From an uncultured Veillonellaceae bacterium (GTDB lineage Bacteria; Bacillota; Negativicutes; Veillonellales; Negativicoccaceae), in NCBI GenBank assembly GCA_945876385.1, contig CAMCNU010000001.1:186001-250000 (forward strand): DNA of 64,000 bases, given 5' to 3'. Positions 1 to 64,000 of this stretch are shown one piece after another; position 1 is the stretch's first letter; every line of letters starts with the position of its first letter. The notes under the pieces are model-generated. The model ran no database searches and was not told where the DNA came from. It saw only the letters and a program-made list of their open reading frames with translations. A program made the translations under genes and the position numbers.

Positions 1-1
1 T

Positions 2-2308
2 TTGTTGATTCCGGGATATTTTAACGGTAATGTATTTATTACTGTCCAACCGCCGCGAGGATTCGGCGAAGACCCCGGGAAGTTGTATCACTCACCGGAT
101 GTTTCGCCGACGCACCAGTATGAAGCGGTATACTATTGGATTCGGGAAGTGTTTCAAGCGGATGCAATTTTTCACATCGGTACTCACGGGACACTGGAGT
201 GGCTGCCCGGGAAAGGCACCGGCTTGTCGGCGGATTGCTATCCGGAGATGGCAATTGACGATTTGCCGAATATTTATCCGTACTGGACGACAATCGTCGG
301 CGAAGGGATTCAAGCCAAGCGTCGCAGTGCCGCTTGCTTAATCGGTCATTTGACGCCGCCCCAAGATCGAAGCGGTTTGTACGAGGGCATGGAAGAAATG
401 GAAAATTTGCTGGATGAGTATTTCCATTTCAAATCCGAAAAGCCTGAAATGTTGTCCACGCTGGAAGAGGAGATTGTCAAGCAAGCAAAGAAAATTCATT
501 TGTGGGAAGAAATACGCGGTGTAGAGGAAATGTCACTTGATGAGTTGGCAACGTCCTGTCATCGCTATCTGACCGATATCAAGCAAATGCAGATGCGTGT
601 CGCGTTACATGTCTTGGGACAAGCGCCCGAAGGCCGGCATAAGAGAAACTTTTTATTGGCATTATTGCGTGTTCGCAATAATCAGTATTCGCCGTTGCCG
701 GAAGCGGTATCGGCTTTGTATGATTGGGATTGGGACGAATTACAGGCGCATCCGGAGAAGATGTCTGCGGACGGTACCCTGCAGGCGCAACAAATCGACC
801 GTGTGTGGGAGATTTGTGAAATGCTGATTGAGCAAGTGGAAAACGGAGAATCGCCTCGGACGTTGGCGGAGCAACTTTGCCGGGAGGTGAAGAGCGTACG
901 CGAGGAAACCGTAGAAGAGCTGATCGGTGTACTGACCTGGATGAATGAGGTGTTGAGCCGTCGTTTGGACGACACGACACAGGAGATGCAAAATGCCTTG
1001 CGAGCATTGTGCGGGGAATATATCGAGCCGGGGCCGGGAGGCGCACCGACTTCCGGGCGGGCGGATATTTTGCCGACAGGAAGAAGTTTCTTCGGGATAG
1101 ATGCCAGACGACTGCCGACAAAAGCGGCATGGGCCATCGGGCAGCAGATGGCCGACGATGTGATTCGTCAATTTATCGAGGAACAAGGGCGGTATCCCGA
1201 GATGGTGGGGATTGTGCTTTGGGCGGGGGCGAATACACGCAGTCACGGGCAGTGTATTGCCCAATTCTTATCCTTAATCGGCGTGAGACCGGTATGGCAA
1301 GCGGGATCCGGGCGTGTTGTGGGGATTGAAGCCATTCCGATTGAGGAGCTGGGACGTCCGCGTATTGACGTTACGGGACGAATCAGCGGACTGTTTCGTG
1401 ATATGATGCCGACACCTTCACAGTGGTTGGATAAAGCGATGCGCTTGGTGGCGGAATTAGATGAACCGGAGGAGCAAAATTATATCCGCAAACATGTCGG
1501 CGACGATGTGGAATGGTTGATGCGGGAAGAAGGACTGTCGCATGAGGAGGCCTTTGAGCAGGCCCGTTGGCGTATTTTCGGCGATCCACCGGGCGCATAC
1601 GGTGCGGGAGTCAGTGATCTCTTGGAAGAAAAGAATTGGGAAACGATTGATGATATCGCCGAAGTATATGTACGCTGGGGCGGACATGCTTACAGCCGAA
1701 ACAGTAAGGGCGAATATTCGCCGACGCTGTTTCGACGCCGTTTGGAACAAATGGAAGTGACGATACAAAACCAAGATAACCGTGAAGTCAGCATGTTGTC
1801 ATCGGATGATTACAACGCATATCACGGCGGAATGATTGCGGCGGTGCGTAGCCACAGCGGTAAGATGCCGATGTCATACGCGGGAGATTCATCCGATCGC
1901 AGTCGTGTCAAGGTCAGAACGTTGCGGGAAGAGATGCATCGGATGTTTCGGGCGGAAGCGGCCAATCCCAAGTTTATATCGGGAATGAAAGAACACGGCT
2001 ACAAGGGCGCCGCCGATTTGGCTAAGTATGTGGCGCATGCGTATCAGTGGGATGCGACCAGTGCGGTGCTGGAGGACTGGATGTATGACGAATTTGCGGA
2101 TAAATATGCACTGGATGCGGCGATGCAAGAGTGGTTTCGCGAGGTAAATCCGTGGGCGTTACAACGGATTGCGGAAGTCTTGTTGGAGGCGGCGCGTCGC
2201 GGTTTGTGGGATGTAAACCGGGACCGCAAGGAGCAGTTGGAGGCCATATATCTGCAGATGGAAGGCGAACTGGAGGAAAAAGGAGAAAATATCTCTGCCC
2301 GACCATAA
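2..2308 (+). CDS. cobN: Cobaltochelatase large subunit CobN, C-terminal part (5' end outside window)
   Basis: The CobN/BchH family subunit binds the corrin ring for ATP-dependent cobalt insertion. The reading frame is open to the window edge and gives 768 residues; full CobN proteins are about 1,200-1,300, so roughly the first 450 are missing. The HIGTHGTLEWLPGKGTG motif near residue 58 and the PHSPDVSP-like segment just before it are typical of the family. No AAA+ partner subunits (CobS/CobT or ChlI/ChlD type chelatase) lie in the window, so they must be elsewhere if the enzyme works as known CobN complexes do. The gene is followed after 42 bases by a TIM-barrel gene and then a B12 riboswitch, which supports a role in cobalamin rather than chlorophyll metabolism. 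The ATG/TTG at the window edge should not be read as the true start. Confidence 0.93.
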   Translation: MLIPGYFNGNVFITVQPPRGFGEDPGKLYHSPDVSPTHQYEAVYYWIREVFQADAIFHIGTHGTLEWLPGKGTGLSADCYPEMAIDDLPNIYPYWTTIVGEGIQAKRRSAACLIGHLTPPQDRSGLYEGMEEMENLLDEYFHFKSEKPEMLSTLEEEIVKQAKKIHLWEEIRGVEEMSLDELATSCHRYLTDIKQMQMRVALHVLGQAPEGRHKRNFLLALLRVRNNQYSPLPEAVSALYDWDWDELQAHPEKMSADGTLQAQQIDRVWEICEMLIEQVENGESPRTLAEQLCREVKSVREETVEELIGVLTWMNEVLSRRLDDTTQEMQNALRALCGEYIEPGPGGAPTSGRADILPTGRSFFGIDARRLPTKAAWAIGQQMADDVIRQFIEEQGRYPEMVGIVLWAGANTRSHGQCIAQFLSLIGVRPVWQAGSGRVVGIEAIPIEELGRPRIDVTGRISGLFRDMMPTPSQWLDKAMRLVAELDEPEEQNYIRKHVGDDVEWLMREEGLSHEEAFEQARWRIFGDPPGAYGAGVSDLLEEKNWETIDDIAEVYVRWGGHAYSRNSKGEYSPTLFRRRLEQMEVTIQNQDNREVSMLSSDDYNAYHGGMIAAVRSHSGKMPMSYAGDSSDRSRVKVRTLREEMHRMFRAEAANPKFISGMKEHGYKGAADLAKYVAHAYQWDATSAVLEDWMYDEFADKYALDAAMQEWFREVNPWALQRIAEVLLEAARRGLWDVNRDRKEQLEAIYLQMEGELEEKGENISARP

Positions 2309-2350
2309 CGGATGAATCGTGCAACGTATAACGAAAGGTGGGGAAGCGGC

Positions 2351-3319
2351 ATGAAAGAAACAGCAAATCTCACTAATTTTCAATCGGATGTGGATATGAT
2401 TTCCGCGGATGCAGAAGTCTTGCGTGCGTTTTTACGCAAGCACCGCTTGGACGGGATTGAGATGATGCTCTGTGCACCGTGGGATCGAAAAATGTTTCCT
2501 GAAGATCTGATTATCGGTAATCATTTGCCGTTTTATCCGAATTGGATGGATTTTTGGCGGGAGAAAACGGAGGTGGTGCGGGAAGAATTCGGTACGGACG
2601 AACAAATTACTGCGCAATTCGGGGGGCTGACCAGAGAGCGATGGCTGGAGAAATATCGCCGGCAAATTGAAGATGCGGCGGAGACCAATCCCGAATACAT
2701 GGTGTTTCACGTAGGTAATGTCCGTTACCGAGAAACTTTTTCGTGGCAGTTTTATTACGATGACGAGGAGGTGATTGATGCAACAATTGAAGTATTGAAA
2801 GAGTTGACCGATTGCATTCCGAGTGATACGTGGCTTTTGCTGGAGAACTTATGGTGGCCCGGCCTGCGTCTGACAAATCGTCGCTTAACGGATAAGATTT
2901 TGTCCCGTAGCCCGCACCCAAAAACGGGGATTATGCTGGATACGGGGCACTTGCTTGCGACTAATGCCGCATTGCGCACACAGGAAGAAGCCGCGCAGTA
3001 TATTCACCGTGTGCTGACCGATTTGGGTGATGCGAAAGAAATGGTGAAGGGGGTGCATCTGCATCAATCACTGGCCGGAGAATACTTGCGTCGGCATACG
3101 GGGAAAATCCCCGCAACATTGACGATGACGGATATTGCCCATCACATTCATCACATCGATTATCATGCGCCGTGGTCTTCTCCGGCGGTACATACCGCAT
3201 TACAGCCAATTGCGCCGGAGTGGATTACCCATGAGTTTTTGCAACGGAGTTTGGCGCATTGGGATGCGCAGTTGCAAGTTCAAACCGATGCCTTGCGAAA
3301 ACATGAGCGGAACGCATAG
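2351..3319 (+). CDS. AP-endonuclease-2-like TIM-barrel protein, candidate cobamide remodelling enzyme CbiR
   Basis: This 322-residue protein looks like a xylose isomerase-like/AP endonuclease 2 TIM barrel. Metal-ligand-type residues sit at the ends of predicted strands: Glu37 (DGIEMM), His120 (MVFHVGN), Glu165 (LLLENLWWPG), Asp197 and His200 (IMLDTGHLL), His236 and His238 (GVHLHQS). The ATG at 2351 is chosen because AAAGGTGGGG lies just upstream; an in-frame ATG at 2312 has no good ribosome binding site. CbiR, a member of this superfamily described in Akkermansia, cleaves the nucleotide loop of cobamides so that the lower base can be exchanged. Position between cobN and a B12 riboswitch makes that the leading idea. 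The function is inferred from fold and context only; another sugar-phosphate isomerase-like role remains possible. Confidence 0.6.
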   Translation: MKETANLTNFQSDVDMISADAEVLRAFLRKHRLDGIEMMLCAPWDRKMFPEDLIIGNHLPFYPNWMDFWREKTEVVREEFGTDEQITAQFGGLTRERWLEKYRRQIEDAAETNPEYMVFHVGNVRYRETFSWQFYYDDEEVIDATIEVLKELTDCIPSDTWLLLENLWWPGLRLTNRRLTDKILSRSPHPKTGIMLDTGHLLATNAALRTQEEAAQYIHRVLTDLGDAKEMVKGVHLHQSLAGEYLRRHTGKIPATLTMTDIAHHIHHIDYHAPWSSPAVHTALQPIAPEWITHEFLQRSLAHWDAQLQVQTDALRKHERNA

Positions 3320-3340
3320 TTCTGATTAATCTTTGGTCGA

Positions 3341-3369
3341 TTGACAGGCACTTTGAACAGTGCTATTCT
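3341..3369 (+). promoter_or_regulatory. Promoter for the B12 riboswitch-exbB transcript
   Basis: TTGACA at 3341-3346, a 17-base spacer, and TATTCT at 3364-3369 preceded by TGC (an extended -10). It lies just after the TIM-barrel gene stop, so transcription of the riboswitch would begin near 3376. Confidence 0.75.
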
Positions 3370-3393
3370 AAACGTAATTGAAAACTCCAATCA

Positions 3394-3538
3394 GTAAGCA
3401 GGTGTTTTACTTAATAGAGAAATCGGTTGATGCCGATGCGCTCACGCCACCGTGAGAGGAGCCGGCTTGACGATGCCACTGCATAGTCGGGAAGGCGGAG
3501 CAGGTGGGGATTCCAAGCCGGGAGAGCTGCCTGTTTAT
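3394..3538 (+). promoter_or_regulatory. Cobalamin (B12) riboswitch upstream of exbB-exbD-tonB
   Basis: The conserved core is recognisable: GCCACTG at 3475-3481, the GGGAAGGCGGAGCAGG segment at 3489-3504, and a B12-box-like AAGCCGGGAGAGCTGCCTG at 3515-3533. GTAAGCAGG (3394-3402) pairs with CCTGTTTAT (3530-3538), counting G-U pairs, as the closing P1 helix. A local hairpin CTCACG...CGTGAG lies at 3441-3456. No clear intrinsic terminator follows before exbB, so control at the ribosome binding site is more likely, but the expression platform at 3539-3638 was not resolved. The riboswitch sits about 100 bases before exbB, implying repression of TonB energisation when B12 is plentiful. Confidence 0.85.
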
Positions 3539-3638
3539 GAAGAAACGTTTGCTTACGAGCGATGAGGAAGCGTACTCTTTTATTGCGCTGTCATCAATAA
3601 AGGAGTTTTATTTTTGAGGGAAAAGGAAGGTAGTTACT

Positions 3639-4268
3639 ATGAGCGAAGCGTTGCATCTGTTTGTTGCCGGCGGGCTGGTTATGTATCCGTTGGCATTTTG
3701 TTCGATTGTGGTGGTGGCCATTGCCATCGAACGGTTTATGTATTATCGCAAAGCGCAATCCGATATGGAGAAACTGATAGCGGAAATGCCGTTGTTGCTG
3801 GGGAAAAACGACATTGTCGGCTTGAAGGAGCTGTTGGAAGCGGATGCCGGATTTCCGGCGATGACGATTGACACGGCGGTCGACCATTTGGGCTCGAATG
3901 CGAACCAAACTGCGATTGTCGAAGGGGCGGCCAGCCACGGTGCCGCGCTTTTGAGAAACTACCTGAACTATTTGGATGTCATTGTCACGATGTCGCCTCT
4001 CCTCGGGTTGCTCGGTACGGTTACCGGGATGATTAGTTCGTTCAGCGTACTGTCCATTTCCGAAGGGCAACCGTTTGCGATTACCGCCGGTGTCGGGGAG
4101 GCCTTGATTGCGACGGCTACCGGTCTTTTGGTTGCGATTTTGGCATTGATTGTACATACCTATTTATCGCATCGCCTGGACGGATTGGTTTCGGATATGG
4201 AACGGATTTCGTCGGTATATTTGGCCCATGTCGATAATGTAAGAGCGGGTGTTTCTCATGAAGCTTAG
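3639..4268 (+). CDS. exbB: ExbB-like proton channel of the TonB energising complex
   Basis: This 209-residue MotA/TolQ/ExbB family inner-membrane protein would form, with ExbD, the proton-driven motor that powers TonB. Membrane segments are visible near residues 8-31 (GLVMYPLAFCSIVVVAIAIE), 115-135 (SPLLGLLGTVTGM) and 150-172 (EALIATATGLLVAILALIV), the usual three-helix plan. It is preceded by AAGGAAGGTAG and overlaps exbD by 11 bases. TolQ is an alternative, but the following genes are ExbD and TonB and there is no TolA/TolB. The B12 riboswitch just upstream suggests the complex serves corrinoid uptake across the outer membrane. Confidence 0.9.
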   Translation: MSEALHLFVAGGLVMYPLAFCSIVVVAIAIERFMYYRKAQSDMEKLIAEMPLLLGKNDIVGLKELLEADAGFPAMTIDTAVDHLGSNANQTAIVEGAASHGAALLRNYLNYLDVIVTMSPLLGLLGTVTGMISSFSVLSISEGQPFAITAGVGEALIATATGLLVAILALIVHTYLSHRLDGLVSDMERISSVYLAHVDNVRAGVSHEA

Positions 4269-4689
4269 ATCATTGCGGGTGGAAAAACAGCCGAAGTTGA
4301 TGATTATACCGATGATTGACATCATTTTCTTCCTGCTGGTTTTCTTTATGATGAGTATGTTGTCCATGGTCGTGCAAAAATCCATCGATTTGTCTTTGCC
4401 GCAAGCCACTGCGGCAAAAGTCAATATGGAAACAACCATCCCGATTAGTGTGACGCGGGACGGTGCGATTTTTGTCGAGCAGGAGCCGGTAGCGCCGGAA
4501 ACATTAATGCGTCGTTTGCAAATTGAAAAAGAACGTAATCCGAAACTCGCAGTTGTGTTGCGAGCGGATGCCGATTCACAACATAAATCGTTTGTTTTTG
4601 TCTTGGATCAATTGAAAAAAGTAGGTGTGGAACGTATCGCAATTGCGACAGACGGCAAGGCGGTTTCAGAACCTGCACAAACGAGGTGA
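4258..4689 (+). CDS. exbD: ExbD-like component of the TonB motor
   Basis: A 143-residue ExbD/TolR family protein with a short cytoplasmic N-terminus, one membrane helix (residues about 16-40) and a periplasmic domain. The essential helix aspartate of the family is present as Asp21 in IIPMIDIIFFLL. The ATG at 4258 lies inside the exbB 3' end (11-base overlap), suggesting translational coupling; an upstream in-frame GTG at 4249 is less likely. Together with ExbB and TonB it would convert proton flow into movement of TonB. Confidence 0.9.
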   Translation: MKLRSLRVEKQPKLMIIPMIDIIFFLLVFFMMSMLSMVVQKSIDLSLPQATAAKVNMETTIPISVTRDGAIFVEQEPVAPETLMRRLQIEKERNPKLAVVLRADADSQHKSFVFVLDQLKKVGVERIAIATDGKAVSEPAQTR

Positions 4690-4693
4690 TGGC

Positions 4694-5422
4694 ATGAATT
4701 TCGGTTACGACAGCGATAAAAATTGGGGAAAAGCCTTTGGCGGTTCGTTCGTGTTTCATGCTGTCGCGTTGCTTACCTTGGGCTTGGTGGTGCATTATAC
4801 ACCGCCGGCTGAACCTGCCGATCAGTCGCAGGTATTGGTGGAGTTGTATGAACCGGGCGGAGGCGGCGGTGAAACCGGTCCGGAAGAGTTTCCGGAAGAG
4901 GCGATGGAAGAGTTTGAAGATGTCTATGAAGAAGACTTCTATGAGCCGCAGGAACAGCCGGTATTTGACCCGACAGTACCGCCTGCACAAGTGGAAAAAC
5001 CCAAGCCCGTGAAACGGCCTAAAGCAGTACGTAAACGTGGTCGGGGAACCGGTCACGGTAGCGGACAAGGTAGCGGTACCGGCACCGGCCAGGGAACGGG
5101 TACCGGATCGGGCATCGGCTCAGGAACCGGCGCGGGACGCGGCGAATCTTCGAATCCCTCCGTCCTTTCCAGCGTGAAACCGCGGTATCCTTCCGGCGCA
5201 CGCAGTGAAAACCGAGAAGGTACGGTGGTCGTCGGTGTACGGGTGGGTACGGACGGTCGTCCGGCGAGTGTCTGGGTGGAATCCGGATCGGGTTATTCAG
5301 ACTTGGATGAGGCAGCGCTTAATGCGATTCGTAAATGGCGTTTTGTGCCCGGGAAAAGCAACGGTACACCGGTGGAAAAGAGCGTACAGATACCCATCCA
5401 ATTTAATTTGGTAGATGCATAA
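4694..5422 (+). CDS. tonB: TonB energy transducer with acidic and glycine-rich linker
   Basis: A 242-residue TonB protein. The order is a cytoplasmic tail, one membrane helix at residues about 16-36 (SFVFHAVALLTLGLVVHY), a very acidic stretch at about 60-90, a Lys/Pro/Arg stretch at about 100-117, a Gly-Ser-Thr repeat at about 118-152, and a C-terminal TonB domain from about 160 (VKPRYPSGARSENREGTVVV to IRKWRFVPG). The linker is glycine-rich where classical TonB is Pro-Lys/Glu-rich. The ATG at 4694 follows GAGGTGATG and starts 4 bases after exbD; a GTG at 4625 inside exbD is rejected. It would span the periplasm and engage TonB boxes of outer-membrane corrinoid receptors, none of which is in the window. 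Confidence 0.9.
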   Translation: MNFGYDSDKNWGKAFGGSFVFHAVALLTLGLVVHYTPPAEPADQSQVLVELYEPGGGGGETGPEEFPEEAMEEFEDVYEEDFYEPQEQPVFDPTVPPAQVEKPKPVKRPKAVRKRGRGTGHGSGQGSGTGTGQGTGTGSGIGSGTGAGRGESSNPSVLSSVKPRYPSGARSENREGTVVVGVRVGTDGRPASVWVESGSGYSDLDEAALNAIRKWRFVPGKSNGTPVEKSVQIPIQFNLVDA

Positions 5423-5463
5423 GGCGGGAGTTTCTCGCCTTATTTTTACAGGAGGAGTGACAT

Positions 5464-5877
5464 ATGAGTATGAAACGGTGGATTTTAGCGGTCATGGTTG
5501 CAGGAGTTGTCGGTAGCGGTAGCAGTGTATCGCAGGCGGCAGATGTATCGTGGTTGGATGAAATGCGTACCCCGCCGCAAGTCGTGAAGCATGTGATGCC
5601 GGTGTATCCGGAAGATGCGCGGGCGGAAGGTGTGGAGGGGCAGGTCGTAGTACGTGTTACGATTTCGAAAGAAGGCACTGCGATTCGCCCGCAAATTGTT
5701 GTGTCGTCGGGAGACCCGAGACTCGACCAGGCGGCGATTGACAGTGTACTTGCCTGGAAGTTCAAGCCGGCGACGTTGAACGGTATGAAAGAAGCGGCAG
5801 AAGTACAAATACCGTTGCAGTTCCGTTTGGTAGATCCGGAGCCGCCGGCGGAAGAGGCGACAACTGAAGCTCGTTGA
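5464..5877 (+). CDS. Secreted protein consisting mainly of a TonB C-terminal domain
   Basis: A 137-residue protein with a Sec signal peptide (Lys4/Arg5, hydrophobic stretch, probable cleavage after SVSQA near residue 25) followed almost at once by a TonB_C domain (MPVYPEDARAEGVEGQVVV, AIDSVLAWKFKPATLNG, IPLQFRLVD). It lacks the transmembrane anchor and linker of a full TonB, so it would be a free periplasmic domain. It lies 41 bases behind tonB with its own GGAGGAGTG site, very probably in the same transcript. Function is unknown; it could compete with TonB for receptor TonB boxes or help load them. Confidence 0.85.
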   Translation: MSMKRWILAVMVAGVVGSGSSVSQAADVSWLDEMRTPPQVVKHVMPVYPEDARAEGVEGQVVVRVTISKEGTAIRPQIVVSSGDPRLDQAAIDSVLAWKFKPATLNGMKEAAEVQIPLQFRLVDPEPPAEEATTEAR

Positions 5878-6097
5878 ATCGATTGAATCGGGATGCTTGC
5901 ATGGATATTGGCGATGTATGTTCGACATCGATTCGCATCGCTGATGGACGCAACGGATGCATATTGGTGAATACTCATGATAGAATGTAGGTGCATGGAT
6001 GGCATCCTTTTCCCTATCGGCGGGGATAGCACCAAGGTGCAGAAAAACCGATGCGGTCGGACATGAATGGGCGGTAAGAAAGGACGGAGAAGAGAGC
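5878..6097 (+). promoter_or_regulatory. 220-base leader region before cbiL with extended -10 promoter
   Basis: TGA-TAGAAT at 5978-5986 is an extended -10 candidate. The following 110-base leader contains short self-complementary pieces, CTATC...GATAG around 6014-6030 and GCACC...GGTGC around 6030-6041, but no cobalamin, TPP or other riboswitch core I recognise. An in-frame ATG at 5999 would add 33 residues to cbiL that do not look like the family. Confidence 0.4.
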
Positions 6098-6802
6098 ATG
6101 AGTCAAGGCGTATTATATGGAATCGGAGTCGGCCCGGGAGAATCCGGACTGATGACAGTGCGAGCGGTGGAAACACTCAAGACGGTCGACGTGATTATTG
6201 TGCCGCGAACGGAAAAGAAGCAAGAGTCGGTGGCATTTCATATTGCTAAGCCCTATATCCCGGAAGGGGTTACCATTATGCCGATTGTATTTCCGATGGT
6301 GCCGGATATGCGGATCCAAGAAGAAGCATGGAAAGAAAACCGAGAAGCAATCGGAGCCATTTTGAATCAAGGCAAGAATGTAGCATTTTTGACATTGGGC
6401 GATCCGATGTTTTACAGCACATATATGTATGTGTATCGGGCGTTGACACCGACCTATCAGGTAGAGACAATCCCCGGCATCCCGGCATTTTTAGCGCTGG
6501 CCTCGCAGTTGGGACGACCGGTAGCCGAGCAAGAAGACGTAGTTACGGTATTGCCGGCAACCGCCGATCCGGAAACGTTGGAAAAGGTCATTGCCGTCAG
6601 TGACAGCTTGGTGATTATGAAAGTCTATAAAAGTTGGCCGACAATTAAGAAGTTGTTGACACAATACGGGTTGATTGATTCGGCGGTGATGATTTCCCGA
6701 GCCGGCTTGCCGGATGAAGAACGGTTTACGGATTTGGCGGCGATTCCGGATGATGCTAAGTTGAATTACTTGTCGACGATTTTAGCAAAACGTAATCGAT
6801 AG
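6098..6802 (+). CDS. cbiL: Precorrin-2/cobalt-factor-II C20-methyltransferase
   Basis: A 234-residue SAM-dependent corrin methyltransferase that adds the C20 methyl group. The family N-terminal signature GIGVGPGESGLMTVRAVETL (residues about 7-26) and the SAM-site segments LTLGDPMFYSTYMYV and IPGIPAFLALASQLGRP are clear. Length matches CbiL/CobI. The ATG at 6098 has GGACGGAGAAGAG upstream. Whether its natural substrate carries cobalt (CbiL, anaerobic) or not (CobI, aerobic) cannot be read from sequence alone; the presumed anaerobic host favours CbiL, although the CobN chelatase is more typical of late insertion. It starts the cbiL-cbiA-cobO operon. Confidence 0.9.
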   Translation: MSQGVLYGIGVGPGESGLMTVRAVETLKTVDVIIVPRTEKKQESVAFHIAKPYIPEGVTIMPIVFPMVPDMRIQEEAWKENREAIGAILNQGKNVAFLTLGDPMFYSTYMYVYRALTPTYQVETIPGIPAFLALASQLGRPVAEQEDVVTVLPATADPETLEKVIAVSDSLVIMKVYKSWPTIKKLLTQYGLIDSAVMISRAGLPDEERFTDLAAIPDDAKLNYLSTILAKRNR

Positions 6803-6813
6803 GGAGGAGTATC

Positions 6814-8187
6814 ATGAAAGTAACGCTTCCGCGCATCGTGATTGCGGGAACGCACAGCGGCGTCGGTAAAACGACGATTGTAACCGGGATAGTGGCGGCT
6901 CTTGCGCGCAAGGGGTATGCCGTGCAACCCTTCAAAGTGGGACCGGATTATATTGATCCCGGTTTTCATTCATTGGCCGCGGGGCGCCCGTCGTACAATC
7001 TGGATACATGGTTGGTTCCGGAAGAAAAATTAGCGTATAACTTTTCTGTCTTGGCGGATACAGCTGATATTTCGGTGATTGAAGGTGTGATGGGGCTGTA
7101 TGACGGCGGCGCAGGAGGTGTCAGCAGCAGTGCGGATATTGCGCTACGGCTGGGGGCACCGGTAGTGCTTGTTGTGAATGCACAGTCAATGGGACAGAGC
7201 GCAGGTGCGGTGGCACTCGGATACAAGATGTTTAATCCGCAGGTTCATTTGGCCGGCGTTATTTTAAATCGTATCGGTTCCGATCGACATGCGGAAATGA
7301 CGCGGGAGGCTGTTGAGAGTGTGGGCATCCCTGTTTTGGGAATCATCCGTCGCAATGAGCAATTGCAGACGCCGGAGCGACATTTGGGCTTGACACCGGT
7401 GACGGAGCTGAGTCCGGAAGAAGTCATCGAGCAGATGCGAGCGGTCATGGAAGTGTCGATTGACTGGGATCAATTATTGCAAATTGCCCGAAGTGCACCG
7501 GATATTCAATCGGATTGGCGGCCGGACGTCGCTGCGCCGATGGATGTGCGCATCGGTGTGGCACAGGATGAAGCGTTTTCTTTTTATTATCCGACAAGTC
7601 TTTCGTACTTGCAGTCGCAGGGGGCGACATTGGTGTTGTTCAGTCCGCTGCGTGACCGGTCCATTCCGGAGAATGTAGACGGCCTTATTTTCGGAGGCGG
7701 GTTCCCCGAAATGTTTTTGGAAGCGTTGACAGATAATACCTGCATGATGGAGTCGATTCGCCAGGCGGCGGCCAAAGGGATGCCGTTGTATGCGGAATGC
7801 GGGGGACTGATGTATCTGTGTCGTGAGTTGCGCGGGTTTGACGGGCGAGTATATCCGATGGTCGGTGTCGTGCCGGCGGTGACGGAGATGCAACAACGTT
7901 TGCAGCGAGTCGGGTATGTCACGGCAACGGCACGCCGCGACAGTGTTATTGCCGCGGAGTCGATGCAATTGCGCGGACATGAATTCCATTTTTCCAAATT
8001 GGTGCCGGACGATGCGGACGCGTTTCCCTGGGCGTATGATTTACAAGGAACAAGGCAGCGGGAAAGCCATTTGGAAGGATATGCCGAGGGGAATATCTTG
8101 GCATCTTATCTGCACATTGCATGGGACGGTAACGAAGCGGCCGCACGGCATTGGTTGCAGAGTTGTGCGGCATATCGAATGAGGTGA
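6814..8187 (+). CDS. cbiA: Cobyrinic acid a,c-diamide synthase
   Basis: A 457-residue enzyme that amidates the a and c side chains of cobyrinic (or hydrogenobyrinic) acid using ATP and glutamine. The P-loop AGTHSGVGKTT lies at residues 10-20, the substrate-binding FKVGPDYIDPG follows near 43, and the class I glutamine amidotransferase domain carries FGGGFPEMF and YAECGGLMYL with the nucleophile cysteine near residue 329. Length is normal for CbiA/CobB. It starts 11 bases after cbiL with AGGGAGGAG and ends 4 bases before cobO, so the three form one operon. Confidence 0.95.
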   Translation: MKVTLPRIVIAGTHSGVGKTTIVTGIVAALARKGYAVQPFKVGPDYIDPGFHSLAAGRPSYNLDTWLVPEEKLAYNFSVLADTADISVIEGVMGLYDGGAGGVSSSADIALRLGAPVVLVVNAQSMGQSAGAVALGYKMFNPQVHLAGVILNRIGSDRHAEMTREAVESVGIPVLGIIRRNEQLQTPERHLGLTPVTELSPEEVIEQMRAVMEVSIDWDQLLQIARSAPDIQSDWRPDVAAPMDVRIGVAQDEAFSFYYPTSLSYLQSQGATLVLFSPLRDRSIPENVDGLIFGGGFPEMFLEALTDNTCMMESIRQAAAKGMPLYAECGGLMYLCRELRGFDGRVYPMVGVVPAVTEMQQRLQRVGYVTATARRDSVIAAESMQLRGHEFHFSKLVPDDADAFPWAYDLQGTRQRESHLEGYAEGNILASYLHIAWDGNEAAARHWLQSCAAYRMR

Positions 8188-8191
8188 GAGA

Positions 8192-8749
8192 GTGGAAACG
8201 AGAAGTTCACATGTACCGGACGGATTGGTTTTGGTGAATACGGGGGAAGGCAAAGGGAAAACGACAGCCGCGCTGGGGACAGCGCTCCGAGCCTTCGGGA
8301 ACGGCCAAAAAGTCCTGATTTTTCAATTTATCAAAGGGTCGTGGAAGTATGGCGAGCTGGAAGCCATTCGTCGTTTGGGCGAGGGGATAGAAATCCGTCA
8401 AATGGGTGACGGGTTTGTCAAACACAACCAAGACGCGACGGAAGAGACGATAGCGGCACATCGGCAAAAAGCGGAAGAAGCATGGCAGAAATTATGCGAA
8501 GAGGTGCAGTCGGATCGATGGGATTTGATTGTACTGGATGAGATTAATTACGCTGTCCATTTCGGCTTATTGTCGGTGGGGGCGGTGGTGGACTTGATTG
8601 TGCACCGACCGAAGCGTTTGAATTTGATTTTGACCGGACGCTATGCGGCGCAAGAGGTTATCGATCAGGCGGATACCGTGACGGAAATGACCTTGGTCAA
8701 GCATGCATTTCAAAAAGGAATTCGTGCACGACGCGGTATTGAATATTGA
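8192..8749 (+). CDS. cobO: Cob(I)alamin adenosyltransferase, CobO/BtuR type
   Basis: A 185-residue corrinoid adenosyltransferase that transfers the adenosyl group of ATP to Co(I). The P-loop TGEGKGKTTAALG near residues 17-29, VLIFQFIKG, and LIVLDEINYAVHFGLL are the standard motifs. The GTG start is preceded by GAGGTGAGAG that overlaps the end of cbiA. It is the last gene of the left cobalamin block and is followed by a strong terminator. A second, unrelated adenosyltransferase (PduO type) is at 59270-59770. Confidence 0.95.
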   Translation: METRSSHVPDGLVLVNTGEGKGKTTAALGTALRAFGNGQKVLIFQFIKGSWKYGELEAIRRLGEGIEIRQMGDGFVKHNQDATEETIAAHRQKAEEAWQKLCEEVQSDRWDLIVLDEINYAVHFGLLSVGAVVDLIVHRPKRLNLILTGRYAAQEVIDQADTVTEMTLVKHAFQKGIRARRGIEY

Positions 8750-8753
8750 ATAA

Positions 8754-8785
8754 AAAGACGATGCTCTACGGAGCATCGTCTTTTT
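8754..8785 (+). terminator. Intrinsic terminator of the cobalamin operon
   Basis: AAAGACGATGCTC pairs perfectly with GAGCATCGTCTTT around a TACG loop, ending in a run of Ts. Confidence 0.92.
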
Positions 8786-8821
8786 ATAGTCACATGCGGG
8801 AGGTAAATCCTGTGGGAATGC

Positions 8822-8850
8822 TTTACATAAAAAACTTTTGATGTTACGAT
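8822..8850 (+). promoter_or_regulatory. Promoter for lysC-lysA
   Basis: TTTACA at 8822-8827, 17-base spacer, TACGAT at 8845-8850. Only about 45 bases of leader follow, so there is no room for a lysine riboswitch. Confidence 0.6.
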
Positions 8851-8900
8851 GATAACTAATCAATTCAGTCAAACAGATGCGGTTGGAAATGGAGAGAGCT

Positions 8901-10115
8901 ATGGCGTTACAAGTAAAAAAATTTGGGGGTTCTTCGGTGGCGACACCCGAGAAAATCAAACGTATTGCCGAGCGGGTGCTGGCACAAAAAGCGCCGGATG
9001 ATCGGATTGTGATTGTGGTTTCGGCGATGGGGGACAGTACGGATGAAATGATGAGCTTGGCGCGACAGTGTACGCATCGCGTGTACGGGCGTGAGCTGGA
9101 TATGCTGTTGACCACCGGAGAGCAGACGACGATTGCGCTACTGGCGATGACGCTAATGGAACTGGGACATCCGGCGATTTCGCTGACAGGGCCGCAAGCC
9201 GGTATACAGACCGATCGTGCCTACGGAAAAGGTCGGATTTTGGCGATTCAACCGGATCGGGTATTTGAGGCGTTGGATGCCGGCAATATTGTGGTAGTGG
9301 CCGGATTTCAGGGACTGGCAGACAACGGCGATTTAATCACACTCGGACGCGGGGGCAGTGATACGACAGCGGTCGCTTTGGCAGGCGCGTTACAGGCGGA
9401 TGTTTGTGAGATCTTCACGGATGTGGAAGGGGTGTACAGCGCGGATCCGCGTGTGGTACCGAATGCATTCAAAATGCAGGAAATCACTTATGGAGAAATG
9501 TTGGAGATGGCACGTCTGGGGGCGGGAGTCATGCAGCCTCGGGCGGTGGAAATGGGAAGCCGCTACCATGTGCCGATTCATGTACGGTCTACGTTTGCAG
9601 ATGTCGGCGGAACAATGATACAGGAGGCATACACGGTGGAGGATCAAGGAAACAGAATTTGCGGTGTCGCGCATGATACCAATGTGACGAAAGTAGCGGT
9701 TCTGGGTGTTGACAATCGTCCCGGAACGGCGCATATGATTTTTGACTGTTTGGCCAAATCGGGGATTGATGTGGACATGATTGTACAGAGTATCCGCGAA
9801 TCGGATGATTCGCGGACGGATATCGTGTTTACCATTTCCGAGACGGACTTGCCGCAAGCGCAGGAAGCGCTGGCAGCATTTACCGGTGAGGAGGCATTGC
9901 CGACGATTTTGTTTACTTCGCACGTCGCCAAAATATCGGTTGTCGGTGCCGGTATGCTGGGCACACCGGGGGTTGCGGCCCGCATGTTCGGCGCATTGGG
10001 GGCGGCCGGAATCAATATTCAGATTATCAGTACGTCGGAAATCAGTATTTCCTGCCTGATTGATGAAGCTGATGTAGAAAAAGCGGTGGCATGTATTCAT
10101 GACACGTTTTTGTGA
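8901..10115 (+). CDS. lysC: Aspartate kinase
   Basis: A 404-residue aspartokinase, the first step of the aspartate family pathway. The N-terminal VKKFGGSSVATPEKI, the TLGRGGSDTTAVALAGAL loop and two C-terminal ACT domains (from about residue 270, including VLGVDNRPGTAHMIF and VVGAGMLGTPGVAARMF) are present. The ATG at 8901 follows GGAGAG; an earlier in-frame ATG at 8877 has no ribosome binding site and would add eight non-conserved residues. The ACT domains indicate feedback control by lysine and/or threonine. It runs directly into lysA. Confidence 0.95.
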   Translation: MALQVKKFGGSSVATPEKIKRIAERVLAQKAPDDRIVIVVSAMGDSTDEMMSLARQCTHRVYGRELDMLLTTGEQTTIALLAMTLMELGHPAISLTGPQAGIQTDRAYGKGRILAIQPDRVFEALDAGNIVVVAGFQGLADNGDLITLGRGGSDTTAVALAGALQADVCEIFTDVEGVYSADPRVVPNAFKMQEITYGEMLEMARLGAGVMQPRAVEMGSRYHVPIHVRSTFADVGGTMIQEAYTVEDQGNRICGVAHDTNVTKVAVLGVDNRPGTAHMIFDCLAKSGIDVDMIVQSIRESDDSRTDIVFTISETDLPQAQEALAAFTGEEALPTILFTSHVAKISVVGAGMLGTPGVAARMFGALGAAGINIQIISTSEISISCLIDEADVEKAVACIHDTFL

Positions 10116-10122
10116 GGGTGGA

Positions 10123-11367
10123 ATGAAACCGTTACCGTGCTCGGAAGAGCGGTTGGAGCGCATTGCAAAACGATATGGCACGCCGTTTCATCTATACGAT
10201 GAGGCCGGCATCCGGGAGAATGTGCGTCGCTTACAAGCGGCTTTTGCGTGGAATTCGGGATTCAAAGAATATTTTGCAGTGAAGGCGAATCCCAATCCGT
10301 ATTTGTTGGAGATTCTGCGTGATGAGGGCTGCGCTGCGGATTGCAGTTCGCCCGCGGAGTTGGTGTTGGCGAATGCAGTGGGCTGGAGCGGGGAAGAGAT
10401 TCTCTTTTCTTCCAACAATACGACACCGGAGGAGTATGCCCAAGCGCATCGTCTGGGCGCTATCATCAATGTGGATGATATTTCTCATGTGGACGGTCTG
10501 CGGGCGCAAAACACGTTGCCGGATTGTATTTGTTTTCGCTATAACCCGGGGAAAAGCGGCATCGGCAACGATATTATCGGGGAGCCGCATGAGGCCAAGT
10601 ACGGGATGACCCGTACGCAAATTCTCCAAGCCGTTCGCTGGGCGCGCGAAGCAGGTATTCGTCGAATCGGATTGCATACGATGGTCGTGTCCAACGAATT
10701 AAGTGAGGACGCGCTGGCAGCCACTGCAGAAATGATGTTCATGTTGGCTGTCGAGGTGCAGCAAGACAGTGACGTCCGTGTAGAGATGATAGACTTGGGC
10801 GGCGGTATCGGTATTCCCTATCATCCGTCAGAAACGGCGGTATCTTATGCGCGGTACGGTAAGCGTGTACAGACGCTTTTTGAACGTTACTTACGTCCGC
10901 AAGGATTGGGGGAAACGGCTGTCTGGCTGGAATGCGGCCGTGCGATTACCGGTCCGTACGGGTGGCTGGTGACGCGTGCGATTCGTCACAAAGATACATA
11001 CAAGCAGTATGTCGGGGTTGATGCGTCCATGGCGGATTTAATGCGACCGGGGATGTACGGTGCCTATCACCATATTACGGTCGCGGGCGCGAGTGAACCG
11101 GCGACACAGTACTATGATATTGTCGGTTCTCTATGTGAAAATAATGATAAGTTTGCGATTAATCGCCGATTGCCTGTCATCCGGGAGGGAGATATACTGG
11201 TGATTCATGATACCGGCGCACACGGCTATGCGATGGGGTTTAACTACAACGGGAAGCTGAGGTCAAAAGAACTTTTGCTGACGGCGGAAGGGGATGTACG
11301 TTGTATTCGTCGGGCGGAAACGTTGACGGATTATTTTGCGACATTGGACTATCCGGGGTTACCCTAG
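10123..11367 (+). CDS. lysA: Diaminopimelate decarboxylase
   Basis: A 414-residue PLP enzyme of fold type III that makes lysine from meso-diaminopimelate. The PLP lysine is in EYFAVKANPNPY, the glycine-rich phosphate-binding segment is DLGGGIGIPY, and the C-terminal barrel has LECGRAITGPYGWL and SLCENNDKFAINR with the active-site cysteine. The ATG at 10123 has GAGGG upstream; another in-frame ATG at 10099 overlaps lysC by 17 bases. Carboxynorspermidine decarboxylase is a related alternative, but pairing with lysC argues for lysine synthesis. Confidence 0.92.
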   Translation: MKPLPCSEERLERIAKRYGTPFHLYDEAGIRENVRRLQAAFAWNSGFKEYFAVKANPNPYLLEILRDEGCAADCSSPAELVLANAVGWSGEEILFSSNNTTPEEYAQAHRLGAIINVDDISHVDGLRAQNTLPDCICFRYNPGKSGIGNDIIGEPHEAKYGMTRTQILQAVRWAREAGIRRIGLHTMVVSNELSEDALAATAEMMFMLAVEVQQDSDVRVEMIDLGGGIGIPYHPSETAVSYARYGKRVQTLFERYLRPQGLGETAVWLECGRAITGPYGWLVTRAIRHKDTYKQYVGVDASMADLMRPGMYGAYHHITVAGASEPATQYYDIVGSLCENNDKFAINRRLPVIREGDILVIHDTGAHGYAMGFNYNGKLRSKELLLTAEGDVRCIRRAETLTDYFATLDYPGLP

Positions 11368-11380
11368 GGTGTCAGAGACA

Positions 11381-11413
11381 AAACATATCGACTGTCGGTC
11401 GATATGTTTTTTT
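11381..11413 (+). terminator. Terminator after lysA
   Basis: AAACATATCGAC and GTCGATATGTTT form a perfect 12-base-pair stem followed by a T run. Confidence 0.92.
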
Positions 11414-11424
11414 GTGTAGAAAAT

Positions 11425-11453
11425 TTGACAATATACCGGAAATAGAGTAACCT
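11425..11453 (+). promoter_or_regulatory. Promoter of the suf operon
   Basis: TTGACA at 11425-11430, 17-base spacer, TAACCT at 11448-11453. The -10 overlaps the left arm of the inverted repeat described next. Confidence 0.7.
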
Positions 11454-11491
11454 AAACTATAGGATATTGAAAAAATTATATGTAGTTTAGG
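11451..11491 (+). promoter_or_regulatory. Inverted repeat joining the suf promoter -10 and the sufC ribosome binding site
   Basis: CCTAAACTA (11451-11459) and TAGTTTAGG (11483-11491) are exact reverse complements separated by 23 bases. The left arm covers the end of the -10 box and the right arm runs into the AGGGAGG ribosome binding site of sufC. It could be two operator half-sites for an iron-sulfur or iron sensing repressor, or an mRNA hairpin that limits sufC translation. Confidence 0.55.
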
Positions 11492-11499
11492 GAGGATAT

Positions 11500-12249
11500 A
11501 TGAGCGAATTGCTACGGATTGAAAACCTGCATGTTACGGCAGGCGAGAAGGAATTGTTGCACGGCATCAATTTGACGGTCAACGAAGGCGAAATTCACGT
11601 CATCATGGGGACAAACGGTGCCGGCAAATCGACGTTGATGCACTCCATTATGGGGAATCCTTCATACAATGTGACCGAAGGGAGTATTGTCTTTTGCGGT
11701 GAGGACATTACGGAGATGGATGTAGATGAGCGAGCCAAGTTGGGGCTTTTTTTATCGTTCCAAAACCCGCTGGCCGTGCCCGGAATTACTGTCGAAAACT
11801 TTTTGCGTACAGCGAAGACGACCATTAGGGGAGAGCAGCAGCGGCTATTTCCGTTTAAGCGGAAATTGCAGCAGCAAATGCGAGAGCTGGATATGAATGC
11901 GGAATATGCCGAACGGTATTTGAATGACGGTTTCTCGGGCGGTGAACGGAAAAAGAATGAGATTTTGCAGATGAAGATGTTAAATCCGAAATTGGCGATG
12001 CTGGATGAAACGGACTCCGGCCTGGATGTGGATGCGGTTCGAGTTGTATCGAAAAATGTATCGGAGTTCCATACGGAATCCAATTCGCTCATTATTATTA
12101 CTCACCATAATCAGATTTTGCAATATTTGCGTCCGGATATCGTTCACGTATTGATGGACGGACGCTTGGTCAAAACCGGCCCCGCGTCGTTGATTGATGA
12201 GATTGAGGCAAGGGGATTTGAACATTTCCGAAGTGAGGCGACCGTATGA
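11500..12249 (+). CDS. sufC: SufC ATPase of the SUF iron-sulfur assembly complex
   Basis: A 249-residue cytosolic ABC-type ATPase that powers the SufBCD scaffold. Walker A GTNGAGKST lies near residue 38, the Q-loop at LSFQNPLAVPG, the signature FSGGERKKNEI near 148, and Walker B KLAMLDETDSGLD. The ERKKNE variant of the signature is characteristic of SufC. It has a strong AGGGAGG site and overlaps sufB by 4 bases. Confidence 0.97.
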   Translation: MSELLRIENLHVTAGEKELLHGINLTVNEGEIHVIMGTNGAGKSTLMHSIMGNPSYNVTEGSIVFCGEDITEMDVDERAKLGLFLSFQNPLAVPGITVENFLRTAKTTIRGEQQRLFPFKRKLQQQMRELDMNAEYAERYLNDGFSGGERKKNEILQMKMLNPKLAMLDETDSGLDVDAVRVVSKNVSEFHTESNSLIIITHHNQILQYLRPDIVHVLMDGRLVKTGPASLIDEIEARGFEHFRSEATV

Positions 12250-13661
12250 CAGAGGAAAAACGTAAAAAGACCTATGTCGAAGATGTCGACCGCGGGATTT
12301 ACGACATTCGCGATGCGTTCAATCCCGCCTATCGCTCCGAGTCGGGATTGACGCCGGACATTGTACGGGAGATATCGGCGCATAAAAACGAACCGAAATG
12401 GATGCTCGATTTTCGTCTGCGCTCACTGGCGATTTACGAATCGTTGGATGTGCCGCCGTGGGCGCCTGACTTGTCCGATTTGCATATGGAGGACATTATC
12501 ACTTACGTCCGACCGCGCACGGATATGAAGGCCAGTTGGGATGATGTACCGAAGGAAATCAAGGATACGTTTGATCGGTTGGGGATTCCGAAAGCAGAGC
12601 AGACTTCGCTGGCAGGGGTAGGCGCCCAGTACGACTCCGAAGTGGTATATCACAGTATTCAGGAAGATTTAGTGCGACAAGGGGTCATCTATACGGATTT
12701 TGAGTCGGCCTTGCGCGAGTACGAAGACATCATCCGTAAATATTTTATGACGTTGATACCGCCGACCGACCATAAATTTGCCGCATTGCACGGTGCGGTC
12801 TGGTCGGGCGGGTCCTTTGTCTATGTACCGGCGGGAGTCGATGTGCAGATCCCCTTGCAGAGCTATTTCCGGTTGAATGCTCCCGGGGCCGGGCAATTTG
12901 AGCACACGCTGATTATCGTGGAAGACGGTGCCAAGTGTCATTTTATTGAAGGTTGCTCCGCACCGCGTTACAATGTGGCCAATTTGCATGCCGGTGCCGT
13001 CGAGCTGTTTGTCGGAGACCATGCGTCATTACGGTATTCGACGATTGAAAATTGGTCGAAAAACATGTATAACTTGAATACCAAACGAGCGGTTATCGGT
13101 GCGCATTCGACGATGGAATGGGTCAGCGGCTCGTTCGGTTCACATACGACGATGTTGTATCCGATGACCATTCTCAAAGGTGAGGGGAGTCATTGCGAAT
13201 TTACCGGAATTACGTTTGCCGGTGAGGGGCAGACGCTGGATACCGGCTCCAAGGTGGTGCACGTGGGAGCGGGTACGACCTCGAATATCAATTCCAAGTC
13301 GATTTCCAAAGCCGGCGGAGCGGCGATTTATCGCGGGTTTTTGCGAATCGGACCGAATGCCAAAGGCAGCAAGGCGACGGTCAGCTGCGAATCGCTGATG
13401 CTCGATGCGCAGTCGCGTTCCGATACGGTGCCGGACATTATCATTGAAAATGATGACATCGATTTGGGACATGAGGCTAAAATCGGCCGCATCAGTGACG
13501 AGTCCATTTTCTACTTGATGACGAGAGGATTGTCGGAAGAAGAAGCCAAAGCGATGATTGTGCGCGGGTTTGCCGAGCCGATTTCCAAGGAGTTGCCGTT
13601 GGAATATGCGGTCGAGATGAATAATTTGATTCAACTTGAGTTTGAAGGGTCAATCGGTTAA
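12246..13661 (+). CDS. sufB: SufB scaffold protein
   Basis: A 471-residue core subunit of the SufBC2D complex on which [Fe-S] clusters are assembled. The long beta-helix region contains VPAGVDVQIPLQSYFRLNA, the cysteine-containing HFIEGCSAPRY and KATVSCESLMLDAQSRSDT, and the C-terminal helix RGLSEEEAKAMIVRGFAEP. It overlaps sufC by 4 bases and ends 12 bases before sufD, so the operon is tightly coupled. Confidence 0.97.
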   Translation: MTEEKRKKTYVEDVDRGIYDIRDAFNPAYRSESGLTPDIVREISAHKNEPKWMLDFRLRSLAIYESLDVPPWAPDLSDLHMEDIITYVRPRTDMKASWDDVPKEIKDTFDRLGIPKAEQTSLAGVGAQYDSEVVYHSIQEDLVRQGVIYTDFESALREYEDIIRKYFMTLIPPTDHKFAALHGAVWSGGSFVYVPAGVDVQIPLQSYFRLNAPGAGQFEHTLIIVEDGAKCHFIEGCSAPRYNVANLHAGAVELFVGDHASLRYSTIENWSKNMYNLNTKRAVIGAHSTMEWVSGSFGSHTTMLYPMTILKGEGSHCEFTGITFAGEGQTLDTGSKVVHVGAGTTSNINSKSISKAGGAAIYRGFLRIGPNAKGSKATVSCESLMLDAQSRSDTVPDIIIENDDIDLGHEAKIGRISDESIFYLMTRGLSEEEAKAMIVRGFAEPISKELPLEYAVEMNNLIQLEFEGSIG

Positions 13662-13673
13662 GGAGGAATGATG

Positions 13674-14759
13674 ATGAATACGACATTTAACCTGCTGCCG
13701 ATGACAACATTTCGTTGGACCAAGTCGAATGCGACGGAGATGGAGGTCTTGCCGCCGGAGGAAGCTGTCGGCGCCCGTGCCGTATGGAGCGGTGATATCG
13801 AGCGAGTGACGGCGGCACAGGACAAGCAGGCGGAAGCAATCTGGCAGGCGCAGCGACGCGAATTTCGCGGCGCGAGTCCGGAAACCCTGGCTGCGGCTTT
13901 GGGCAGTGAATCAGAGCGCTTTTCCGTACAGGTGGCGGCTGGTGAAACGGCCGATTTGCGGGTAGATGTAACGCTGCGCCACGATGCGTTGAACTGGCTG
14001 GGGCTCATCGTTGTACAGTTGGAGCCGCAGGCACAGCTTCATTTGACGATTGCATTGTCGGCAGAAGACGAGGGCGGCCAAATCAACTACGGACTGATTG
14101 CGGATTTGGCGGAAGATGCGCGTTTGACCGTCACCAAGGTCCACACCGGCAAGGAATGTATGACAACCATCGAGCATCGGTATACCGCCTTGGCCGAGCG
14201 GGCAGAGGCGGAGTATCTGGCGGCGGAATTCGGTGCACGGCGTGTGGTCTACCACGGCGATGCGGATTTGCGCGGAGATGAGTCCGCCATTTCGGAAGAA
14301 TGTATCTATATCGGTACGCATGACGAGCATATCGACCTGTATTATGACCGCAATCAATACGGCAAGCGCAGTCGTTCGCATCTGGCGACGTATGGGGCGC
14401 TGAGGGATTCGTCTAAAAAAGTATTCCGTGGCTGTATCGATTTCAAACGCGGTGCATCCGGTTCGGTCGGTAACGAAGAAGACTATGTCATCTTGCTGAG
14501 CGATCGCGTCAAAAATGTGTCGCTGCCGTTATTGTTGTGTACGGAAGATGATGTACAGGGTAATCATGCGTCAAGCTCAGGGCAAATCGACAAAGAGCGG
14601 ATGTTTTATTTGATGACGCGCGGATTCTCCAAAGAGGATGCCAAACGGATGGTTGTGGAAGCAATGTTGCGGCCGGCGATCGATCGAATTGCCGCCGATG
14701 ACTTGCGGGCCAACGTGTTGCATGCGGTAGCGCAAAAAATGGATGTGACTGACAAATGA
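13674..14759 (+). CDS. sufD: SufD-like scaffold partner
   Basis: A 361-residue SufD family protein that pairs with SufB. The N-terminal third is poorly conserved, as usual; the C-terminal region has VFRGCIDFKRGASGSVGNEE, LLLCTEDDVQGNHASSSGQI with the conserved histidine, and FYLMTRGFSKEDAKRMVVEA. Three ATG codons (13668, 13671, 13674) follow AGGAGGA; 13674 has the best spacing. It overlaps sufS by 4 bases. Confidence 0.92.
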   Translation: MNTTFNLLPMTTFRWTKSNATEMEVLPPEEAVGARAVWSGDIERVTAAQDKQAEAIWQAQRREFRGASPETLAAALGSESERFSVQVAAGETADLRVDVTLRHDALNWLGLIVVQLEPQAQLHLTIALSAEDEGGQINYGLIADLAEDARLTVTKVHTGKECMTTIEHRYTALAERAEAEYLAAEFGARRVVYHGDADLRGDESAISEECIYIGTHDEHIDLYYDRNQYGKRSRSHLATYGALRDSSKKVFRGCIDFKRGASGSVGNEEDYVILLSDRVKNVSLPLLLCTEDDVQGNHASSSGQIDKERMFYLMTRGFSKEDAKRMVVEAMLRPAIDRIAADDLRANVLHAVAQKMDVTDK

Positions 14760-15979
14760 AATTGATTCATACCGTGAGAGATGATTTTCCCTTGTTTCGA
14801 CAGGGATTTTCACCGCGACTGGTTTATTTTGACAATGCGGCCACAACGCAGCACCCGCAGGCCGTACTGGATGCTGTCAGGCAGTATGAAACGACGGCAA
14901 ACGGAAATCCGCACCGCGGTGCGCACTATTTGGCAACGGCGGCATCTGCGGCCTATGAAGAGGCGCGCCGCACGGTTTCGGATTTTATCGGTGCCAAGGA
15001 ACCGGCTGAGGTCATTTTTACGCGAAATGCGACGGAAAGCCTGAACTTAATCGCTCGCAGCTATGGGGAAACGCATCTCTCGGCAGGTGACAATATCGTG
15101 ATTACAATCGCGGAGCACCATGCCAACCTGGTGACCTGGCAACGTGTAGCGGCACGTACGGGCGCAGAGCTGCGCTATATCTATGTCGATGCGGACGGCC
15201 GTTTTGTGGAAGATGATTTTGCCAAAATCGATCGACATACGAAGATTGTCGCTTTTGCGGAAATCAGCAATGTATTGGGTATGAAAGTACCGGTACGGCA
15301 ATTGACAGACTTGGCGCATGCGGTCGGCGCGGTTGTCGTGCTGGACGGGGCCCAGTCCGCGCCGCATATCCCGGTGAATGTACAGGAACTGGATTGCGAT
15401 TTCTTTGTATTTTCCGGTCACAAAATGTTGGCCCTGCAAGGTATCGGCGTACTTTACGGTAAACGCTCCCTGTTGGAAGAGATGGAGCCGTTTAACCTGG
15501 GCGGGGATATGATTGAATATGTCCGGGAACAGGAAACGACATTTAACGTCTTACCGTTCAAGTTTGAAGCGGGAACGCCGAATGTTGTCGGTGCGGTGTC
15601 ACTGGCGGCGGCGATTCGCTACCTTAACGAAATCGGTTGGGAGGCAATCATGGCGCACGAGTCGGAATTGACGCAGGCACTGTTGGCCGGACTGCAATCC
15701 TATCCGTATGTCCGACTGCTGGGTAGCGACAATCCGGCAGAAAAATACGGCGTTCTTACGTTTTTGATCGATGAGGTGCATCCGCACGACGTTGCGACGA
15801 TTTTGGACAGTTACGGAATCGCGATTCGCTCGGGCCATCATTGCGCGCAACCGTTGGGGGCGTATTTACAGGCGCCGGCGAGCAATCGGGTCAGTGTGTA
15901 TATCTATAACACGCAGGAGGAAGTCGACTATTTTCTGAATGCGTTGCCACAGGTACGAAAACAAATGGGATTGCGGTGA
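14756..15979 (+). CDS. sufS: Cysteine desulfurase SufS
   Basis: A 407-residue group II cysteine desulfurase, PLP-dependent, supplying sulfur to SufU. VYFDNAATTQHPQAV near residue 22, the VVVLDGAQSAPHIPVNV aspartate/histidine segment, FFVFSGHKMLALQGIGVLYG with the PLP lysine, and IRSGHHCAQPLGAYLQ with the catalytic cysteine near residue 362 are all present. It overlaps sufD by 4 bases. Confidence 0.96.
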   Translation: MKLIHTVRDDFPLFRQGFSPRLVYFDNAATTQHPQAVLDAVRQYETTANGNPHRGAHYLATAASAAYEEARRTVSDFIGAKEPAEVIFTRNATESLNLIARSYGETHLSAGDNIVITIAEHHANLVTWQRVAARTGAELRYIYVDADGRFVEDDFAKIDRHTKIVAFAEISNVLGMKVPVRQLTDLAHAVGAVVVLDGAQSAPHIPVNVQELDCDFFVFSGHKMLALQGIGVLYGKRSLLEEMEPFNLGGDMIEYVREQETTFNVLPFKFEAGTPNVVGAVSLAAAIRYLNEIGWEAIMAHESELTQALLAGLQSYPYVRLLGSDNPAEKYGVLTFLIDEVHPHDVATILDSYGIAIRSGHHCAQPLGAYLQAPASNRVSVYIYNTQEEVDYFLNALPQVRKQMGLR

Positions 15980-15983
15980 TAGG

Positions 15984-16424
15984 ATGGATTTGAAACAGTT
16001 GTATACGGATATGATTTTGGAATACAATCGCGATTCGCGTCATCGTCATGAGTTGCCTCAGGCGACATGCTCGGAGCATGGTCACAATCCGAGTTGCGGC
16101 GACGATATTACGTTGCACTTGCAAGTGCAAGACGGGCGGATTGAGGACTTGTCGTATACGGGGCAAGGGTGCGCCATCAGTCAAGCGTCGACTGTCATGA
16201 TGATTGATTTGCTGCAAGGCAAGACGCTGGCGGAGGCGCAGAAATTGAGCGACTTGTTTCTGCGGATGATTACGCGCGATGTGACGGACGAGACGGAGTT
16301 GGATTCGTTGGAAGATGCCATGATTTTACAAAATATTTCCAACATGCCGAGCCGTGTCAAGTGTGCGGTACTGGCATGGCGAACCTTGCAGGCGGCGTTG
16401 CAACGACAAGAACGGGATGAATAA
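15984..16424 (+). CDS. sufU: SufU sulfur transfer protein
   Basis: A 146-residue IscU-like zinc protein that accepts sulfur from SufS in Firmicutes SUF systems. The three ligand cysteines are visible in HNPSCGDDITLHLQ, YTGQGCAISQASTVMM and SRVKCAVLAWRTL, and the SufU-type insertion between the second and third is present. The ATG at 15984 lies 4 bases after sufS. It closes the suf operon; there is no sufA or sufE here. Confidence 0.95.
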   Translation: MDLKQLYTDMILEYNRDSRHRHELPQATCSEHGHNPSCGDDITLHLQVQDGRIEDLSYTGQGCAISQASTVMMIDLLQGKTLAEAQKLSDLFLRMITRDVTDETELDSLEDAMILQNISNMPSRVKCAVLAWRTLQAALQRQERDE

Positions 16425-16432
16425 TACCACAG

Positions 16433-16466
16433 TAAAACGACCTTCTCTGCAGAGAAGGTCGTTTTA
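16433..16466. terminator. Bidirectional terminator between sufU and nadE
   Basis: A perfect 34-base palindrome centred on CTGCAG, with As on the left and Ts on the right, serves the convergent sufU and nadE genes. Confidence 0.9.
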
Positions 16467-16474
16467 TGTTGTCA

Positions 16475-18067
16475 TCAGCGTAAAGGAACTGTTGCGATGG
16501 CGGTTTCACTTTCATACTGGGCTTCGCACCGAGCTCCCGGCGGATACGGACTGAGTGAAATGACCGGCGGTGACTGAAGGCGTTTGGCGACGGCAAGGCC
16601 ACGATACATTTTCCACCAGCGTGTTGCATCGCGGATGAAGTCGTCTTCTGTCGGGAAAAGCCGATAGATATCTACAGAGGTCTGAATGGTATCGGCTAAT
16701 CGTTGCTCGCGGTAGGCGCGAATTGTCGCTTCTAAATCCAGCGGAGCAGGCCCTTCCGTCCAGGCCTGAAACAGGCAATCGTGATAGGGATAGTAGAGCG
16801 GATCGCCGTGGCCGTCTTCCGGATTTTGGGCGGGGGATAATTCGGCACTGGGCGGTAAGGTAAAAATCGAGGACGGCAGAGCTTGGCCATTATAATACAC
16901 GCGGTTGAGTTCATCCGCCAGCTCGTATACTTCCCCTTTCCACAAATCGCCGCTGGCACACAGAAAGCCGCTGATATCGCCGTACATGGTTCCGTAGCCG
17001 ATGGTGAGTTCCGCTTTGTTGCCGTTGCAAGTAAAGACGCCTCGGTACATAGCGGCCAGTGCGGCTAACACTCGTGCGGAGCGGTCGCGCGCCTGTATGT
17101 TTTCGAAGACAAATTGACTGACGGTTTTTCCCGTGCCGTGCAGTGCCATTATTTCATTCAGCTGACGGCGGGTTTCTTCCGCAAAGGATTGAATCGGTAC
17201 GGTGAGGTACGGTACGGCGAGCGCTTCGGCCAGCGATTGTGCGAGTTGTTTGGTCGTGTCGGTATTGTAGGCGGACGGCATATTGACAGCCAGCAACTGT
17301 GCGGGCGGCAGTATGCTCCGATAGAGGAGCAGGTTCAAGGCGGAATCGATACCGCCGCTGAGACCGATGATGACCGGACCGATTTGCCAGCGCGCACAAA
17401 TCTCCTGCAAGGCAAAGCGAAGTACATCGGCGGTTGACGGCACGGTTGCAGCAAGTTGTGCATGAAAGCTGCCGTCTTTTCCTGTTATTCGGTAGATGCC
17501 GCGTTGTAAGGCGTGCACTCCCCGCGGAGCCTCTTTCCAATAGATGCCGCCGTCATATACGGCAATCGTTTTGCCGTAATCGTGAACGCCCAGCGGTGAC
17601 ACGTAGAGCGTACGGTCTTGCGGTTGTGGTCGGTGAGAACCGGACTTGGCAAAGGGGGCTTGCCAAAAGCAAATTTGCAGGCCGTCCTCCGGTGCAGGGG
17701 AGGCGGCGTCTACAGTCAGATGCAGGGGGTACCCGCGATAGGTCGATATGCCGTCGGGGTGCATGGTGACTTGGCCTTCACGGCAAGTCCAGCAGGCCGG
17801 TGCGTCGGTACCGATGGCGCTCGTATGTCCGACGAGCAGACATTGGGGCGCAGTGGCTGCCAGTTGCGCAAGTGCTGTTTGGGCACTGCGGGAAAATCCC
17901 GATTCGATGCGCCGGGCGGGCGAAGCAAACGTACCGGGAAAATCGTTGGGTAAAATAATCATGTCCGCGCCTTCTGTGGCAGCTTGCCGAATATCGGCGC
18001 AGACGATTGCGAATTGATCTTGCGGATGCCCCTGTCGGATAGGGGCGCTACAAATACTGATTTTCAT
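16475..18067 (-). CDS. nadE: NAD+ synthetase with a degenerate glutaminase-like N-terminal domain
   Basis: A 530-residue NadE. The synthetase half is intact: IIGLSGGIDSALNLLL (residues about 231-246) and GTMYGDISGFLCASGDLWKG. The N-terminal nitrilase-type half starts normally (MKISICSAPIRQGHPQDQ) but the catalytic triad seems lost: where family members have FPE the text is LPN (residues 40-42), the lysine segment has YRGYP in place of YRKxxLP, and the stretch that should hold the nucleophile cysteine before ASPF-like residues appears shortened to LQICFWQAPFAKSG. The enzyme may therefore use free ammonia. The start has AGGAGGAAC upstream on the reverse strand and is divergent from the radical SAM gene. 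Confidence 0.85.
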   Translation of the reverse strand: MKISICSAPIRQGHPQDQFAIVCADIRQAATEGADMIILPNDFPGTFASPARRIESGFSRSAQTALAQLAATAPQCLLVGHTSAIGTDAPACWTCREGQVTMHPDGISTYRGYPLHLTVDAASPAPEDGLQICFWQAPFAKSGSHRPQPQDRTLYVSPLGVHDYGKTIAVYDGGIYWKEAPRGVHALQRGIYRITGKDGSFHAQLAATVPSTADVLRFALQEICARWQIGPVIIGLSGGIDSALNLLLYRSILPPAQLLAVNMPSAYNTDTTKQLAQSLAEALAVPYLTVPIQSFAEETRRQLNEIMALHGTGKTVSQFVFENIQARDRSARVLAALAAMYRGVFTCNGNKAELTIGYGTMYGDISGFLCASGDLWKGEVYELADELNRVYYNGQALPSSIFTLPPSAELSPAQNPEDGHGDPLYYPYHDCLFQAWTEGPAPLDLEATIRAYREQRLADTIQTSVDIYRLFPTEDDFIRDATRWWKMYRGLAVAKRLQSPPVISLSPYPPGARCEAQYESETAIATVPLR

Positions 18068-18086
18068 ATATGTTCCTCCTGTCCCT

Positions 18087-18115
18087 ATTATAGCAAGTAA
18101 CCGAGGCCGTCGACA
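18087..18115 (-). promoter_or_regulatory. Reverse-strand promoter for nadE
   Basis: On the minus strand, TGC followed by TATAAT (18092-18087) forms an extended -10; a weak TGTCGA lies 17 bases upstream. Confidence 0.5.
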
Positions 18116-18152
18116 CGTCGCCGCACAGACAATCGTGCATCAGGCATCAATT

Positions 18153-18163
18153 TGCTATATAAT
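18153..18163 (+). promoter_or_regulatory. Forward promoter (extended -10) for the radical SAM-phoH operon
   Basis: TTGCTATATAAT contains TGC before TATATA/TATAAT; no convincing -35 box is seen. About 20 bases separate it from the start codon. Confidence 0.45.
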
Positions 18164-18184
18164 ATAAAGGAAGAAAGGGGCAGA

Positions 18185-19132
18185 ATGGATTATTATCGAA
18201 CATATTCAAGCTATTTGAAAGAAAAATACGGCGAGAAAGTATACAAACTCCCCATCGCCTTACCGGTGACTTGTCCGAATCGCGACGGATTTTGCGGCAC
18301 GGGAGGATGTACGTTTTGTGGAGAAATCGGCGCCGGCTATGAAAATTTGCCGGAGGATTTGTCCGTTACGGAGCAAATTGAGCGCAATATCGCGCATATC
18401 GCGCCGAAATACAAAGCCTACAAGTATATTCCGTATTTTCAGAATTTCACCAATACGTACTTGCCGTTGGCGGCGTTCACTGCCTATGTGGACGAAGCGG
18501 CGCGTCATGCCGACTGCGTGGGGCTGGCGATTGCGACCCGACCGGACTGTATCCATCCGGCGTATTTGGACGTGCTGGCAGAGGCCAAGGCGAAGTACGG
18601 AACGGATATTACCGTGGAACTGGGACTGCAGTCGACGAATCCGCACAGTCTGCTGGCGATTCAACGCGGTCATACGGTCGGAGAATATATCGATGCGGTG
18701 CTGCAAATTGCGCCGTACGGGTTTGACGTTTGTACGCATATTATCGCGAATTTGCCTTGGGATGACCGCGTCGATGTACGGGAAGCGTCCAAGATTATTT
18801 CGGCGTTGCCGGTGCAACAGGTGAAGATTCATGCGTTATATATTATCCGACACACGCTGATGGCGCAGCAATATACAGCCGGTACGATTCAAATGTGCAG
18901 TTTGGATGAATATGTCGACCGCGTTGTCGACTTTGTTGAATTATTGCGGCCGGATATCGTATTGCAACGATTGGTCGGTAGAGTGCCGGAAGAAAACACG
19001 CTATTTGCCAATTGGGGGCGTGCCTGGTGGGTCATTCGTGATCGGATTGAGGCGGAATTCGCGCGCCGCGGAACAAGGCAAGGAAGCCGCTGCGGATACT
19101 TGGGCGGTGCTGCGGTCAAACGTTGGGTATAA
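18185..19132 (+). CDS. TIGR01212 family radical SAM protein (YhcC-like)
   Basis: A 315-residue radical SAM protein of the YhcC/TIGR01212 group, whose reaction is not firmly established. The cysteine cluster CPNRDGFCGTGGCTFC lies at residues 30-45, and the family features ATRPDCIHPAYLDVLA, ELGLQSTNPHSLLAIQRGH and KIHALYIIRHTLMA are present. The ATG at 18185 has GAAAGGGG upstream; an ATG at 18152 is rejected. It overlaps or nearly touches phoH, suggesting a shared transcript. Confidence 0.9.
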   Translation: MDYYRTYSSYLKEKYGEKVYKLPIALPVTCPNRDGFCGTGGCTFCGEIGAGYENLPEDLSVTEQIERNIAHIAPKYKAYKYIPYFQNFTNTYLPLAAFTAYVDEAARHADCVGLAIATRPDCIHPAYLDVLAEAKAKYGTDITVELGLQSTNPHSLLAIQRGHTVGEYIDAVLQIAPYGFDVCTHIIANLPWDDRVDVREASKIISALPVQQVKIHALYIIRHTLMAQQYTAGTIQMCSLDEYVDRVVDFVELLRPDIVLQRLVGRVPEENTLFANWGRAWWVIRDRIEAEFARRGTRQGSRCGYLGGAAVKRWV

Positions 19133-19152
19133 AGGGAAACGGAGAGATTGCC

Positions 19153-20139
19153 ATTTACAGTGAAACGGAATATCTCTTGGCGACGCCGAGAGAAAAAGAA
19201 TTGCATGTCGCTCAAAATCGTTGGGTCTTGCCGACAATCGCCGATTTTTTCGGTTGTAGGCTGGTCAATCGGGCCGGCGAAGTACGATTTCGGGGTGAGC
19301 CGGATCATATCAATCAGGTACGGCAGGTATTGGCCGAAGTTTTTCGGGCACTGACAGCGGAAGGTACGTTGAGCCGACGCCAATTGCAGATGATGATGAA
19401 CTTGGTGGCCGATCATCGGCAAGAAGAATTGCACGATATGCATGATGATACGGTCTTGGTCAGTCGAAGCGGTAAGGTGATTCGACCGAAAACTCCCGGA
19501 CAAAAAGAATACGTTGACGCGATTCGCGAACATACCGTGACGCTGGGGATGGGGCCTGCCGGTACCGGGAAGACCTATTTGGCAGTGGCCTTGGCTGTGT
19601 ATTTTTTTCGAAATCAAACCATCAAACGGATTATTCTGACACGACCGGTAGTCGAAGCGGGAGAACGCTTGGGCTACTTGCCGGGGGATTTACAGGAGAA
19701 AGTCGACCCTTACTTGCGTCCGTTATACGATGCGCTGGGAGACCTGTTCGGGCGGGATGTGTTTACACAGCTGCAGGCGAAAGGATTGATTGAGGTGGCG
19801 CCGTTGGCCTACATGCGGGGACGGACGCTGGAAGATGCCTTTATTATTTTAGATGAGGCGCAAAATACCACGCCCGAGCAAATGAAAATGTTTTTGACAC
19901 GTTTGGGAAACCATTCCAAAATGGTCATTAACGGCGACGTGTCGCAAATCGATCTGCCGCGCAAAGCACGCAACGGGTTACAAGATGCGGCCGCCATTAT
20001 CGGGCACTTGCGTGATGTGGCAACGGTGCAGCTGACGGCGGCGGATGTCGTCAGGAATGATTTGGTAGCGCGTATTATTCAAGCGTATGAGCGCAACGAA
20101 AAGGGGGACAGCGCAGATGGAAGTGACGATAGGGTATAG
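19153..20139 (+). CDS. phoH: PhoH family ATPase
   Basis: A PhoH-like cytosolic P-loop ATPase, probably in RNA metabolism. The region has MGPAGTGKTYLAVALAV (Walker A), TRPVVEAGERLGYLPGDLQE, and AFIILDEAQNTTPEQMKMFL (Walker B). The start is unclear: no ATG or GTG exists at the N-terminal end. A GGGAAACGGAGAG sequence at 19135-19146 is ideally spaced for ATT at 19153, giving 328 residues starting IYSETEYLL. A TTG at 19123 would overlap the previous gene and has a poor ribosome binding site. The gene is followed by ybeY with overlap, a common pairing. Confidence 0.9.
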   Translation: MYSETEYLLATPREKELHVAQNRWVLPTIADFFGCRLVNRAGEVRFRGEPDHINQVRQVLAEVFRALTAEGTLSRRQLQMMMNLVADHRQEELHDMHDDTVLVSRSGKVIRPKTPGQKEYVDAIREHTVTLGMGPAGTGKTYLAVALAVYFFRNQTIKRIILTRPVVEAGERLGYLPGDLQEKVDPYLRPLYDALGDLFGRDVFTQLQAKGLIEVAPLAYMRGRTLEDAFIILDEAQNTTPEQMKMFLTRLGNHSKMVINGDVSQIDLPRKARNGLQDAAAIIGHLRDVATVQLTAADVVRNDLVARIIQAYERNEKGDSADGSDDRV

Positions 20140-20593
20140 TCAGATCGGCTTATCACAAGAGTATCAAGCATGGGAAGAAATTATTCAGCGGGTGTTGCAG
20201 ACTGCGGCCGAGGTGCATCGTTTTTCCGAAGAGACGGAATTAAGCGTGCTGCTTTGTGACAATTCGTACATTCATCGATTAAACAAAGAATATCGACAAA
20301 TCGATCGGCCGACAGATGTGTTGTCATTCGCGCTGAATGAAGGCGATGAGTCCGGTCCGGAAGAAGCGAACTTTTTGGGAGATTTGATTATTTCCGTTGA
20401 CAAAGTGAAAGAGCAGGCGGCCGCGTTCGGGCACAGCGAAACCCGGGAATTGGCGTACCTGACGGTGCATGGGTTTTTGCATATTATCGGCTACGACCAT
20501 ATGGAAGAAGCGGAGAAACAGAAAATGCGAGCCGCCGAAGAGGAAATCTTGGGGCGGCTGTTGATTACGAGAGAGGATATTCATGGTGAATGA
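20117..20593 (+). CDS. ybeY: YbeY endoribonuclease
   Basis: A 158-residue metal-dependent RNase involved in rRNA maturation and ribosome quality control. The zinc motif HGFLHIIGYDH lies near residue 122, preceded by DRPTDVLSFAL and LGDLIIS. The ATG at 20117 has AAGGGGGAC upstream and lies inside the end of phoH. It overlaps cdd by 11 bases. Confidence 0.96.
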   Translation: MEVTIGYSQIGLSQEYQAWEEIIQRVLQTAAEVHRFSEETELSVLLCDNSYIHRLNKEYRQIDRPTDVLSFALNEGDESGPEEANFLGDLIISVDKVKEQAAAFGHSETRELAYLTVHGFLHIIGYDHMEEAEKQKMRAAEEEILGRLLITREDIHGE

Positions 20594-20972
20594 CATGGAG
20601 CTTTGGACAGCGGCAGAGACGGTCAAGCAACATGCTTACGCGCCGTATTCCCGATTTGCCGTGGGCGCGGCGGTGCAGACGCGGAGCGGACAGGTCTTTA
20701 GCGGGTGCAATGTCGAGAACAGCTCGTTCGGGCTGACATCGTGTGCGGAGCGAAATGCGATTTATGCGGCGATAGCGGCGGGTGAGCGGGAATTGGTCGC
20801 CATTGCGGTGGTCGGCAGTGAAATCTCGCCGACCTTTCCGTGCGGCGCATGCCGACAAGTGATGGCGGAATTCGGCGTTCAGAAAGTTATTGTCGGGACG
20901 CCCCGTCAACAGAGAGCGTACTCGCTCGCGGAATTGTTGCCTGCCGCATTCAGTGAGGAGCAAATCAAATGA
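20583..20972 (+). CDS. cdd: Cytidine deaminase
   Basis: A 129-residue zinc enzyme of pyrimidine salvage. CNVENSSFGLTSCAERNAI contains the catalytic CAE motif and PCGACRQVMAEF supplies the other two zinc cysteines. Normal length for the homotetrameric form. It overlaps ybeY and era, so it belongs to the phoH-ybeY-cdd-era run. Confidence 0.96.
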   Translation: MVNDMELWTAAETVKQHAYAPYSRFAVGAAVQTRSGQVFSGCNVENSSFGLTSCAERNAIYAAIAAGERELVAIAVVGSEISPTFPCGACRQVMAEFGVQKVIVGTPRQQRAYSLAELLPAAFSEEQIK

Positions 20973-21859
20973 GCGGTGCCTATCGGTCGGGATTTGTCGC
21001 CTTAGTCGGGCGTCCCAATGTGGGAAAGTCGACCTTGTTGAATTGTTTGCTGGGGCAAAAGGTGTCGATTGTATCGGACAAAGCACAAACGACTCGTAAT
21101 AAGATCTTGGGGGTATACACGCAGGAAATGTATCAGATGGTGTTTGTCGATACGCCGGGCGTACACAAACCGAAACATCGATTGGGAGAGTGGATGCGCC
21201 AAGAAACCATGGAGGCCATCAAAGAGGTGGATGCCGTGGTGATGATGACGGCGGCCACGGATGCAATCGGTCCCGGCGATCGCTATATACTGGACTTGTT
21301 GCAAACGCTACAGCACCCGGTATTTTTGGCCATTAATAAAATTGATTTGGCGGCAAAAGAAGCGGTGTTGCAATGCATCGAATCGTATCGCCGGCTATAT
21401 CCGTTTGCAGCGGTGATACCGATTTGTGCACAGACCGGTGACGGTGTCAGTGCACTGGTTGACGAGCTTGCCTTGTGCCTGCCAAACGGACCGCAGTACT
21501 TTCCGGATGACATGGTGACCGATCGTCCCGAACGGAATATGATTGCGGAAATCATTCGGGAAAAATTATTACTGCGTACGCGCGAAGAACTTCCGCATGC
21601 ATTGGCGGTCGATATTGAGGAAATCACAACACGCGCAAACGGGACGGTTTATGTGCGGGCGGTGATTTATGTAGAAAGAGATTCACAAAAACGGATTGTG
21701 ATCGGCAAGAACGGCTCAGTATTGCGAGGCGTCGGTCGGGAGAGCCGGGCGGATATCCAAGAGCTGCTCCAGGCAAAAGTATACTTGGATGTATGGGTGA
21801 AAGTGGCTGCGGATTGGCGTAATCGCAAACAATTATTACAGCAGCTGGGATATGAGTGA
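20969..21859 (+). CDS. era: GTPase Era
   Basis: A 296-residue GTPase that binds 16S rRNA during 30S assembly. G1 is GRPNVGKSTLLN, G3 FVDTPGVHKPKH, G4 NKID, and the C-terminal KH domain has RIVIGKNGSVLRGVGRESR. It overlaps cdd by 4 bases. Confidence 0.97.
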   Translation: MSGAYRSGFVALVGRPNVGKSTLLNCLLGQKVSIVSDKAQTTRNKILGVYTQEMYQMVFVDTPGVHKPKHRLGEWMRQETMEAIKEVDAVVMMTAATDAIGPGDRYILDLLQTLQHPVFLAINKIDLAAKEAVLQCIESYRRLYPFAAVIPICAQTGDGVSALVDELALCLPNGPQYFPDDMVTDRPERNMIAEIIREKLLLRTREELPHALAVDIEEITTRANGTVYVRAVIYVERDSQKRIVIGKNGSVLRGVGRESRADIQELLQAKVYLDVWVKVAADWRNRKQLLQQLGYE

Positions 21860-21874
21860 AAGGAACGATGACCT

Positions 21875-23197
21875 ATTCATACTGACGGGATAGAGATAGC
21901 GGTTTGGCTTGCGTTGGCAATCTGCGCACTGGGATTGAACGGTTTGTTTGTGCTGGCCAAATTTTCTTTTATTCGTTTGCGCAAAGAGCATTTGGAGACA
22001 TTCATTGAAGAGGAAGAGGAAGATGCCGAGCAGTGGGAGTCGCTGATTTCGCTGTACGACACACCGAATCTTTTTTTAGGAGCAGTGCAGCTGATGCGTC
22101 TGGGACTCATCGTCATTGCGACTTGCAGTGTGTTGCAGAGCTGGTATGTGTTGACGCAGCAGCAAGCGTTAAGTCCGGAATGGCAACTGGCGTCCGGGGT
22201 CGCCGTGTTCGCGGTGACGATATTCGTCGAGTGGTTACTGACGGAATTGATTCCCAAGTCAATCGGGTTGCATTTTGCGTTGCAATCTTTGCCGCGCGTG
22301 GCGGGAATCGTAAAGCCGGTCATGCGACTCTTGCACGGTCCGTTACTCTTCGGTGAATGGTGTGCCAACCGTTTGTTGCGGCGCTGGGGAATACACGTGA
22401 CCAGCGAGATAGAGGTCAGTCACTCCGAAGAAGAAATCCGCTACTTGATTAATGCAAGTCATTTGAGCGGAAATTTCGATCAGCGCGAAGGCGAATTGAT
22501 TCAAAACGCATTTGATTTTGTCGACCGTCTGGCGCGGGAAGTCATGGTGCCGCGACAAGATGTAACCGTGCTGTATTATGATGACGACTTGGAAACTATG
22601 CGGGCGACTATCCAGTCTGCCCGCCATACGCGCTATCCCCTGTGCGACGGGGACAAGGATCATATCGTCGGCCTGATTCATGTGAAAAATTTCATGGAAC
22701 TGTATATCAACGGAGGGACGAATATCAAAGATATCGTCACCGAGATTTTGGTCATTCCCGAGGTTATGCCGATTATGGATGTATTGCAATTGATGCGGGC
22801 GCGGCTGACGTATTTGGCCATTGTAGTCGATGAGTTCGGCGGGATGGTCGGGCTGGTAGCGCTGGAAGATATCATTGAAGAATTGGTCGGCGACATTCAG
22901 GATGAACATGATGTTCCGGAGGAGATTGCGATTCAAGAACACCCGGACGGGAGTTATGAATTTGACGGCAGCGTGATTTTGGAAGATGTAGAGAAGTCTT
23001 TGGGAATGGATTTTGAGGACGTCGATTCCGATACAATCGGCGGTTATATTTTTGCGCTACTGGAACGGATTCCGCGCGTCGGCGATCACGTCCAAGTCGG
23101 CGACTGGGATTTCCGTGTTACCAAACTGCGAGGATTCCGCATTATCCGACTGCTGGCCACGCCCCGACCGGTGGCGGTCAGTAAGGTGGAGGAGTGA
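21875..23197 (+). CDS. CNNM/CorC-HlyC family transporter-like membrane protein with CBS domains
   Basis: A membrane protein of about 427-440 residues with a DUF21/CNNM transmembrane domain (residues about 1-190), paired CBS domains (MVPRQDVTVLYYD, YPLCDGDKDHIVGLIHVKNF, LAIVVDEFGGMVGLVALEDI) and a C-terminal CorC/HlyC domain. Relatives are linked to magnesium or cobalt export or resistance. The N-terminus is uncertain: the first helix begins upstream of the first usable TTG (21914), and the frame is open only to 21872. ATT at 21875, 10 bases after AAAGGA, would give a complete helix; a short ATG frame at 21868 is out of frame and stops after five codons. It ends overlapping recO. Confidence 0.88.
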   Translation: MHTDGIEIAVWLALAICALGLNGLFVLAKFSFIRLRKEHLETFIEEEEEDAEQWESLISLYDTPNLFLGAVQLMRLGLIVIATCSVLQSWYVLTQQQALSPEWQLASGVAVFAVTIFVEWLLTELIPKSIGLHFALQSLPRVAGIVKPVMRLLHGPLLFGEWCANRLLRRWGIHVTSEIEVSHSEEEIRYLINASHLSGNFDQREGELIQNAFDFVDRLAREVMVPRQDVTVLYYDDDLETMRATIQSARHTRYPLCDGDKDHIVGLIHVKNFMELYINGGTNIKDIVTEILVIPEVMPIMDVLQLMRARLTYLAIVVDEFGGMVGLVALEDIIEELVGDIQDEHDVPEEIAIQEHPDGSYEFDGSVILEDVEKSLGMDFEDVDSDTIGGYIFALLERIPRVGDHVQVGDWDFRVTKLRGFRIIRLLATPRPVAVSKVEE

Positions 23198-23856
23198 ATA
23201 TCGAGCGCCCGGAAGTCACGGTGTGCGGTCTGGTGTTGACCAGTCGTGACAGTGGCGTGGCGGGCAAACGCCTGGATATCATCACACGGGAAAACGGCAG
23301 AATGATTGTATTCGCGCCGCAAAGCCGAAGAAATCGACCGCGTATCGGTACATTGCTCCCCGGCAGCAGAATGCATCTGACCTTGCGTCGCGATGAGGCC
23401 GGCTGGCAAGTGCTGCAATCCGAAGGGACAGTTCTTGTCGATGTCATGACATGGACATACGAAGATTGGCTTTCCTATTACGCGTTTCCGCTTTGGTTAG
23501 CAGAGCTTTTTCCGACGGAAGAACGGGAAGCAAAACTGTACGAGCTGACGGAGCGGTATTTGACACTGCTGGCGTCGAAACATTTGGTCATCTCCACGCT
23601 GATTGCCTGTTGGCAGGCAGCTGTTCTTGCCGGCTATGCACCGATGGTTTTGGCGGAAAACGGTAAATTACCGCTGGATGCCGAAGGCAAAGCGGCGCTA
23701 CGATTGATTTTGTCATACAGATGGAATCCTTCCGAAACGATAACGTTGAAAAACGGTATATGGATTCGGTTGGCGCAAACATTGATTTATTTTGCAGAGT
23801 ACCACGTCGGTGTCGATGTACCGGCGCTGGCGGAACTGGTCAAAGAAAAATATTGA
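23194..23856 (+). CDS. recO: DNA repair protein RecO
   Basis: A 220-residue RecF-pathway protein that loads RecA with RecR. An N-terminal OB fold is followed by the helical domain; VCGLVLTSRDSGVAGKRLDI and ENGRMIVFAPQSRRNR fit RecO. The zinc-finger cysteines of some RecO proteins are absent. The GTG start overlaps the CNNM stop and has AAGGTGGAGGA before it. Its stop codon lies inside the -35 box of the next promoter. Confidence 0.85.
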   Translation: MNIERPEVTVCGLVLTSRDSGVAGKRLDIITRENGRMIVFAPQSRRNRPRIGTLLPGSRMHLTLRRDEAGWQVLQSEGTVLVDVMTWTYEDWLSYYAFPLWLAELFPTEEREAKLYELTERYLTLLASKHLVISTLIACWQAAVLAGYAPMVLAENGKLPLDAEGKAALRLILSYRWNPSETITLKNGIWIRLAQTLIYFAEYHVGVDVPALAELVKEKY

Positions 23857-23881
23857 CAGAACCATATTTCTCGGCTACAAT
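23853..23881 (+). promoter_or_regulatory. Promoter of the glyQS T-box transcript
   Basis: TTGACA at 23853-23858 overlaps the recO stop codon; 17-base spacer; TACAAT at 23876-23881. This is close to consensus. Confidence 0.85.
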
Positions 23882-23886
23882 AAAGG

Positions 23887-24098
23887 CAATTCAGCGAGGA
23901 ACGGGAGTAGTAGTCGCCCCTTTAGCGAGATAAGGACAGTGCAAGCTTATCACCGGCAACGAAGGCGTCCGTGAGCAGCGACAGGAAATCCGACGAGGAA
24001 AGTAAAGGTCGCCATAATATCAAGAGGGTCATTGACCAAGTAGGGTGGAACCGCGGGTAATCTCGTCCCTGTAACAACATGTTGTTACAGGGATTTTT
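23887..24098 (+). promoter_or_regulatory. Glycine T-box leader upstream of glyQS
   Basis: The T-box sequence AGGGTGGAACCGCGGG is at 24042-24057, followed by the intrinsic terminator TCCCTGTAACA...TGTTACAGGGA plus T run at 24066-24098. Upstream is the structured stem I region, with GATAAG/CTTATC pairing near 23930-23952. Uncharged tRNA-Gly would bind and favour the antiterminator. GGC triplets are present in the stem I area but I cannot assign the specifier with certainty. Confidence 0.93.
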
Positions 24099-24114
24099 GT
24101 GTGAGGAGGGCAAG

Positions 24115-24999
24115 ATGACATTTCAAGAGATGATTTTGACGTTGCAGCAGTTTTGGTCGGATCAAGGCTGTATCATCCAGCAACCGTATGACGTGGAAAA
24201 AGGGGCAGGGACAATGAATCCGGCGACGTTTTTGCGTTCGTTGGGGCCGGAACCCTGGCATGTGGCGTATGTAGAGCCGTCTCGGCGCCCGGCAGACGGG
24301 CGGTACGGTGACAATCCGAATCGGTTGTTTCAACATCATCAATTTCAAGTGATTTGCAAGCCCTCGCCGGACAATATTCAGGAGATGTATTTGGAAAGCC
24401 TCAAGCGACTCGGTATTCAGGCAGAGCAGCACGATATTCGCTTTGTGGAAGACAATTGGGAGTCACCGACGTTAGGCGCGTGGGGGCTCGGCTGGGAAGT
24501 CTGGCTGGACGGTATGGAAATCACGCAATTTACCTATTTCCAGCAAGTCGGCAGTCTGGACATGCATCCCGTTGCAGTGGAAATCACCTACGGACTGGAA
24601 CGTTTGGCGATGTATATTCAAGAAAAAGAAAATGTATATGATTTGATTTGGTCTCAGGAGATTACTTACGGCGACATTTTCCATGAAAATGAATATGAGC
24701 AGTCGGTCTACAATTTTGAGTTGGCGGATACGGAGATGCTGTTTTCGCTTTTCTCTCAGTATGAAGCGGAAGCCGTGCGTGTAATCGGTGCGGGCGTCGT
24801 ACTGCCGGGGTATGATTATGTTCTGAAGTGCTCGCATGTGTTTAATCTTTTGGATTCGCGCGGGGCCATCAGTATCAGTGAGCGAACCGCATTTATTGCA
24901 CGGGTCAGGACCTTGGCGCGATTGTGCGCCAAGGCATTTGTCGCCAAGCGTGAAGAGTTGGGGTATCCGTTGTTGAAAGGAGCGGCACAGCATGAATAA
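24115..24999 (+). CDS. glyQ: Glycyl-tRNA synthetase alpha subunit
   Basis: A 294-residue class II synthetase subunit, the catalytic half of the bacterial alpha2beta2 enzyme. [58 protein letters not shown] and [15 protein letters not shown] are typical. The ATG at 24115 has GAGGAGGGC upstream. Controlled by the T-box leader; overlaps glyS by 8 bases. Confidence 0.98.
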
Positions 25000-27040
25000 G
25001 GAACTATTACTGGAAATCGGAACGGAAGAAATCCCGGCCAAATTTATGAAATCGATATTGACGCAGCTCCAAGAAGGTGCGGAGCGTCTGTTGCAGGAGG
25101 CCGATCTGGCCTTTACATCGGTGCGTGTGCAGGGAACACCGAGGCGTTTGGCATTGCAGGTCGCGGGACTTGCGCAGCGGCAGGCGGATGTTCATCTGCG
25201 GAATCGGGGACCGTCCGCGGCCATCGCGTTTGATGATAGCGGGAACCCGACTAAGGCGGCAGTGGGTTTTGCCCGTGGACAGCATGTCGACGTCAGTGAG
25301 CTGACCGTACATGACGGGTATGTATATGCCGATGTCGTACAATCCGGTAAAGAGGCGGCGGAAGTCTTGCCGGGGTTGTTCACGGCGCTACTTACCGGTT
25401 TGCAATTTCCCAAAAGCATGCGTTGGGGAGAAGAATCTTTTCGGTTCGTGCGGCCGATTCGCTGGATTGTCGCTTTGTTGGACGATACGGTGATTCCGTT
25501 TTCCATTGCCGGTGTGACAGCAGATCGGTATACACGGGGGCACCGCTTCATGGGGCATGCGCAGGTGGAGATACCGGAGGCGGCCGCGTATGAAGCAGTC
25601 ATGGCGGCAGAGCATGTGATGGTGGATCCGGAGGAACGGCGGCGCGTGATTACGGAAGGATTGGATGCGGCGGCGGCGGAAATCGACGGGAAGGTTCTGC
25701 ATGATGCCGACTTGTTGGAAGAAGTGGTGTACTTGGTTGAATACCCGACAGTATTGCGGGGGCGATTTGCGGAGCGCTTCTTACAGTTGCCGGTTGCAGC
25801 GGTGGTGACGCCGATGAAAGATCACCAACGGTATTTTCCGGTGGTCGATCAAAACGGTTCGTTGCTTCCGGTGTTTTTAACCGTTCGCAACGGCGGCAAA
25901 GAATTTTTGGATACCGTACGAATCGGAAATGAGCGTGTACTTCGTGCGCGATTGTCGGATGCGCAGTTCTTTTTTGACGAAGACCGGAAGCGTTCGTTGG
26001 CGGAACGGTATGCGGATTTGGAGTCGGTCGTGTTCCAAGAAGGATTGGGAAATTTGCAAGACAAAACGGCCCGATTGCAAGCAATTGCGGCGGGATTTGC
26101 CAACGCGTGGCAGCTGTCCGAACAAGAGACAGACATGTTACAACGTGCCGTGCATCTGTCGAAAACCGATTTGACGACAGCCATGGTCATTGAGTTTACG
26201 GAATTGCAGGGAGAAATCGGTCGGGAATACGCGCGGTTGGACGGCGAGGCGGAAGCCGTCGCAGCGGCAATCGGCGAGCAGTACTTGCCCCGCTTTGCCG
26301 GGGATATGTTACCGCGCACCACGGCAGGTACTATTATCAGTTTGGCAGACAAATTGGACAATTTGGTCGCGCTGTTCAGTCGCGGTCACATTCCCAGCGG
26401 TTCGCAGGACCCGTTTGCGTTGCGGCGGCAGGCCATCGGTATTGTTCAAATGGCGCTCCGGGAAGAGCGAGAATGGTCACTCGAACGCGCGTTGACGACG
26501 GCGGCGGAGGCGCTGGGAGCGGAAAGTACCGGTTGCATTGATGATGTGCGCAGTTATGTGATGCAACGACTTCGTCATATATTGGAAGAAAAAGGCATTC
26601 CCTATGATGTGTTGGATGCGGTATTTGACAATCCGAGCGATGTGATATTGCATAATGTTCGACGCGTTCAGGCACTGGTCGACACGGGGCTGCGTGCGGA
26701 CGAATCCTTGTTGCAGGCGCTACTTCGCGTATTGAACTTAGCACCCGGCGCAGAGGTAAAACGGCAGTGGGACGAAACGCTGGCAACAGAGCCGGCGGAG
26801 CGGGCATTGGCACATGCGGTAGAAGAAGTGCGCGGACAGGTAGAATCAGCGTACACCACGTGCCAATACGGCAAGATTTATTCGGCACTACAGCAACTTG
26901 TTGACCCGATTAACAGCTTCTTTGAACAAGTGATTGTCATGGACAAAGAAGAAGCCGTTAAGCAAAATCGTTTGGGATTACTGCGTGCCATTGCGGACTT
27001 GATTTTACCGTGGGCGGATGTCAGAAAGTTGGCACGCTGA
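24992..27040 (+). CDS. glyS: Glycyl-tRNA synthetase beta subunit
   Basis: A 682-residue beta subunit that recognises tRNA-Gly. The N-terminus [15 protein letters not shown], the middle [13 protein letters not shown], the HD-like region and [12 protein letters not shown] near residue 475 are typical, and length is normal. It overlaps glyQ by 8 bases, giving balanced expression of both subunits. Confidence 0.97.
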
Positions 27041-27041
27041 C

Positions 27042-27070
27042 TTGCGTCCGGGCAGGCGGTATGATATAAT
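27042..27070 (+). promoter_or_regulatory. Promoter for rplS
   Basis: TTGCGT at 27042-27047, 17-base spacer, consensus TATAAT at 27065-27070, directly after the glyS stop. Confidence 0.75.
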
Positions 27071-27138
27071 ACCGTTGTTATTTTGGATAGTCCTCTGCTC
27101 ACAAGGGGTGGGTATGAATGTCCGGTAGGAGGATGGAA

Positions 27139-27480
27139 ATGAATATTATTCAAGAGTTGGAACAGGAGCAGTTGCGTACGGACATTCCGGAGTTTCGTCC
27201 GGGGGACACGGTTCGTGTGCATGCGAAAATCGTGGAAGGTAACCGCGAACGTATTCAGGTGTTTGAGGGTGTTGTCTTGGCACGTAAGAACAGCGGTGTT
27301 CGCGAAACATTCACGGTACGGCGTATTTCTTACGGGGTCGGCGTAGAGCGTACTTTTATGGTACATTCGCCGCGAGTCGACAAAATCGAAGTCAAGAGTC
27401 GCGGGATTGTCCGTCGAGCAAAATTGTATTATTTGCGGAAACTTACCGGCAAAGCGGCACGCATTCGCGAACGCCGCTAA
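27139..27480 (+). CDS. rplS: Large ribosomal subunit protein bL19
   Basis: A 113-residue ribosomal protein at the 30S-50S interface. [33 protein letters not shown] and [17 protein letters not shown] are diagnostic. The ATG at 27139 follows AGGAGGATGGAA; the ATG at 27118 is rejected because it would add a non-conserved leader. A terminator-like hairpin follows immediately. Confidence 0.97.
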
Positions 27481-27486
27481 TCAGAA

Positions 27487-27513
27487 AAAGGGCTGTGCAT
27501 ACAGTCCTTTTTT
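27487..27513 (+). terminator. Terminator hairpin between rplS and rbgA
   Basis: AAAGGGCTGT pairs with ACAGTCCTTT around GCAT (one G-U pair), then Ts. rbgA begins 20 bases later, so this likely lowers rather than stops rbgA transcription. Confidence 0.8.
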
Positions 27514-27533
27514 GTTATTAGGAGTGAAATGAG

Positions 27534-28394
27534 ATGATTATCCAGTGGTACCCGGGACACATGGCAAAGGCCAAACGTGTCATCGGCGAGCAAATGAAAA
27601 TCATTGATGTGGTGATTGAATTGCGGGATGCGCGGATTCCGGCAGCGAGTGAGAACCCGGTATTGCGGGAGCTGATTCAACAAAAACCGCGTGTGTTGGT
27701 ACTTAATAAAAGCGATCTGGCAGATCCCTTCGTTTCCGAGGCGTGGAAACAACAGTTTGCGACGGAGGGGACAGAGTGTGTGTTACTGGACAGTAAAGCC
27801 AAGTCGTCCCGGCAGGAGCTTACTCGCCGGATTATGTCGGCCGGTCGGCCTATCTTGGAGCGGTGGGAGCGACGCGGCTTGCGTGCGCGTTCGTTGCGCA
27901 CTATTATTTTAGGCATCCCGAATGTCGGGAAGTCGACGCTGATTAATACCATGGCACGCGGGTATGTGGCGGCGATTGCCGACCGCCCCGGAAAAACGCG
28001 CGGACAGCAGTGGGTAAAAATCGGCAAGCAGTTGGAGTTGATGGATACGCCGGGGGTATTGTGGCCGAAGTTTGACGATCCGCAGGCAGCGCGTATGCTG
28101 GCGGCGACCGGCGCGATTGTCGACGAAGTGTTTGATGCGGAGGAGGTCGTTGCCGGTTTGCTAAGGCATCTCGCGGAGCACTACCCGTCCGCCTTGCGGC
28201 AGCGATACGGCGAGGAGATACCGACGGAAGAGGCGGCGGCAATGTTACTATACATTGCGCAACGGCGCGGATGTCTGCTGCCCGGCGGGACGGTTGATAA
28301 GGAAAAAGCACGTCGCATTGTGTTGCAGGATTTTCGGCAAGGTCGATTCGGCCGGGTGTCGTTGGAATCACCGGAGGGCTGGAATGAAGCATAA
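27534..28394 (+). CDS. rbgA: Ribosome biogenesis GTPase RbgA (YlqF)
   Basis: A 286-residue circularly permuted GTPase for late 50S assembly. QWYPGHMAKAKR at the N-terminus, G4 LNKSDLAD before G1 GIPNVGKSTLINTM, and G3 DTPGVLWPKF show the permuted order. The downstream overlap with rnhB is usual in Firmicutes. Confidence 0.97.
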   Translation: MIIQWYPGHMAKAKRVIGEQMKIIDVVIELRDARIPAASENPVLRELIQQKPRVLVLNKSDLADPFVSEAWKQQFATEGTECVLLDSKAKSSRQELTRRIMSAGRPILERWERRGLRARSLRTIILGIPNVGKSTLINTMARGYVAAIADRPGKTRGQQWVKIGKQLELMDTPGVLWPKFDDPQAARMLAATGAIVDEVFDAEEVVAGLLRHLAEHYPSALRQRYGEEIPTEEAAAMLLYIAQRRGCLLPGGTVDKEKARRIVLQDFRQGRFGRVSLESPEGWNEA

Positions 28395-29154
28395 TGAAAC
28401 GATTGCCGACATACGGCGCCGTTTGCGTGAAGGTGCCACGCCGGAAGAACTGATTCGTTGGAGCGGTGATGAGCGGCGCGGGGTGCGGCAGGCTTTGGCT
28501 TCGCATCAGCGGCAAACTGCGCGACGCCTTCGGGAAGAAGCGCGTTTGCAGCAGCTGTACCAATACGAGCGTCGATTGTACGCGCAGGGATACCGCTTGG
28601 TGGCAGGGACGGACGAGGCGGGACGCGGACCGGTTGCCGGGCCGGTCACGGTCGGCGCGGTGATATTGCCGGCAGAATGGCATTGTGTCGGTCTGAATGA
28701 TTCCAAACAGTTGCGCCCGGAAAAGAGAGAGGAATTGTACCATGAGATTGTGTCCCATGCGCTAGCCTATAAAGTGATTCATATCTCGGCCGCGGAAATT
28801 GATGCGGCCAATATTTATCAAGTCGTCCAGGACGGGATGAGTCGGGCCGTCGCCGCATTGCAGCCGGCGGCGCAAGCCGTGCTGAGTGATGCCATGCCGT
28901 TTGCCGCGGACATTCCTTTGCAGGCGATTGTACACGGGGATGCGCTCAGCGCATCAATCGCGGCGGCTTCGATTTTGGCGAAAGTCAGTCGGGATCGCCT
29001 GATGTGTTTATATGACGAAGAGTATCCGGGGTATCATTTTGCGGTACACAAGGGGTATTTGACGGAGCTGCATCGGCAGGCACTGGAAGATTTGGGACCT
29101 TGTCCGATTCATCGTGTCAGCTTTGAGCCGATTAAGTCTATGCTGAAAAAATAG
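28384..29154 (+). CDS. rnhB: Ribonuclease HII
   Basis: A 256-residue RNase that removes ribonucleotides from DNA. Catalytic acidic residues are in GTDEAGRGPVAGPV and in IVHGDALSASIAAASILAKV. A roughly 70-residue N-terminal helical extension precedes the core. ATG 28384 follows GGAGGGCTGGA and overlaps rbgA by 11 bases; the frame is open upstream to 28255 but that is inside rbgA. RNase HIII is also encoded (53177-54103). Confidence 0.95.
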   Translation: MKHNETIADIRRRLREGATPEELIRWSGDERRGVRQALASHQRQTARRLREEARLQQLYQYERRLYAQGYRLVAGTDEAGRGPVAGPVTVGAVILPAEWHCVGLNDSKQLRPEKREELYHEIVSHALAYKVIHISAAEIDAANIYQVVQDGMSRAVAALQPAAQAVLSDAMPFAADIPLQAIVHGDALSASIAAASILAKVSRDRLMCLYDEEYPGYHFAVHKGYLTELHRQALEDLGPCPIHRVSFEPIKSMLKK

Positions 29155-29173
29155 CACATGCCGTTGTCGTTTT

Positions 29174-29182
29174 TGTTATAAT
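29174..29182 (+). promoter_or_regulatory. Extended -10 promoter before yraN
   Basis: TGT then TATAAT at 29177-29182, with no clear -35 box. Confidence 0.5.
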
Positions 29183-29234
29183 CAAGGTGAACATTCAGGT
29201 GACAACGGAAAGTGTTGGAAACGGGTGAGACAGT

Positions 29235-29615
29235 GTGCCGGCCATGAATCCAGACAAAATGCCGCCTCATCTTGCAGTGGGGCGGCAAGGGGAAGATATT
29301 GCAGCGCAGTACATCACACAACGAGGATGGCGAGTCGTGGCACGAAATTTTCGTGCCGGGCGCGGAGAGATTGACTGCATTGCCCGGGACGGTCATGTGC
29401 TCGTGTTTGCGGAAGTCAAAACGCGACGCAATACACGTTACGGAATGCCGCGCGAGGCTGTTACCCCATATAAACAACAGATGCTGCGCCGTACCGCGCA
29501 GGCCTATCTGTTGCAGCATGATTGCACGGACGCGGTTTGCCGTTTCGATGTCATTGAAGTGATGATGGAAGCGGACGGATCTTTCCGTGTCACTTGTTGG
29601 GAAAATGCATTTTGA
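29235..29615 (+). CDS. yraN: UPF0102 (YraN) nuclease-fold protein
   Basis: A 126-residue protein of the restriction-endonuclease-like UPF0102 family. The conserved pattern GRQGEDIAAQYI, NFRAGRGEIDCIARDG and LVFAEVKTRRN (Glu, Asp, Glu-x-Lys) is intact. Function is not established; it often neighbours rnhB and comM, as here. The start is GTG 29235 (GGGTGAGAC upstream) or ATG 29244. Confidence 0.9.
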   Translation: MPAMNPDKMPPHLAVGRQGEDIAAQYITQRGWRVVARNFRAGRGEIDCIARDGHVLVFAEVKTRRNTRYGMPREAVTPYKQQMLRRTAQAYLLQHDCTDAVCRFDVIEVMMEADGSFRVTCWENAF

Positions 29616-29625
29616 GGGAGCAGAG

Positions 29626-31143
29626 ATGTTTGCGAAGCTATCAGGGGCGACGACATTCGGACTGAACGGATATGTGATTACCGTCGAGGTGGATTTAGCC
29701 AATGCATTGCCGGCGTATGATGTGGTCGGACTTCCCGCTTTGGCGGTACGTGAATCGAAAGAGCGGGTGCGTCCCGCTTTAAAAAATGCGGGGTTGGAGT
29801 TTCCGCTGCGAAAAATTACCGTGAATTTGGCACCGGCGGATTTGAAAAAAGACGGATCGGGGTTGGATTTGCCGATTGCGATCGGAATTTTGGCCGCATC
29901 CGGACAATTAGGCAAGGCGCGCCTGGAGGATATGCTGTTTATCGGCGAACTCTCATTGGACGGTCATGTTCGCGGGGTGAACGGTGTCTTATCAATGGTA
30001 TTGGCGGGGAAACAGAGCGGCAAGACAACCGTCTTTGTGGCACCGGAAAATGTCCAAGAGGCACTTCTTTGTGACGGGATTACCGTCCATGAAGCACGCT
30101 CGTTGGCAGAGGTAGCTTCCTGCTTGCGCGGGGAAAAGGTACCCGCGGCCGCCGCAAAAGAAACTGTTGTCGAAGACGGGATTGCAGCGGGCGACGATTT
30201 TGCGGAAGTGCGCGGACAAGCTGTGGCCAAACGGGCGCTTGAGATTGCCGCTGCCGGCGGGCACAATGTGTTGATGGTCGGCCCGCCCGGCGCGGGCAAG
30301 ACCATGTTGGCACGACGGATTGTCACGATTTTGCCGCCCTTGACACAGGCACAGGCGTTGGAAGTAACGAAGATTTACAGTGTAGCGGGACTGTTTGATG
30401 CTTCGCGTGCCCAAATGCTTCATCATCGTCCTTTCCGCAGTCCTCATCATACCGTATCGACTGCGGGCTTAATCGGCGGCGGCAGCATACCGCGGCCGGG
30501 CGAGGTGACACTCAGCCACGAAGGCGTACTTTTTTTGGATGAGTTCCCGGAGTTTCCCCGCACGGTTTTGGAAGTACTGCGCCAACCGCTCGAAGACCGA
30601 GTGGTTCACATTTCGCGAGTCAACGCAAGTTTTTCGTATCCCGCGGATTTTATTTTAATTGCCGCAATGAATCCGTGTCCGTGCGGTTATTTCGGTGATG
30701 ATGAACATACATGTGAATGTGCGGCAGGAGAAATCCGTCGCTACTTGCGCAAAATATCCGGGCCGTTGTTGGATCGGATTGATTTGCATGTCGGAGTGGC
30801 GCGTCCGCGGTATGCGGAGCTGGTCTCGCAGGACAAGGAAGAATCTTCTGCTCGGATTCGTGCACGCGTCACGGCGGCACGTGAACGACAGGCGGAACGA
30901 CTGGGGCAGTACGGTATTGCGACCAACTCGCAAATGGCGCATCGCCATCTGCGCTTGACGTGTTCCTTGACGCCGGCGGCCGATCGGCTGCTGGAAAGTG
31001 TCTTTTCCCGCCTTCATTTGAGTGCGCGTACGTACGACAGATTAATCAAGGTCGCGCGTACGATAGCGGATTTGGAGGGTGTGGATGTCATCGGTGAAGA
31101 ACACGTGGCGGAAGCGGTCAGTTATCGGAGCCAGGAACAATGA
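29626..31143 (+). CDS. comM: YifB/ComM family Mg-chelatase-like AAA+ ATPase
   Basis: A 505-residue protein of the ComM family, linked to branch migration of recombined DNA during natural transformation. It has an N-terminal Lon-protease-like domain (VEVDLANALPAYDVVGLP), a Mg_chelatase ATPase (MVGPPGAGKTMLARRI, LSHEGVLFLDEFPEF), a cysteine cluster NPCPCGYFGDDEHTC, and a C-terminal domain. ATG 29626 follows GAGGGAGCAG. It overlaps dprA by 4 bases, which supports a transformation role. Confidence 0.95.
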   Translation: MFAKLSGATTFGLNGYVITVEVDLANALPAYDVVGLPALAVRESKERVRPALKNAGLEFPLRKITVNLAPADLKKDGSGLDLPIAIGILAASGQLGKARLEDMLFIGELSLDGHVRGVNGVLSMVLAGKQSGKTTVFVAPENVQEALLCDGITVHEARSLAEVASCLRGEKVPAAAAKETVVEDGIAAGDDFAEVRGQAVAKRALEIAAAGGHNVLMVGPPGAGKTMLARRIVTILPPLTQAQALEVTKIYSVAGLFDASRAQMLHHRPFRSPHHTVSTAGLIGGGSIPRPGEVTLSHEGVLFLDEFPEFPRTVLEVLRQPLEDRVVHISRVNASFSYPADFILIAAMNPCPCGYFGDDEHTCECAAGEIRRYLRKISGPLLDRIDLHVGVARPRYAELVSQDKEESSARIRARVTAARERQAERLGQYGIATNSQMAHRHLRLTCSLTPAADRLLESVFSRLHLSARTYDRLIKVARTIADLEGVDVIGEEHVAEAVSYRSQEQ

Positions 31144-32225
31144 AAACGACGGAGAAGATGTATGCGGCAGCCTTGCAGCGGATTGCTTCGCTAGGTGCGG
31201 TGCGAATCAGACGGCTAACCGATTATTTCGGCAGCTTTGCGGCGGTCTGGCAGGCCGACGAGAGTGCGCTCCGGGAGAGCCGGGGCGTGGGTCCCAAACA
31301 GCTTGAACGGTTGGTGCAAGAACGCAAAGAGATCGATCCGGAAACGGAGTATCAGCGCATTGATCATTTCGGCGCAGACATTTTGACCTATCGTGACGAA
31401 TCGTATCCGCGGTTGTTGGCGGAAAGCACGCATGCGCCGGCAGTGTTGATGTACCGAGGCGTCTGGCCGAGTGAAGAACGGCGCTTGGCAATCATCGGGA
31501 CACGCAAACCGTCACCGTACGGTCAAAATGTGTGCCGACAATTTGCGCGGGAATTGGCACAAAACGGAGTGACAATTGTCAGCGGCGGGGCGCGCGGGAT
31601 TGATTCCATCAGTCATCGGGAAAGCTTGGAATACAGTGCGCCGATTTGCGTATTGGGATGCGGTCTTGACGTGACGTACCCGCCGGAAAATGCCCGATTG
31701 TTTGCGGCGATTGCCGAGCGCGGGGTGCTCGTGTCGGAATATGCGTTGGGGACTAAGCCGCTCGGACGGCAATTTCCGGCACGTAATCGGATTATCAGCG
31801 GGCTCAGTCGGGGGATATTGGTTATTGAGGCCAGTCGCAAGAGCGGAACATTGATTACGGCCGACTTTGCGTTGGAAGAAGGTCGGGACGTATTTGCCGT
31901 GCCGGGCAGTATTTTTTCCGACACCAGCGAAGGAACGCATCATCTTCTCCGGCAAGGAGCGATTTTTGCCGCTGCGCCGCAGGACGTGCTGGAGGAATAT
32001 CATTGGGGAATCCGGACAGAAAAGTCGGAATCACAGACAGAATTAAGTCCGGAAGAAGAGTTGATATATCGTTGTTGCCGGCTGGACGAAACGGTGACTG
32101 CGGATGAAATCATTGCGCAATCGACTTTGTCGCCGGCCAAGGTAAATTATGTATTATTGCAATTAGAGATAAAAGGGGTTATCAAAAATACCGGCAATCA
32201 GCGATATATGGCGATTGTCGGGTAA
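31140..32225 (+). CDS. dprA: DNA processing protein DprA
   Basis: A 361-residue protein that protects incoming single-stranded DNA and loads RecA during transformation. An N-terminal HhH/SAM-like region is followed by the Rossmann core (SGGARGIDSISHRESL, VLGCGLDVTYPPENARLF, SGTLITADFALEEGRDVFAV) and a C-terminal winged-helix domain from about residue 300. Next to comM and topA as in many Firmicutes. Confidence 0.96.
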   Translation: MKTTEKMYAAALQRIASLGAVRIRRLTDYFGSFAAVWQADESALRESRGVGPKQLERLVQERKEIDPETEYQRIDHFGADILTYRDESYPRLLAESTHAPAVLMYRGVWPSEERRLAIIGTRKPSPYGQNVCRQFARELAQNGVTIVSGGARGIDSISHRESLEYSAPICVLGCGLDVTYPPENARLFAAIAERGVLVSEYALGTKPLGRQFPARNRIISGLSRGILVIEASRKSGTLITADFALEEGRDVFAVPGSIFSDTSEGTHHLLRQGAIFAAAPQDVLEEYHWGIRTEKSESQTELSPEEELIYRCCRLDETVTADEIIAQSTLSPAKVNYVLLQLEIKGVIKNTGNQRYMAIVG

Positions 32226-32237
32226 CAGGAGGAACAC

Positions 32238-34406
32238 GTGTCGATTAAACGGACGATTTCCATCGGAGATAAAAAAAGAGGGGGAAGCAAGCGGGACGAG
32301 GCGCCGAAGTTTGTTCGTCGGCCCAACCCTAAAGGAAAGCATCTGGTTGTGGTAGAATCCCCCGCGAAAGCCAAAACGATTGAGAAAATTTTGGGCAAAG
32401 ACTATAAAGTAATGGCCAGCATGGGGCATTTGCGGGATTTGCCCCAAAATTCGTTAGGGGTCGATATTGACGACGGATTTACGCCGTACTATGTGAATGT
32501 ACCGAACCGCAAGCAGGTCATTGAGGACTTGCGGGCGGAGGCCAATCGTTCGCAAGATGTCTTGCTGGCCACTGACCCTGACCGCGAAGGGGAGGCCATT
32601 TCTTTTCATTTGGCACATTTGTTGGATGTACCGGTGGAGCAGGATGTACGGATTACGTTTCACGAAATTACCCCGCATGCGATTACGCATGCGGTGGCCA
32701 ATCCGCGTGCGGTGAATATTGCGCAAGTAAATGCGCAGCAGGCGCGTCGAGTATTGGACCGGGTCGTGGGGTATAAACTGAGTCCGCTGTTGTGGAAAAA
32801 AATATTTCGAGGTTTGAGTGCCGGGCGTGTACAGTCGGTGGCGGTTCGGCTCATTTGTGAACGTGAAGAAGAAATTAATGCGTTTGAGCCGAAAGAATAT
32901 TGGAGTATCGAGGTAGACTATGCCACGGCTGCCGGTGAAACGTTTCGTGCCAAATTACATACATATCAAGACAAGCCTGTGGAAATCGGCACTGAGGAAC
33001 ATGCCCGAAAAGCCGGAGAGGAACTACGCCACTTGTCGGCAACGGTCACACAGGTCAAGAGAAGTCAGAAACGACGTAAACCGCAAGCACCTTTTACGAC
33101 GAGCACATTACAGCAAGACAGCGTCAATCGCCTGAATTTTGCGGCACGCAAAACGATGATGATTGCGCAACAATTGTATGAAGGACTGGATATCCGCGGT
33201 GCTCATGTGGGGTTGATTACGTATATGCGTACCGACTCGACCCGCATTGCGACGGAAATGCAGGAAGAAGCGGCGAAATATATTCGGCAAAAATTCGGTG
33301 CGGAGTTTGTGCCGGAGACACCGAACCATTATGCCGGCCAAAGTCAGAGCCAGGATGCACATGAAGCGATTCGACCGACTTCGTTGCAGCATCATCCGGA
33401 TGATGTGGCGCCTTTTTTGACCAAAGATCAGCTGAAGCTGTACACACTGATTTGGAATCGTTTTCTGGCCAGCCAAATGACGCCGCAAGTATCTAAAAAC
33501 GTCACTGCCGTCATTACGGCGGGGGACTACGGATTGCGTGCGGTCGGCAGTCAAATCGTCTTTCCGGGATTCAGTATTGTGTACTTGGCAAAGGAGAAGA
33601 CGGACGAAAATATTTTGCCGGACATCAATCAGGATGATGTGTTGAAACAAAAGAAAGTGTTGACGAAGCAGCATTTTACGCAACCGCCGGCCAGATATAC
33701 GGAAGCGACATTGATTAAGTTGCTGGAAGAAAAAGGCATCGGGCGTCCGAGTACGTATGCCCCGATTTTGGATACGATTCAAAAACGCAATTATGTGCAA
33801 AAACGTGATAAGTCATTTGTGCCGACAGAGTTGGGGTTCATTGTTGTCGACTTGCTGAAAAAGTTTTTCCATAAAATTATTGATGTTCGCTTTACCTCGA
33901 AAATGGAAGAAGAGCTGGATAAAATTGCCGAAGGCGAATTAACCTATGAACAGTTGATGGAAGAGTTTTATCGTGTGTTCATTAAGGAGTTGCAGACGGC
34001 GGAAAGCCAATTGGATAAGGTAAAGATTGCGCAGGAAGAGTCGGATGTCGTTTGTGAAAAATGCGGGGCCAAAATGGTTTATAAATTGGGCAGGTACGGC
34101 AAATTTTTGGCTTGCCCGAATTTCCCGGACTGCAAAAACACCAAGGCGATTGTCGATAAAATCGGCATTTCTTGTCCGAAGTGTAAAGAGGGAGACATTG
34201 TTCGCCGCAAATCAAAACGCGGTCGGATTTTCTACGGATGCTCGCGCTATCCGGAGTGCGATTTGGCATTATGGAATGAACCGGTGGATCAGTTTTGCCC
34301 GACGTGCGGCAGTATTATGATGAAAAAGAAAAACAAGTCACGGGAAGAGGAGATTATTTGCAGCAATCGGGAGTGTCCGGGAAAGGATTCCGCGCATGAA
34401 CAATGA
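32238..34406 (+). CDS. topA: DNA topoisomerase I
   Basis: A 722-residue type IA topoisomerase that relaxes negative supercoils. The Toprim domain [15 protein letters not shown] and [13 protein letters not shown], the active-site tyrosine segment [13 protein letters not shown], and three C-terminal C4 zinc ribbons ([24 protein letters not shown]) are visible. The GTG start follows CAGGAGGAAC. A 30-residue basic N-terminal tail precedes the Toprim domain. It overlaps trmFO by 11 bases. Confidence 0.97.
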
Positions 34407-35709
34407 GGTCATAACGATTATCGGTGCCGGTCTGGCAGGGACGGAAGCGGCGTGGCAAGCGGCAAGGCAGGGAGCCACGGTCAGGTTGTATGAAATGAAA
34501 CCGGAGAAGTATTCGCCGGCCCACCGTTTGCCGAATTTTGCGGAGCTTGTTTGCAGCAATTCCTTTCGTGCCGCCGCGCTTACGAATGCAGTCGGATTAC
34601 TGAAAGAAGAAATGCGACGGCTGGACTCGCTGATTATGCGTTGCGCCGATGCCTGCAGTGTGCCTGCCGGCGGTGCGCTGGCGGTAGATCGGGAAGCATT
34701 TTCCGCCGCCGTTACGGAAGCGCTTGTGCAGCATCCGTCGGTGGAAATTGTGACGGAGTGTGTTCCCGCCATTCCGGATGAGGGGATTGTGATTGTCGCA
34801 ACCGGTCCGCTTACCGACGGGGAGTTGGCAGAGTCGATTCGCTCATTTACCGGTACGGATTATTTTCATTTCTTTGATGCGGCTGCGCCGATTGTGTATG
34901 CGGATTCGATTGATTATGATATTGTCTATAAAGCATCCCGCTATGACAAGGGCGATGCGGCGTATCTTAATTGCCCGTTTACGGAGCAGGAATATACGGC
35001 GTTTCGCGAAGCGTTGATTGCGGCGGACACGGCCGGCAAGCATTCATTTGAAAAAGGCGAATTGTTTGAGGGGTGCATGCCGATTGAAGCGCTCGGCGCG
35101 CGCGGGGCGGATACGATGCGATTCGGACCGTTGAAGCCCGTCGGCTTGCCGAATCCGCATACCGGCGAAGAGCCCTATGCCGTCGTGCAATTGCGACAGG
35201 ACAATGCGCAGGCGACATTATACAATATTGTCGGGTTTCAGACACATCTGAAATGGGGCGAACAACAACGCGTGTTCCGGATGATACCGGGACTTGCGCA
35301 AGCTGAATTTGCACGCTTCGGTGTCATGCATCGCAACAGCTATATTAACTCGCCGCAGGTCTTGCTTCCTACCTTACAAACCCGCCGTCGGGAAAACTTG
35401 TTCTTTGCGGGCCAAATCACCGGAGTTGAAGGGTATGTGGAGTCAGCGGCAGCCGGGTTGTTGGCAGGACGCAATGCGGCACGATATGCGCAGGGGAAAC
35501 CCGTCTGGGGACCGCCTGCGACCACTGCGATGGGAGCACTTATGCAATATATTTCCGGCTTTGACGGGAAGAATTTTCAGCCGATGAATGTTAATTTCGG
35601 TCTCGTTGCATCGCCGGAGCGACGAATTCCGAAAAAAGAAAAAAACGCGTACTTATCGACGCGAGCGCTGGAGGTTTTGCAAGAAGCCCTTCGTTCCGAC
35701 AGAATCTGA
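34396..35709 (+). CDS. trmFO: Folate-dependent tRNA-U54 methyltransferase TrmFO
   Basis: A 437-residue FAD enzyme that makes m5U54 in tRNA from methylene-THF. The FAD motif [16 protein letters not shown] is at residues 6-21; [33 protein letters not shown] and [20 protein letters not shown] are typical. Its start lies inside topA. The usual downstream xerC-hslVU-codY block is not here; a convergent lgt follows. Confidence 0.97.
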
Positions 35710-35712
35710 GCA

Positions 35713-35742
35713 AATAAAAAACGCCAAGCGGCGTTTTTTATT
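35713..35742. terminator. Bidirectional terminator between trmFO and lgt
   Basis: AATAAAAAACGCC-AAGC-GGCGTTTTTTATT, with A and T runs on both sides; it overlaps the last codons of lgt. Confidence 0.88.
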
Positions 35743-36571
35743 TGCGGCGGTGTCGCGAAGGGGGTGGCGATTGTGCAGGTCGGGACTCTTGCTCGGCGGC
35801 ACGGTCGGGCGGATACGCAACACGGAAATACAGAAAGGCAGCGAAGGCACAGAGAAAGGCGACAACGGACGTAAGTTGCGCGGATTTCAGGCCGAATGCC
35901 AGGATGGTATAGTCGCCGCGCAGATATTCCAAAAAGAACCGTGCGACGGAATAGAGCATGACATAGAGTGCAAATACCTGGCCTTTGGCGTGACGAGTCA
36001 GTGAAAAAGCGAGCAGCGCTACAAAAATCAAAATATCCAATTGCCCTTCCCACACTTCCGCCGGCCATAGCGGTTGGTCGCCGTAGGTGCGATATGCCAA
36101 TGTGGTCGGCGGATAGAGAATACCGAAAGGGCCTCCTGTCGGATGACCGAAGGCGTCACCGTTCATGAGGTTGGCCATACGGCCGACGGACTGACCGACG
36201 AGTAATGCGGGGGCGACCAAATCGGCAAATTCCAAAATCGGAATGCGGTGGCGGCGCAAGTAAATGACGGCGGTAATGACGCCGAAAACAAGGCCGCCTT
36301 GTATCGCCATGCCGCCCTGCCACACAAAGGGGATTTCCAAAAGATGATGTTGGTAATAGTCCCAGTCAAAGAAAAACACATCCCAGAGGCGTCCGCCGAC
36401 GATTCCCATCAACCCGCAATAGACAGTCATGTCAAAGATATGTTCGTGCCAGCGGCCGTCTTTTTTTGTGAAGTAATACGCCAATATGCCGCCGGTGATA
36501 ATTCCCAAGGCAAATAACAGACCGTATGAACGAATCGGAAACGAACCGATAAAAAACAGATATTGATGCAT
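35738..36571 (-). CDS. lgt: Prolipoprotein diacylglyceryl transferase
   Basis: A 277-residue inner-membrane enzyme that adds diacylglycerol to lipoprotein signal cysteines. WQGGMAIQGGLVFGV and the Lgt signature GRMANLMNGDAFGHPTGG near residue 135 are present, with about seven hydrophobic segments. A basic, Arg/Pro-rich tail of about 20 residues ends the protein. Reading in the opposite direction to lepA, with AAAGGAGC before the start. Confidence 0.95.
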   Translation of the reverse strand: MHQYLFFIGSFPIRSYGLLFALGIITGGILAYYFTKKDGRWHEHIFDMTVYCGLMGIVGGRLWDVFFFDWDYYQHHLLEIPFVWQGGMAIQGGLVFGVITAVIYLRRHRIPILEFADLVAPALLVGQSVGRMANLMNGDAFGHPTGGPFGILYPPTTLAYRTYGDQPLWPAEVWEGQLDILIFVALLAFSLTRHAKGQVFALYVMLYSVARFFLEYLRGDYTILAFGLKSAQLTSVVAFLCAFAAFLYFRVAYPPDRAAEQESRPAQSPPPSRHRRK

Positions 36572-36651
36572 ACTAGCTCCTTTCTTCTTTTCTGATTATA
36601 CCTTATTTCCGTGCGAAGAGCGCGAGGCTATCCGTCTTATCAAAAGAGGTA

Positions 36652-36660
36652 TGTTATAAT
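36652..36660 (+). promoter_or_regulatory. Extended -10 promoter for lepA
   Basis: TGT-TATAAT at 36652-36660; no good -35 box at 17 bases. Confidence 0.55.
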
Positions 36661-36718
36661 AATAACTGCTGAAAGGGCAGTATGTAAATGCAAAAGGATT
36701 GGTGCAAGGGGGATTAGG

Positions 36719-38515
36719 GTGTCCACAGAATATATTCGGAATTTTTCTATTATCGCGCATATCGATCACGGCAAATCGACGCTGGCCGACCGTTTGATTG
36801 AAATGACGGGTGCACTCAGTGAACGGGAGATGCAGGCGCAGGTGCTCGATAATATGGAGCTGGAAAAGGAGCGGGGAATTACGATTAAATCGCAGTCTGT
36901 TCGTCTGCATTATACGGCGGCGGACGGTCATGACTATATGCTGCATTTAATTGATACGCCGGGGCATGTCGATTTTAATTATGAAGTTTCGCGCAGTTTG
37001 TCCGCGTGCGAAGGCGTATTGCTGGTGGTCGACGCGACACAAGGCGTCGAGGCGCAGACACTGGCCAACGTGTATTTGGCAGTGGATCACGATTTGGAGA
37101 TTATCCCGGTCATTAATAAAGTGGATTTGCCGAGCGCCGACCCGGACATGGTCAAAGAGGAAATCGAGACCGTGATCGGATTGGATGCTTCCGCCGCACC
37201 CTTGATTTCGGCCAAAACCGGATTGGGAGTACCGGATGTGCTGGAAGCCATTGTGCGGGAAATACCCCCGCCGCCCGATAACAGTAATCGGCCTCTCAAA
37301 GCGTTGGTCTATGATTCACATTTTGACTCCTACAAGGGGATTATCGCCTATGTCCGTATTCACGAAGGATCGCTTCGCTTGGGAGATCGAATCCGGATGA
37401 TGGCCAGCGGCAAAGAGTTTGAAGTCACGGAAGTCGGTTATTTCGGTCCGCAGATGACACCGACCGACGCGTTGACATGCGGTACGGTCGGCTATTTGGC
37501 GGCCAGCATTAAGAACGTGCATGATTGCACGGTCGGCGATACCATCACCACCGTCGAAAACGGTGCGACAGAACCCTTGCCGGGATACCGCAAGGCGACG
37601 CCGATGGTCTATTGCGGATTGTACCCTGTTGACAGTAAAGATTACGGTGCGTTGCGTGATGCGTTGGACCGACTCCACTTAAATGATGCGGCATTGGTGT
37701 ATGAAGCGGAGACCTCACTGGCGTTGGGGTTCGGTTTCCGTTGCGGTTTTCTCGGGTTGCTGCATATGGACGTCATCCAAGAGCGTTTGGAACGAGAATA
37801 CGAACTGGAGCTGATTACGACCGCCCCGTCGGTTATTTATCGCGTCTACACGACGGACGGGCAAATGATGGAGGTCGATAATCCCGCCAAATTGCCCGAT
37901 CCGACCACGATTGAACGGATTGAAGAGCCGTTTGTCAAAGCGACCGTCATGTTGCCGTCCGATTTGGTCGGAAGCGTGATGGAACTGGCGCAGGAACGTC
38001 GCGGTGAATACCGTACCATGACATACATGGACGAGACACGTGTGGCGTTGGAATACGATTTGCCTCTCAACGAAATTATTTACGATTTCTTTGATAAGTT
38101 AAAATCAGCCACCAAGGGCTATGCGTCGCTGGATTACCAACTGACAGGGTATCGGGAAGCGGATATGGTGAAACTGGATGTGTTGTTGAACGGTGATATT
38201 GTCGACGCCTTGAGCACGATTGTGCATCGTTCCAATGCCGCCTATCGCGGTCGGGCTTTGGCACTGAAGTTGAAGAATATTATTCCGCGGCAGATGTTTG
38301 AAATCCCGATTCAAGCGGCTGTCGGTAACAAAATCGTCGCCCGTGAGACGGTCAAGGCAATGCGTAAAGATGTTTTGGCCAAGTGCTACGGCGGTGATAT
38401 TACACGGAAACGGAAGCTGTTGGAAAAGCAAAAAGAAGGAAAAAAGCGGATGAAGCAAGTCGGCAGTGTGGAAATTCCGCAGGAAGCATTCATGGCGATT
38501 TTGCAGGACGATTGA
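36719..38515 (+). CDS. lepA: Elongation factor 4 (LepA)
   Basis: A 598-residue translational GTPase. The N-terminus [19 protein letters not shown] and [18 protein letters not shown], and the C-terminal LepA domain with [20 protein letters not shown] are clear. The GTG at 36719 follows AAGGGGG and gives the normal length; the open frame from 36611 adds unrelated residues. It ends one base before hemW. Confidence 0.97.
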
Positions 38516-38516
38516 T

Positions 38517-39653
38517 ATGACGGTCGGCGTATATATCCATATTCCGTTTTGCGAATCGCATTGCTATTATTGTGCGTTTTATTCCGCTGTCGAACGGGCG
38601 GATGTGTACGACACGTACTTGGATGCGCTGTTGCGGGAAATGGAAGCGAGAGCCGAAGACATTGCTGCCGCTACGGTGGACAGTATTTACTTGGGCGGCG
38701 GCACACCGTCACTGTTCGGTCCGGAACGGATAGGGGAGCTTTTGGCGGCTTGTCGCCGTTTCTTCACGGTGAGTGCCGATTGCGAAGTGACGATGGAAGC
38801 CAACCCCGCCTCACTGTCCGTAGATGATTATCGCCGGTATTGCCATGGGGGCGTGAATCGCCTCAGCTTGGGCGTGCAAAGTTTTTCCGATCGCCATTTG
38901 CAACGCGCCGGACGGTTGCATACGGCGCACGAAGCGCGACAAGCGGTGCAGCGTGCCTATCGGGCGGGATTGACCAATATCAGCATTGATTTGATGTACG
39001 GATTGCCCGCGCAATCGTCTGCCTCCTTTCAACACAGTTTGCTTACGGCGGTGCATTTACCGGTCAGTCATATTTCCGTCTACGGTCTGACAGTAGAAGA
39101 AGGCACCTACTTCGGTCGCTTACAACAGCAGGGAAGATTACAGCTGCCGAGTGAAACGGAAGAGTGGCGGATGTATCAGGACATGTGTCGGATTCTTCCG
39201 CATTACGGCTTTGACCGATATGAAATTGCCAATTTCGCTCGTAACGGAAAACGTTCCCGTCACAATCAAAAATATTGGCACTACATGCCCTACTTGGGTT
39301 TGGGAGCGGCGGCCACGTCGTTTCTCGGCCGTCAACGCCGTACGAATATAGCGGATTGGAAGCAGTATGTCGCGGGTACTGCCCGGTATTCTTCCCCGTA
39401 CGAAACGGAAACGCTGACGGAAGAACAGCTGGCGGAAGAATATGTGTTTATGCATTTGCGCACTCGCAAGGGAGTGGACACGGTAGCATTTGCGCGTCGT
39501 TTCGGCATTTCTTTCTGCGACTTCTATCCGCCGTCAGTAGCGGCGGGCCTGCAAGCCGAAGGATTATTGACACAGATCGGCTCTACACTTCGTTTGACAC
39601 CGCGTGGCATGGCCTTGGCCAACCGCGTGATGGCGAAATTTATATTGACCTGA
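38517..39653 (+). CDS. hemW: HemW, radical SAM heme chaperone-like protein
   Basis: A 378-residue HemW-type protein. The cluster is CESHCYYCAFYS (CxxxCxxC, not the CxxxCxxCxC of HemN), with VDSIYLGGGTPSLF and NRLSLGVQSFSDRHLQRAGR following. HemN and HemW are often confused; cysteine spacing, shorter length and the lepA-hemW-hrcA order favour HemW. A 20-base-pair terminator stem follows. Confidence 0.92.
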   Translation: MTVGVYIHIPFCESHCYYCAFYSAVERADVYDTYLDALLREMEARAEDIAAATVDSIYLGGGTPSLFGPERIGELLAACRRFFTVSADCEVTMEANPASLSVDDYRRYCHGGVNRLSLGVQSFSDRHLQRAGRLHTAHEARQAVQRAYRAGLTNISIDLMYGLPAQSSASFQHSLLTAVHLPVSHISVYGLTVEEGTYFGRLQQQGRLQLPSETEEWRMYQDMCRILPHYGFDRYEIANFARNGKRSRHNQKYWHYMPYLGLGAAATSFLGRQRRTNIADWKQYVAGTARYSSPYETETLTEEQLAEEYVFMHLRTRKGVDTVAFARRFGISFCDFYPPSVAAGLQAEGLLTQIGSTLRLTPRGMALANRVMAKFILT

Positions 39654-39659
39654 GACGTC

Positions 39660-39711
39660 GAAAAGGCTAAAAAGTCAAAAAACAAAAAATATTTGACTTT
39701 TTAGCCTTTTC
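39660..39711 (+). terminator. Terminator after hemW
   Basis: A 20-base-pair perfect stem: 39660-39679 pairs with 39692-39711. Its right arm also contains the hrcA -35 box. Confidence 0.85.
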
Positions 39712-39721
39712 GTGATATTCT
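39693..39721 (+). promoter_or_regulatory. Promoter of the hrcA-dnaK operon
   Basis: TTGACT at 39693-39698, 17-base spacer, TATTCT at 39716-39721; the expected start site lies just before or in the CIRCE element. Confidence 0.8.
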
Positions 39722-39732
39722 ATATTCATCAA

Positions 39733-39759
39733 TTAGCACTCGATTGCGTTGAGTGCTAA
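39733..39759 (+). promoter_or_regulatory. CIRCE operator (HrcA binding site)
   Basis: TTAGCACTC, 9 bases, GAGTGCTAA: an exact match to the CIRCE consensus. HrcA would bind here to repress the heat-shock operon. Confidence 0.98.
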
Positions 39760-39778
39760 CAAAAAACGGGGTGAGGGG

Positions 39779-40795
39779 ATGGACGAGCGCAAAAAGAAAA
39801 TATTGCAAGCGATTGTGGAAAGCTATATTGCGACAGCAGAACCGGTCGGTTCACGCACCATTGCCCGCATGTATGATTTGGGCATCAGTCCGGCCACCAT
39901 TCGGAATGAAATGCAGGACTTGGAGTTGATGGGCTACTTGGTACAACCCCATACGTCGGCGGGACGCATTCCGTCGCGCGAAGGCTATCGGTTCTATGTG
40001 GATGCGTTGATGCATCCGCAGCAAGTGTCACAGAGTGAGACGGATATGATTCGCGATTGGATTTTGTCGCACCGGGGGCAGACCGAAATCGCCTTCAACG
40101 AGATTGTTAAAATGCTGGCATCACTGACCCATAATTTTTCGTTGGCGGTGTCGGCGCAGGGAACGGAAAGTACCTTCCAGTATTTGCGGTTTTTACCGTT
40201 TGACGGACGTCGCGTAGTATTGGTACTCGTTACCAAAGAAGGCGCCGTACACAATTCGATTATCACAGTACCGGAAGGCGTCAGTGCCCTGGAATTGGCG
40301 CTGTTTGCCGAAAAAATGAACAATGCGTTGGCAGACCGCCCCTTGCATACCATCACGAAAGAAATGATGGATCGGTTGCGACAGGATATTTTAATCGACC
40401 AATCTTTTTATCAGCATGTATGGTCGGCGATTCAGGAAAACAGCACGACGGAATACCAAATCGTGACCGACGGTGTCGGCGAAATGATCCGACAACCGGA
40501 ATTTCAGGATATCGATAAAGTAAAGCAGCTGATTTCCTTGGCGGAACAAAGCCTACAAATCGCTCGCCTTGTGGATATTCCGATGCATGCGGCGGTGCAT
40601 GTGCGTATCGGTACGGAAACAGGCACGGAGCTGTTGGCGGATTACGGCATGGTGCAGGCCCAGTTATACCATAATCGGCAAGTTATCGGTACGATTGCGG
40701 TCATCGGTCCTATGCGGATGGAATACGCGCGGGTCGTTTCGCTGTTTCATGCATTGCAGAAAGAAATTAACGAATTGGAGTCAAGAAATAAGTGA
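39779..40795 (+). CDS. hrcA: Heat-inducible transcription repressor HrcA
   Basis: A 338-residue repressor with an N-terminal winged helix (YIATAEPVGSRTIARMYDLG, ISPATIRNEMQDLELMGYLV, HTSAGRIPSREGYRFYVD). The ATG at 39779 follows GGGGTGAGGGG and starts 19 bases after CIRCE, so HrcA autoregulates. A TTG inside CIRCE is rejected as a start. Confidence 0.97.
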   Translation: MDERKKKILQAIVESYIATAEPVGSRTIARMYDLGISPATIRNEMQDLELMGYLVQPHTSAGRIPSREGYRFYVDALMHPQQVSQSETDMIRDWILSHRGQTEIAFNEIVKMLASLTHNFSLAVSAQGTESTFQYLRFLPFDGRRVVLVLVTKEGAVHNSIITVPEGVSALELALFAEKMNNALADRPLHTITKEMMDRLRQDILIDQSFYQHVWSAIQENSTTEYQIVTDGVGEMIRQPEFQDIDKVKQLISLAEQSLQIARLVDIPMHAAVHVRIGTETGTELLADYGMVQAQLYHNRQVIGTIAVIGPMRMEYARVVSLFHALQKEINELESRNK

Positions 40796-40803
40796 GGTGC
40801 AAC

Positions 40804-41346
40804 ATGAACGAAGAAAAGCAGCAACCGGAAGACAAGCAGGAAGTCGACTTGCACCGGCAAGACAGCGGACCGGAAACGGAACCGCAGGCCGTATGTACGG
40901 AAGAAGAATGGGCGCAATTGAAACAGCAGCTACTGCGTTTACAAGCCGATTTTGACAATTTTCGGCGACGTACGGCAGAAGAGCGTATCCGTCTGCGGGA
41001 ACAAGCACAAGGCGATTTGGTAACGGCCTTGCTACCGGTCCTTGACCACTTTGATTTGGCGTTGTCGCATACGCCGACACAAGGCGATGAAGAAGTCCGA
41101 AATGCGTTTTTGGACGGATTTAAAATGATTCGTCGGCAATTGGAAGAAGTGCTGTCCGAATTCGGCGTACAGGAAATCGAAGCTATGGGAGCGACGATGG
41201 ATCCGTCCTATCATGAAGCCATGCTACGGGTCACCGATCCGAAGTATCGCGAAGGTGAAATTGTACAAGTATTGAAAAAAGGATATCAAATGGGAGATCG
41301 GGTACTGCGTGCCGCGCAGGTACAGGTCGGTTATCCCGAAGAGTAG
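40804..41346 (+). CDS. grpE: GrpE nucleotide exchange factor
   Basis: A 180-residue DnaK co-chaperone. A polar N-terminal tail, long coiled coil ([20 protein letters not shown]) and the C-terminal beta domain [20 protein letters not shown] are seen. Eight bases after hrcA with GTGAGGTG upstream. Confidence 0.96.
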
Positions 41347-41356
41347 GAGGACAATT

Positions 41357-43207
41357 ATGTCAAAAGTAATCGGTATTGACTTGGGAACAACAAACTCGGT
41401 AGTAGCGGTCATGGAAGGCGGAGAGCCGGTCGTCATTCCGACGGCGGAGGGATCGCGTTTAACGCCGTCCGTTGTGGGATTTTCCAAAACGGGTGAACGT
41501 CTGGTCGGTCAATTGGCGAAACGACAGGCGGTATCGAATCCGGATCGAACGATTTCGTCGATCAAACGTCACATGGGATCGGATTATCGTGTCGCAATTG
41601 ATGACAAACAGTACACACCGCAAGAGATTTCCGCGATGATTTTGCAAAAAATGAAGCAGGATGCGGAAGCATACTTGGGCGAAAAAGTCGATAAAGCGGT
41701 TATTACGGTACCGGCCTATTTTACCGACAGCCAACGGCAGGCGACCAAAGACGCGGGCGCAATTGCCGGCTTGGAAGTCATGCGGATTATCAATGAACCG
41801 ACGGCGGCTGCATTGGCATACGGGCTGGATAAAGATGAAGAACATACCATTTTAGTATTCGACTTAGGGGGCGGCACGTTTGACGTTTCGATTCTTGATT
41901 TGGCGGACGGTGTCTTTGAGGTCAAAGCCACGCAAGGGAACAACCATCTCGGAGGCGATGATTTTGACCGCAAGGTGATGGATTGGATTATTGCCGAATT
42001 CAAAAAAGAACACGGGGTGGACCTCGGCAAAGATAAAATGGCATTGCAACGCTTAAAAGAAGCCGCAGAAAAGGCGAAAATCGAATTGTCGGGAGTTGTC
42101 ACTACGAATATCAATCTTCCGTTTATTTCCGCTGACAGTAACGGCCAACCGATGCACTTGGATTTGAACTTGACACGGGCAAAATTCGATGAGCTGACAA
42201 ATGATCTGGTGCAGGCCACAATGGAGCCGACACGCAAAGCGATTGCCGACTCCGGACTGACAGTCGATCAAATCGATAAAATCTTATTGGTCGGCGGTTC
42301 CAGCCGCATTCCGGCAGTACAGGAAGCGATTAAAAAAATTCTGGGCAAAGAACCGAGCAAGGGGATTAATCCGGACGAATCGGTAGCCATCGGTGCGGCG
42401 ATACAGGCCGGTGTCTTGGTCGGTGAAGTCAAAGACGTACTGCTTTTGGATGTCACACCGCTTTCGCTGGGGATTGAAACCTTGGGCGGCGTATTTACAA
42501 AGATTATCGATCGCAACACCACGATTCCGACATCTAAGAGCCAAGTGTTCTCTACCGCGGCAGATAATCAGCCGTCGGTCGATATCCATGTCTTGCAAGG
42601 CGAGCGGAACATGGTAGCGGACAATAAAACGTTGGGGCGTTTCGAGTTGAGCGGGATTCCGCCGGCACCGCGCGGCGTTCCGCAGATTCAAGTCACGTTC
42701 GACATTGACGCGAACGGTATCGTGCATGTCACCGCCAAAGATCTCGGTACCGGCAAAGAGCAAAATATCACGATTACCTCATCCGGCGGACTTTCGGATG
42801 AAGAAATCGATCGGATGGTCAAGGAAGCCGAAGCGCATGCGTCGGAAGATGAGAAGAAAAAAGAAGAGGTCGAAGCGCGGAACAATGCCGATTCGTTGGT
42901 GTATCAAGCGGAAAAAACACTTAAAGATATCGGCGACAAGGCAGATGCAAGCTTGAAGAGCAAGGTGGAAGCGGCTATCGGCGATTTGAAAAAAGCACTG
43001 GAAGGAACGGATGTAGCGGTCATCAAAGAAAAAGCGGAGGCGCTCAGCAAGCCTTTGTATGAATTGACCGGGAAACTCTACGAACAGGCACAAGCCGACG
43101 CGTCATCGGGGGCGCAAGCAGCTGAGACCCAAGGAGCGGGGCCGCAAGGGCAAGAAGACGTTGTTGACGGCGATTACAAAGTGATGGATGATGAGGACAA
43201 AAAATAA
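41357..43207 (+). CDS. dnaK: Chaperone DnaK (Hsp70)
   Basis: A 616-residue Hsp70. The ATPase domain has [38 protein letters not shown] and [15 protein letters not shown], the substrate domain [18 protein letters not shown], and the tail ends in an acidic segment. It lacks the roughly 24-residue insertion of Gram-negative DnaK, as usual in Firmicutes. ATG 41357 follows GTAGGAGGAC. Confidence 0.98.
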
Positions 43208-43222
43208 CGGGAGATTGATGGT

Positions 43223-44386
43223 GTGAGCCAAAAGAATTATTATGACGTGCTGGGCGTGAGCAAGGATGCCGGCGCCGATGAACTGAAAAAAGCATATCGC
43301 AAATTGGCCAGAAAATATCATCCCGACTTGAACAAGGATAACCCCAAGGAAGCGGAAGCCAAGTTCAAGGAAATTAACGAAGCGTATGAAACATTGTCGG
43401 ATGCGAATAAGCGTGCACAATATGATCAGTTCGGTCATGACGCCTTCACACGGGCAGGACAGACCGGAGGGTTCGGCGGCAACGGCGGCGGGTTCGGATT
43501 TCAGGATTTTTCGCAAGCAGGCGGGTTTGGCGGTTTCGGGGATATTTTTGAAAGCTTTTTCGGTGGCGGACAAGGCCGTCGGAATACAGGACCGGTGGAC
43601 GGTGCAGATTTGCGCTACGACTTGGAAATCACATTGGAAGAAGCCGCCTTCGGTGCAGATAAAGAGTTCAGCATTGTGAAGGAAGAGGTTTGTCCGCGTT
43701 GTCACGGCAACGGAGCCGAGCCGGGGACGACTGTCGCTACCTGCCCGCAGTGCCGCGGAACCGGGCAAGAACAGGTGGTGCGTAACACACCGTTCGGACA
43801 GATGGTGAATGTGACAACTTGTTCTTCCTGCGGCGGGAGCGGACAAAAAATCGATACGCCCTGTCATGAGTGTCATGCCAGTGGGCGCGTACAAAAAAAG
43901 CGCAAATTGCAAGTACAGATTCCCCCGGGCGTGGACACCAATTCGCGTATTCGCTTGCGCGACGAGGGCGAACCGGGAACACGAGGCGGACGCCAAGGGA
44001 ACTTGTATGTGTATATTTATGTCAAACCGCACCAGCGTTTCAGCCGGCGGGGAGCCGATTTGTACTGTGAAGAGCATATCTCTTTCCCGGTGGCGGCAAT
44101 GGGTGGAACTACCGAAGTGGAAACATTGTACGGTAAAGTCGAATTGAAAATACCGCACGGCACACCGAACGGAAAGGTGTTTCGCCTGGCCGGACAAGGT
44201 CTACCGGCACTTCGCGGTTCAGGAAAAGGGAACCTGCATGTGACCATCATCGTAGATGTTCCCCGCAGTCTATCGGATGAACAGCGAACAGCGCTGACCC
44301 ACTATGCACGGCTTATGGGTGAAGAAGCGGTCAAGGAAGAAGCACCGTCGTTTTTTGAGAAACTCAAAGATACGTTGAAAGGCTAA
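43223..44386 (+). CDS. dnaJ: Chaperone DnaJ (Hsp40)
   Basis: A 387-residue type I DnaJ. J domain with HPD ([11 protein letters not shown]), Gly/Phe region, and four zinc repeats [24 protein letters not shown] and CHECHASG. The GTG start follows CGGGAGATTG. It ends the hrcA operon at a terminator. Confidence 0.97.
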
Positions 44387-44408
44387 AGAGGAGGCAACTC
44401 CTCTTTTT
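44385..44408 (+). terminator. Terminator of the dnaK operon
   Basis: AAAGAGGAG-GCAA-CTCCTCTTT followed by Ts. Confidence 0.88.
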
Positions 44409-44410
44409 GC

Positions 44411-44439
44411 TTGCAGTCTGTCGGGAAAATCAGTACAAT
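44411..44439 (+). promoter_or_regulatory. Promoter for mtaB-hinT
   Basis: TTGCAG at 44411-44416, 17-base spacer, TACAAT at 44434-44439, directly behind the terminator. Confidence 0.75.
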
Positions 44440-44468
44440 GAATCAAAAGGAATGAAAGGGCGGAGAGT

Positions 44469-45791
44469 GTGAAACGGGTCTCATTTTTGACACTGGGATG
44501 TAAGGTAAATCAATATGACACCGATGCCATGCGAGGGCTTTTTATGCAGGCCGGATATCAGGTAGTCGGTACCCATGAAGCGGCCGATGTGTGTGTCATC
44601 AATACTTGCTCGGTGACGCACGTGGGGGAACGCAAATCGCGGCAGGCGATTCGGAAAATGCGCCGGCTCAATCCGGATACGATTATTGCGGTTACCGGTT
44701 GTTATGCTCAACTCGATCCGGACACCATCGCCGGTATCGAAGGTGTACGTGTGATTGTGGGCACTCAGGACCGTAGCCGAATTGTTGATTTTGTGGAAGC
44801 TTGCCATGCTGACGGAGACGTACAGAACCACGTGCGGGATATTTTACCGACGACTGATTTTGAAAATCTCAATTTATATGGAGGTGCCGTTGAACATACA
44901 CGAGCATACGTGAAAATTCAAGAAGGATGCGGAAATTTTTGCACTTTTTGTATTATTCCGTATACGCGCGGCCGCTTGAAATCCAGACGCCCCGAAGATA
45001 TTTACGCGGAAGCGGTACGATTGGTCTCGCAGGGATATAAGGAGATTATTCTGACCGGCATTCATCTGGGGAATTACGGTCAGGATTTGGGAGGAAAAAA
45101 CAGGTTGGCCGATGTAGTCAACCTGCTCCTGACGGAAACGGATGTGCGGCGAGTACGCCTGGGATCGATTGAATCCGTAGAATTGTCGGAGGAATTAATC
45201 ACGCTGCTGGCGACGGAGCCGCGTTTGTGTCCGCACTTGCATTTGCCGATACAATCCGGCTCTGAGCGGGTGTTGCGGATGATGCGACGACACTACCGTT
45301 TGTCCGACTATTTGGTGCTGATTACCGATTTACGTCAGCGTATACCGGATATTGCCTTGACAACGGATTTGATTGTCGGATTTCCCGGCGAAACTGAAGA
45401 GATGTTCCGCGAAACGCTGTGTACACTGCAGGATGTCGGTTTTGCGGATGTCCACATTTTTCCGTATTCACGGCGTAAAGGAACTCCGGCAGCCGACTTT
45501 CCGAACCAAATCACGGAGGCGGAAAAAAAGGAGCGCGTACATCGGGCGGAAGAAGTTGTACGGCGGGCAGCCCGAGCGTATGCGCAGCGGTTTATCGGAA
45601 AAGATGTTAACGTGCTGGTGGAAAGCCGCTTGCAAAACGGTCACTTTGAAGGGATGTCCGCACATTATCATCGAGTCCGATTAGTCAATGAAGTACCGCA
45701 AACCGGAGAAATTTATCCGACCCGTATTATCGATGCGGATGCCCAAGGATTGATTGGAAGAGCGTATGTGAGACAGGAGGCGTTATCATGA
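44469..45791 (+). CDS. mtaB: tRNA t6A37 methylthiotransferase MtaB
   Basis: A 440-residue radical SAM methylthiotransferase that converts t6A37 to ms2t6A37. It has the UPF0004 N-terminal domain (TLGCKVNQYDTDAM, INTCSVTHVGERKSR, VTGCYAQLDPD), the radical SAM cluster GCGNFCTFCIIPYTRGR and a TRAM domain. TLGCKVNQ distinguishes MtaB from MiaB and RimO. GTG start; overlaps hinT by 4 bases. Confidence 0.95.
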   Translation: MKRVSFLTLGCKVNQYDTDAMRGLFMQAGYQVVGTHEAADVCVINTCSVTHVGERKSRQAIRKMRRLNPDTIIAVTGCYAQLDPDTIAGIEGVRVIVGTQDRSRIVDFVEACHADGDVQNHVRDILPTTDFENLNLYGGAVEHTRAYVKIQEGCGNFCTFCIIPYTRGRLKSRRPEDIYAEAVRLVSQGYKEIILTGIHLGNYGQDLGGKNRLADVVNLLLTETDVRRVRLGSIESVELSEELITLLATEPRLCPHLHLPIQSGSERVLRMMRRHYRLSDYLVLITDLRQRIPDIALTTDLIVGFPGETEEMFRETLCTLQDVGFADVHIFPYSRRKGTPAADFPNQITEAEKKERVHRAEEVVRRAARAYAQRFIGKDVNVLVESRLQNGHFEGMSAHYHRVRLVNEVPQTGEIYPTRIIDADAQGLIGRAYVRQEALS

Positions 45792-46141
45792 CAGACTGTG
45801 TGTTTTGTAAAATTATTGCCGGCGAAATTCCGAGCACAAAAGTATATGAGGATGATTGTTTTTTGGCTTTCCGGGATTTGTCGCCGGTAGCATCGACACA
45901 TGTGTTGATTGTCCCGAAAGAACATATTGAAAGTGTGGCAGTACTGACGCCGGAAAAAGAAGCCGAGGGCCTGCGTGGGATTTTTTGCGTGGCGAAGGCT
46001 GTTGCGGAAGCGGACGGTATTCGGGAAGACGGTTTTCGCCTGGTCGTCAATACAGGCCAACACGGCGGACAAACAGTACCTCATTTTCACCTGCATGTGA
46101 TTGGCGGCAAAGAGTTGGGGTGGCCGCCGTTTGCGAATTGA
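45788..46141 (+). CDS. hinT: HIT family nucleotide hydrolase (HinT-like)
   Basis: A 117-residue histidine triad protein that hydrolyses nucleoside phosphoramidates. CVFCKIIAGEIPSTKVYEDD starts the protein and the triad is VPHFHLHVIGG near residue 100. It overlaps mtaB, and its stop codon overlaps the -35 box for rpsU. Confidence 0.95.
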   Translation: MTDCVFCKIIAGEIPSTKVYEDDCFLAFRDLSPVASTHVLIVPKEHIESVAVLTPEKEAEGLRGIFCVAKAVAEADGIREDGFRLVVNTGQHGGQTVPHFHLHVIGGKELGWPPFAN

Positions 46142-46166
46142 CAAATGGAGGGAATGGGATTATAAT
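46138..46166 (+). promoter_or_regulatory. Promoter for rpsU
   Basis: Consensus TTGACA at 46138-46143 overlapping the hinT stop, 17-base spacer, TATAAT at 46161-46166. It matches both consensus hexamers exactly. Confidence 0.9.
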
Positions 46167-46215
46167 TTTAATGTGCATTTGCACCCCATAAGACTATTTG
46201 GAGGGAGGGATAAAC

Positions 46216-46392
46216 ATGTCTGAGATCAAAGTCAAGAAGGGCGAGTCATTTGATAATGCTCTGCGCAGATTTAAACGTTCCTGCCAAAAAGCCGGGGTTC
46301 TTTCTGAAGTCAGAAAACGTGAACATTACGAGAAGCCCAGTGTGCGACGCAAGAAAAAATCGGAAGCGGCGCGCAAACGTAAGTTCAAATAA
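46216..46392 (+). CDS. rpsU: Small ribosomal subunit protein bS21
   Basis: A 58-residue basic ribosomal protein: [20 protein letters not shown] then a Lys/Arg-rich tail. ATG 46216 follows GGAGGGAGGGA. It is followed 17 bases later by yqeY, the common Firmicutes pair. Confidence 0.97.
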
Positions 46393-46409
46393 GTGAAACG
46401 GGTGACGAG

Positions 46410-46862
46410 ATGACGATTCAAGAACAATTGCTGCAGGATATGAAAGCGGCAATGAAGGCGAAAGAAGCCGGTAAGGTGGAATTGTCCGTAATCCGTATGG
46501 TTCGCTCCGCATTGAAAAACGAGGAAATACATTTACACCGTCCGTTGACGGATGACGATGTATTGGCCGTCTTGACAAAGGAAAAGAAAATGCGGGAGGA
46601 TTCCCTGCTCGAATTTCAAAAGACGGACAGAAATGATTTGGTCGCACAGACGCAAGCGGAAATTGACGTGTTGATGCGCTATTTGCCGCAACCGTTGACG
46701 GAAGCGGAAGTGCGGGAAGTGATTCAGACTGTAGTTCGCGATGAATCGATTGAACCGATGAATTTCGGAACCATCATGAAAGCGGTCATGCCGCATCTCA
46801 AGGGGCGTGCGGACGGCCGAACGGTACAAACGATTGTGAAAGAGCTGTTGGCGGAACAATAA
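46410..46862 (+). CDS. yqeY: GatB/YqeY domain protein
   Basis: A 150-residue YqeY family protein similar to the tail domain of the GatB amidotransferase subunit; its role is not firmly known, possibly tRNA-linked. KAKEAGKVELSVIRMVRSAL, YLPQPLTEAEVREVI and GTIMKAVMPHLKGRADGRTV are typical. Confidence 0.94.
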   Translation: MTIQEQLLQDMKAAMKAKEAGKVELSVIRMVRSALKNEEIHLHRPLTDDDVLAVLTKEKKMREDSLLEFQKTDRNDLVAQTQAEIDVLMRYLPQPLTEAEVREVIQTVVRDESIEPMNFGTIMKAVMPHLKGRADGRTVQTIVKELLAEQ

Positions 46863-46878
46863 AATAGTATGGTCGACG

Positions 46879-46913
46879 AAGACCTCACCTTGTTTTCGGG
46901 TGAGGTCTTTTTT
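46879..46913 (+). terminator. Terminator-like hairpin between yqeY and glnA
   Basis: AAGACCTCACC pairs with GGTGAGGTCTT (11 base pairs) followed by TTTT. The glnA ribosome binding site starts almost at once (46915), leaving no room for a promoter after it. Confidence 0.88.
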
Positions 46914-46927
46914 GAAAGGAGAAACCG

Positions 46928-48829
46928 ATGGTCCAGGAAAATGAGTTGCTGTACGTTATTCCGGCGGGAAAGTACGGAAAAGAGGGGATATTGTCCTTGC
47001 TGGCGCAGTATCCGGAGATTAAGTATGTATCGCTGATGGGCATTGACTTGGCAGGCAATGATACCGATGAAAAGATTCCGATTGAGTTATTCTTCAAAAA
47101 TTACAATACCTTTTTCTCGGGTGAAGCGGTACAGACTGACGGTTCCTCTGTTGTGTTGACCAATATTGCGACGCTGAACAATGCCAAGGTGGATATTGTG
47201 GCCGATTCGGATGTAAACTGGATTGTGGACTATAATTGGCAAAACATTGATGCGGATTCCGGCCGACCGACAGGGACATTGCGCATTCCTGCATTCTTGG
47301 TGCATGACGGGGAGATGGTCGATTCACGTTCTATTTTGAAACGGACGATTGAATACGTTAATCATGAATTAATCGCACTGTTAAAAAATCATTCGATTGC
47401 CGGCATGGAGCATGTTCGGGCGGATGATATTGACGAGCTCTTGTTTACGACGGCGACTGAGCTGGAGTTTTGGGTCAAAACACCGAGTCAGGAGATTGAC
47501 AGCCGCGCGCTTTCCGTTTCACAACGTATGCAGGAACAATATTGGCAGCGTACTCACGGCGCGGTGCGTACGGCGATGGAAGAGTCCATCGAAATGCTCA
47601 AGAAAATGGGACTCGAGCCGGAGATGGGCCATAAAGAAGTCGGCGGTGTCAAGCCGCGTATTGATGACAACGGTCGCTTGGTCAGCGTCTTGGAACAATT
47701 GGAGATTGACTGGCGCTACCAAAACAGTCCCTTACAGACAGCTGATAATGAGCTGGAAGCACGGATTCTCATTCGCGAAGTATTCCGCAAAAACGGACTC
47801 GAGGTCACGTTTAAGGCCAAACCGATTATCGGTGTGGCAGGAAGCGGGAAACATACGCATATCGGTTTGGCCGCGCGGATGAAAAACGGTACAGTGGTCA
47901 ACTTGTTTGCACCGCAGCAAATGGATGCCGATTTCCTCAGTGTCATCGGATACGGTGCGCTGATGGGGATGCTTCATCATTATGAAATTATGAATCCGTT
48001 CGTATCCGCCACAAACGACGCGCTCAATCGCCTAAAGCCGGGATTTGAAGCGCCGGTGGCGATTGTAACCTCCCTGGGCAAGTCTCCGCAGGAGTTGTCA
48101 CGGAACCGTAGCGTGTTAATCGGGTTGATTCGAGATATGAAAAATCCGCTGGCGACCCGATTTGAGTTGCGTTCTCCGAACCCGTATACAAATACCTATA
48201 CCTGTATTGCGCTTTGTTACTTGGCGGCCTTGGACGGTATTCGGTATGCGGTCGAATCCCACAAAGCGCCGGAGGCGCTCCTGCAAGAACTGTCCAAAGA
48301 GCCGGGAGAGGCGGCGGACTATTTGGACGCGGGTCGTGCTTACCGTACGGAAAATGATGTATTCGAATACTATAGTGCGGAAGAACGGAGCGCACGGTTT
48401 TCCTGCCCGCCGACGACCGTATGGGAAAACATTCGCTTGATGAAACAATTTCCGGAGAAAAAGCATCGTTTAGCGGCTGGTAACGCGTTCTCGGAGCGAT
48501 TGATGGATTCTTTTTTGGCCGGCGTGATTCATCGCTGGAAATTGGAATTATACAATCGGATTATATCGGAAAACAATGCACAGGTGCGGGCTTGTAAACG
48601 ATTGAACAATGAAAATGAGTTGGACGAAGAACGTTGGCGGGAAATTGACGGACGTCGCCAATACTTGGCGAAAGATCGTCGCGGACAATTATCGTTGTTA
48701 TCGCGTATTCGCGAGGCGTTGACAAGCGGTGATTATGATACCGCCTCCGTATTGCAAGTAGAAATGAATGAAAAAATGATTGAGCTTGACGAACTGTACC
48801 ACGAGTATCGTGAAAATTTAATTGATTGA
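46928..48829 (+). CDS. glnA: Glutamine synthetase family protein with long C-terminal extension
   Basis: A 633-residue glutamine synthetase, larger than GSI (about 450) and smaller than GSIII (about 700). The beta-grasp part has GEAVQTDGSSVVLTNI and the catalytic part ELEFWV, MGHKEVGGVKPRIDD, GVAGSGKHTHIGLAARM, SRNRSVLIGLIRDM and FELRSPNPYTNTYTC. The adenylylation-tyrosine segment of GSI-beta is not found. Residues about 510-633 form a charged, probably helical extension of unknown role. It would make glutamine from glutamate and ammonia; a gamma-glutamyl-amine ligase role is possible. Confidence 0.85.
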   Translation: MVQENELLYVIPAGKYGKEGILSLLAQYPEIKYVSLMGIDLAGNDTDEKIPIELFFKNYNTFFSGEAVQTDGSSVVLTNIATLNNAKVDIVADSDVNWIVDYNWQNIDADSGRPTGTLRIPAFLVHDGEMVDSRSILKRTIEYVNHELIALLKNHSIAGMEHVRADDIDELLFTTATELEFWVKTPSQEIDSRALSVSQRMQEQYWQRTHGAVRTAMEESIEMLKKMGLEPEMGHKEVGGVKPRIDDNGRLVSVLEQLEIDWRYQNSPLQTADNELEARILIREVFRKNGLEVTFKAKPIIGVAGSGKHTHIGLAARMKNGTVVNLFAPQQMDADFLSVIGYGALMGMLHHYEIMNPFVSATNDALNRLKPGFEAPVAIVTSLGKSPQELSRNRSVLIGLIRDMKNPLATRFELRSPNPYTNTYTCIALCYLAALDGIRYAVESHKAPEALLQELSKEPGEAADYLDAGRAYRTENDVFEYYSAEERSARFSCPPTTVWENIRLMKQFPEKKHRLAAGNAFSERLMDSFLAGVIHRWKLELYNRIISENNAQVRACKRLNNENELDEERWREIDGRRQYLAKDRRGQLSLLSRIREALTSGDYDTASVLQVEMNEKMIELDELYHEYRENLID

Positions 48830-48833
48830 TTTG

Positions 48834-48870
48834 CAAATGTCCATCTCTGGCAGATGGACATTTGTTTGTT
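48834..48870 (+). terminator. Hairpin terminator after glnA
   Basis: CAAATGTCCATCT pairs with AGATGGACATTTG (13 base pairs); the T run after it is interrupted by G. Confidence 0.7.
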
Positions 48871-48889
48871 ACGGCGGTTATGTTACAAT
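48861..48889 (+). promoter_or_regulatory. Promoter for the ABC exporter pair
   Basis: TTTGTT, 17-base spacer, TACAAT at 48884-48889 preceded by TGT (extended -10); it overlaps the tail of the previous hairpin. Confidence 0.6.
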
Positions 48890-48906
48890 GGAACAGAGGT
48901 ATGTAT

Positions 48907-50640
48907 ATGAATTATCGACAATTTTACCGCCAGTTTTTTCATCCGCACATAGGGCTCTACTTGCTGGGCGTGCTGTTGTTGATTGCTGTGGACGTATTGC
49001 AACTGTGGGTACCGCGGCTAATCGGTATTGCGATCGATGACTTAATTGCCGGGAAAAAACATTTGACACTATATATCGGCTATATTCTCGGTCTCGGTAT
49101 TGCGATTTTGTTTTGTAAATACGGATACCGATATTTTTTGTTAGGTGAAATGCGAAAAGCCGAGTATTCCCTGCGGAAAGCACTTGTGACGCGGGCGATT
49201 CATTTGCCCCTTTACTTTTACGAAAAGAACGGCCCGGGCAAGATTATGGCCCTGCTGATTAATGATGTGACCTCTATTCGCGTGGCGATGGGGCTGGGCA
49301 TGATGCTTCTGATTGATGCGGTATTTTTAAATGTTGTCGCATTGTTGATGATGACTGAGCAAATATCGTTTCGCATGTCGTTGTGGATTTTATTGCCGAT
49401 GCCGGTGATTCTCTGCGTGGCAATCGGTTTGGGACGGATTTTGCGGGTGCGTTTTCGCTATGCACAAGAGTTGTTCAGCACGATGACGGAATTTACCCAA
49501 GAGCTGTTTATGGGGCTGCGTGTCATCAAAGGATTGAGTGAGGAAGAGAACACAGCGCGTCAATTTGCACAAATCAATCGGATTAATCGAGAGGGAAATC
49601 TTCGCTTGGCACGCGCGCAAGCGTTTTATTTGCCGTTGACGCGCACCTTGTCGATGATTTGCTTCGCACTGTCGATATATCTTTGCGGGCAGATGGTCTA
49701 TCAACAGCAAATTACAATCGGAGACTTTGTCGCGATTAACGGATATATCGGAATTCTCATCGGTGCCACAATGGGCATCGGCGGAATGATCGGCTTAATG
49801 AATCGGGCGCTGGGGTCGTATGACCGGATTCGTGCGTTTTTTGACGAACCGTTGGAGGAGATTTCCGTGTCGAGCGAACCCTGCCGGCAGGGGAAAGATA
49901 TATCCGTACGCATTCAGAACTTGACATTTAGCTATCCGCAGACGAATGTACCGGCTTTACAGGATGTATCGATGCATATTCCAGCCGGCAAGCATATCGG
50001 CATTGCCGGTCCGCCCGGCGCCGGGAAAAGTACATTGGTCAAGCTATTGTTGCGTTTGTATCCGATTTCCCGCAATATGATTTATATCAACGAGACGGAT
50101 ATCTGCGACTGGGATATCCCGACATTGCGGACAATCAGTGCATATGTACCGCAGGAGCCCGTACTGTTCTCCAGAACGGTTGCGGAAAATATTGCGTTTC
50201 CCGCGACGGAAGGGACCTATTCGGCGGCGCAGGTGGAAGCGGTGAGCGTCGCCGCGGATATTTCTCTGTCGCTTCAACAGCGGCTGCAAGGCCATGCCGG
50301 TAAGCTGAAAGAAGCCGGAACGGATTTATCCGGCGGCCAGCGGCAACGTATCGGTATTGCACGGGCATTGTATCGGGATGCACCGTTGGTATTGATGGAT
50401 GATGTGTTTTCTGCCCTGGATTATCAAACAGCAGCCTCTATCGAACGGCATTTTACGGAGACGTTGCAAGATAAGACGGTAGTGTTGATTTCCCAACGCA
50501 TGGCCGCGTTACGAAAAGCAGATTATATTTATGTCTTGCTGGATGGTCAAATCGCCGAAGAAGGCACCCATGACGAGTTGTGGCAGAAAAAGGGTGTGTA
50601 TTTTGAGCTGTATCATAAGCAAGAGGAGCGGAGTGAATAA
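48907..50640 (+). CDS. ABC exporter half-transporter, subunit 1 (degenerate ATP site)
   Basis: A 577-residue exporter with an N-terminal six-helix domain and a C-terminal ATPase. Walker A GPPGAGKST, signature DLSGGQRQR and Walker B LVLMDDVFSALD are present, but the catalytic glutamate is Asp and the H-loop histidine is Gln (LISQRMAAL). ATG 48907 is preferred over the ATG at 48901, which touches the AGAGGT site. The stop overlaps the next gene by one base. Substrate unknown: drug, lipid or peptide. Confidence 0.92.
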   Translation: MNYRQFYRQFFHPHIGLYLLGVLLLIAVDVLQLWVPRLIGIAIDDLIAGKKHLTLYIGYILGLGIAILFCKYGYRYFLLGEMRKAEYSLRKALVTRAIHLPLYFYEKNGPGKIMALLINDVTSIRVAMGLGMMLLIDAVFLNVVALLMMTEQISFRMSLWILLPMPVILCVAIGLGRILRVRFRYAQELFSTMTEFTQELFMGLRVIKGLSEEENTARQFAQINRINREGNLRLARAQAFYLPLTRTLSMICFALSIYLCGQMVYQQQITIGDFVAINGYIGILIGATMGIGGMIGLMNRALGSYDRIRAFFDEPLEEISVSSEPCRQGKDISVRIQNLTFSYPQTNVPALQDVSMHIPAGKHIGIAGPPGAGKSTLVKLLLRLYPISRNMIYINETDICDWDIPTLRTISAYVPQEPVLFSRTVAENIAFPATEGTYSAAQVEAVSVAADISLSLQQRLQGHAGKLKEAGTDLSGGQRQRIGIARALYRDAPLVLMDDVFSALDYQTAASIERHFTETLQDKTVVLISQRMAALRKADYIYVLLDGQIAEEGTHDELWQKKGVYFELYHKQEERSE

Positions 50641-52382
50641 TGCGAAAAGTCGTCGGTTATCGTGAAGATTTGGCCAACCTCCGCCGCATCTTACGCTATG
50701 CCGTTCCCTACAAGTGGACACTACTCTTGGCGGGGGTGCTGATACTGGTCGGAATCGGCTTGGATTTGGTGCGACCGTACTTGATCAAATATACGATTGA
50801 TACCGTATTTCCTTCATATGATATGTCACGGTTACAGATAATTACGTCGGTCTACTTGGGTACAATTGCCGTCAGTGTTTGCGTATTATATTGGCAAAGC
50901 TATTTATTGCAATATGTCGGCCAGCATGTGATTTATGTCATTCGACAGGATATTTTTACACGCTTACTGACACAGACACAGGCGGAAATGGACAAAACAC
51001 GGGTCGGCAGTATGGTCACGAAAGTGACGAATGACACCGATGCGATTCGGGCACTGTTTATCGAAGTGTTGGTACCGATGGCCGGTGATTTGCTGATGAT
51101 GGCCGGTATTTTAGCGGTGATGTTTTCGCTGCATGCCCGTTTGGCAACAGTATCGCTGGTGGCCTTGCTGATTGTGGGGATTTCCATCCAGATATTCAAG
51201 CAGTTCAGCCGCCGAATTTATCGTCAGGTACGCAGTTGTATTTCCGCCTCCAACAGCTACGTCCAAGAAGCACTGAACGGAATGACAGTCGTGAAAGCGT
51301 ATGGTGCGGAAGAAGATATCTTGCGCGAATACGAACAAATCAATCGCGCCTTCATGAAAACGAGTTTGAGTGAAGTGCGGACGTTCGGGATTTTTCGCCC
51401 TTTGGTCGATTTTATTTATTTCATCGCCGTTGTGTTGGTATTGCTGGCGGTCGATTTTTCCGTCGACATCATCGATGCGGCGCTGGTGTTTGTATTTATT
51501 CAATACACGGAAAAGTTTTTCGGGCCGGTGCGCGGGATTGCCGAACGGTATAATACATTGCAGTCTGCACTGGCCGGCATCGATCGCACAAATACGTTGT
51601 GGCAAGAGGATTTCGGCACGGAACGGGACGATTCCCGACCGGACTGCGGCGATGCCTTTTATTCACTGGAATTACGCCATGTCTGGTTTCGGTACTCGGA
51701 GACGACGGACTGGGTCTTGCGGGATGTCAATTTGCGTGTTGAGTCCGGCGAGATGATTGGAATCGTCGGGGAATCCGGTGCCGGGAAAACGACGGTCATG
51801 AGTCTGCTGATGCGTTTTTATATTCCGCAAAAAGGTGCGATTTATCTGAACGAAGTACCGATTGAACAGTATTCTTTGGCATCTACCCGCAAACTCTTGG
51901 GGTATGTATTCCAAAATCAGCATTTATTCAAGGGCAGTATTGAAGACAATGTACGCTTGTACAACGATAGCATCAGTGATGAGGAGGTGCGGGCGGCATT
52001 GCGGGAAGTGGACTTGGGCGAAGCGACCGACGATTCTTCCGCGACCGGGCGAACGGAAGCCGGCTATATGGGGAGTTTTTTGTCCATGGGCGAGCGACAA
52101 TTGTTATCCTTGGCGCGTGTGCTTGTTCGCCGCTATCCGGTTTTGATTTTAGATGAGGCGACTGCCAACATGGACAGTGCGACGGAGATGAAAATCCAGC
52201 GGTCTCTGGCCAAAATTCGGGGCAAGCATACACTCTTGGTTATTGCGCACCGATTGTCCACGATTCGCAACGCCAATCGTATTTTTGTATTTCAAAACGG
52301 CAGAATTGTACAAGTCGGGCAGTATGATGAATTGGCCAAAAGCAAGGGCTATTTTCGTGAATTGCTGGAGGCGCAGCGATGA
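50640..52382 (+). CDS. ABC exporter half-transporter, subunit 2 (canonical Walker site, variant signature)
   Basis: A 580-residue partner of the preceding gene. Walker A GESGAGKTT, Walker B PVLILDEATANMD with catalytic Glu, and H-loop VIAHRLSTI are normal, but the signature reads LSMGERQ in place of LSGGQ. The substitutions in the two subunits complement each other: one composite site is degenerate and one competent, as in LmrCD, BmrCD and TM287/288. The substrate cannot be told from sequence. Confidence 0.92.
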   Translation: MRKVVGYREDLANLRRILRYAVPYKWTLLLAGVLILVGIGLDLVRPYLIKYTIDTVFPSYDMSRLQIITSVYLGTIAVSVCVLYWQSYLLQYVGQHVIYVIRQDIFTRLLTQTQAEMDKTRVGSMVTKVTNDTDAIRALFIEVLVPMAGDLLMMAGILAVMFSLHARLATVSLVALLIVGISIQIFKQFSRRIYRQVRSCISASNSYVQEALNGMTVVKAYGAEEDILREYEQINRAFMKTSLSEVRTFGIFRPLVDFIYFIAVVLVLLAVDFSVDIIDAALVFVFIQYTEKFFGPVRGIAERYNTLQSALAGIDRTNTLWQEDFGTERDDSRPDCGDAFYSLELRHVWFRYSETTDWVLRDVNLRVESGEMIGIVGESGAGKTTVMSLLMRFYIPQKGAIYLNEVPIEQYSLASTRKLLGYVFQNQHLFKGSIEDNVRLYNDSISDEEVRAALREVDLGEATDDSSATGRTEAGYMGSFLSMGERQLLSLARVLVRRYPVLILDEATANMDSATEMKIQRSLAKIRGKHTLLVIAHRLSTIRNANRIFVFQNGRIVQVGQYDELAKSKGYFRELLEAQR

Positions 52383-53167
52383 AAGAAATCACCAGCCGGG
52401 ACAATACGGCATATAAACAGGCGCTTTCCCTGCATCAAAAGAAGTATCGACAGCGAACCGGCCGTTTTCTTGTGGAAGGGCAGCGGGCGCTCATGACGGC
52501 ACTGCAGGAGAACATTCCGCCACTGGAACTTTGGGTGGCGGATTCGGCGCGGGAAAGCAAGGAATCGATATTGGCACAAGTCGATTCGCGTACGGTTCGT
52601 GTTGTCACCGACGGACTGTTACAGCGCCTGGCTCGAACGGAAGAAGCGCAGGGGATTGTCGCGGTCTTTGCGGTTGACTCCTTGCCGCGGGAGGTCAAGG
52701 AGCCGGTGCAGGATACGATTGTCGTGCTGGATCGGGTGCAGGATCCGGGCAATGCGGGGACGATTGTCCGCATTGCGGCGGCCTCCGGCTGTCAGGCAGT
52801 GTGGACGACTTGCGGTAGTGTGGATCTGTTTAACGAGAAAGCGGTTCGCAGTACGATGGGGTGTTTGTTTCAAATTCCGGTGCGTGTTGATGTGACCCCC
52901 GATGAGATTATTGCACAAGCCCGGGAGGAGCATCGGGCAGTTTACGCTGCCGCACTACGACGTAGTTTGCCGTATTCGCAAATCCTTCCGGCCGAGCGCG
53001 CATTTTGGGTGTTTGGTAACGAAGGAAACGGAATTACGGAGGAGGTCTTGTCGTCGGCGGACGGCTGTTATCATATTCCCCTGCATAACAATGTCGAGTC
53101 GTTGAATGTAGCAATGGCCGCTTCGGTCATATTGTTTTATTATCGAGATATGTGTCTGGCAACATGA
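52379..53167 (+). CDS. TrmH/SpoU family RNA 2'-O-methyltransferase
   Basis: A 262-residue RNA methyltransferase with an N-terminal substrate-binding domain (RQRTGRFLVEGQRALMTAL) and a trefoil-knot SPOUT domain: LDRVQDPGNAGTIVRIAAAS, VFGNEGNGITEEVL and IPLHNNVESLNVAMAAS. The 2'-O target in rRNA or tRNA cannot be told. It overlaps the ABC gene by 4 bases. Confidence 0.93.
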   Translation: MKEITSRDNTAYKQALSLHQKKYRQRTGRFLVEGQRALMTALQENIPPLELWVADSARESKESILAQVDSRTVRVVTDGLLQRLARTEEAQGIVAVFAVDSLPREVKEPVQDTIVVLDRVQDPGNAGTIVRIAAASGCQAVWTTCGSVDLFNEKAVRSTMGCLFQIPVRVDVTPDEIIAQAREEHRAVYAAALRRSLPYSQILPAERAFWVFGNEGNGITEEVLSSADGCYHIPLHNNVESLNVAMAASVILFYYRDMCLAT

Positions 53168-53176
53168 AAGGGACGT

Positions 53177-54103
53177 ATGACTATTTCCGAACAACGTGCC
53201 GCATTCGCAGCAAGTCTGCGGCGGTATGATATAATAATTAATAGTGAAAAAAGCATTTCTTACGGGGTTCAATGGAAAGTTTCCCAAAAGCAGGAAACCG
53301 CAACCGTCAACACTTATCATGGCAAGAAAGGATTCCGTCTGGTCATTCAAGGGGCGTCTCCGAAATTGCAGCAGCAAATAGAAAATGCATTCGCGGCGGT
53401 GGGAGAGAAACCTGACGCTACCGATATCCCGGCCGAAAAGACGGCCGACCGCGGACCGGCCCATCGTATCATCGGCTGTGATGAATCGGGGAAAGGAGAT
53501 GTGCTCGGTCCCTTGGTCGTAGCGGCCGTTACTCTCCGTACGCCGGAATCGAAAGAAGTGGCCGCATGGGGTGTCTGTGACAGTAAACAACTCACCGATG
53601 AGAAAATTCTCGTATTGGCAGAGCGTTTTTTGCAGTCCTTTCCGGATGCGTCTGTCGTGACTTGTCTCATGCCGAATCAATACAATGAACGGTATGCTGC
53701 ATATCGGAGCAAGCACAGGAATCTGAATCATTTGCTCACGGATTTGCATTTTCATAATATCGCAGTACTGTGTGAACGATTTCCGACCGATCAGGTGATT
53801 TTGGATCGATTTGCGCCCGGCAGAATGATGGAGGAACAGTTTTCAGCACACGGTTTGGCAGTGCCGCTGTTACAAGTGCCGCGCGGGGAGCAATTTATTG
53901 AAGTGGCGATGGCGTCGGTGCTGGCACGGTCTGTATTCGTACAGCAGATGGATTTGTTGTCGGAGACATACGACCGAATCTTGCCGAAAGGTGCCGGGCG
54001 CGGTGTAGCGGCATACATTTCCGAATTAGCGGACCGATACGGAACTGAAGTGCTCGGAAATATCGGTAAGTTGCACTTTAAGACATTTGATTCCTATCGC
54101 TAG
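53177..54103 (+). CDS. rnhC: Ribonuclease HIII
   Basis: A 308-residue RNase HIII: a TBP-like N-terminal domain (residues about 10-75) and a catalytic domain starting IIGCDESGKGDVLGPLVVAA near residue 95, with GVCDSKQLTD and VILDRFAPG. The DESGKGD form separates it from the DEAGRGP of RNase HII. It lies 9 bases after the methyltransferase gene. Confidence 0.95.
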   Translation: MTISEQRAAFAASLRRYDIIINSEKSISYGVQWKVSQKQETATVNTYHGKKGFRLVIQGASPKLQQQIENAFAAVGEKPDATDIPAEKTADRGPAHRIIGCDESGKGDVLGPLVVAAVTLRTPESKEVAAWGVCDSKQLTDEKILVLAERFLQSFPDASVVTCLMPNQYNERYAAYRSKHRNLNHLLTDLHFHNIAVLCERFPTDQVILDRFAPGRMMEEQFSAHGLAVPLLQVPRGEQFIEVAMASVLARSVFVQQMDLLSETYDRILPKGAGRGVAAYISELADRYGTEVLGNIGKLHFKTFDSYR

Positions 54104-54114
54104 GGGGCGTATAT

Positions 54115-54963
54115 ATGCGATTTTTGATTATTAATGCCGATGACTTCGGGCTGACGAAAGAAGTCAACGAAGCCGTTCGCCTTGCCGCTACCGACGGTGT
54201 ATTGACCAGTACCAGCCTGCTGGCGCCGGGATATGCATTTACCGAGGCGGTACGAATCGCCGAAACGTTACCGCAGCTCGGAATCGGCGTGCATACGGCT
54301 CTGGTCGGAGGAATGCCTCCGGTCGCAGGGGCGGCGGCAGTGCCGTCACTGGTTGATGAGGACGGATACCTCTGGCCGGATTATATGACCTTCATTCGAC
54401 GCGACTTGGCCGGACAAATCGATTACGACGATGTCTATCGGGAACTGGATGCACAATTTGAAAAAATATGCAGCCAATCGGTACGTATTACGCATGCGGA
54501 CGGTCATCAACATTTGCATATATGGCCGAAAGTATTGCCGATAGTCAGCACACTCTGTCGGAAATATCACATCACAAGCATGCGTATCCCGCAGGAATCA
54601 ATCTCCTACGGCAAGCATTTAGCGTCATGGAAACGCTTTTTGGGGAAAAGCGGTCTGACGGCCTTGGCGGCACGGGCAAGAGGATATATCGCCCGCCAGG
54701 GAATTCACACGACGGATTATTTTTGGGGTATGATGGACGGCGGGCAGTTGACAGAGAAAAAAATCCTTGCCATGATGGCGCGGATGGACACCGGCACGCA
54801 TGAATTGATGTGCCATCCGGCGGTGAACGATACGACGATGCAAGCGCGCTTCGGTTGGCATTACCATTGGCAAACCGAATTGCATGCATTGCTATCGCCG
54901 CGTGTGCATGAAGAATTAATTGTGCAGAGCATCCATCGGATTCATTTCGGGGACATTTCATAA
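54115..54963 (+). CDS. ChbG/YdjC/HpnK family carbohydrate deacetylase-like protein
   Basis: A 282-residue protein of the ChbG/HpnK family, metal-dependent deacetylases of N-acetylated sugars. Motifs: LIINADDFGLTKEVNEAV at the N-terminus (metal aspartates), the histidine cluster HADGHQHLHIWP near residue 126, and TGTHELMCHPAVND near residue 226. The next gene starts on its stop codon, so the two are almost certainly co-expressed; that gene looks like a lipid flippase, which suggests a lipid-linked amino sugar as substrate. This pairing inference is mine. Confidence 0.85.
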   Translation: MRFLIINADDFGLTKEVNEAVRLAATDGVLTSTSLLAPGYAFTEAVRIAETLPQLGIGVHTALVGGMPPVAGAAAVPSLVDEDGYLWPDYMTFIRRDLAGQIDYDDVYRELDAQFEKICSQSVRITHADGHQHLHIWPKVLPIVSTLCRKYHITSMRIPQESISYGKHLASWKRFLGKSGLTALAARARGYIARQGIHTTDYFWGMMDGGQLTEKKILAMMARMDTGTHELMCHPAVNDTTMQARFGWHYHWQTELHALLSPRVHEELIVQSIHRIHFGDIS

Positions 54964-55973
54964 TGTCGCGCTCATTGCGTAACGGCCTGGTGCTGCTGGC
55001 AGTGATTGTAGTCGTTACCTTTTGTACGATTTATTTTACGGTTGATTTATCGACATGGCGCGCATTCTCCTATTTTTCCCTTCAAAACATCATCGCGGCC
55101 TTGGCTGTCTTGGCTATCGGGATGTATTTTGACGGGCGCCGCTTGCAGCGATTGGTTGCAATGAATGGCTACCGCGTCAGTATGTTGGGGATATTGCAGG
55201 TAATTTTCGGCAATTATTTTTTGGGACTGCTGACGCCCGGTGCAAGCGGCGGTGCGGTGGCGCAAGTGATGATTTTGCGCAGCATCGGTGTTCCGGTCGC
55301 CAAAAGTACGATGATTGTCATTATCCGCACCGTGTTTTCCATCCTATTTTTGGTATTTGCCATACCGATTGTTTTTTATTTTGATAATATGGACATTCCC
55401 TACATCGGGCATGATTCCTTGTTTTATATCGCGACAGTATTTGTCCTGTGCTGTGTTATCGGATTTTGGCTTTTCACCGGTGTATGGGGAAAAACGATTG
55501 CCTATCGACTGCTGCTGATGCTGCACGTCAAGCCCCGACGCATCCGGAAAACGATTCGCTTTTTATCGGATTTGAACGATACCTTGCGGATATTGGCGCG
55601 GCACCCTCGGGACACGTTGCTGGTATTCGTGGAATCGGGAATCAGTTTGTGTATGATTTATTCCATCCTGCCGGCCTTGCTATGGAATGCTGAGCAGAGC
55701 GGGCCTTATGGCATCTTGCTGGGAAGAATGATTGTGCTAAACTTTATGCTGTATTTTGCACCGACTCCCGGCGGTACCGGCGTGGCCGAAGGCTTCTTTA
55801 TTTTACTTTTCAAAAATTATGTACCGTCCGGCAGCGTCGGAATTTTGGCGGTGATGTGGCGGGCCTTGGCGGAGTATTTGCCTTTTTTTATCGGCATGTA
55901 TTTTGTCTTGACTTTATTCGGGAAAAAATATTTATTGCACAGTGATGCGGAACATGAGCGCAGCGGATGTTGA
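54963..55973 (+). CDS. UPF0104/LPG-synthase-like flippase domain membrane protein
   Basis: A 336-residue membrane protein of the lysylphosphatidylglycerol synthase transmembrane region family (UPF0104), with about eight hydrophobic segments and the characteristic GNYFLGLLTPGASGGAVAQ and YFAPTPGGTGVAEGFF motifs. It lacks the cytosolic aminoacyl-transferase domain of MprF, so it is not a lysyl-PG synthase. Members may move or bind lipids. It follows the ChbG-like gene by a TAATG overlap. Confidence 0.85.
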   Translation: MSRSLRNGLVLLAVIVVVTFCTIYFTVDLSTWRAFSYFSLQNIIAALAVLAIGMYFDGRRLQRLVAMNGYRVSMLGILQVIFGNYFLGLLTPGASGGAVAQVMILRSIGVPVAKSTMIVIIRTVFSILFLVFAIPIVFYFDNMDIPYIGHDSLFYIATVFVLCCVIGFWLFTGVWGKTIAYRLLLMLHVKPRRIRKTIRFLSDLNDTLRILARHPRDTLLVFVESGISLCMIYSILPALLWNAEQSGPYGILLGRMIVLNFMLYFAPTPGGTGVAEGFFILLFKNYVPSGSVGILAVMWRALAEYLPFFIGMYFVLTLFGKKYLLHSDAEHERSGC

Positions 55974-55983
55974 GGTGACTATC

Positions 55984-56433
55984 GTGGAGAAAGAACAGGA
56001 TACGCAATTTTACTTGGTCGACAAAAAAATATTGCCGGAAGCCATCAAAAAAACCATCATGGTAAAAAGCTTGCTGACGAGCGGCGAAGTCAAAACGATT
56101 AATGAAGCGGTGCAACGAGTCAATTTGAGTCGCAGTGCGTACTATAAATACAAAGATCGTGTCGAGCCTTTTTTTGAAGCGATTCAGGGGCGCGTGTTCT
56201 CCGTGTCGATTATGATTTCACACGAAGCGGGCGTACTGGCACGTGTCTTGCAGATGATTGCCCGGCAAAAGGGGAGTATCATCACCATTAACCAGGGCAT
56301 TCCGTTGCAGCAAGTGGCCAACGTCACAATGTCGTTTGAAACGATGCATATGCAAATCAGTGTCGAAGAGTTGCTAAAACGGATTGATCGGATTAAGGGT
56401 GTAAAAGAAATTACACTGATTGGACATGAGTAA
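55984..56433 (+). CDS. ACT domain protein of the PheB/UPF0735 family
   Basis: A 149-residue protein with an N-terminal helix-turn-helix-like region (INEAVQRVNLSRSAYYKYKD) and a C-terminal ACT domain (SVSIMISHEAGVLARVLQMI, GSIITINQGIPLQQVANVTM). The GTG at 55984 follows GAGGTGAC and gives the family length; an ATG at 55942 overlaps the previous gene. It sits 12 bases before hom, the usual Firmicutes order, hinting at amino-acid-responsive regulation. Confidence 0.9.
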   Translation: MEKEQDTQFYLVDKKILPEAIKKTIMVKSLLTSGEVKTINEAVQRVNLSRSAYYKYKDRVEPFFEAIQGRVFSVSIMISHEAGVLARVLQMIARQKGSIITINQGIPLQQVANVTMSFETMHMQISVEELLKRIDRIKGVKEITLIGHE

Positions 56434-56445
56434 GGAGGCGGGGAG

Positions 56446-57747
56446 ATGGACATGATTCAAGTCGGCTTGCTGGGACTGGGGACGGTCGGCTCCGGAGTGG
56501 CATTGACGCTCGAGAAAAATCGCGAATGGATTGAAGCGTGTATCGGGCGGCCCTTGCGAATTACACGCGCATTGGTTAAAAACAAAAAGGACTACGGTCA
56601 TTTGGAGCTGCCGGACGATCTCATCATTACGGAAGACATTCAGGATATTTTGGAAGATGAGGATATTTCTATCGTCATTGAGGTTATGGGCGGTATTCAT
56701 CCGGCGCGCGAGTTTATTTTGCAAGCGTTGCAAAAAGGTAAGAATGTGGTCAGTGCCAACAAGGATTTGATTGCGCTGCACGGACCGGAAATCGTCCGTA
56801 CCGCGTCGGAGAATCAGGTGGATTTCCTTTGTGAGGCGAGTGTCGGCGGCGGGATCCCGATTGTATTGCCGCTGCAAAAATCGTTGACAGCCAATCGTGT
56901 CGAGGAAATTGCGGGTATTGTCAACGGGACGACCAATTACATTTTATCCGCAATGACGGAAGAGGGGCTTTCGTATGCGGAAGCGCTGGCGCAAGCGCAA
57001 AAATTGGGATATGCAGAGGCAAATCCGGCCTCTGATGTCGGCGGCTTGGATGCGGCTCGAAAAATTGCGATTCTCACCTCCATTGCCTATCGGGCTAATG
57101 TAACACTCGACGATGTACAGGTCGAAGGGATTGAAAACATCAGCGCCCGCGATATTCAAGTGGCCGGAGAACTGGGGTACGTCATCAAACTACTGGCAGT
57201 CGCCAAAAAAATGGACGACGGTGTTGTCCTTTCCGTTCACCCGGCATTCGTTCCTGCCCGGCATCCGTTGGCGGCTGTACGTGGCGCGTACAATGCGGTA
57301 TATGTGGTCGGCAATGCTGTCGATGATGTCATGTTTTACGGTAAAGGCGCCGGTTCGTTCCCGACGGCCAGCGCGGTATTGGGCGATGTCATGGAGATTG
57401 CCCATCATATCAATGAGCACATTTGCGGCAAAAATCCTCTCTTGGCAACCGACGCCATGGCGAAAGTAGCAGACGCGTCGCAGTGGAAATCGCCGTACTA
57501 TTTCCGTTTGATTGTGCAAAATCGTCCCGGTGTATTAGCGGAAATATCCCGTACATTTGCCCGACACGGTATCAGTATCGAAACTATGCGACAACTGGGC
57601 GAAGAAATCAGTGCGGAGCTCGTCATGGTCGTCTATCCGGCGGCGCAATATGCGGTTGATTGCGTACGGGAAGAACTGCAGGCACTCGACAGTGTAGAAC
57701 GTGTGGCGAACAGTATTCGTGTCTTTGGGGAAATCTCACATGAATAA
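56446..57747 (+). CDS. hom: Homoserine dehydrogenase
   Basis: A 433-residue enzyme that reduces aspartate semialdehyde to homoserine. NAD(P) motif VGLLGLGTVGSGVALTL, NGTTNYILSAMTEEGLSY and the catalytic region ANPASDVGGLDAARKIAIL are present; an ACT domain (PGVLAEISRTFARHGISIET) follows at about residue 355. The aspartate kinase is at 8901, far away. Overlaps thrB by 8 bases. Confidence 0.97.
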   Translation: MDMIQVGLLGLGTVGSGVALTLEKNREWIEACIGRPLRITRALVKNKKDYGHLELPDDLIITEDIQDILEDEDISIVIEVMGGIHPAREFILQALQKGKNVVSANKDLIALHGPEIVRTASENQVDFLCEASVGGGIPIVLPLQKSLTANRVEEIAGIVNGTTNYILSAMTEEGLSYAEALAQAQKLGYAEANPASDVGGLDAARKIAILTSIAYRANVTLDDVQVEGIENISARDIQVAGELGYVIKLLAVAKKMDDGVVLSVHPAFVPARHPLAAVRGAYNAVYVVGNAVDDVMFYGKGAGSFPTASAVLGDVMEIAHHINEHICGKNPLLATDAMAKVADASQWKSPYYFRLIVQNRPGVLAEISRTFARHGISIETMRQLGEEISAELVMVVYPAAQYAVDCVREELQALDSVERVANSIRVFGEISHE

Positions 57748-58648
57748 AATCGGCATACGTGTACCGGCAACGACTGCTAATTTGGGGGCAGGCTTTGATG
57801 TATTCGGCATGGCGTTGACGCTCTACAATGACATGTCCTTTGCCGAAACGGGGGACTCTTCAAAAATTGTCTGTCGGATGACAGGGGAAGGCGCGGAGGA
57901 ATTGGCTGCTGCCGATGCGGATAATCTTGTCGTGTACAGTATGCAACAGTTGGCCGCCCGATATCGCCGGTCTTTGCCAGGGGGCGTGCTGACGATGCAT
58001 AATCGGATCCCGCTAGCCCGCGGTCTCGGCAGTTCGTCTGCCGCAATTGTAGGCGGGCTAACCATCGCGGCAAAATTGCTGGATTTATCGCCCTCAAAGG
58101 CGGATTTACTGGAATTGGCCGTTGCGATTGAGGGACATCCGGACAATGTGGCACCGGCGCTGTTCGGCAATTGTGTGCTGTCTGCTCGTAGCGAGCATGG
58201 GTGGGAGACAGTCGAGTATACGGTTCCGACGAGTTGGAAATGGGTGGCATGCGTGCCCTCATCGCCACTATCTACTCAACAGGCACGGCAAGTATTGCCG
58301 ACAATGATTCCTCATGCCGATGCCGTTCAAAATGTCGCGGCGGCGGCATTCTTTTTGGCGGCACTTACCAAGGAAGAACCGCGCTACTTGTACACCGCAT
58401 TTCATGACCGTTTGCATGTACCGTATCGGCTGCCGCTGATTGAAAACGGTCATCAGGTATTGGCGGCGGCATTGCAGGCCGGTGCCTACGGAGCGACTAT
58501 CAGCGGCTCCGGCAGCACCTTGCTGGCCGTCTGCGATGCAGCGACGGCGCCGACTGTTGCGCAAGCCATGGAGCGTGCATTCGGGGCGACGCAACAAGCA
58601 CAAAGCTTTATATTGGATGTGTGCAGAACCGGTGTGCAGGAAATTTAA
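57740..58648 (+). CDS. thrB: Homoserine kinase
   Basis: A 302-residue GHMP kinase in threonine synthesis. VPATTANLGAGFDVFGMAL, the phosphate-binding PLARGLGSSSAAIVGGL, GHPDNVAPALFGN and GATISGSGSTLLAVC are all present. The ATG at 57740 lies inside the end of hom. No thrC follows; a tRNA does. Confidence 0.96.
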   Translation: MNKIGIRVPATTANLGAGFDVFGMALTLYNDMSFAETGDSSKIVCRMTGEGAEELAAADADNLVVYSMQQLAARYRRSLPGGVLTMHNRIPLARGLGSSSAAIVGGLTIAAKLLDLSPSKADLLELAVAIEGHPDNVAPALFGNCVLSARSEHGWETVEYTVPTSWKWVACVPSSPLSTQQARQVLPTMIPHADAVQNVAAAAFFLAALTKEEPRYLYTAFHDRLHVPYRLPLIENGHQVLAAALQAGAYGATISGSGSTLLAVCDAATAPTVAQAMERAFGATQQAQSFILDVCRTGVQEI

Positions 58649-58650
58649 CC

Positions 58651-58679
58651 TTGACAAAATCGTGAAAAATTCTTATCCT
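58651..58679 (+). promoter_or_regulatory. Promoter of tRNA-Pro
   Basis: TTGACA at 58651-58656, 17-base spacer, TATCCT at 58674-58679, starting 2 bases after the thrB stop. Confidence 0.8.
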
Positions 58680-58690
58680 ATAAGAGGTAT

Positions 58691-58767
58691 CGGGACGTAG
58701 CTCAGCTTGGTAGAGCGCTACCTTGGGGTGGTAGAGGTCGCATGTTCAAATCATGTCGTTCCGACCA
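58691..58767 (+). tRNA. tRNA-Pro (anticodon GGG)
   Basis: A full cloverleaf: acceptor CGGGACG/CGTTCCG (one G-U), D stem GCTC/GAGC, anticodon stem CTACC/GGTAG with loop TTGGGGT (anticodon GGG), T stem GCATG/CATGT with TTCAAAT, and an encoded ACCA end. Confidence 0.96.
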
Positions 58768-58782
58768 GTTGGTATACATCCG

Positions 58783-58814
58783 AAAAGCCAAAGAGAACAT
58801 CTCTTTGGCTTTTG
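58783..58814 (+). terminator. Terminator-like hairpin between tRNA-Pro and ndk
   Basis: AAAAGCCAAAGAGA pairs perfectly with TCTCTTTGGCTTTT; ndk begins 27 bases later with no promoter visible in the gap. Confidence 0.85.
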
Positions 58815-58840
58815 TTGGATAAGGTAAAGGAGGCCAAAAT

Positions 58841-59245
58841 ATGGAACAAACATTGGTATTGGTAAAACCGGACGGCGTGAAGAAAAAAATCTGCGGTGAA
58901 GTGATTTCCCGTTTTGAACGCAAGGGACTCTCGATTGATGCGATTCGCATGGAAACAGTCAGTGTGGAGTTGGCGAAAAAACACTATGCCGTTCATGAAG
59001 GAAAACCCTTTTTTGACGGACTGATCGAGTTCATTACGTCGGGCCCCTTGTTGGCGATGGTAATCAGCGGCGAAAATGCGATTGCGGCCGTTCGTCAGAT
59101 TAACGGTGCCACCAATCCGATTGAAGCGGTACCGGGATCGATTCGCGGTGATTTCGCGACGTCCATTGACGAAAACATTGTGCATGCCTCGGATGCACCG
59201 GAAACAGCCGCACAAGAAATCGCATTGTGGTTTCCGGAATTATAA
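58841..59245 (+). CDS. ndk: Nucleoside diphosphate kinase
   Basis: A 134-residue kinase balancing NTP pools. EQTLVLVKPDGVKKKICGEV starts it and the phosphohistidine lies in IDENIVHASDAPETAAQEI. Length is slightly below the usual 136-145. GGTAAAGGAGG precedes the ATG. Confidence 0.95.
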   Translation: MEQTLVLVKPDGVKKKICGEVISRFERKGLSIDAIRMETVSVELAKKHYAVHEGKPFFDGLIEFITSGPLLAMVISGENAIAAVRQINGATNPIEAVPGSIRGDFATSIDENIVHASDAPETAAQEIALWFPEL

Positions 59246-59269
59246 TTCCTTATGTGAGGAGGGGATTCG

Positions 59270-59770
59270 ATGAGCAAAGTGTATACCAAAACCGGTGACA
59301 AAGGGGCAACCAGCCTGTACACCGGCCAACGGGTTTCCAAAGGCGGCATCCGCGTGGAAACTTACGGTACGATTGATGAAGCACAGGCAGCCTTGGGGCT
59401 CGCACGCTCTGTAGCGAAGAAGGACTCCGTGAAAGAAGAAATTTACCAAGTCGAAAAAGATTTGTGGATGCTGATGGCCGATGTCGCCAGTTTGGATAAA
59501 GAGCCGACGATTACGGATGAGCATATTGCGCATTTGGAGCAAATTATCGACAAATATGATGCGGAGTTGAAACCCTTAACGAAGTTTTTGATTCCGGGGG
59601 ATACGCATGCCGGTGCGTGCCTGGACGTAGCCAGGACAGTAGTACGTCGTGCAGAACGGCTGTTTTGGCGGTTGCGCGAAGAAGAAGCGGTACACGAAGT
59701 CAATATCCGCTATTTGAATCGTCTTTCCGATTTATGCTATATTTGGGGACGTGTCGAAACCGAATTGTAA
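59270..59770 (+). CDS. pduO: Cob(I)alamin adenosyltransferase, PduO/MMAB type
   Basis: A 166-residue trimeric-type corrinoid adenosyltransferase. VYTKTGDKGATSLYTGQRV near the start, ETYGTIDEAQAALGLARS, and the ATP/corrin site CLDVARTVVRRAERLFW and RYLNRLSDLCYIWGR are typical. Unrelated in sequence to the CobO enzyme at 8192-8749. It shares the strand and close spacing with ndk. Confidence 0.95.
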   Translation: MSKVYTKTGDKGATSLYTGQRVSKGGIRVETYGTIDEAQAALGLARSVAKKDSVKEEIYQVEKDLWMLMADVASLDKEPTITDEHIAHLEQIIDKYDAELKPLTKFLIPGDTHAGACLDVARTVVRRAERLFWRLREEEAVHEVNIRYLNRLSDLCYIWGRVETEL

Positions 59771-59778
59771 GTAACACA

Positions 59779-59816
59779 AATAAAAACTTGTTTCCGTGCG
59801 GAAACAAGTTTTTATT
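59779..59816. terminator. Bidirectional terminator between pduO and the reverse-strand gene
   Basis: TAAAAACTTGTTTCC-GTGC-GGAAACAAGTTTTTA, 15 base pairs with A and T runs on both sides. Confidence 0.9.
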
Positions 59817-60173
59817 TTAGCGATTTTCTTGAGGCAAATCTTTGAGTAACACTTCACTGGGGCTCGGATAGAAAAACAGCGTGTGGGTCGGTTGGAAAGT
59901 ATCACTTGTTGATTTGGCAATCAATGTTTGCGACACGGATTCTTCAAATGCGATAATGTCTTCGGGCTTGATGACCGTGTCTTCGACCAGCACAGTCAAA
60001 TAATCGTGCACTTCCGGCGCATTATCAGGAATCTGCTCTGCCGGCAACGGCACGCCTAAAATAATACGGATGGTGGCCACATATTCGTCACGTTCGTTAA
60101 ATATTGTAGCCCGGTAGGTACGATCCCAAAGCGTTCGCATCAAATCCAATTGGTAAGTTGTTGCATCTGTCAT
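59817..60173 (-). CDS. Hypothetical protein of unknown function
   Basis: A 118-residue protein I do not recognise. It has no signal peptide or membrane helix and looks like a small mixed alpha/beta soluble protein. The start is the ATG at 60173 (MTDATTYQLDLMRTLWD) because AGAGGTG lies six bases upstream; a GTG at 60182 is within the same frame. It is convergent with the PduO gene, ends at the shared terminator, and is divergent from cobU, so it might be co-regulated with cobamide assembly, but that is speculation. Confidence 0.7.
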   Translation of the reverse strand: MTDATTYQLDLMRTLWDRTYRATIFNERDEYVATIRIILGVPLPAEQIPDNAPEVHDYLTVLVEDTVIKPEDIIAFEESVSQTLIAKSTSDTFQPTHTLFFYPSPSEVLLKDLPQENR

Positions 60174-60226
60174 CAAATTCACCTCTCTTTTGTTGTATAC
60201 TTAATAATATATCATAAGTTTATCCG

Positions 60227-60245
60227 TTGTGATAACGGTTACAAT
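60227..60245. promoter_or_regulatory. Crp/Fnr-like palindrome overlapping the cobU -10 box
   Basis: TTGTGA-N6-TTACAA at 60227-60244 resembles the TGTGA-N6-TCACA site with one mismatch. TACAAT at 60240-60245 is a -10 candidate for cobU. On the minus strand, TTATCA (60235-60230) could serve as a -35 box for the divergent unknown gene. Confidence 0.45.
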
Positions 60246-60272
60246 CGTGAAATCGATTAGCGGGAGGCGTAT

Positions 60273-60860
60273 ATGGGAAGCAGCAGATTGGTTATCGGTG
60301 GGGCACGGAGCGGTAAAAGTGAGTTTGCCGAGCAATTATTGGCGGAAGCGACCGGACGAAAAGGATATATCGCCACCTCACGGATCGGCGATCCGGAGAT
60401 GCGTGAGCGGGTGCGTACGCATCGTGCGCGGCGGCCGTCCGCGTGGACAACGTTTGAGTTGCCGACAAGCGATATGAAAGCGCTTGCAGATATCCTGCCG
60501 CAAGCGGATATATTCCTGTTTGATTGTGTTACAATGTATGTAAATAACTTGTTGCTGGACGAATTGGGCGATTTGGGGAGCGATGTTTCGGTGGTGTTTT
60601 CCGAGTCGGAAATCGAGCGGATTACTGAGCGGTTGCGAGGGGAAATGGCAACGCTGGAAACATTATTGAACGCTCACGATGCGCAAGTCATTTTTGTGAC
60701 GAATGAATTGGGGATGGGCATTGTTCCGAATAATGCGATGAGCCGACTGTATCGTGATTTGGTCGGCTTGGCAAATCAAGAGTTGGGCGCCATCTCGTCG
60801 CAAGTGGAGTTGGTCATGGCAGGCATTCCTGTCCGGTTGAAAAGAGGAGAAGGGCAATGA
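60273..60860 (+). CDS. cobU: Adenosylcobinamide kinase / adenosylcobinamide-phosphate guanylyltransferase
   Basis: A 195-residue bifunctional enzyme of nucleotide-loop assembly. P-loop VIGGARSGKSEFAE, GYIATSRIGDPEMRERV, HRARRPSAWTTFELP with the GMP-acceptor histidine, and FVTNELGMGIVPNNAMSR are typical. GGGAGGCG lies before the ATG. Overlaps cobQ by 4 bases. It could also use cobinamide phosphate released by a CbiR-type enzyme. Confidence 0.96.
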   Translation: MGSSRLVIGGARSGKSEFAEQLLAEATGRKGYIATSRIGDPEMRERVRTHRARRPSAWTTFELPTSDMKALADILPQADIFLFDCVTMYVNNLLLDELGDLGSDVSVVFSESEIERITERLRGEMATLETLLNAHDAQVIFVTNELGMGIVPNNAMSRLYRDLVGLANQELGAISSQVELVMAGIPVRLKRGEGQ

Positions 60861-62392
60861 CAAAAGCGATTATGTTTCAGGGAACCAGTTCACATGTAGG
60901 CAAAAGCATATTGACGACGGCACTGTGTCGGATTTTGAAACAGGACGGATATCGTCCGGTACCTTTCAAAGCGCAAAATATGGCGCTCAATTCCTATGTA
61001 ACGAAAGACGGCGACGAGATGGGCCGCGCGCAAGTCGCACAAGCGGAGGCGGCCGGCCTGGAGCCGATTGTACAGATGAATCCGGTGCTGCTCAAGCCGT
61101 CGGGCAATCAGACGTCACAAGTCGTGTTGATGGGGAAGCCGGTCGGCGTGTACAGCGCGCAGGAGTATCATACACACTACAGCCTGACCGCGTGGGACTC
61201 TGTCAAAAAAAGCATGGCCTATCTCGAAGAACACTTTGATGTGGTGGTGATTGAAGGTGCGGGGTCTCCGGCCGAAGTCAATCTGAAAGATACCGACATT
61301 GTAAATATGCGGGTGGCCAGAGAGTTTCAGGTACCGGTATTCCTGATTGCCGATATCGATCGCGGCGGAGCACTCGCCTCGATTGTCGGCACGCTGGAGC
61401 TGCTGGAGCCGGAAGAGCGTGACTTGGTCAAGGGCATCGTCATCAACAAATTCCGCGGCGATATCCGTTTGTTGGAGCCTGCATTGACCTTTTTGGAGGA
61501 AAAAACCGGCAAGCCGATTTTAGGAGTAGTTCCGTACTTGGACGATTTGGGAATTGAAAATGAAGACTCGGTCTCCTTGCAAGATAAAGCGGAGCATCTT
61601 GACCGCAGTTTACAAATCGCGGTATTGCAGACACCGAAAATTTCCAATTTCACGGATTTCGATGCACTTTCGCATGAACCGGATGTGGAAATCCGGTATA
61701 TTCGCCGCGGCGATTCGATCGGTCATCCCGACATGGTTATTTTGCCGGGCAGCAAGAACACGATTGAGGATTTATTGTACTTGCATCGTTGCGGCTATGT
61801 CGAAGAGCTTCGTCGTCTGGCCGAGGACGGTGTACCGGTGGCCGGAATTTGCGGCGGGTACCAAATGCTGGGGCAGGAAGTATTGGACCCTGGGCACGTT
61901 GAAAGCCACCACGACCGCGTCGAAGGCATCGGCTTATTGCCGACCCGTACCCACATGGAAGGGAAGAAGACGACACACCAAGTCACATTTTCCTGCCACG
62001 ATTTTGACTTTTTAGGGTTGGATGTATCTTTTGATCACTTGCACGGATATGAGATTCATATGGGGCAAACGGACTTTTTGGACACCGAGGGTGGCGCCTT
62101 TGCTTTGCGCACACGCAGTAGCCGGCCGGTCACCGCACAAGACGGCAAAGTGTCCGCGGATAAACAAGTATTCGGTACGTATATGCATGGCGTATTTGAT
62201 AATGATGAGCTGCGGCGCGCCGTGTTGAACGCATTGCGCCAACGGAAAAATCTGGAACCGTTACCGGTATCTTTCCGCTGGAATGAGTACAAAGACGCTG
62301 AATATAATCGGTTGGCCGATACAGTCAGAAAGGCACTGCGGATGGAGTTGATTTACGAATCGCTGCGTGAGGAGCCGAACGCGCATGTATGA
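60857..62392 (+). CDS. cobQ: Adenosylcobyric acid synthase (CobQ/CbiP)
   Basis: A 511-residue amidase for corrin side chains b, d, e and g. The N-terminal ATPase IMFQGTSSHVGKSILTTAL, FKAQNMALNSYVT and VVIEGAGSPAEVNL, and the glutaminase VAGICGGYQMLGQEV with its cysteine near residue 333 are intact. Overlaps cobU (4 bases) and cobD (8 bases). Confidence 0.97.
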   Translation: MTKAIMFQGTSSHVGKSILTTALCRILKQDGYRPVPFKAQNMALNSYVTKDGDEMGRAQVAQAEAAGLEPIVQMNPVLLKPSGNQTSQVVLMGKPVGVYSAQEYHTHYSLTAWDSVKKSMAYLEEHFDVVVIEGAGSPAEVNLKDTDIVNMRVAREFQVPVFLIADIDRGGALASIVGTLELLEPEERDLVKGIVINKFRGDIRLLEPALTFLEEKTGKPILGVVPYLDDLGIENEDSVSLQDKAEHLDRSLQIAVLQTPKISNFTDFDALSHEPDVEIRYIRRGDSIGHPDMVILPGSKNTIEDLLYLHRCGYVEELRRLAEDGVPVAGICGGYQMLGQEVLDPGHVESHHDRVEGIGLLPTRTHMEGKKTTHQVTFSCHDFDFLGLDVSFDHLHGYEIHMGQTDFLDTEGGAFALRTRSSRPVTAQDGKVSADKQVFGTYMHGVFDNDELRRAVLNALRQRKNLEPLPVSFRWNEYKDAEYNRLADTVRKALRMELIYESLREEPNAHV

Positions 62393-63341
62393 CCTCTATC
62401 CCTTGGTGCCGTGGTTGGCGATGGTCTTGGACATCGCCATCGGTGATCCGCGGAGCCGTTGGCACCCGGTGGTACTGATTGGCCGAGTGATTTCGTTTTG
62501 GGAAAAGCGTGTCTATCCGCAACGCAGCTCTCCCCGTCAAACGATTTTTGACGGGGCTTGTTGTGTCTTGCTGGTACTGCTGACCGTCGGCGCGGTCGGC
62601 GGGGTTATTATGTATCTGGCGGCGTGGGTGGGGTACCATGCGTACTTGCTGATGGCGGCAGTCGTACTCTACATTACCATTACGCCGGATTCGCTCGCGC
62701 GGGACGGTAAAGAAATCGCAGGCTTACTGATGCACGGCGATATAGCCGAAGCACGACACAAATTATCATGGATTGTGGGACGGGATACCGCCGGATTGGA
62801 TGAAGGCGAAATCTCGCGTGCCACGATTGAAACAGTTGCGGAAAATATTACGGACGGTATTTTGTCTCCGCTCTTTTACTTCGCGTTACTCGGACCGCTG
62901 GGGGCACTGTTGTATCGAGCCGCCAATACGATGGACTCCATGCTGGGATACAAAAACGAACGGTATTTGTATTTCGGTCGTGTCGCCGCACGTCTGGACG
63001 ATGTGCTCAACTATCTGCCGGCCCGAATTACCGCAGGGCTTCTTTTGGTGTCTGCTTGGGTCTTACGTTATAATGTGCATAATGCATGGCGCATCATGCG
63101 CCGTGACGCCGACAAACATCCCAGTCCGAACGGCGGGTATGCGGAAGCTACCGTCGCCGGCGCATTGGATATTCGTTTGGGTGGGTATAATTATTATGAC
63201 GGAGTGGCGGAATTTCGCGCCTACATGGGGAATGCCTCGCAGCCGATAACATGGCTGCATATATTATCGACAGTGCGGTTGATGTATGCGGCTACATGGT
63301 GGATGATCGGTATCGTCAGTTTGAGCATGCTGGTTAGGTGA
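62385..63341 (+). CDS. cobD: Adenosylcobinamide-phosphate synthase (CobD/CbiB)
   Basis: A 318-residue inner-membrane protein that attaches aminopropanol (or its phosphate) to adenosylcobyric acid. DIAIGDPRSRWHPVVLIGRV, VAENITDGILSPLFYFALL and SPNGGYAEATVAGALDIRLG are hallmarks. Four to five membrane helices. ATG 62385 lies within cobQ. Confidence 0.95.
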   Translation: MYDLYPLVPWLAMVLDIAIGDPRSRWHPVVLIGRVISFWEKRVYPQRSSPRQTIFDGACCVLLVLLTVGAVGGVIMYLAAWVGYHAYLLMAAVVLYITITPDSLARDGKEIAGLLMHGDIAEARHKLSWIVGRDTAGLDEGEISRATIETVAENITDGILSPLFYFALLGPLGALLYRAANTMDSMLGYKNERYLYFGRVAARLDDVLNYLPARITAGLLLVSAWVLRYNVHNAWRIMRRDADKHPSPNGGYAEATVAGALDIRLGGYNYYDGVAEFRAYMGNASQPITWLHILSTVRLMYAATWWMIGIVSLSMLVR

Positions 63342-63345
63342 TAGA

Positions 63346-64000
63346 ATGAATGCATTTTTGATTGCATTGCAATTTTTAACGAGAATCAAGTTGGTTCGCC
63401 AAACCGTTTGGACGGAAAAAGATTTCGGTGCATCCGTGACTTGGTTTCCTGCGGTGGGGGCGATCATCGGCCTGCTGTTATGCGGGATTTATTGGTTGCT
63501 GCATGATGTCGTTCCCGCCTTTGCGGTCGCAGTGATATTGGTCATTGCAGAATTTTTGATTACCGGCGGATTACATGCGGACGGTCTGATGGATACGTGC
63601 GACGGCTATTTTTCCGGGCGCTCGCGCGAGCGGATGTTGGAGATTATGAAGGACAGCCGAGTCGGTGCAAACGGCGTGCAGGCATTTGTCTTTTTTGTCC
63701 TGCTGAAAATCGCATTACTGCTCTCGTTATCCGTGGAGCCGTATGTTGTACTGGGAACCATGCCGCTTTTGGGGCGTTGGCTGATGTCCTGGAGTGTGAC
63801 CGGATTTCCCTATGCACGTCCGCAGGGCATCGGTAAAGCGTTTGCGGAATATGCGCCGTCATACGCACTGAAAGTGGCCACATTAATAACGCTTCTCCCT
63901 GTACTGTGGGTGCCGATTCCTCTGTACCTGACGATGGCGGGGACTGCCGCACTCTGGGGATGGTGGGCAAACTCCCGCTTAGTCCGCAAATTGGGAGGCG
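63346..64000 (+). CDS. cobS: Adenosylcobinamide-GDP ribazoletransferase CobS, 3' end outside window
   Basis: An inner-membrane enzyme that joins the lower-base riboside to adenosylcobinamide-GDP. The frame starts MNAFLIALQFLTRI and is open to the window end (218 codons seen; full CobS is about 250). The motif HADGLMDTCDGYFSG with metal-binding aspartates and EIMKDSRVGANG are diagnostic. It starts 4 bases after cobD. Confidence 0.94.
   Translation, partial: MNAFLIALQFLTRIKLVRQTVWTEKDFGASVTWFPAVGAIIGLLLCGIYWLLHDVVPAFAVAVILVIAEFLITGGLHADGLMDTCDGYFSGRSRERMLEIMKDSRVGANGVQAFVFFVLLKIALLLSLSVEPYVVLGTMPLLGRWLMSWSVTGFPYARPQGIGKAFAEYAPSYALKVATLITLLPVLWVPIPLYLTMAGTAALWGWWANSRLVRKLGG

Follow-up and report, generated by a model that had tools for sequence, protein, structure and literature searches.

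A gene near the start of the 64,000-nucleotide stretch of DNA analysed here (the window) encodes the founding example of a distinct AP_endonuc_2 family, whose bacterial members very probably act in cobamide metabolism. We consider it slightly better than an even bet that the encoded protein is a cytoplasmic multi-metal TIM-barrel phosphodiesterase, non-orthologous to CbiR, which cleaves imported cobamides at the nucleotide loop and so yields (adenosyl)cobinamide phosphate and alpha-ribazole; the substrate, the bond cut, the metals and the targeting of imported cobamides are the parts of this reading that we infer. That bacterial members in general cut the cobamide nucleotide loop at the phosphodiester is an evenly balanced proposition. 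CbiR is the known cobamide remodelling phosphodiesterase (NF041277), represented by Amuc_1679 of Akkermansia (PMC7733943).

Target gene and its neighbourhood

The open reading frame of the target gene, checked in the window, was intact and encodes 322 amino acids, with a possible alternative in-frame ATG upstream at 2312. Superfamily membership was established with Pfam AP_endonuc_2 (PF01261), whose gathering score of 31.1 the protein exceeded with 45 bits, and the AlphaFold model was a TIM barrel with a mean pLDDT of 97, both in agreement with the AP-endonuclease-2-type barrel of the original prediction. A fold search with the model gave Z scores of 17–18 to xylose isomerase and epimerases, and endonuclease IV matched as well, the branches scoring alike; a PDB sequence search found no close solved relative of the target protein or of a CbiR.

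The predicted position of the gene in a corrinoid locus, between cobN and a TonB cluster led by a B12 riboswitch and with CobU and CobS in the same window, was confirmed by annotation (Table 1), and cobamide context recurs across the bacterial loci of the family. The downstream riboswitch begins 64 nt after the target gene, is preceded by a promoter-like TTGACA-17-TATTCT at 3341–3369, and heads ExbB, ExbD, TonB, the second TonB_C protein and then CbiL, CobB/CbiA and CobA/BtuR. Upstream of the window (L132, G000:C1:166001-186000), another cobalamin riboswitch at 3093–3256 leads a same-strand series of genes that overlap or almost abut, encoding a NifH-like protein, two nitrogenase-like (D/K-like) subunits, CobN, FecCD, an ABC ATPase, a radical SAM protein, ChlI, ChlD, two binding proteins and a second CobN. 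The target gene closes this tight riboswitch-led operon and, since no further gene precedes the downstream promoter-like site, it is probably controlled by the upstream riboswitch. The gene set of L132 3093–20000 and window 1–2308 resembles (bacterio)chlorophyll enzymes within a B12-regulated transport operon, and L149 of the related genome carries CbiK as well.

Table 1. Annotated features of the window, with positions counted from its first nucleotide
Feature	Positions	Strand	Remarks
CobN-type chelatase, second CobN of the operon	1–2308	+	3' part, stopping 43 nt short of the target gene
Target gene, founding example of a distinct AP_endonuc_2 family	2351–3319	+	Predicted cobamide nucleotide-loop phosphodiesterase; ORF, Pfam, tree, conserved residues, model
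Cobalamin riboswitch (RF00174)	3383–3548	+	64.8 bits; heads the operon that follows
ExbB-type (MotA_ExbB) energiser	3639–4268	+	
ExbD	4264–4689	+	
TonB	4697–5422	+	
Second protein with a TonB C-terminal domain (TonB_C)	5464–5877	+	
CbiL/CobI C20-methyltransferase	6095–6802	+	
CobB/CbiA a,c-diamide synthase	6814–8187	+	
CobA/BtuR corrinoid adenosyltransferase	8192–8749	+	
CobU	60273–60860	+	Proposed to turn cobinamide phosphate into cobinamide-GDP
CobQ cobyric acid synthase	60857–62392	+	
CbiB	62367–63341	+	
CobS	63346–63999	+	Partial, cut off by the end of the window; proposed to add the new lower ligand

Elsewhere in the same genome, two CbiZ genes (G000:C14:30830-31435 and C3:71097-71702) and a tandem PF02277 (CobT-like) pair (G000:C2:109821-111841) were found; such a tandem pair is the signature used to predict phenolyl-cobamide makers (PMC6461909), and also ArsAB. 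Together these genes make the stripping of foreign lower ligands plausible in the host of the window. A further AP_endonuc_2-like protein of this genome (L013 1432–2253, minus strand, G000:C3) adjoins an ABC ATPase; its CbiR-model score of 39 bits falls short of the cut-off.

Extent of the family

One scan recovered 70 loci of the window family, many of them from metagenome-assembled genomes (MAGs), with taxon labels used as deposited. The labels cover seven bacterial phyla (Bacillota, Fusobacteria, Chloroflexi, Armatimonadota, Acidobacteria, Deltaproteobacteria and Bacteroidota) and archaea of the Methanomassiliicoccales type. Within the order of the window's host, a full copy was present in 9 of 61 genomes and a degraded or fragmentary one in two more. 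The degraded copies, with in-frame stops and split frames, lie in the relatives L010, L012 (G013) and L011 (G032); those of G013 and G032 are recent losses of the gene. Profile and sequence searches found no NCBIfam or PDB entry naming the family, and a literature search, which did not reach the supplementary regulon tables of PMC3766115, found no paper describing it; it is a separate and widespread family that apparently has not been described before.

The archaeal members form a clade with intact active-site residues, lying in a conserved block beside MetK-like (labelled by sequence inspection), DUF4443 and UbiA genes (L068, L071, L073, L080 and others), and a cobamide marker was found in none of the 16 archaeal loci. 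Their role may be the same as that of the bacterial members or a different one.

Gene context of the bacterial members

At least one scored cobamide marker was present in 35 of the 55 bacterial loci and none in about 20, where BtuC/FecCD and binding proteins, which are not B12-specific alone, counted as markers. The best model for the receptor of L018 is the B12 receptor and for the permease of L036 it is BtuC, with every score short of its equivalog cut-off. A cobalamin riboswitch lay 71–144 nt upstream of the family gene in 7 of the 53 bacterial loci having upstream sequence. For the other ORFs of these loci the figure was 17 of 526 (Fisher p=0.004), a conservative comparison because the control ORFs include B12 genes, although the seven loci, which belong to two lineages (L025 and L033 in Bacillota; L056, L059, L060, L061 and L081 in Chloroflexi), are not phylogenetically independent. 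For scale, a published survey counted 535 cobalamin riboswitches in 197 genomes (PMC3766115).

Uptake genes recur around the family gene, which repeatedly comes last in BtuFCD/BtuB operons; it stands in riboswitch-led or BtuF/C/D-BtuB-TonB operons in L016, L036 and L040 and closes an eight-gene run in L146 (PBP-ABC-FecCD-ExbB-ExbD-TonB-receptor-family gene). The gene for the adenosylcobinamide amidohydrolase CbiZ, also a cobamide remodelling enzyme, adjoins it in L015, L018, L054 and L065 and overlaps it in L148 and L149; CbiZ is unrelated in sequence and cuts an amide bond, not a phosphodiester. Most family-positive genomes of the order carry CbiZ, yet so do 38 of the 61 overall, and co-occurrence alone is uninformative. 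The alpha-ribazole kinase gene cblS adjoins the family gene in L043 and L054, and in L025 and L033 the family gene is divergent from cblT-cblS with a cobalamin riboswitch on both arms. These AIRS-like neighbours have no NCBIfam name and were assigned through the published CblT-CblS-CobS-CobC operon (pMF1298-5), to whose gene cblS showed 37% identity. A divergent cobT-cobU-cobS lies beside the family gene in L046, L048 and L069.

Several other neighbours were recorded. In two Bacillota MAGs, the gene immediately preceding the family gene encodes an ARMT1-like damage-control phosphatase (L022:6724-7599 and L031:6967-7839). In Chloroflexi, a DUF7676 gene, possibly a B12-linked DUF, is found near it (L057:499-1077, L058:62-682 and L062:4169-4747), the L062 copy between a cobalamin riboswitch and the family gene, and in a Chloroflexales MAG a MerB-like alkylmercury lyase gene (L061:6875-7543) lies upstream of the riboswitch and the family gene.

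The CblS and CobTUS neighbours, together with the invariant residues, could also serve a phosphatase or phosphodiesterase acting not on the loop of a finished cobamide but on another molecule of the pathway, for example alpha-ribazole-5'-phosphate, cobamide-5'-phosphate, cobinamide-GDP or a free remodelling nucleotide. We consider this unlikely: a CobC candidate of histidine-phosphatase size, assigned by position and size only, still stands beside CobS in L069 and L050, so that no replacement phosphatase is needed there, and the coupling to uptake operons and CbiZ better fits an incoming whole cobamide. A shade less likely again is some other step of corrinoid or tetrapyrrole acquisition tied to the CobN/ChlI/ChlD/nitrogenase-like operon, such as dechelation or hydrolysis of the ring or a side chain, with the riboswitch merely as regulator. 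Such a step would account for the cobN that immediately precedes the family gene in the window, L015/L149 and L021 and for the one close by in L054, but many members lack CobN and yet accompany BtuFCD, CbiZ or CblS. Cleavage of the nucleotide loop is the reading we prefer; the points that count against it are the roughly 20 bacterial and 16 archaeal loci with no scored marker, the match of the fold to xylose isomerases and epimerases as well as to endonuclease IV, the spacing of the D270-x-H272 pair, and CbiZ of the same genome, which could already do the remodelling.

Active site and relation to endonuclease IV and sugar isomerases

When 55 members were aligned, H58, H120, E165, D197, H200, H236, D270, H272 and E295 were invariant and E37 was conserved in 54, with one gap. 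Six of the metal ligands proposed from the single sequence (E37, H120, E165, D197, H200 and H236) are thereby upheld; the seventh, H238, is variable (31 His and 17 Asn among the 55), and the invariant H58, D270, H272 and E295 were missing from that set. The nine invariant residues run H,H,E,D..H,H,D.H,E and thereby match, in type and in succession, the metal ligands of endonuclease IV, where H69, H109, E145, D179, H182, H216, D229, H231 and E261 bind three zinc ions. Profile alignment to E. coli Nfo paired H120 with H109, E165 with E145, D197 with D179, H200 with H182 and H236 with H216. H58 was matched to Nfo by order and to CbiR H74 by alignment, D270-x-H272 was matched to Nfo D229/H231 by type and order only, lying about 34 residues past H236 versus 13 in Nfo, and E295, just past the last barrel strand, was paired by MAFFT with a conserved CbiR Glu. 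Such an endonuclease-IV-like set of residues points to hydrolysis of a phosphodiester more than to isomerisation of a sugar. W168-W169-P170-G171 is invariant and an aromatic-rich stretch follows H58 (W65 in 52 and W69 in 45 of the 55), features that would fit a ligand that is large and flat.

The protein might instead be an endonuclease IV paralogue, or an isomerase or epimerase of sugar phosphates, whose gene stands in a B12 locus by chance. The shared fold and Pfam family are consistent with this, as is a structural Z of about 17.5 to epimerases and xylose isomerase, but we judge it improbable given that cobamide context recurs in several phyla. The xylose isomerase/tagatose 3-epimerase group has four metal-ligand positions in common with the window family, which stands without sugar context. 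Sugar epimerases need only these four, and to our knowledge the group lacks the additional His and Asp residues that are invariant here. When the 55 members were searched singly against NCBIfam at E<=1e-5, 8 of them matched CbiR and up to 4 matched deoxyribonuclease IV models; no other model was hit, those for sugar isomerases included. From Nfo the family differs by an identity of only about 13–15%, by the absence of DNA-repair context and by a score of the target protein of 17.5 bits on the endonuclease IV model TIGR00587, whose cut-off is 129.65; a grouping with Nfo was nevertheless compatible with the tree (p-AU 0.36), and the two may belong together as clades.

Separation from CbiR

The original prediction had named the protein a candidate CbiR, and this identity was rejected by four lines of evidence: the curated cut-off, reciprocal profile models, the tree and the AU test. 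On the curated model NF041277 the target protein scored 19.6 bits (17.9 in the genome search), where the equivalog cut-off is 105. A CbiR model of our own was built from CbiR-model matches in Bacteroidota, Chloroflexota and one Armatimonadota genome, and a model of the window family was built alongside it. With the CbiR model, CbiRs scored 244–420 bits and window-family members no more than 29; with the window-family model, its full-length members scored 291–434 and CbiRs no more than 12.5. In the superfamily tree CbiR and the window family were separate single starred clades (99 and 98), and forcing the target protein into the CbiR clade cost 68 log-likelihood units (p-AU 1.3e-11). The profile search and tree thus gave no clustering with CbiR, and they did not place the protein with sugar isomerases or Nfo either, but in a clade of its own. 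A profile search of the window's own genome found no CbiR above cut-off.

Both families share the AP_endonuc_2 barrel, a cobamide gene context and a similar conserved His/Glu/Asp set, and a like reaction is predicted for the window family. The conserved CbiR residues are E39, H74, H114, E159, D182, H185, H208, D217, H218 and E250, with which E37, H58, H120, E165, D197, H200, H236 and E295 align, the D/H pair differing in position: CbiR has an adjacent D-H, whereas the window family has an invariant D-x-H as well as an invariant LENLWWPG. The window-family protein is also longer, and its gene, unlike that of CbiR, accompanies BtuFCD, CbiZ and CblS. The two may be sister clades (support 84), but true orthology, for which this placement and the similar residues would speak, is hardly credible in view of the scores, the tree test and a genome that encodes both (L054 of the window family and L085, a CbiR of 218 bits). 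Of the original prediction, the nucleotide-loop cleavage tied to uptake is backed by gene context and active-site residues, and the CbiR name was wrong.

Proposed reaction and implications

In the proposed mechanism, a metal-activated water would attack the nucleotide-loop phosphodiester of an imported cobamide. The neighbouring CblS suggests that the leaving part would be alpha-ribazole, not alpha-ribazole phosphate, and hence that the bond would be the one CbiR cuts; because a CbiR-type cut would call for an alpha-ribazole kinase, the adjacency of CblS counts for loop cleavage. Cobinamide phosphate would pass to CobU and CobS would add a new base, so that the two enzymes, with CblS where present, would rebuild a cobamide carrying the cell's preferred lower ligand.

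Current databases label the family only as a generic TIM barrel, and the function predicted here is concrete and easily assayed. Our broader proposal, which we hold tentatively and at a little under even chances, is that the family is a second, CbiR-independent cobamide nucleotide-loop phosphodiesterase family across seven labelled bacterial phyla and methanogenic archaea, coupling B12 import to cleavage and, with CblS, recycling the released alpha-ribazole. Cobamide remodelling determines which bacteria use which forms of B12, and if the proposal is true, remodelling either arose more than once in this superfamily or is far older and wider than thought.
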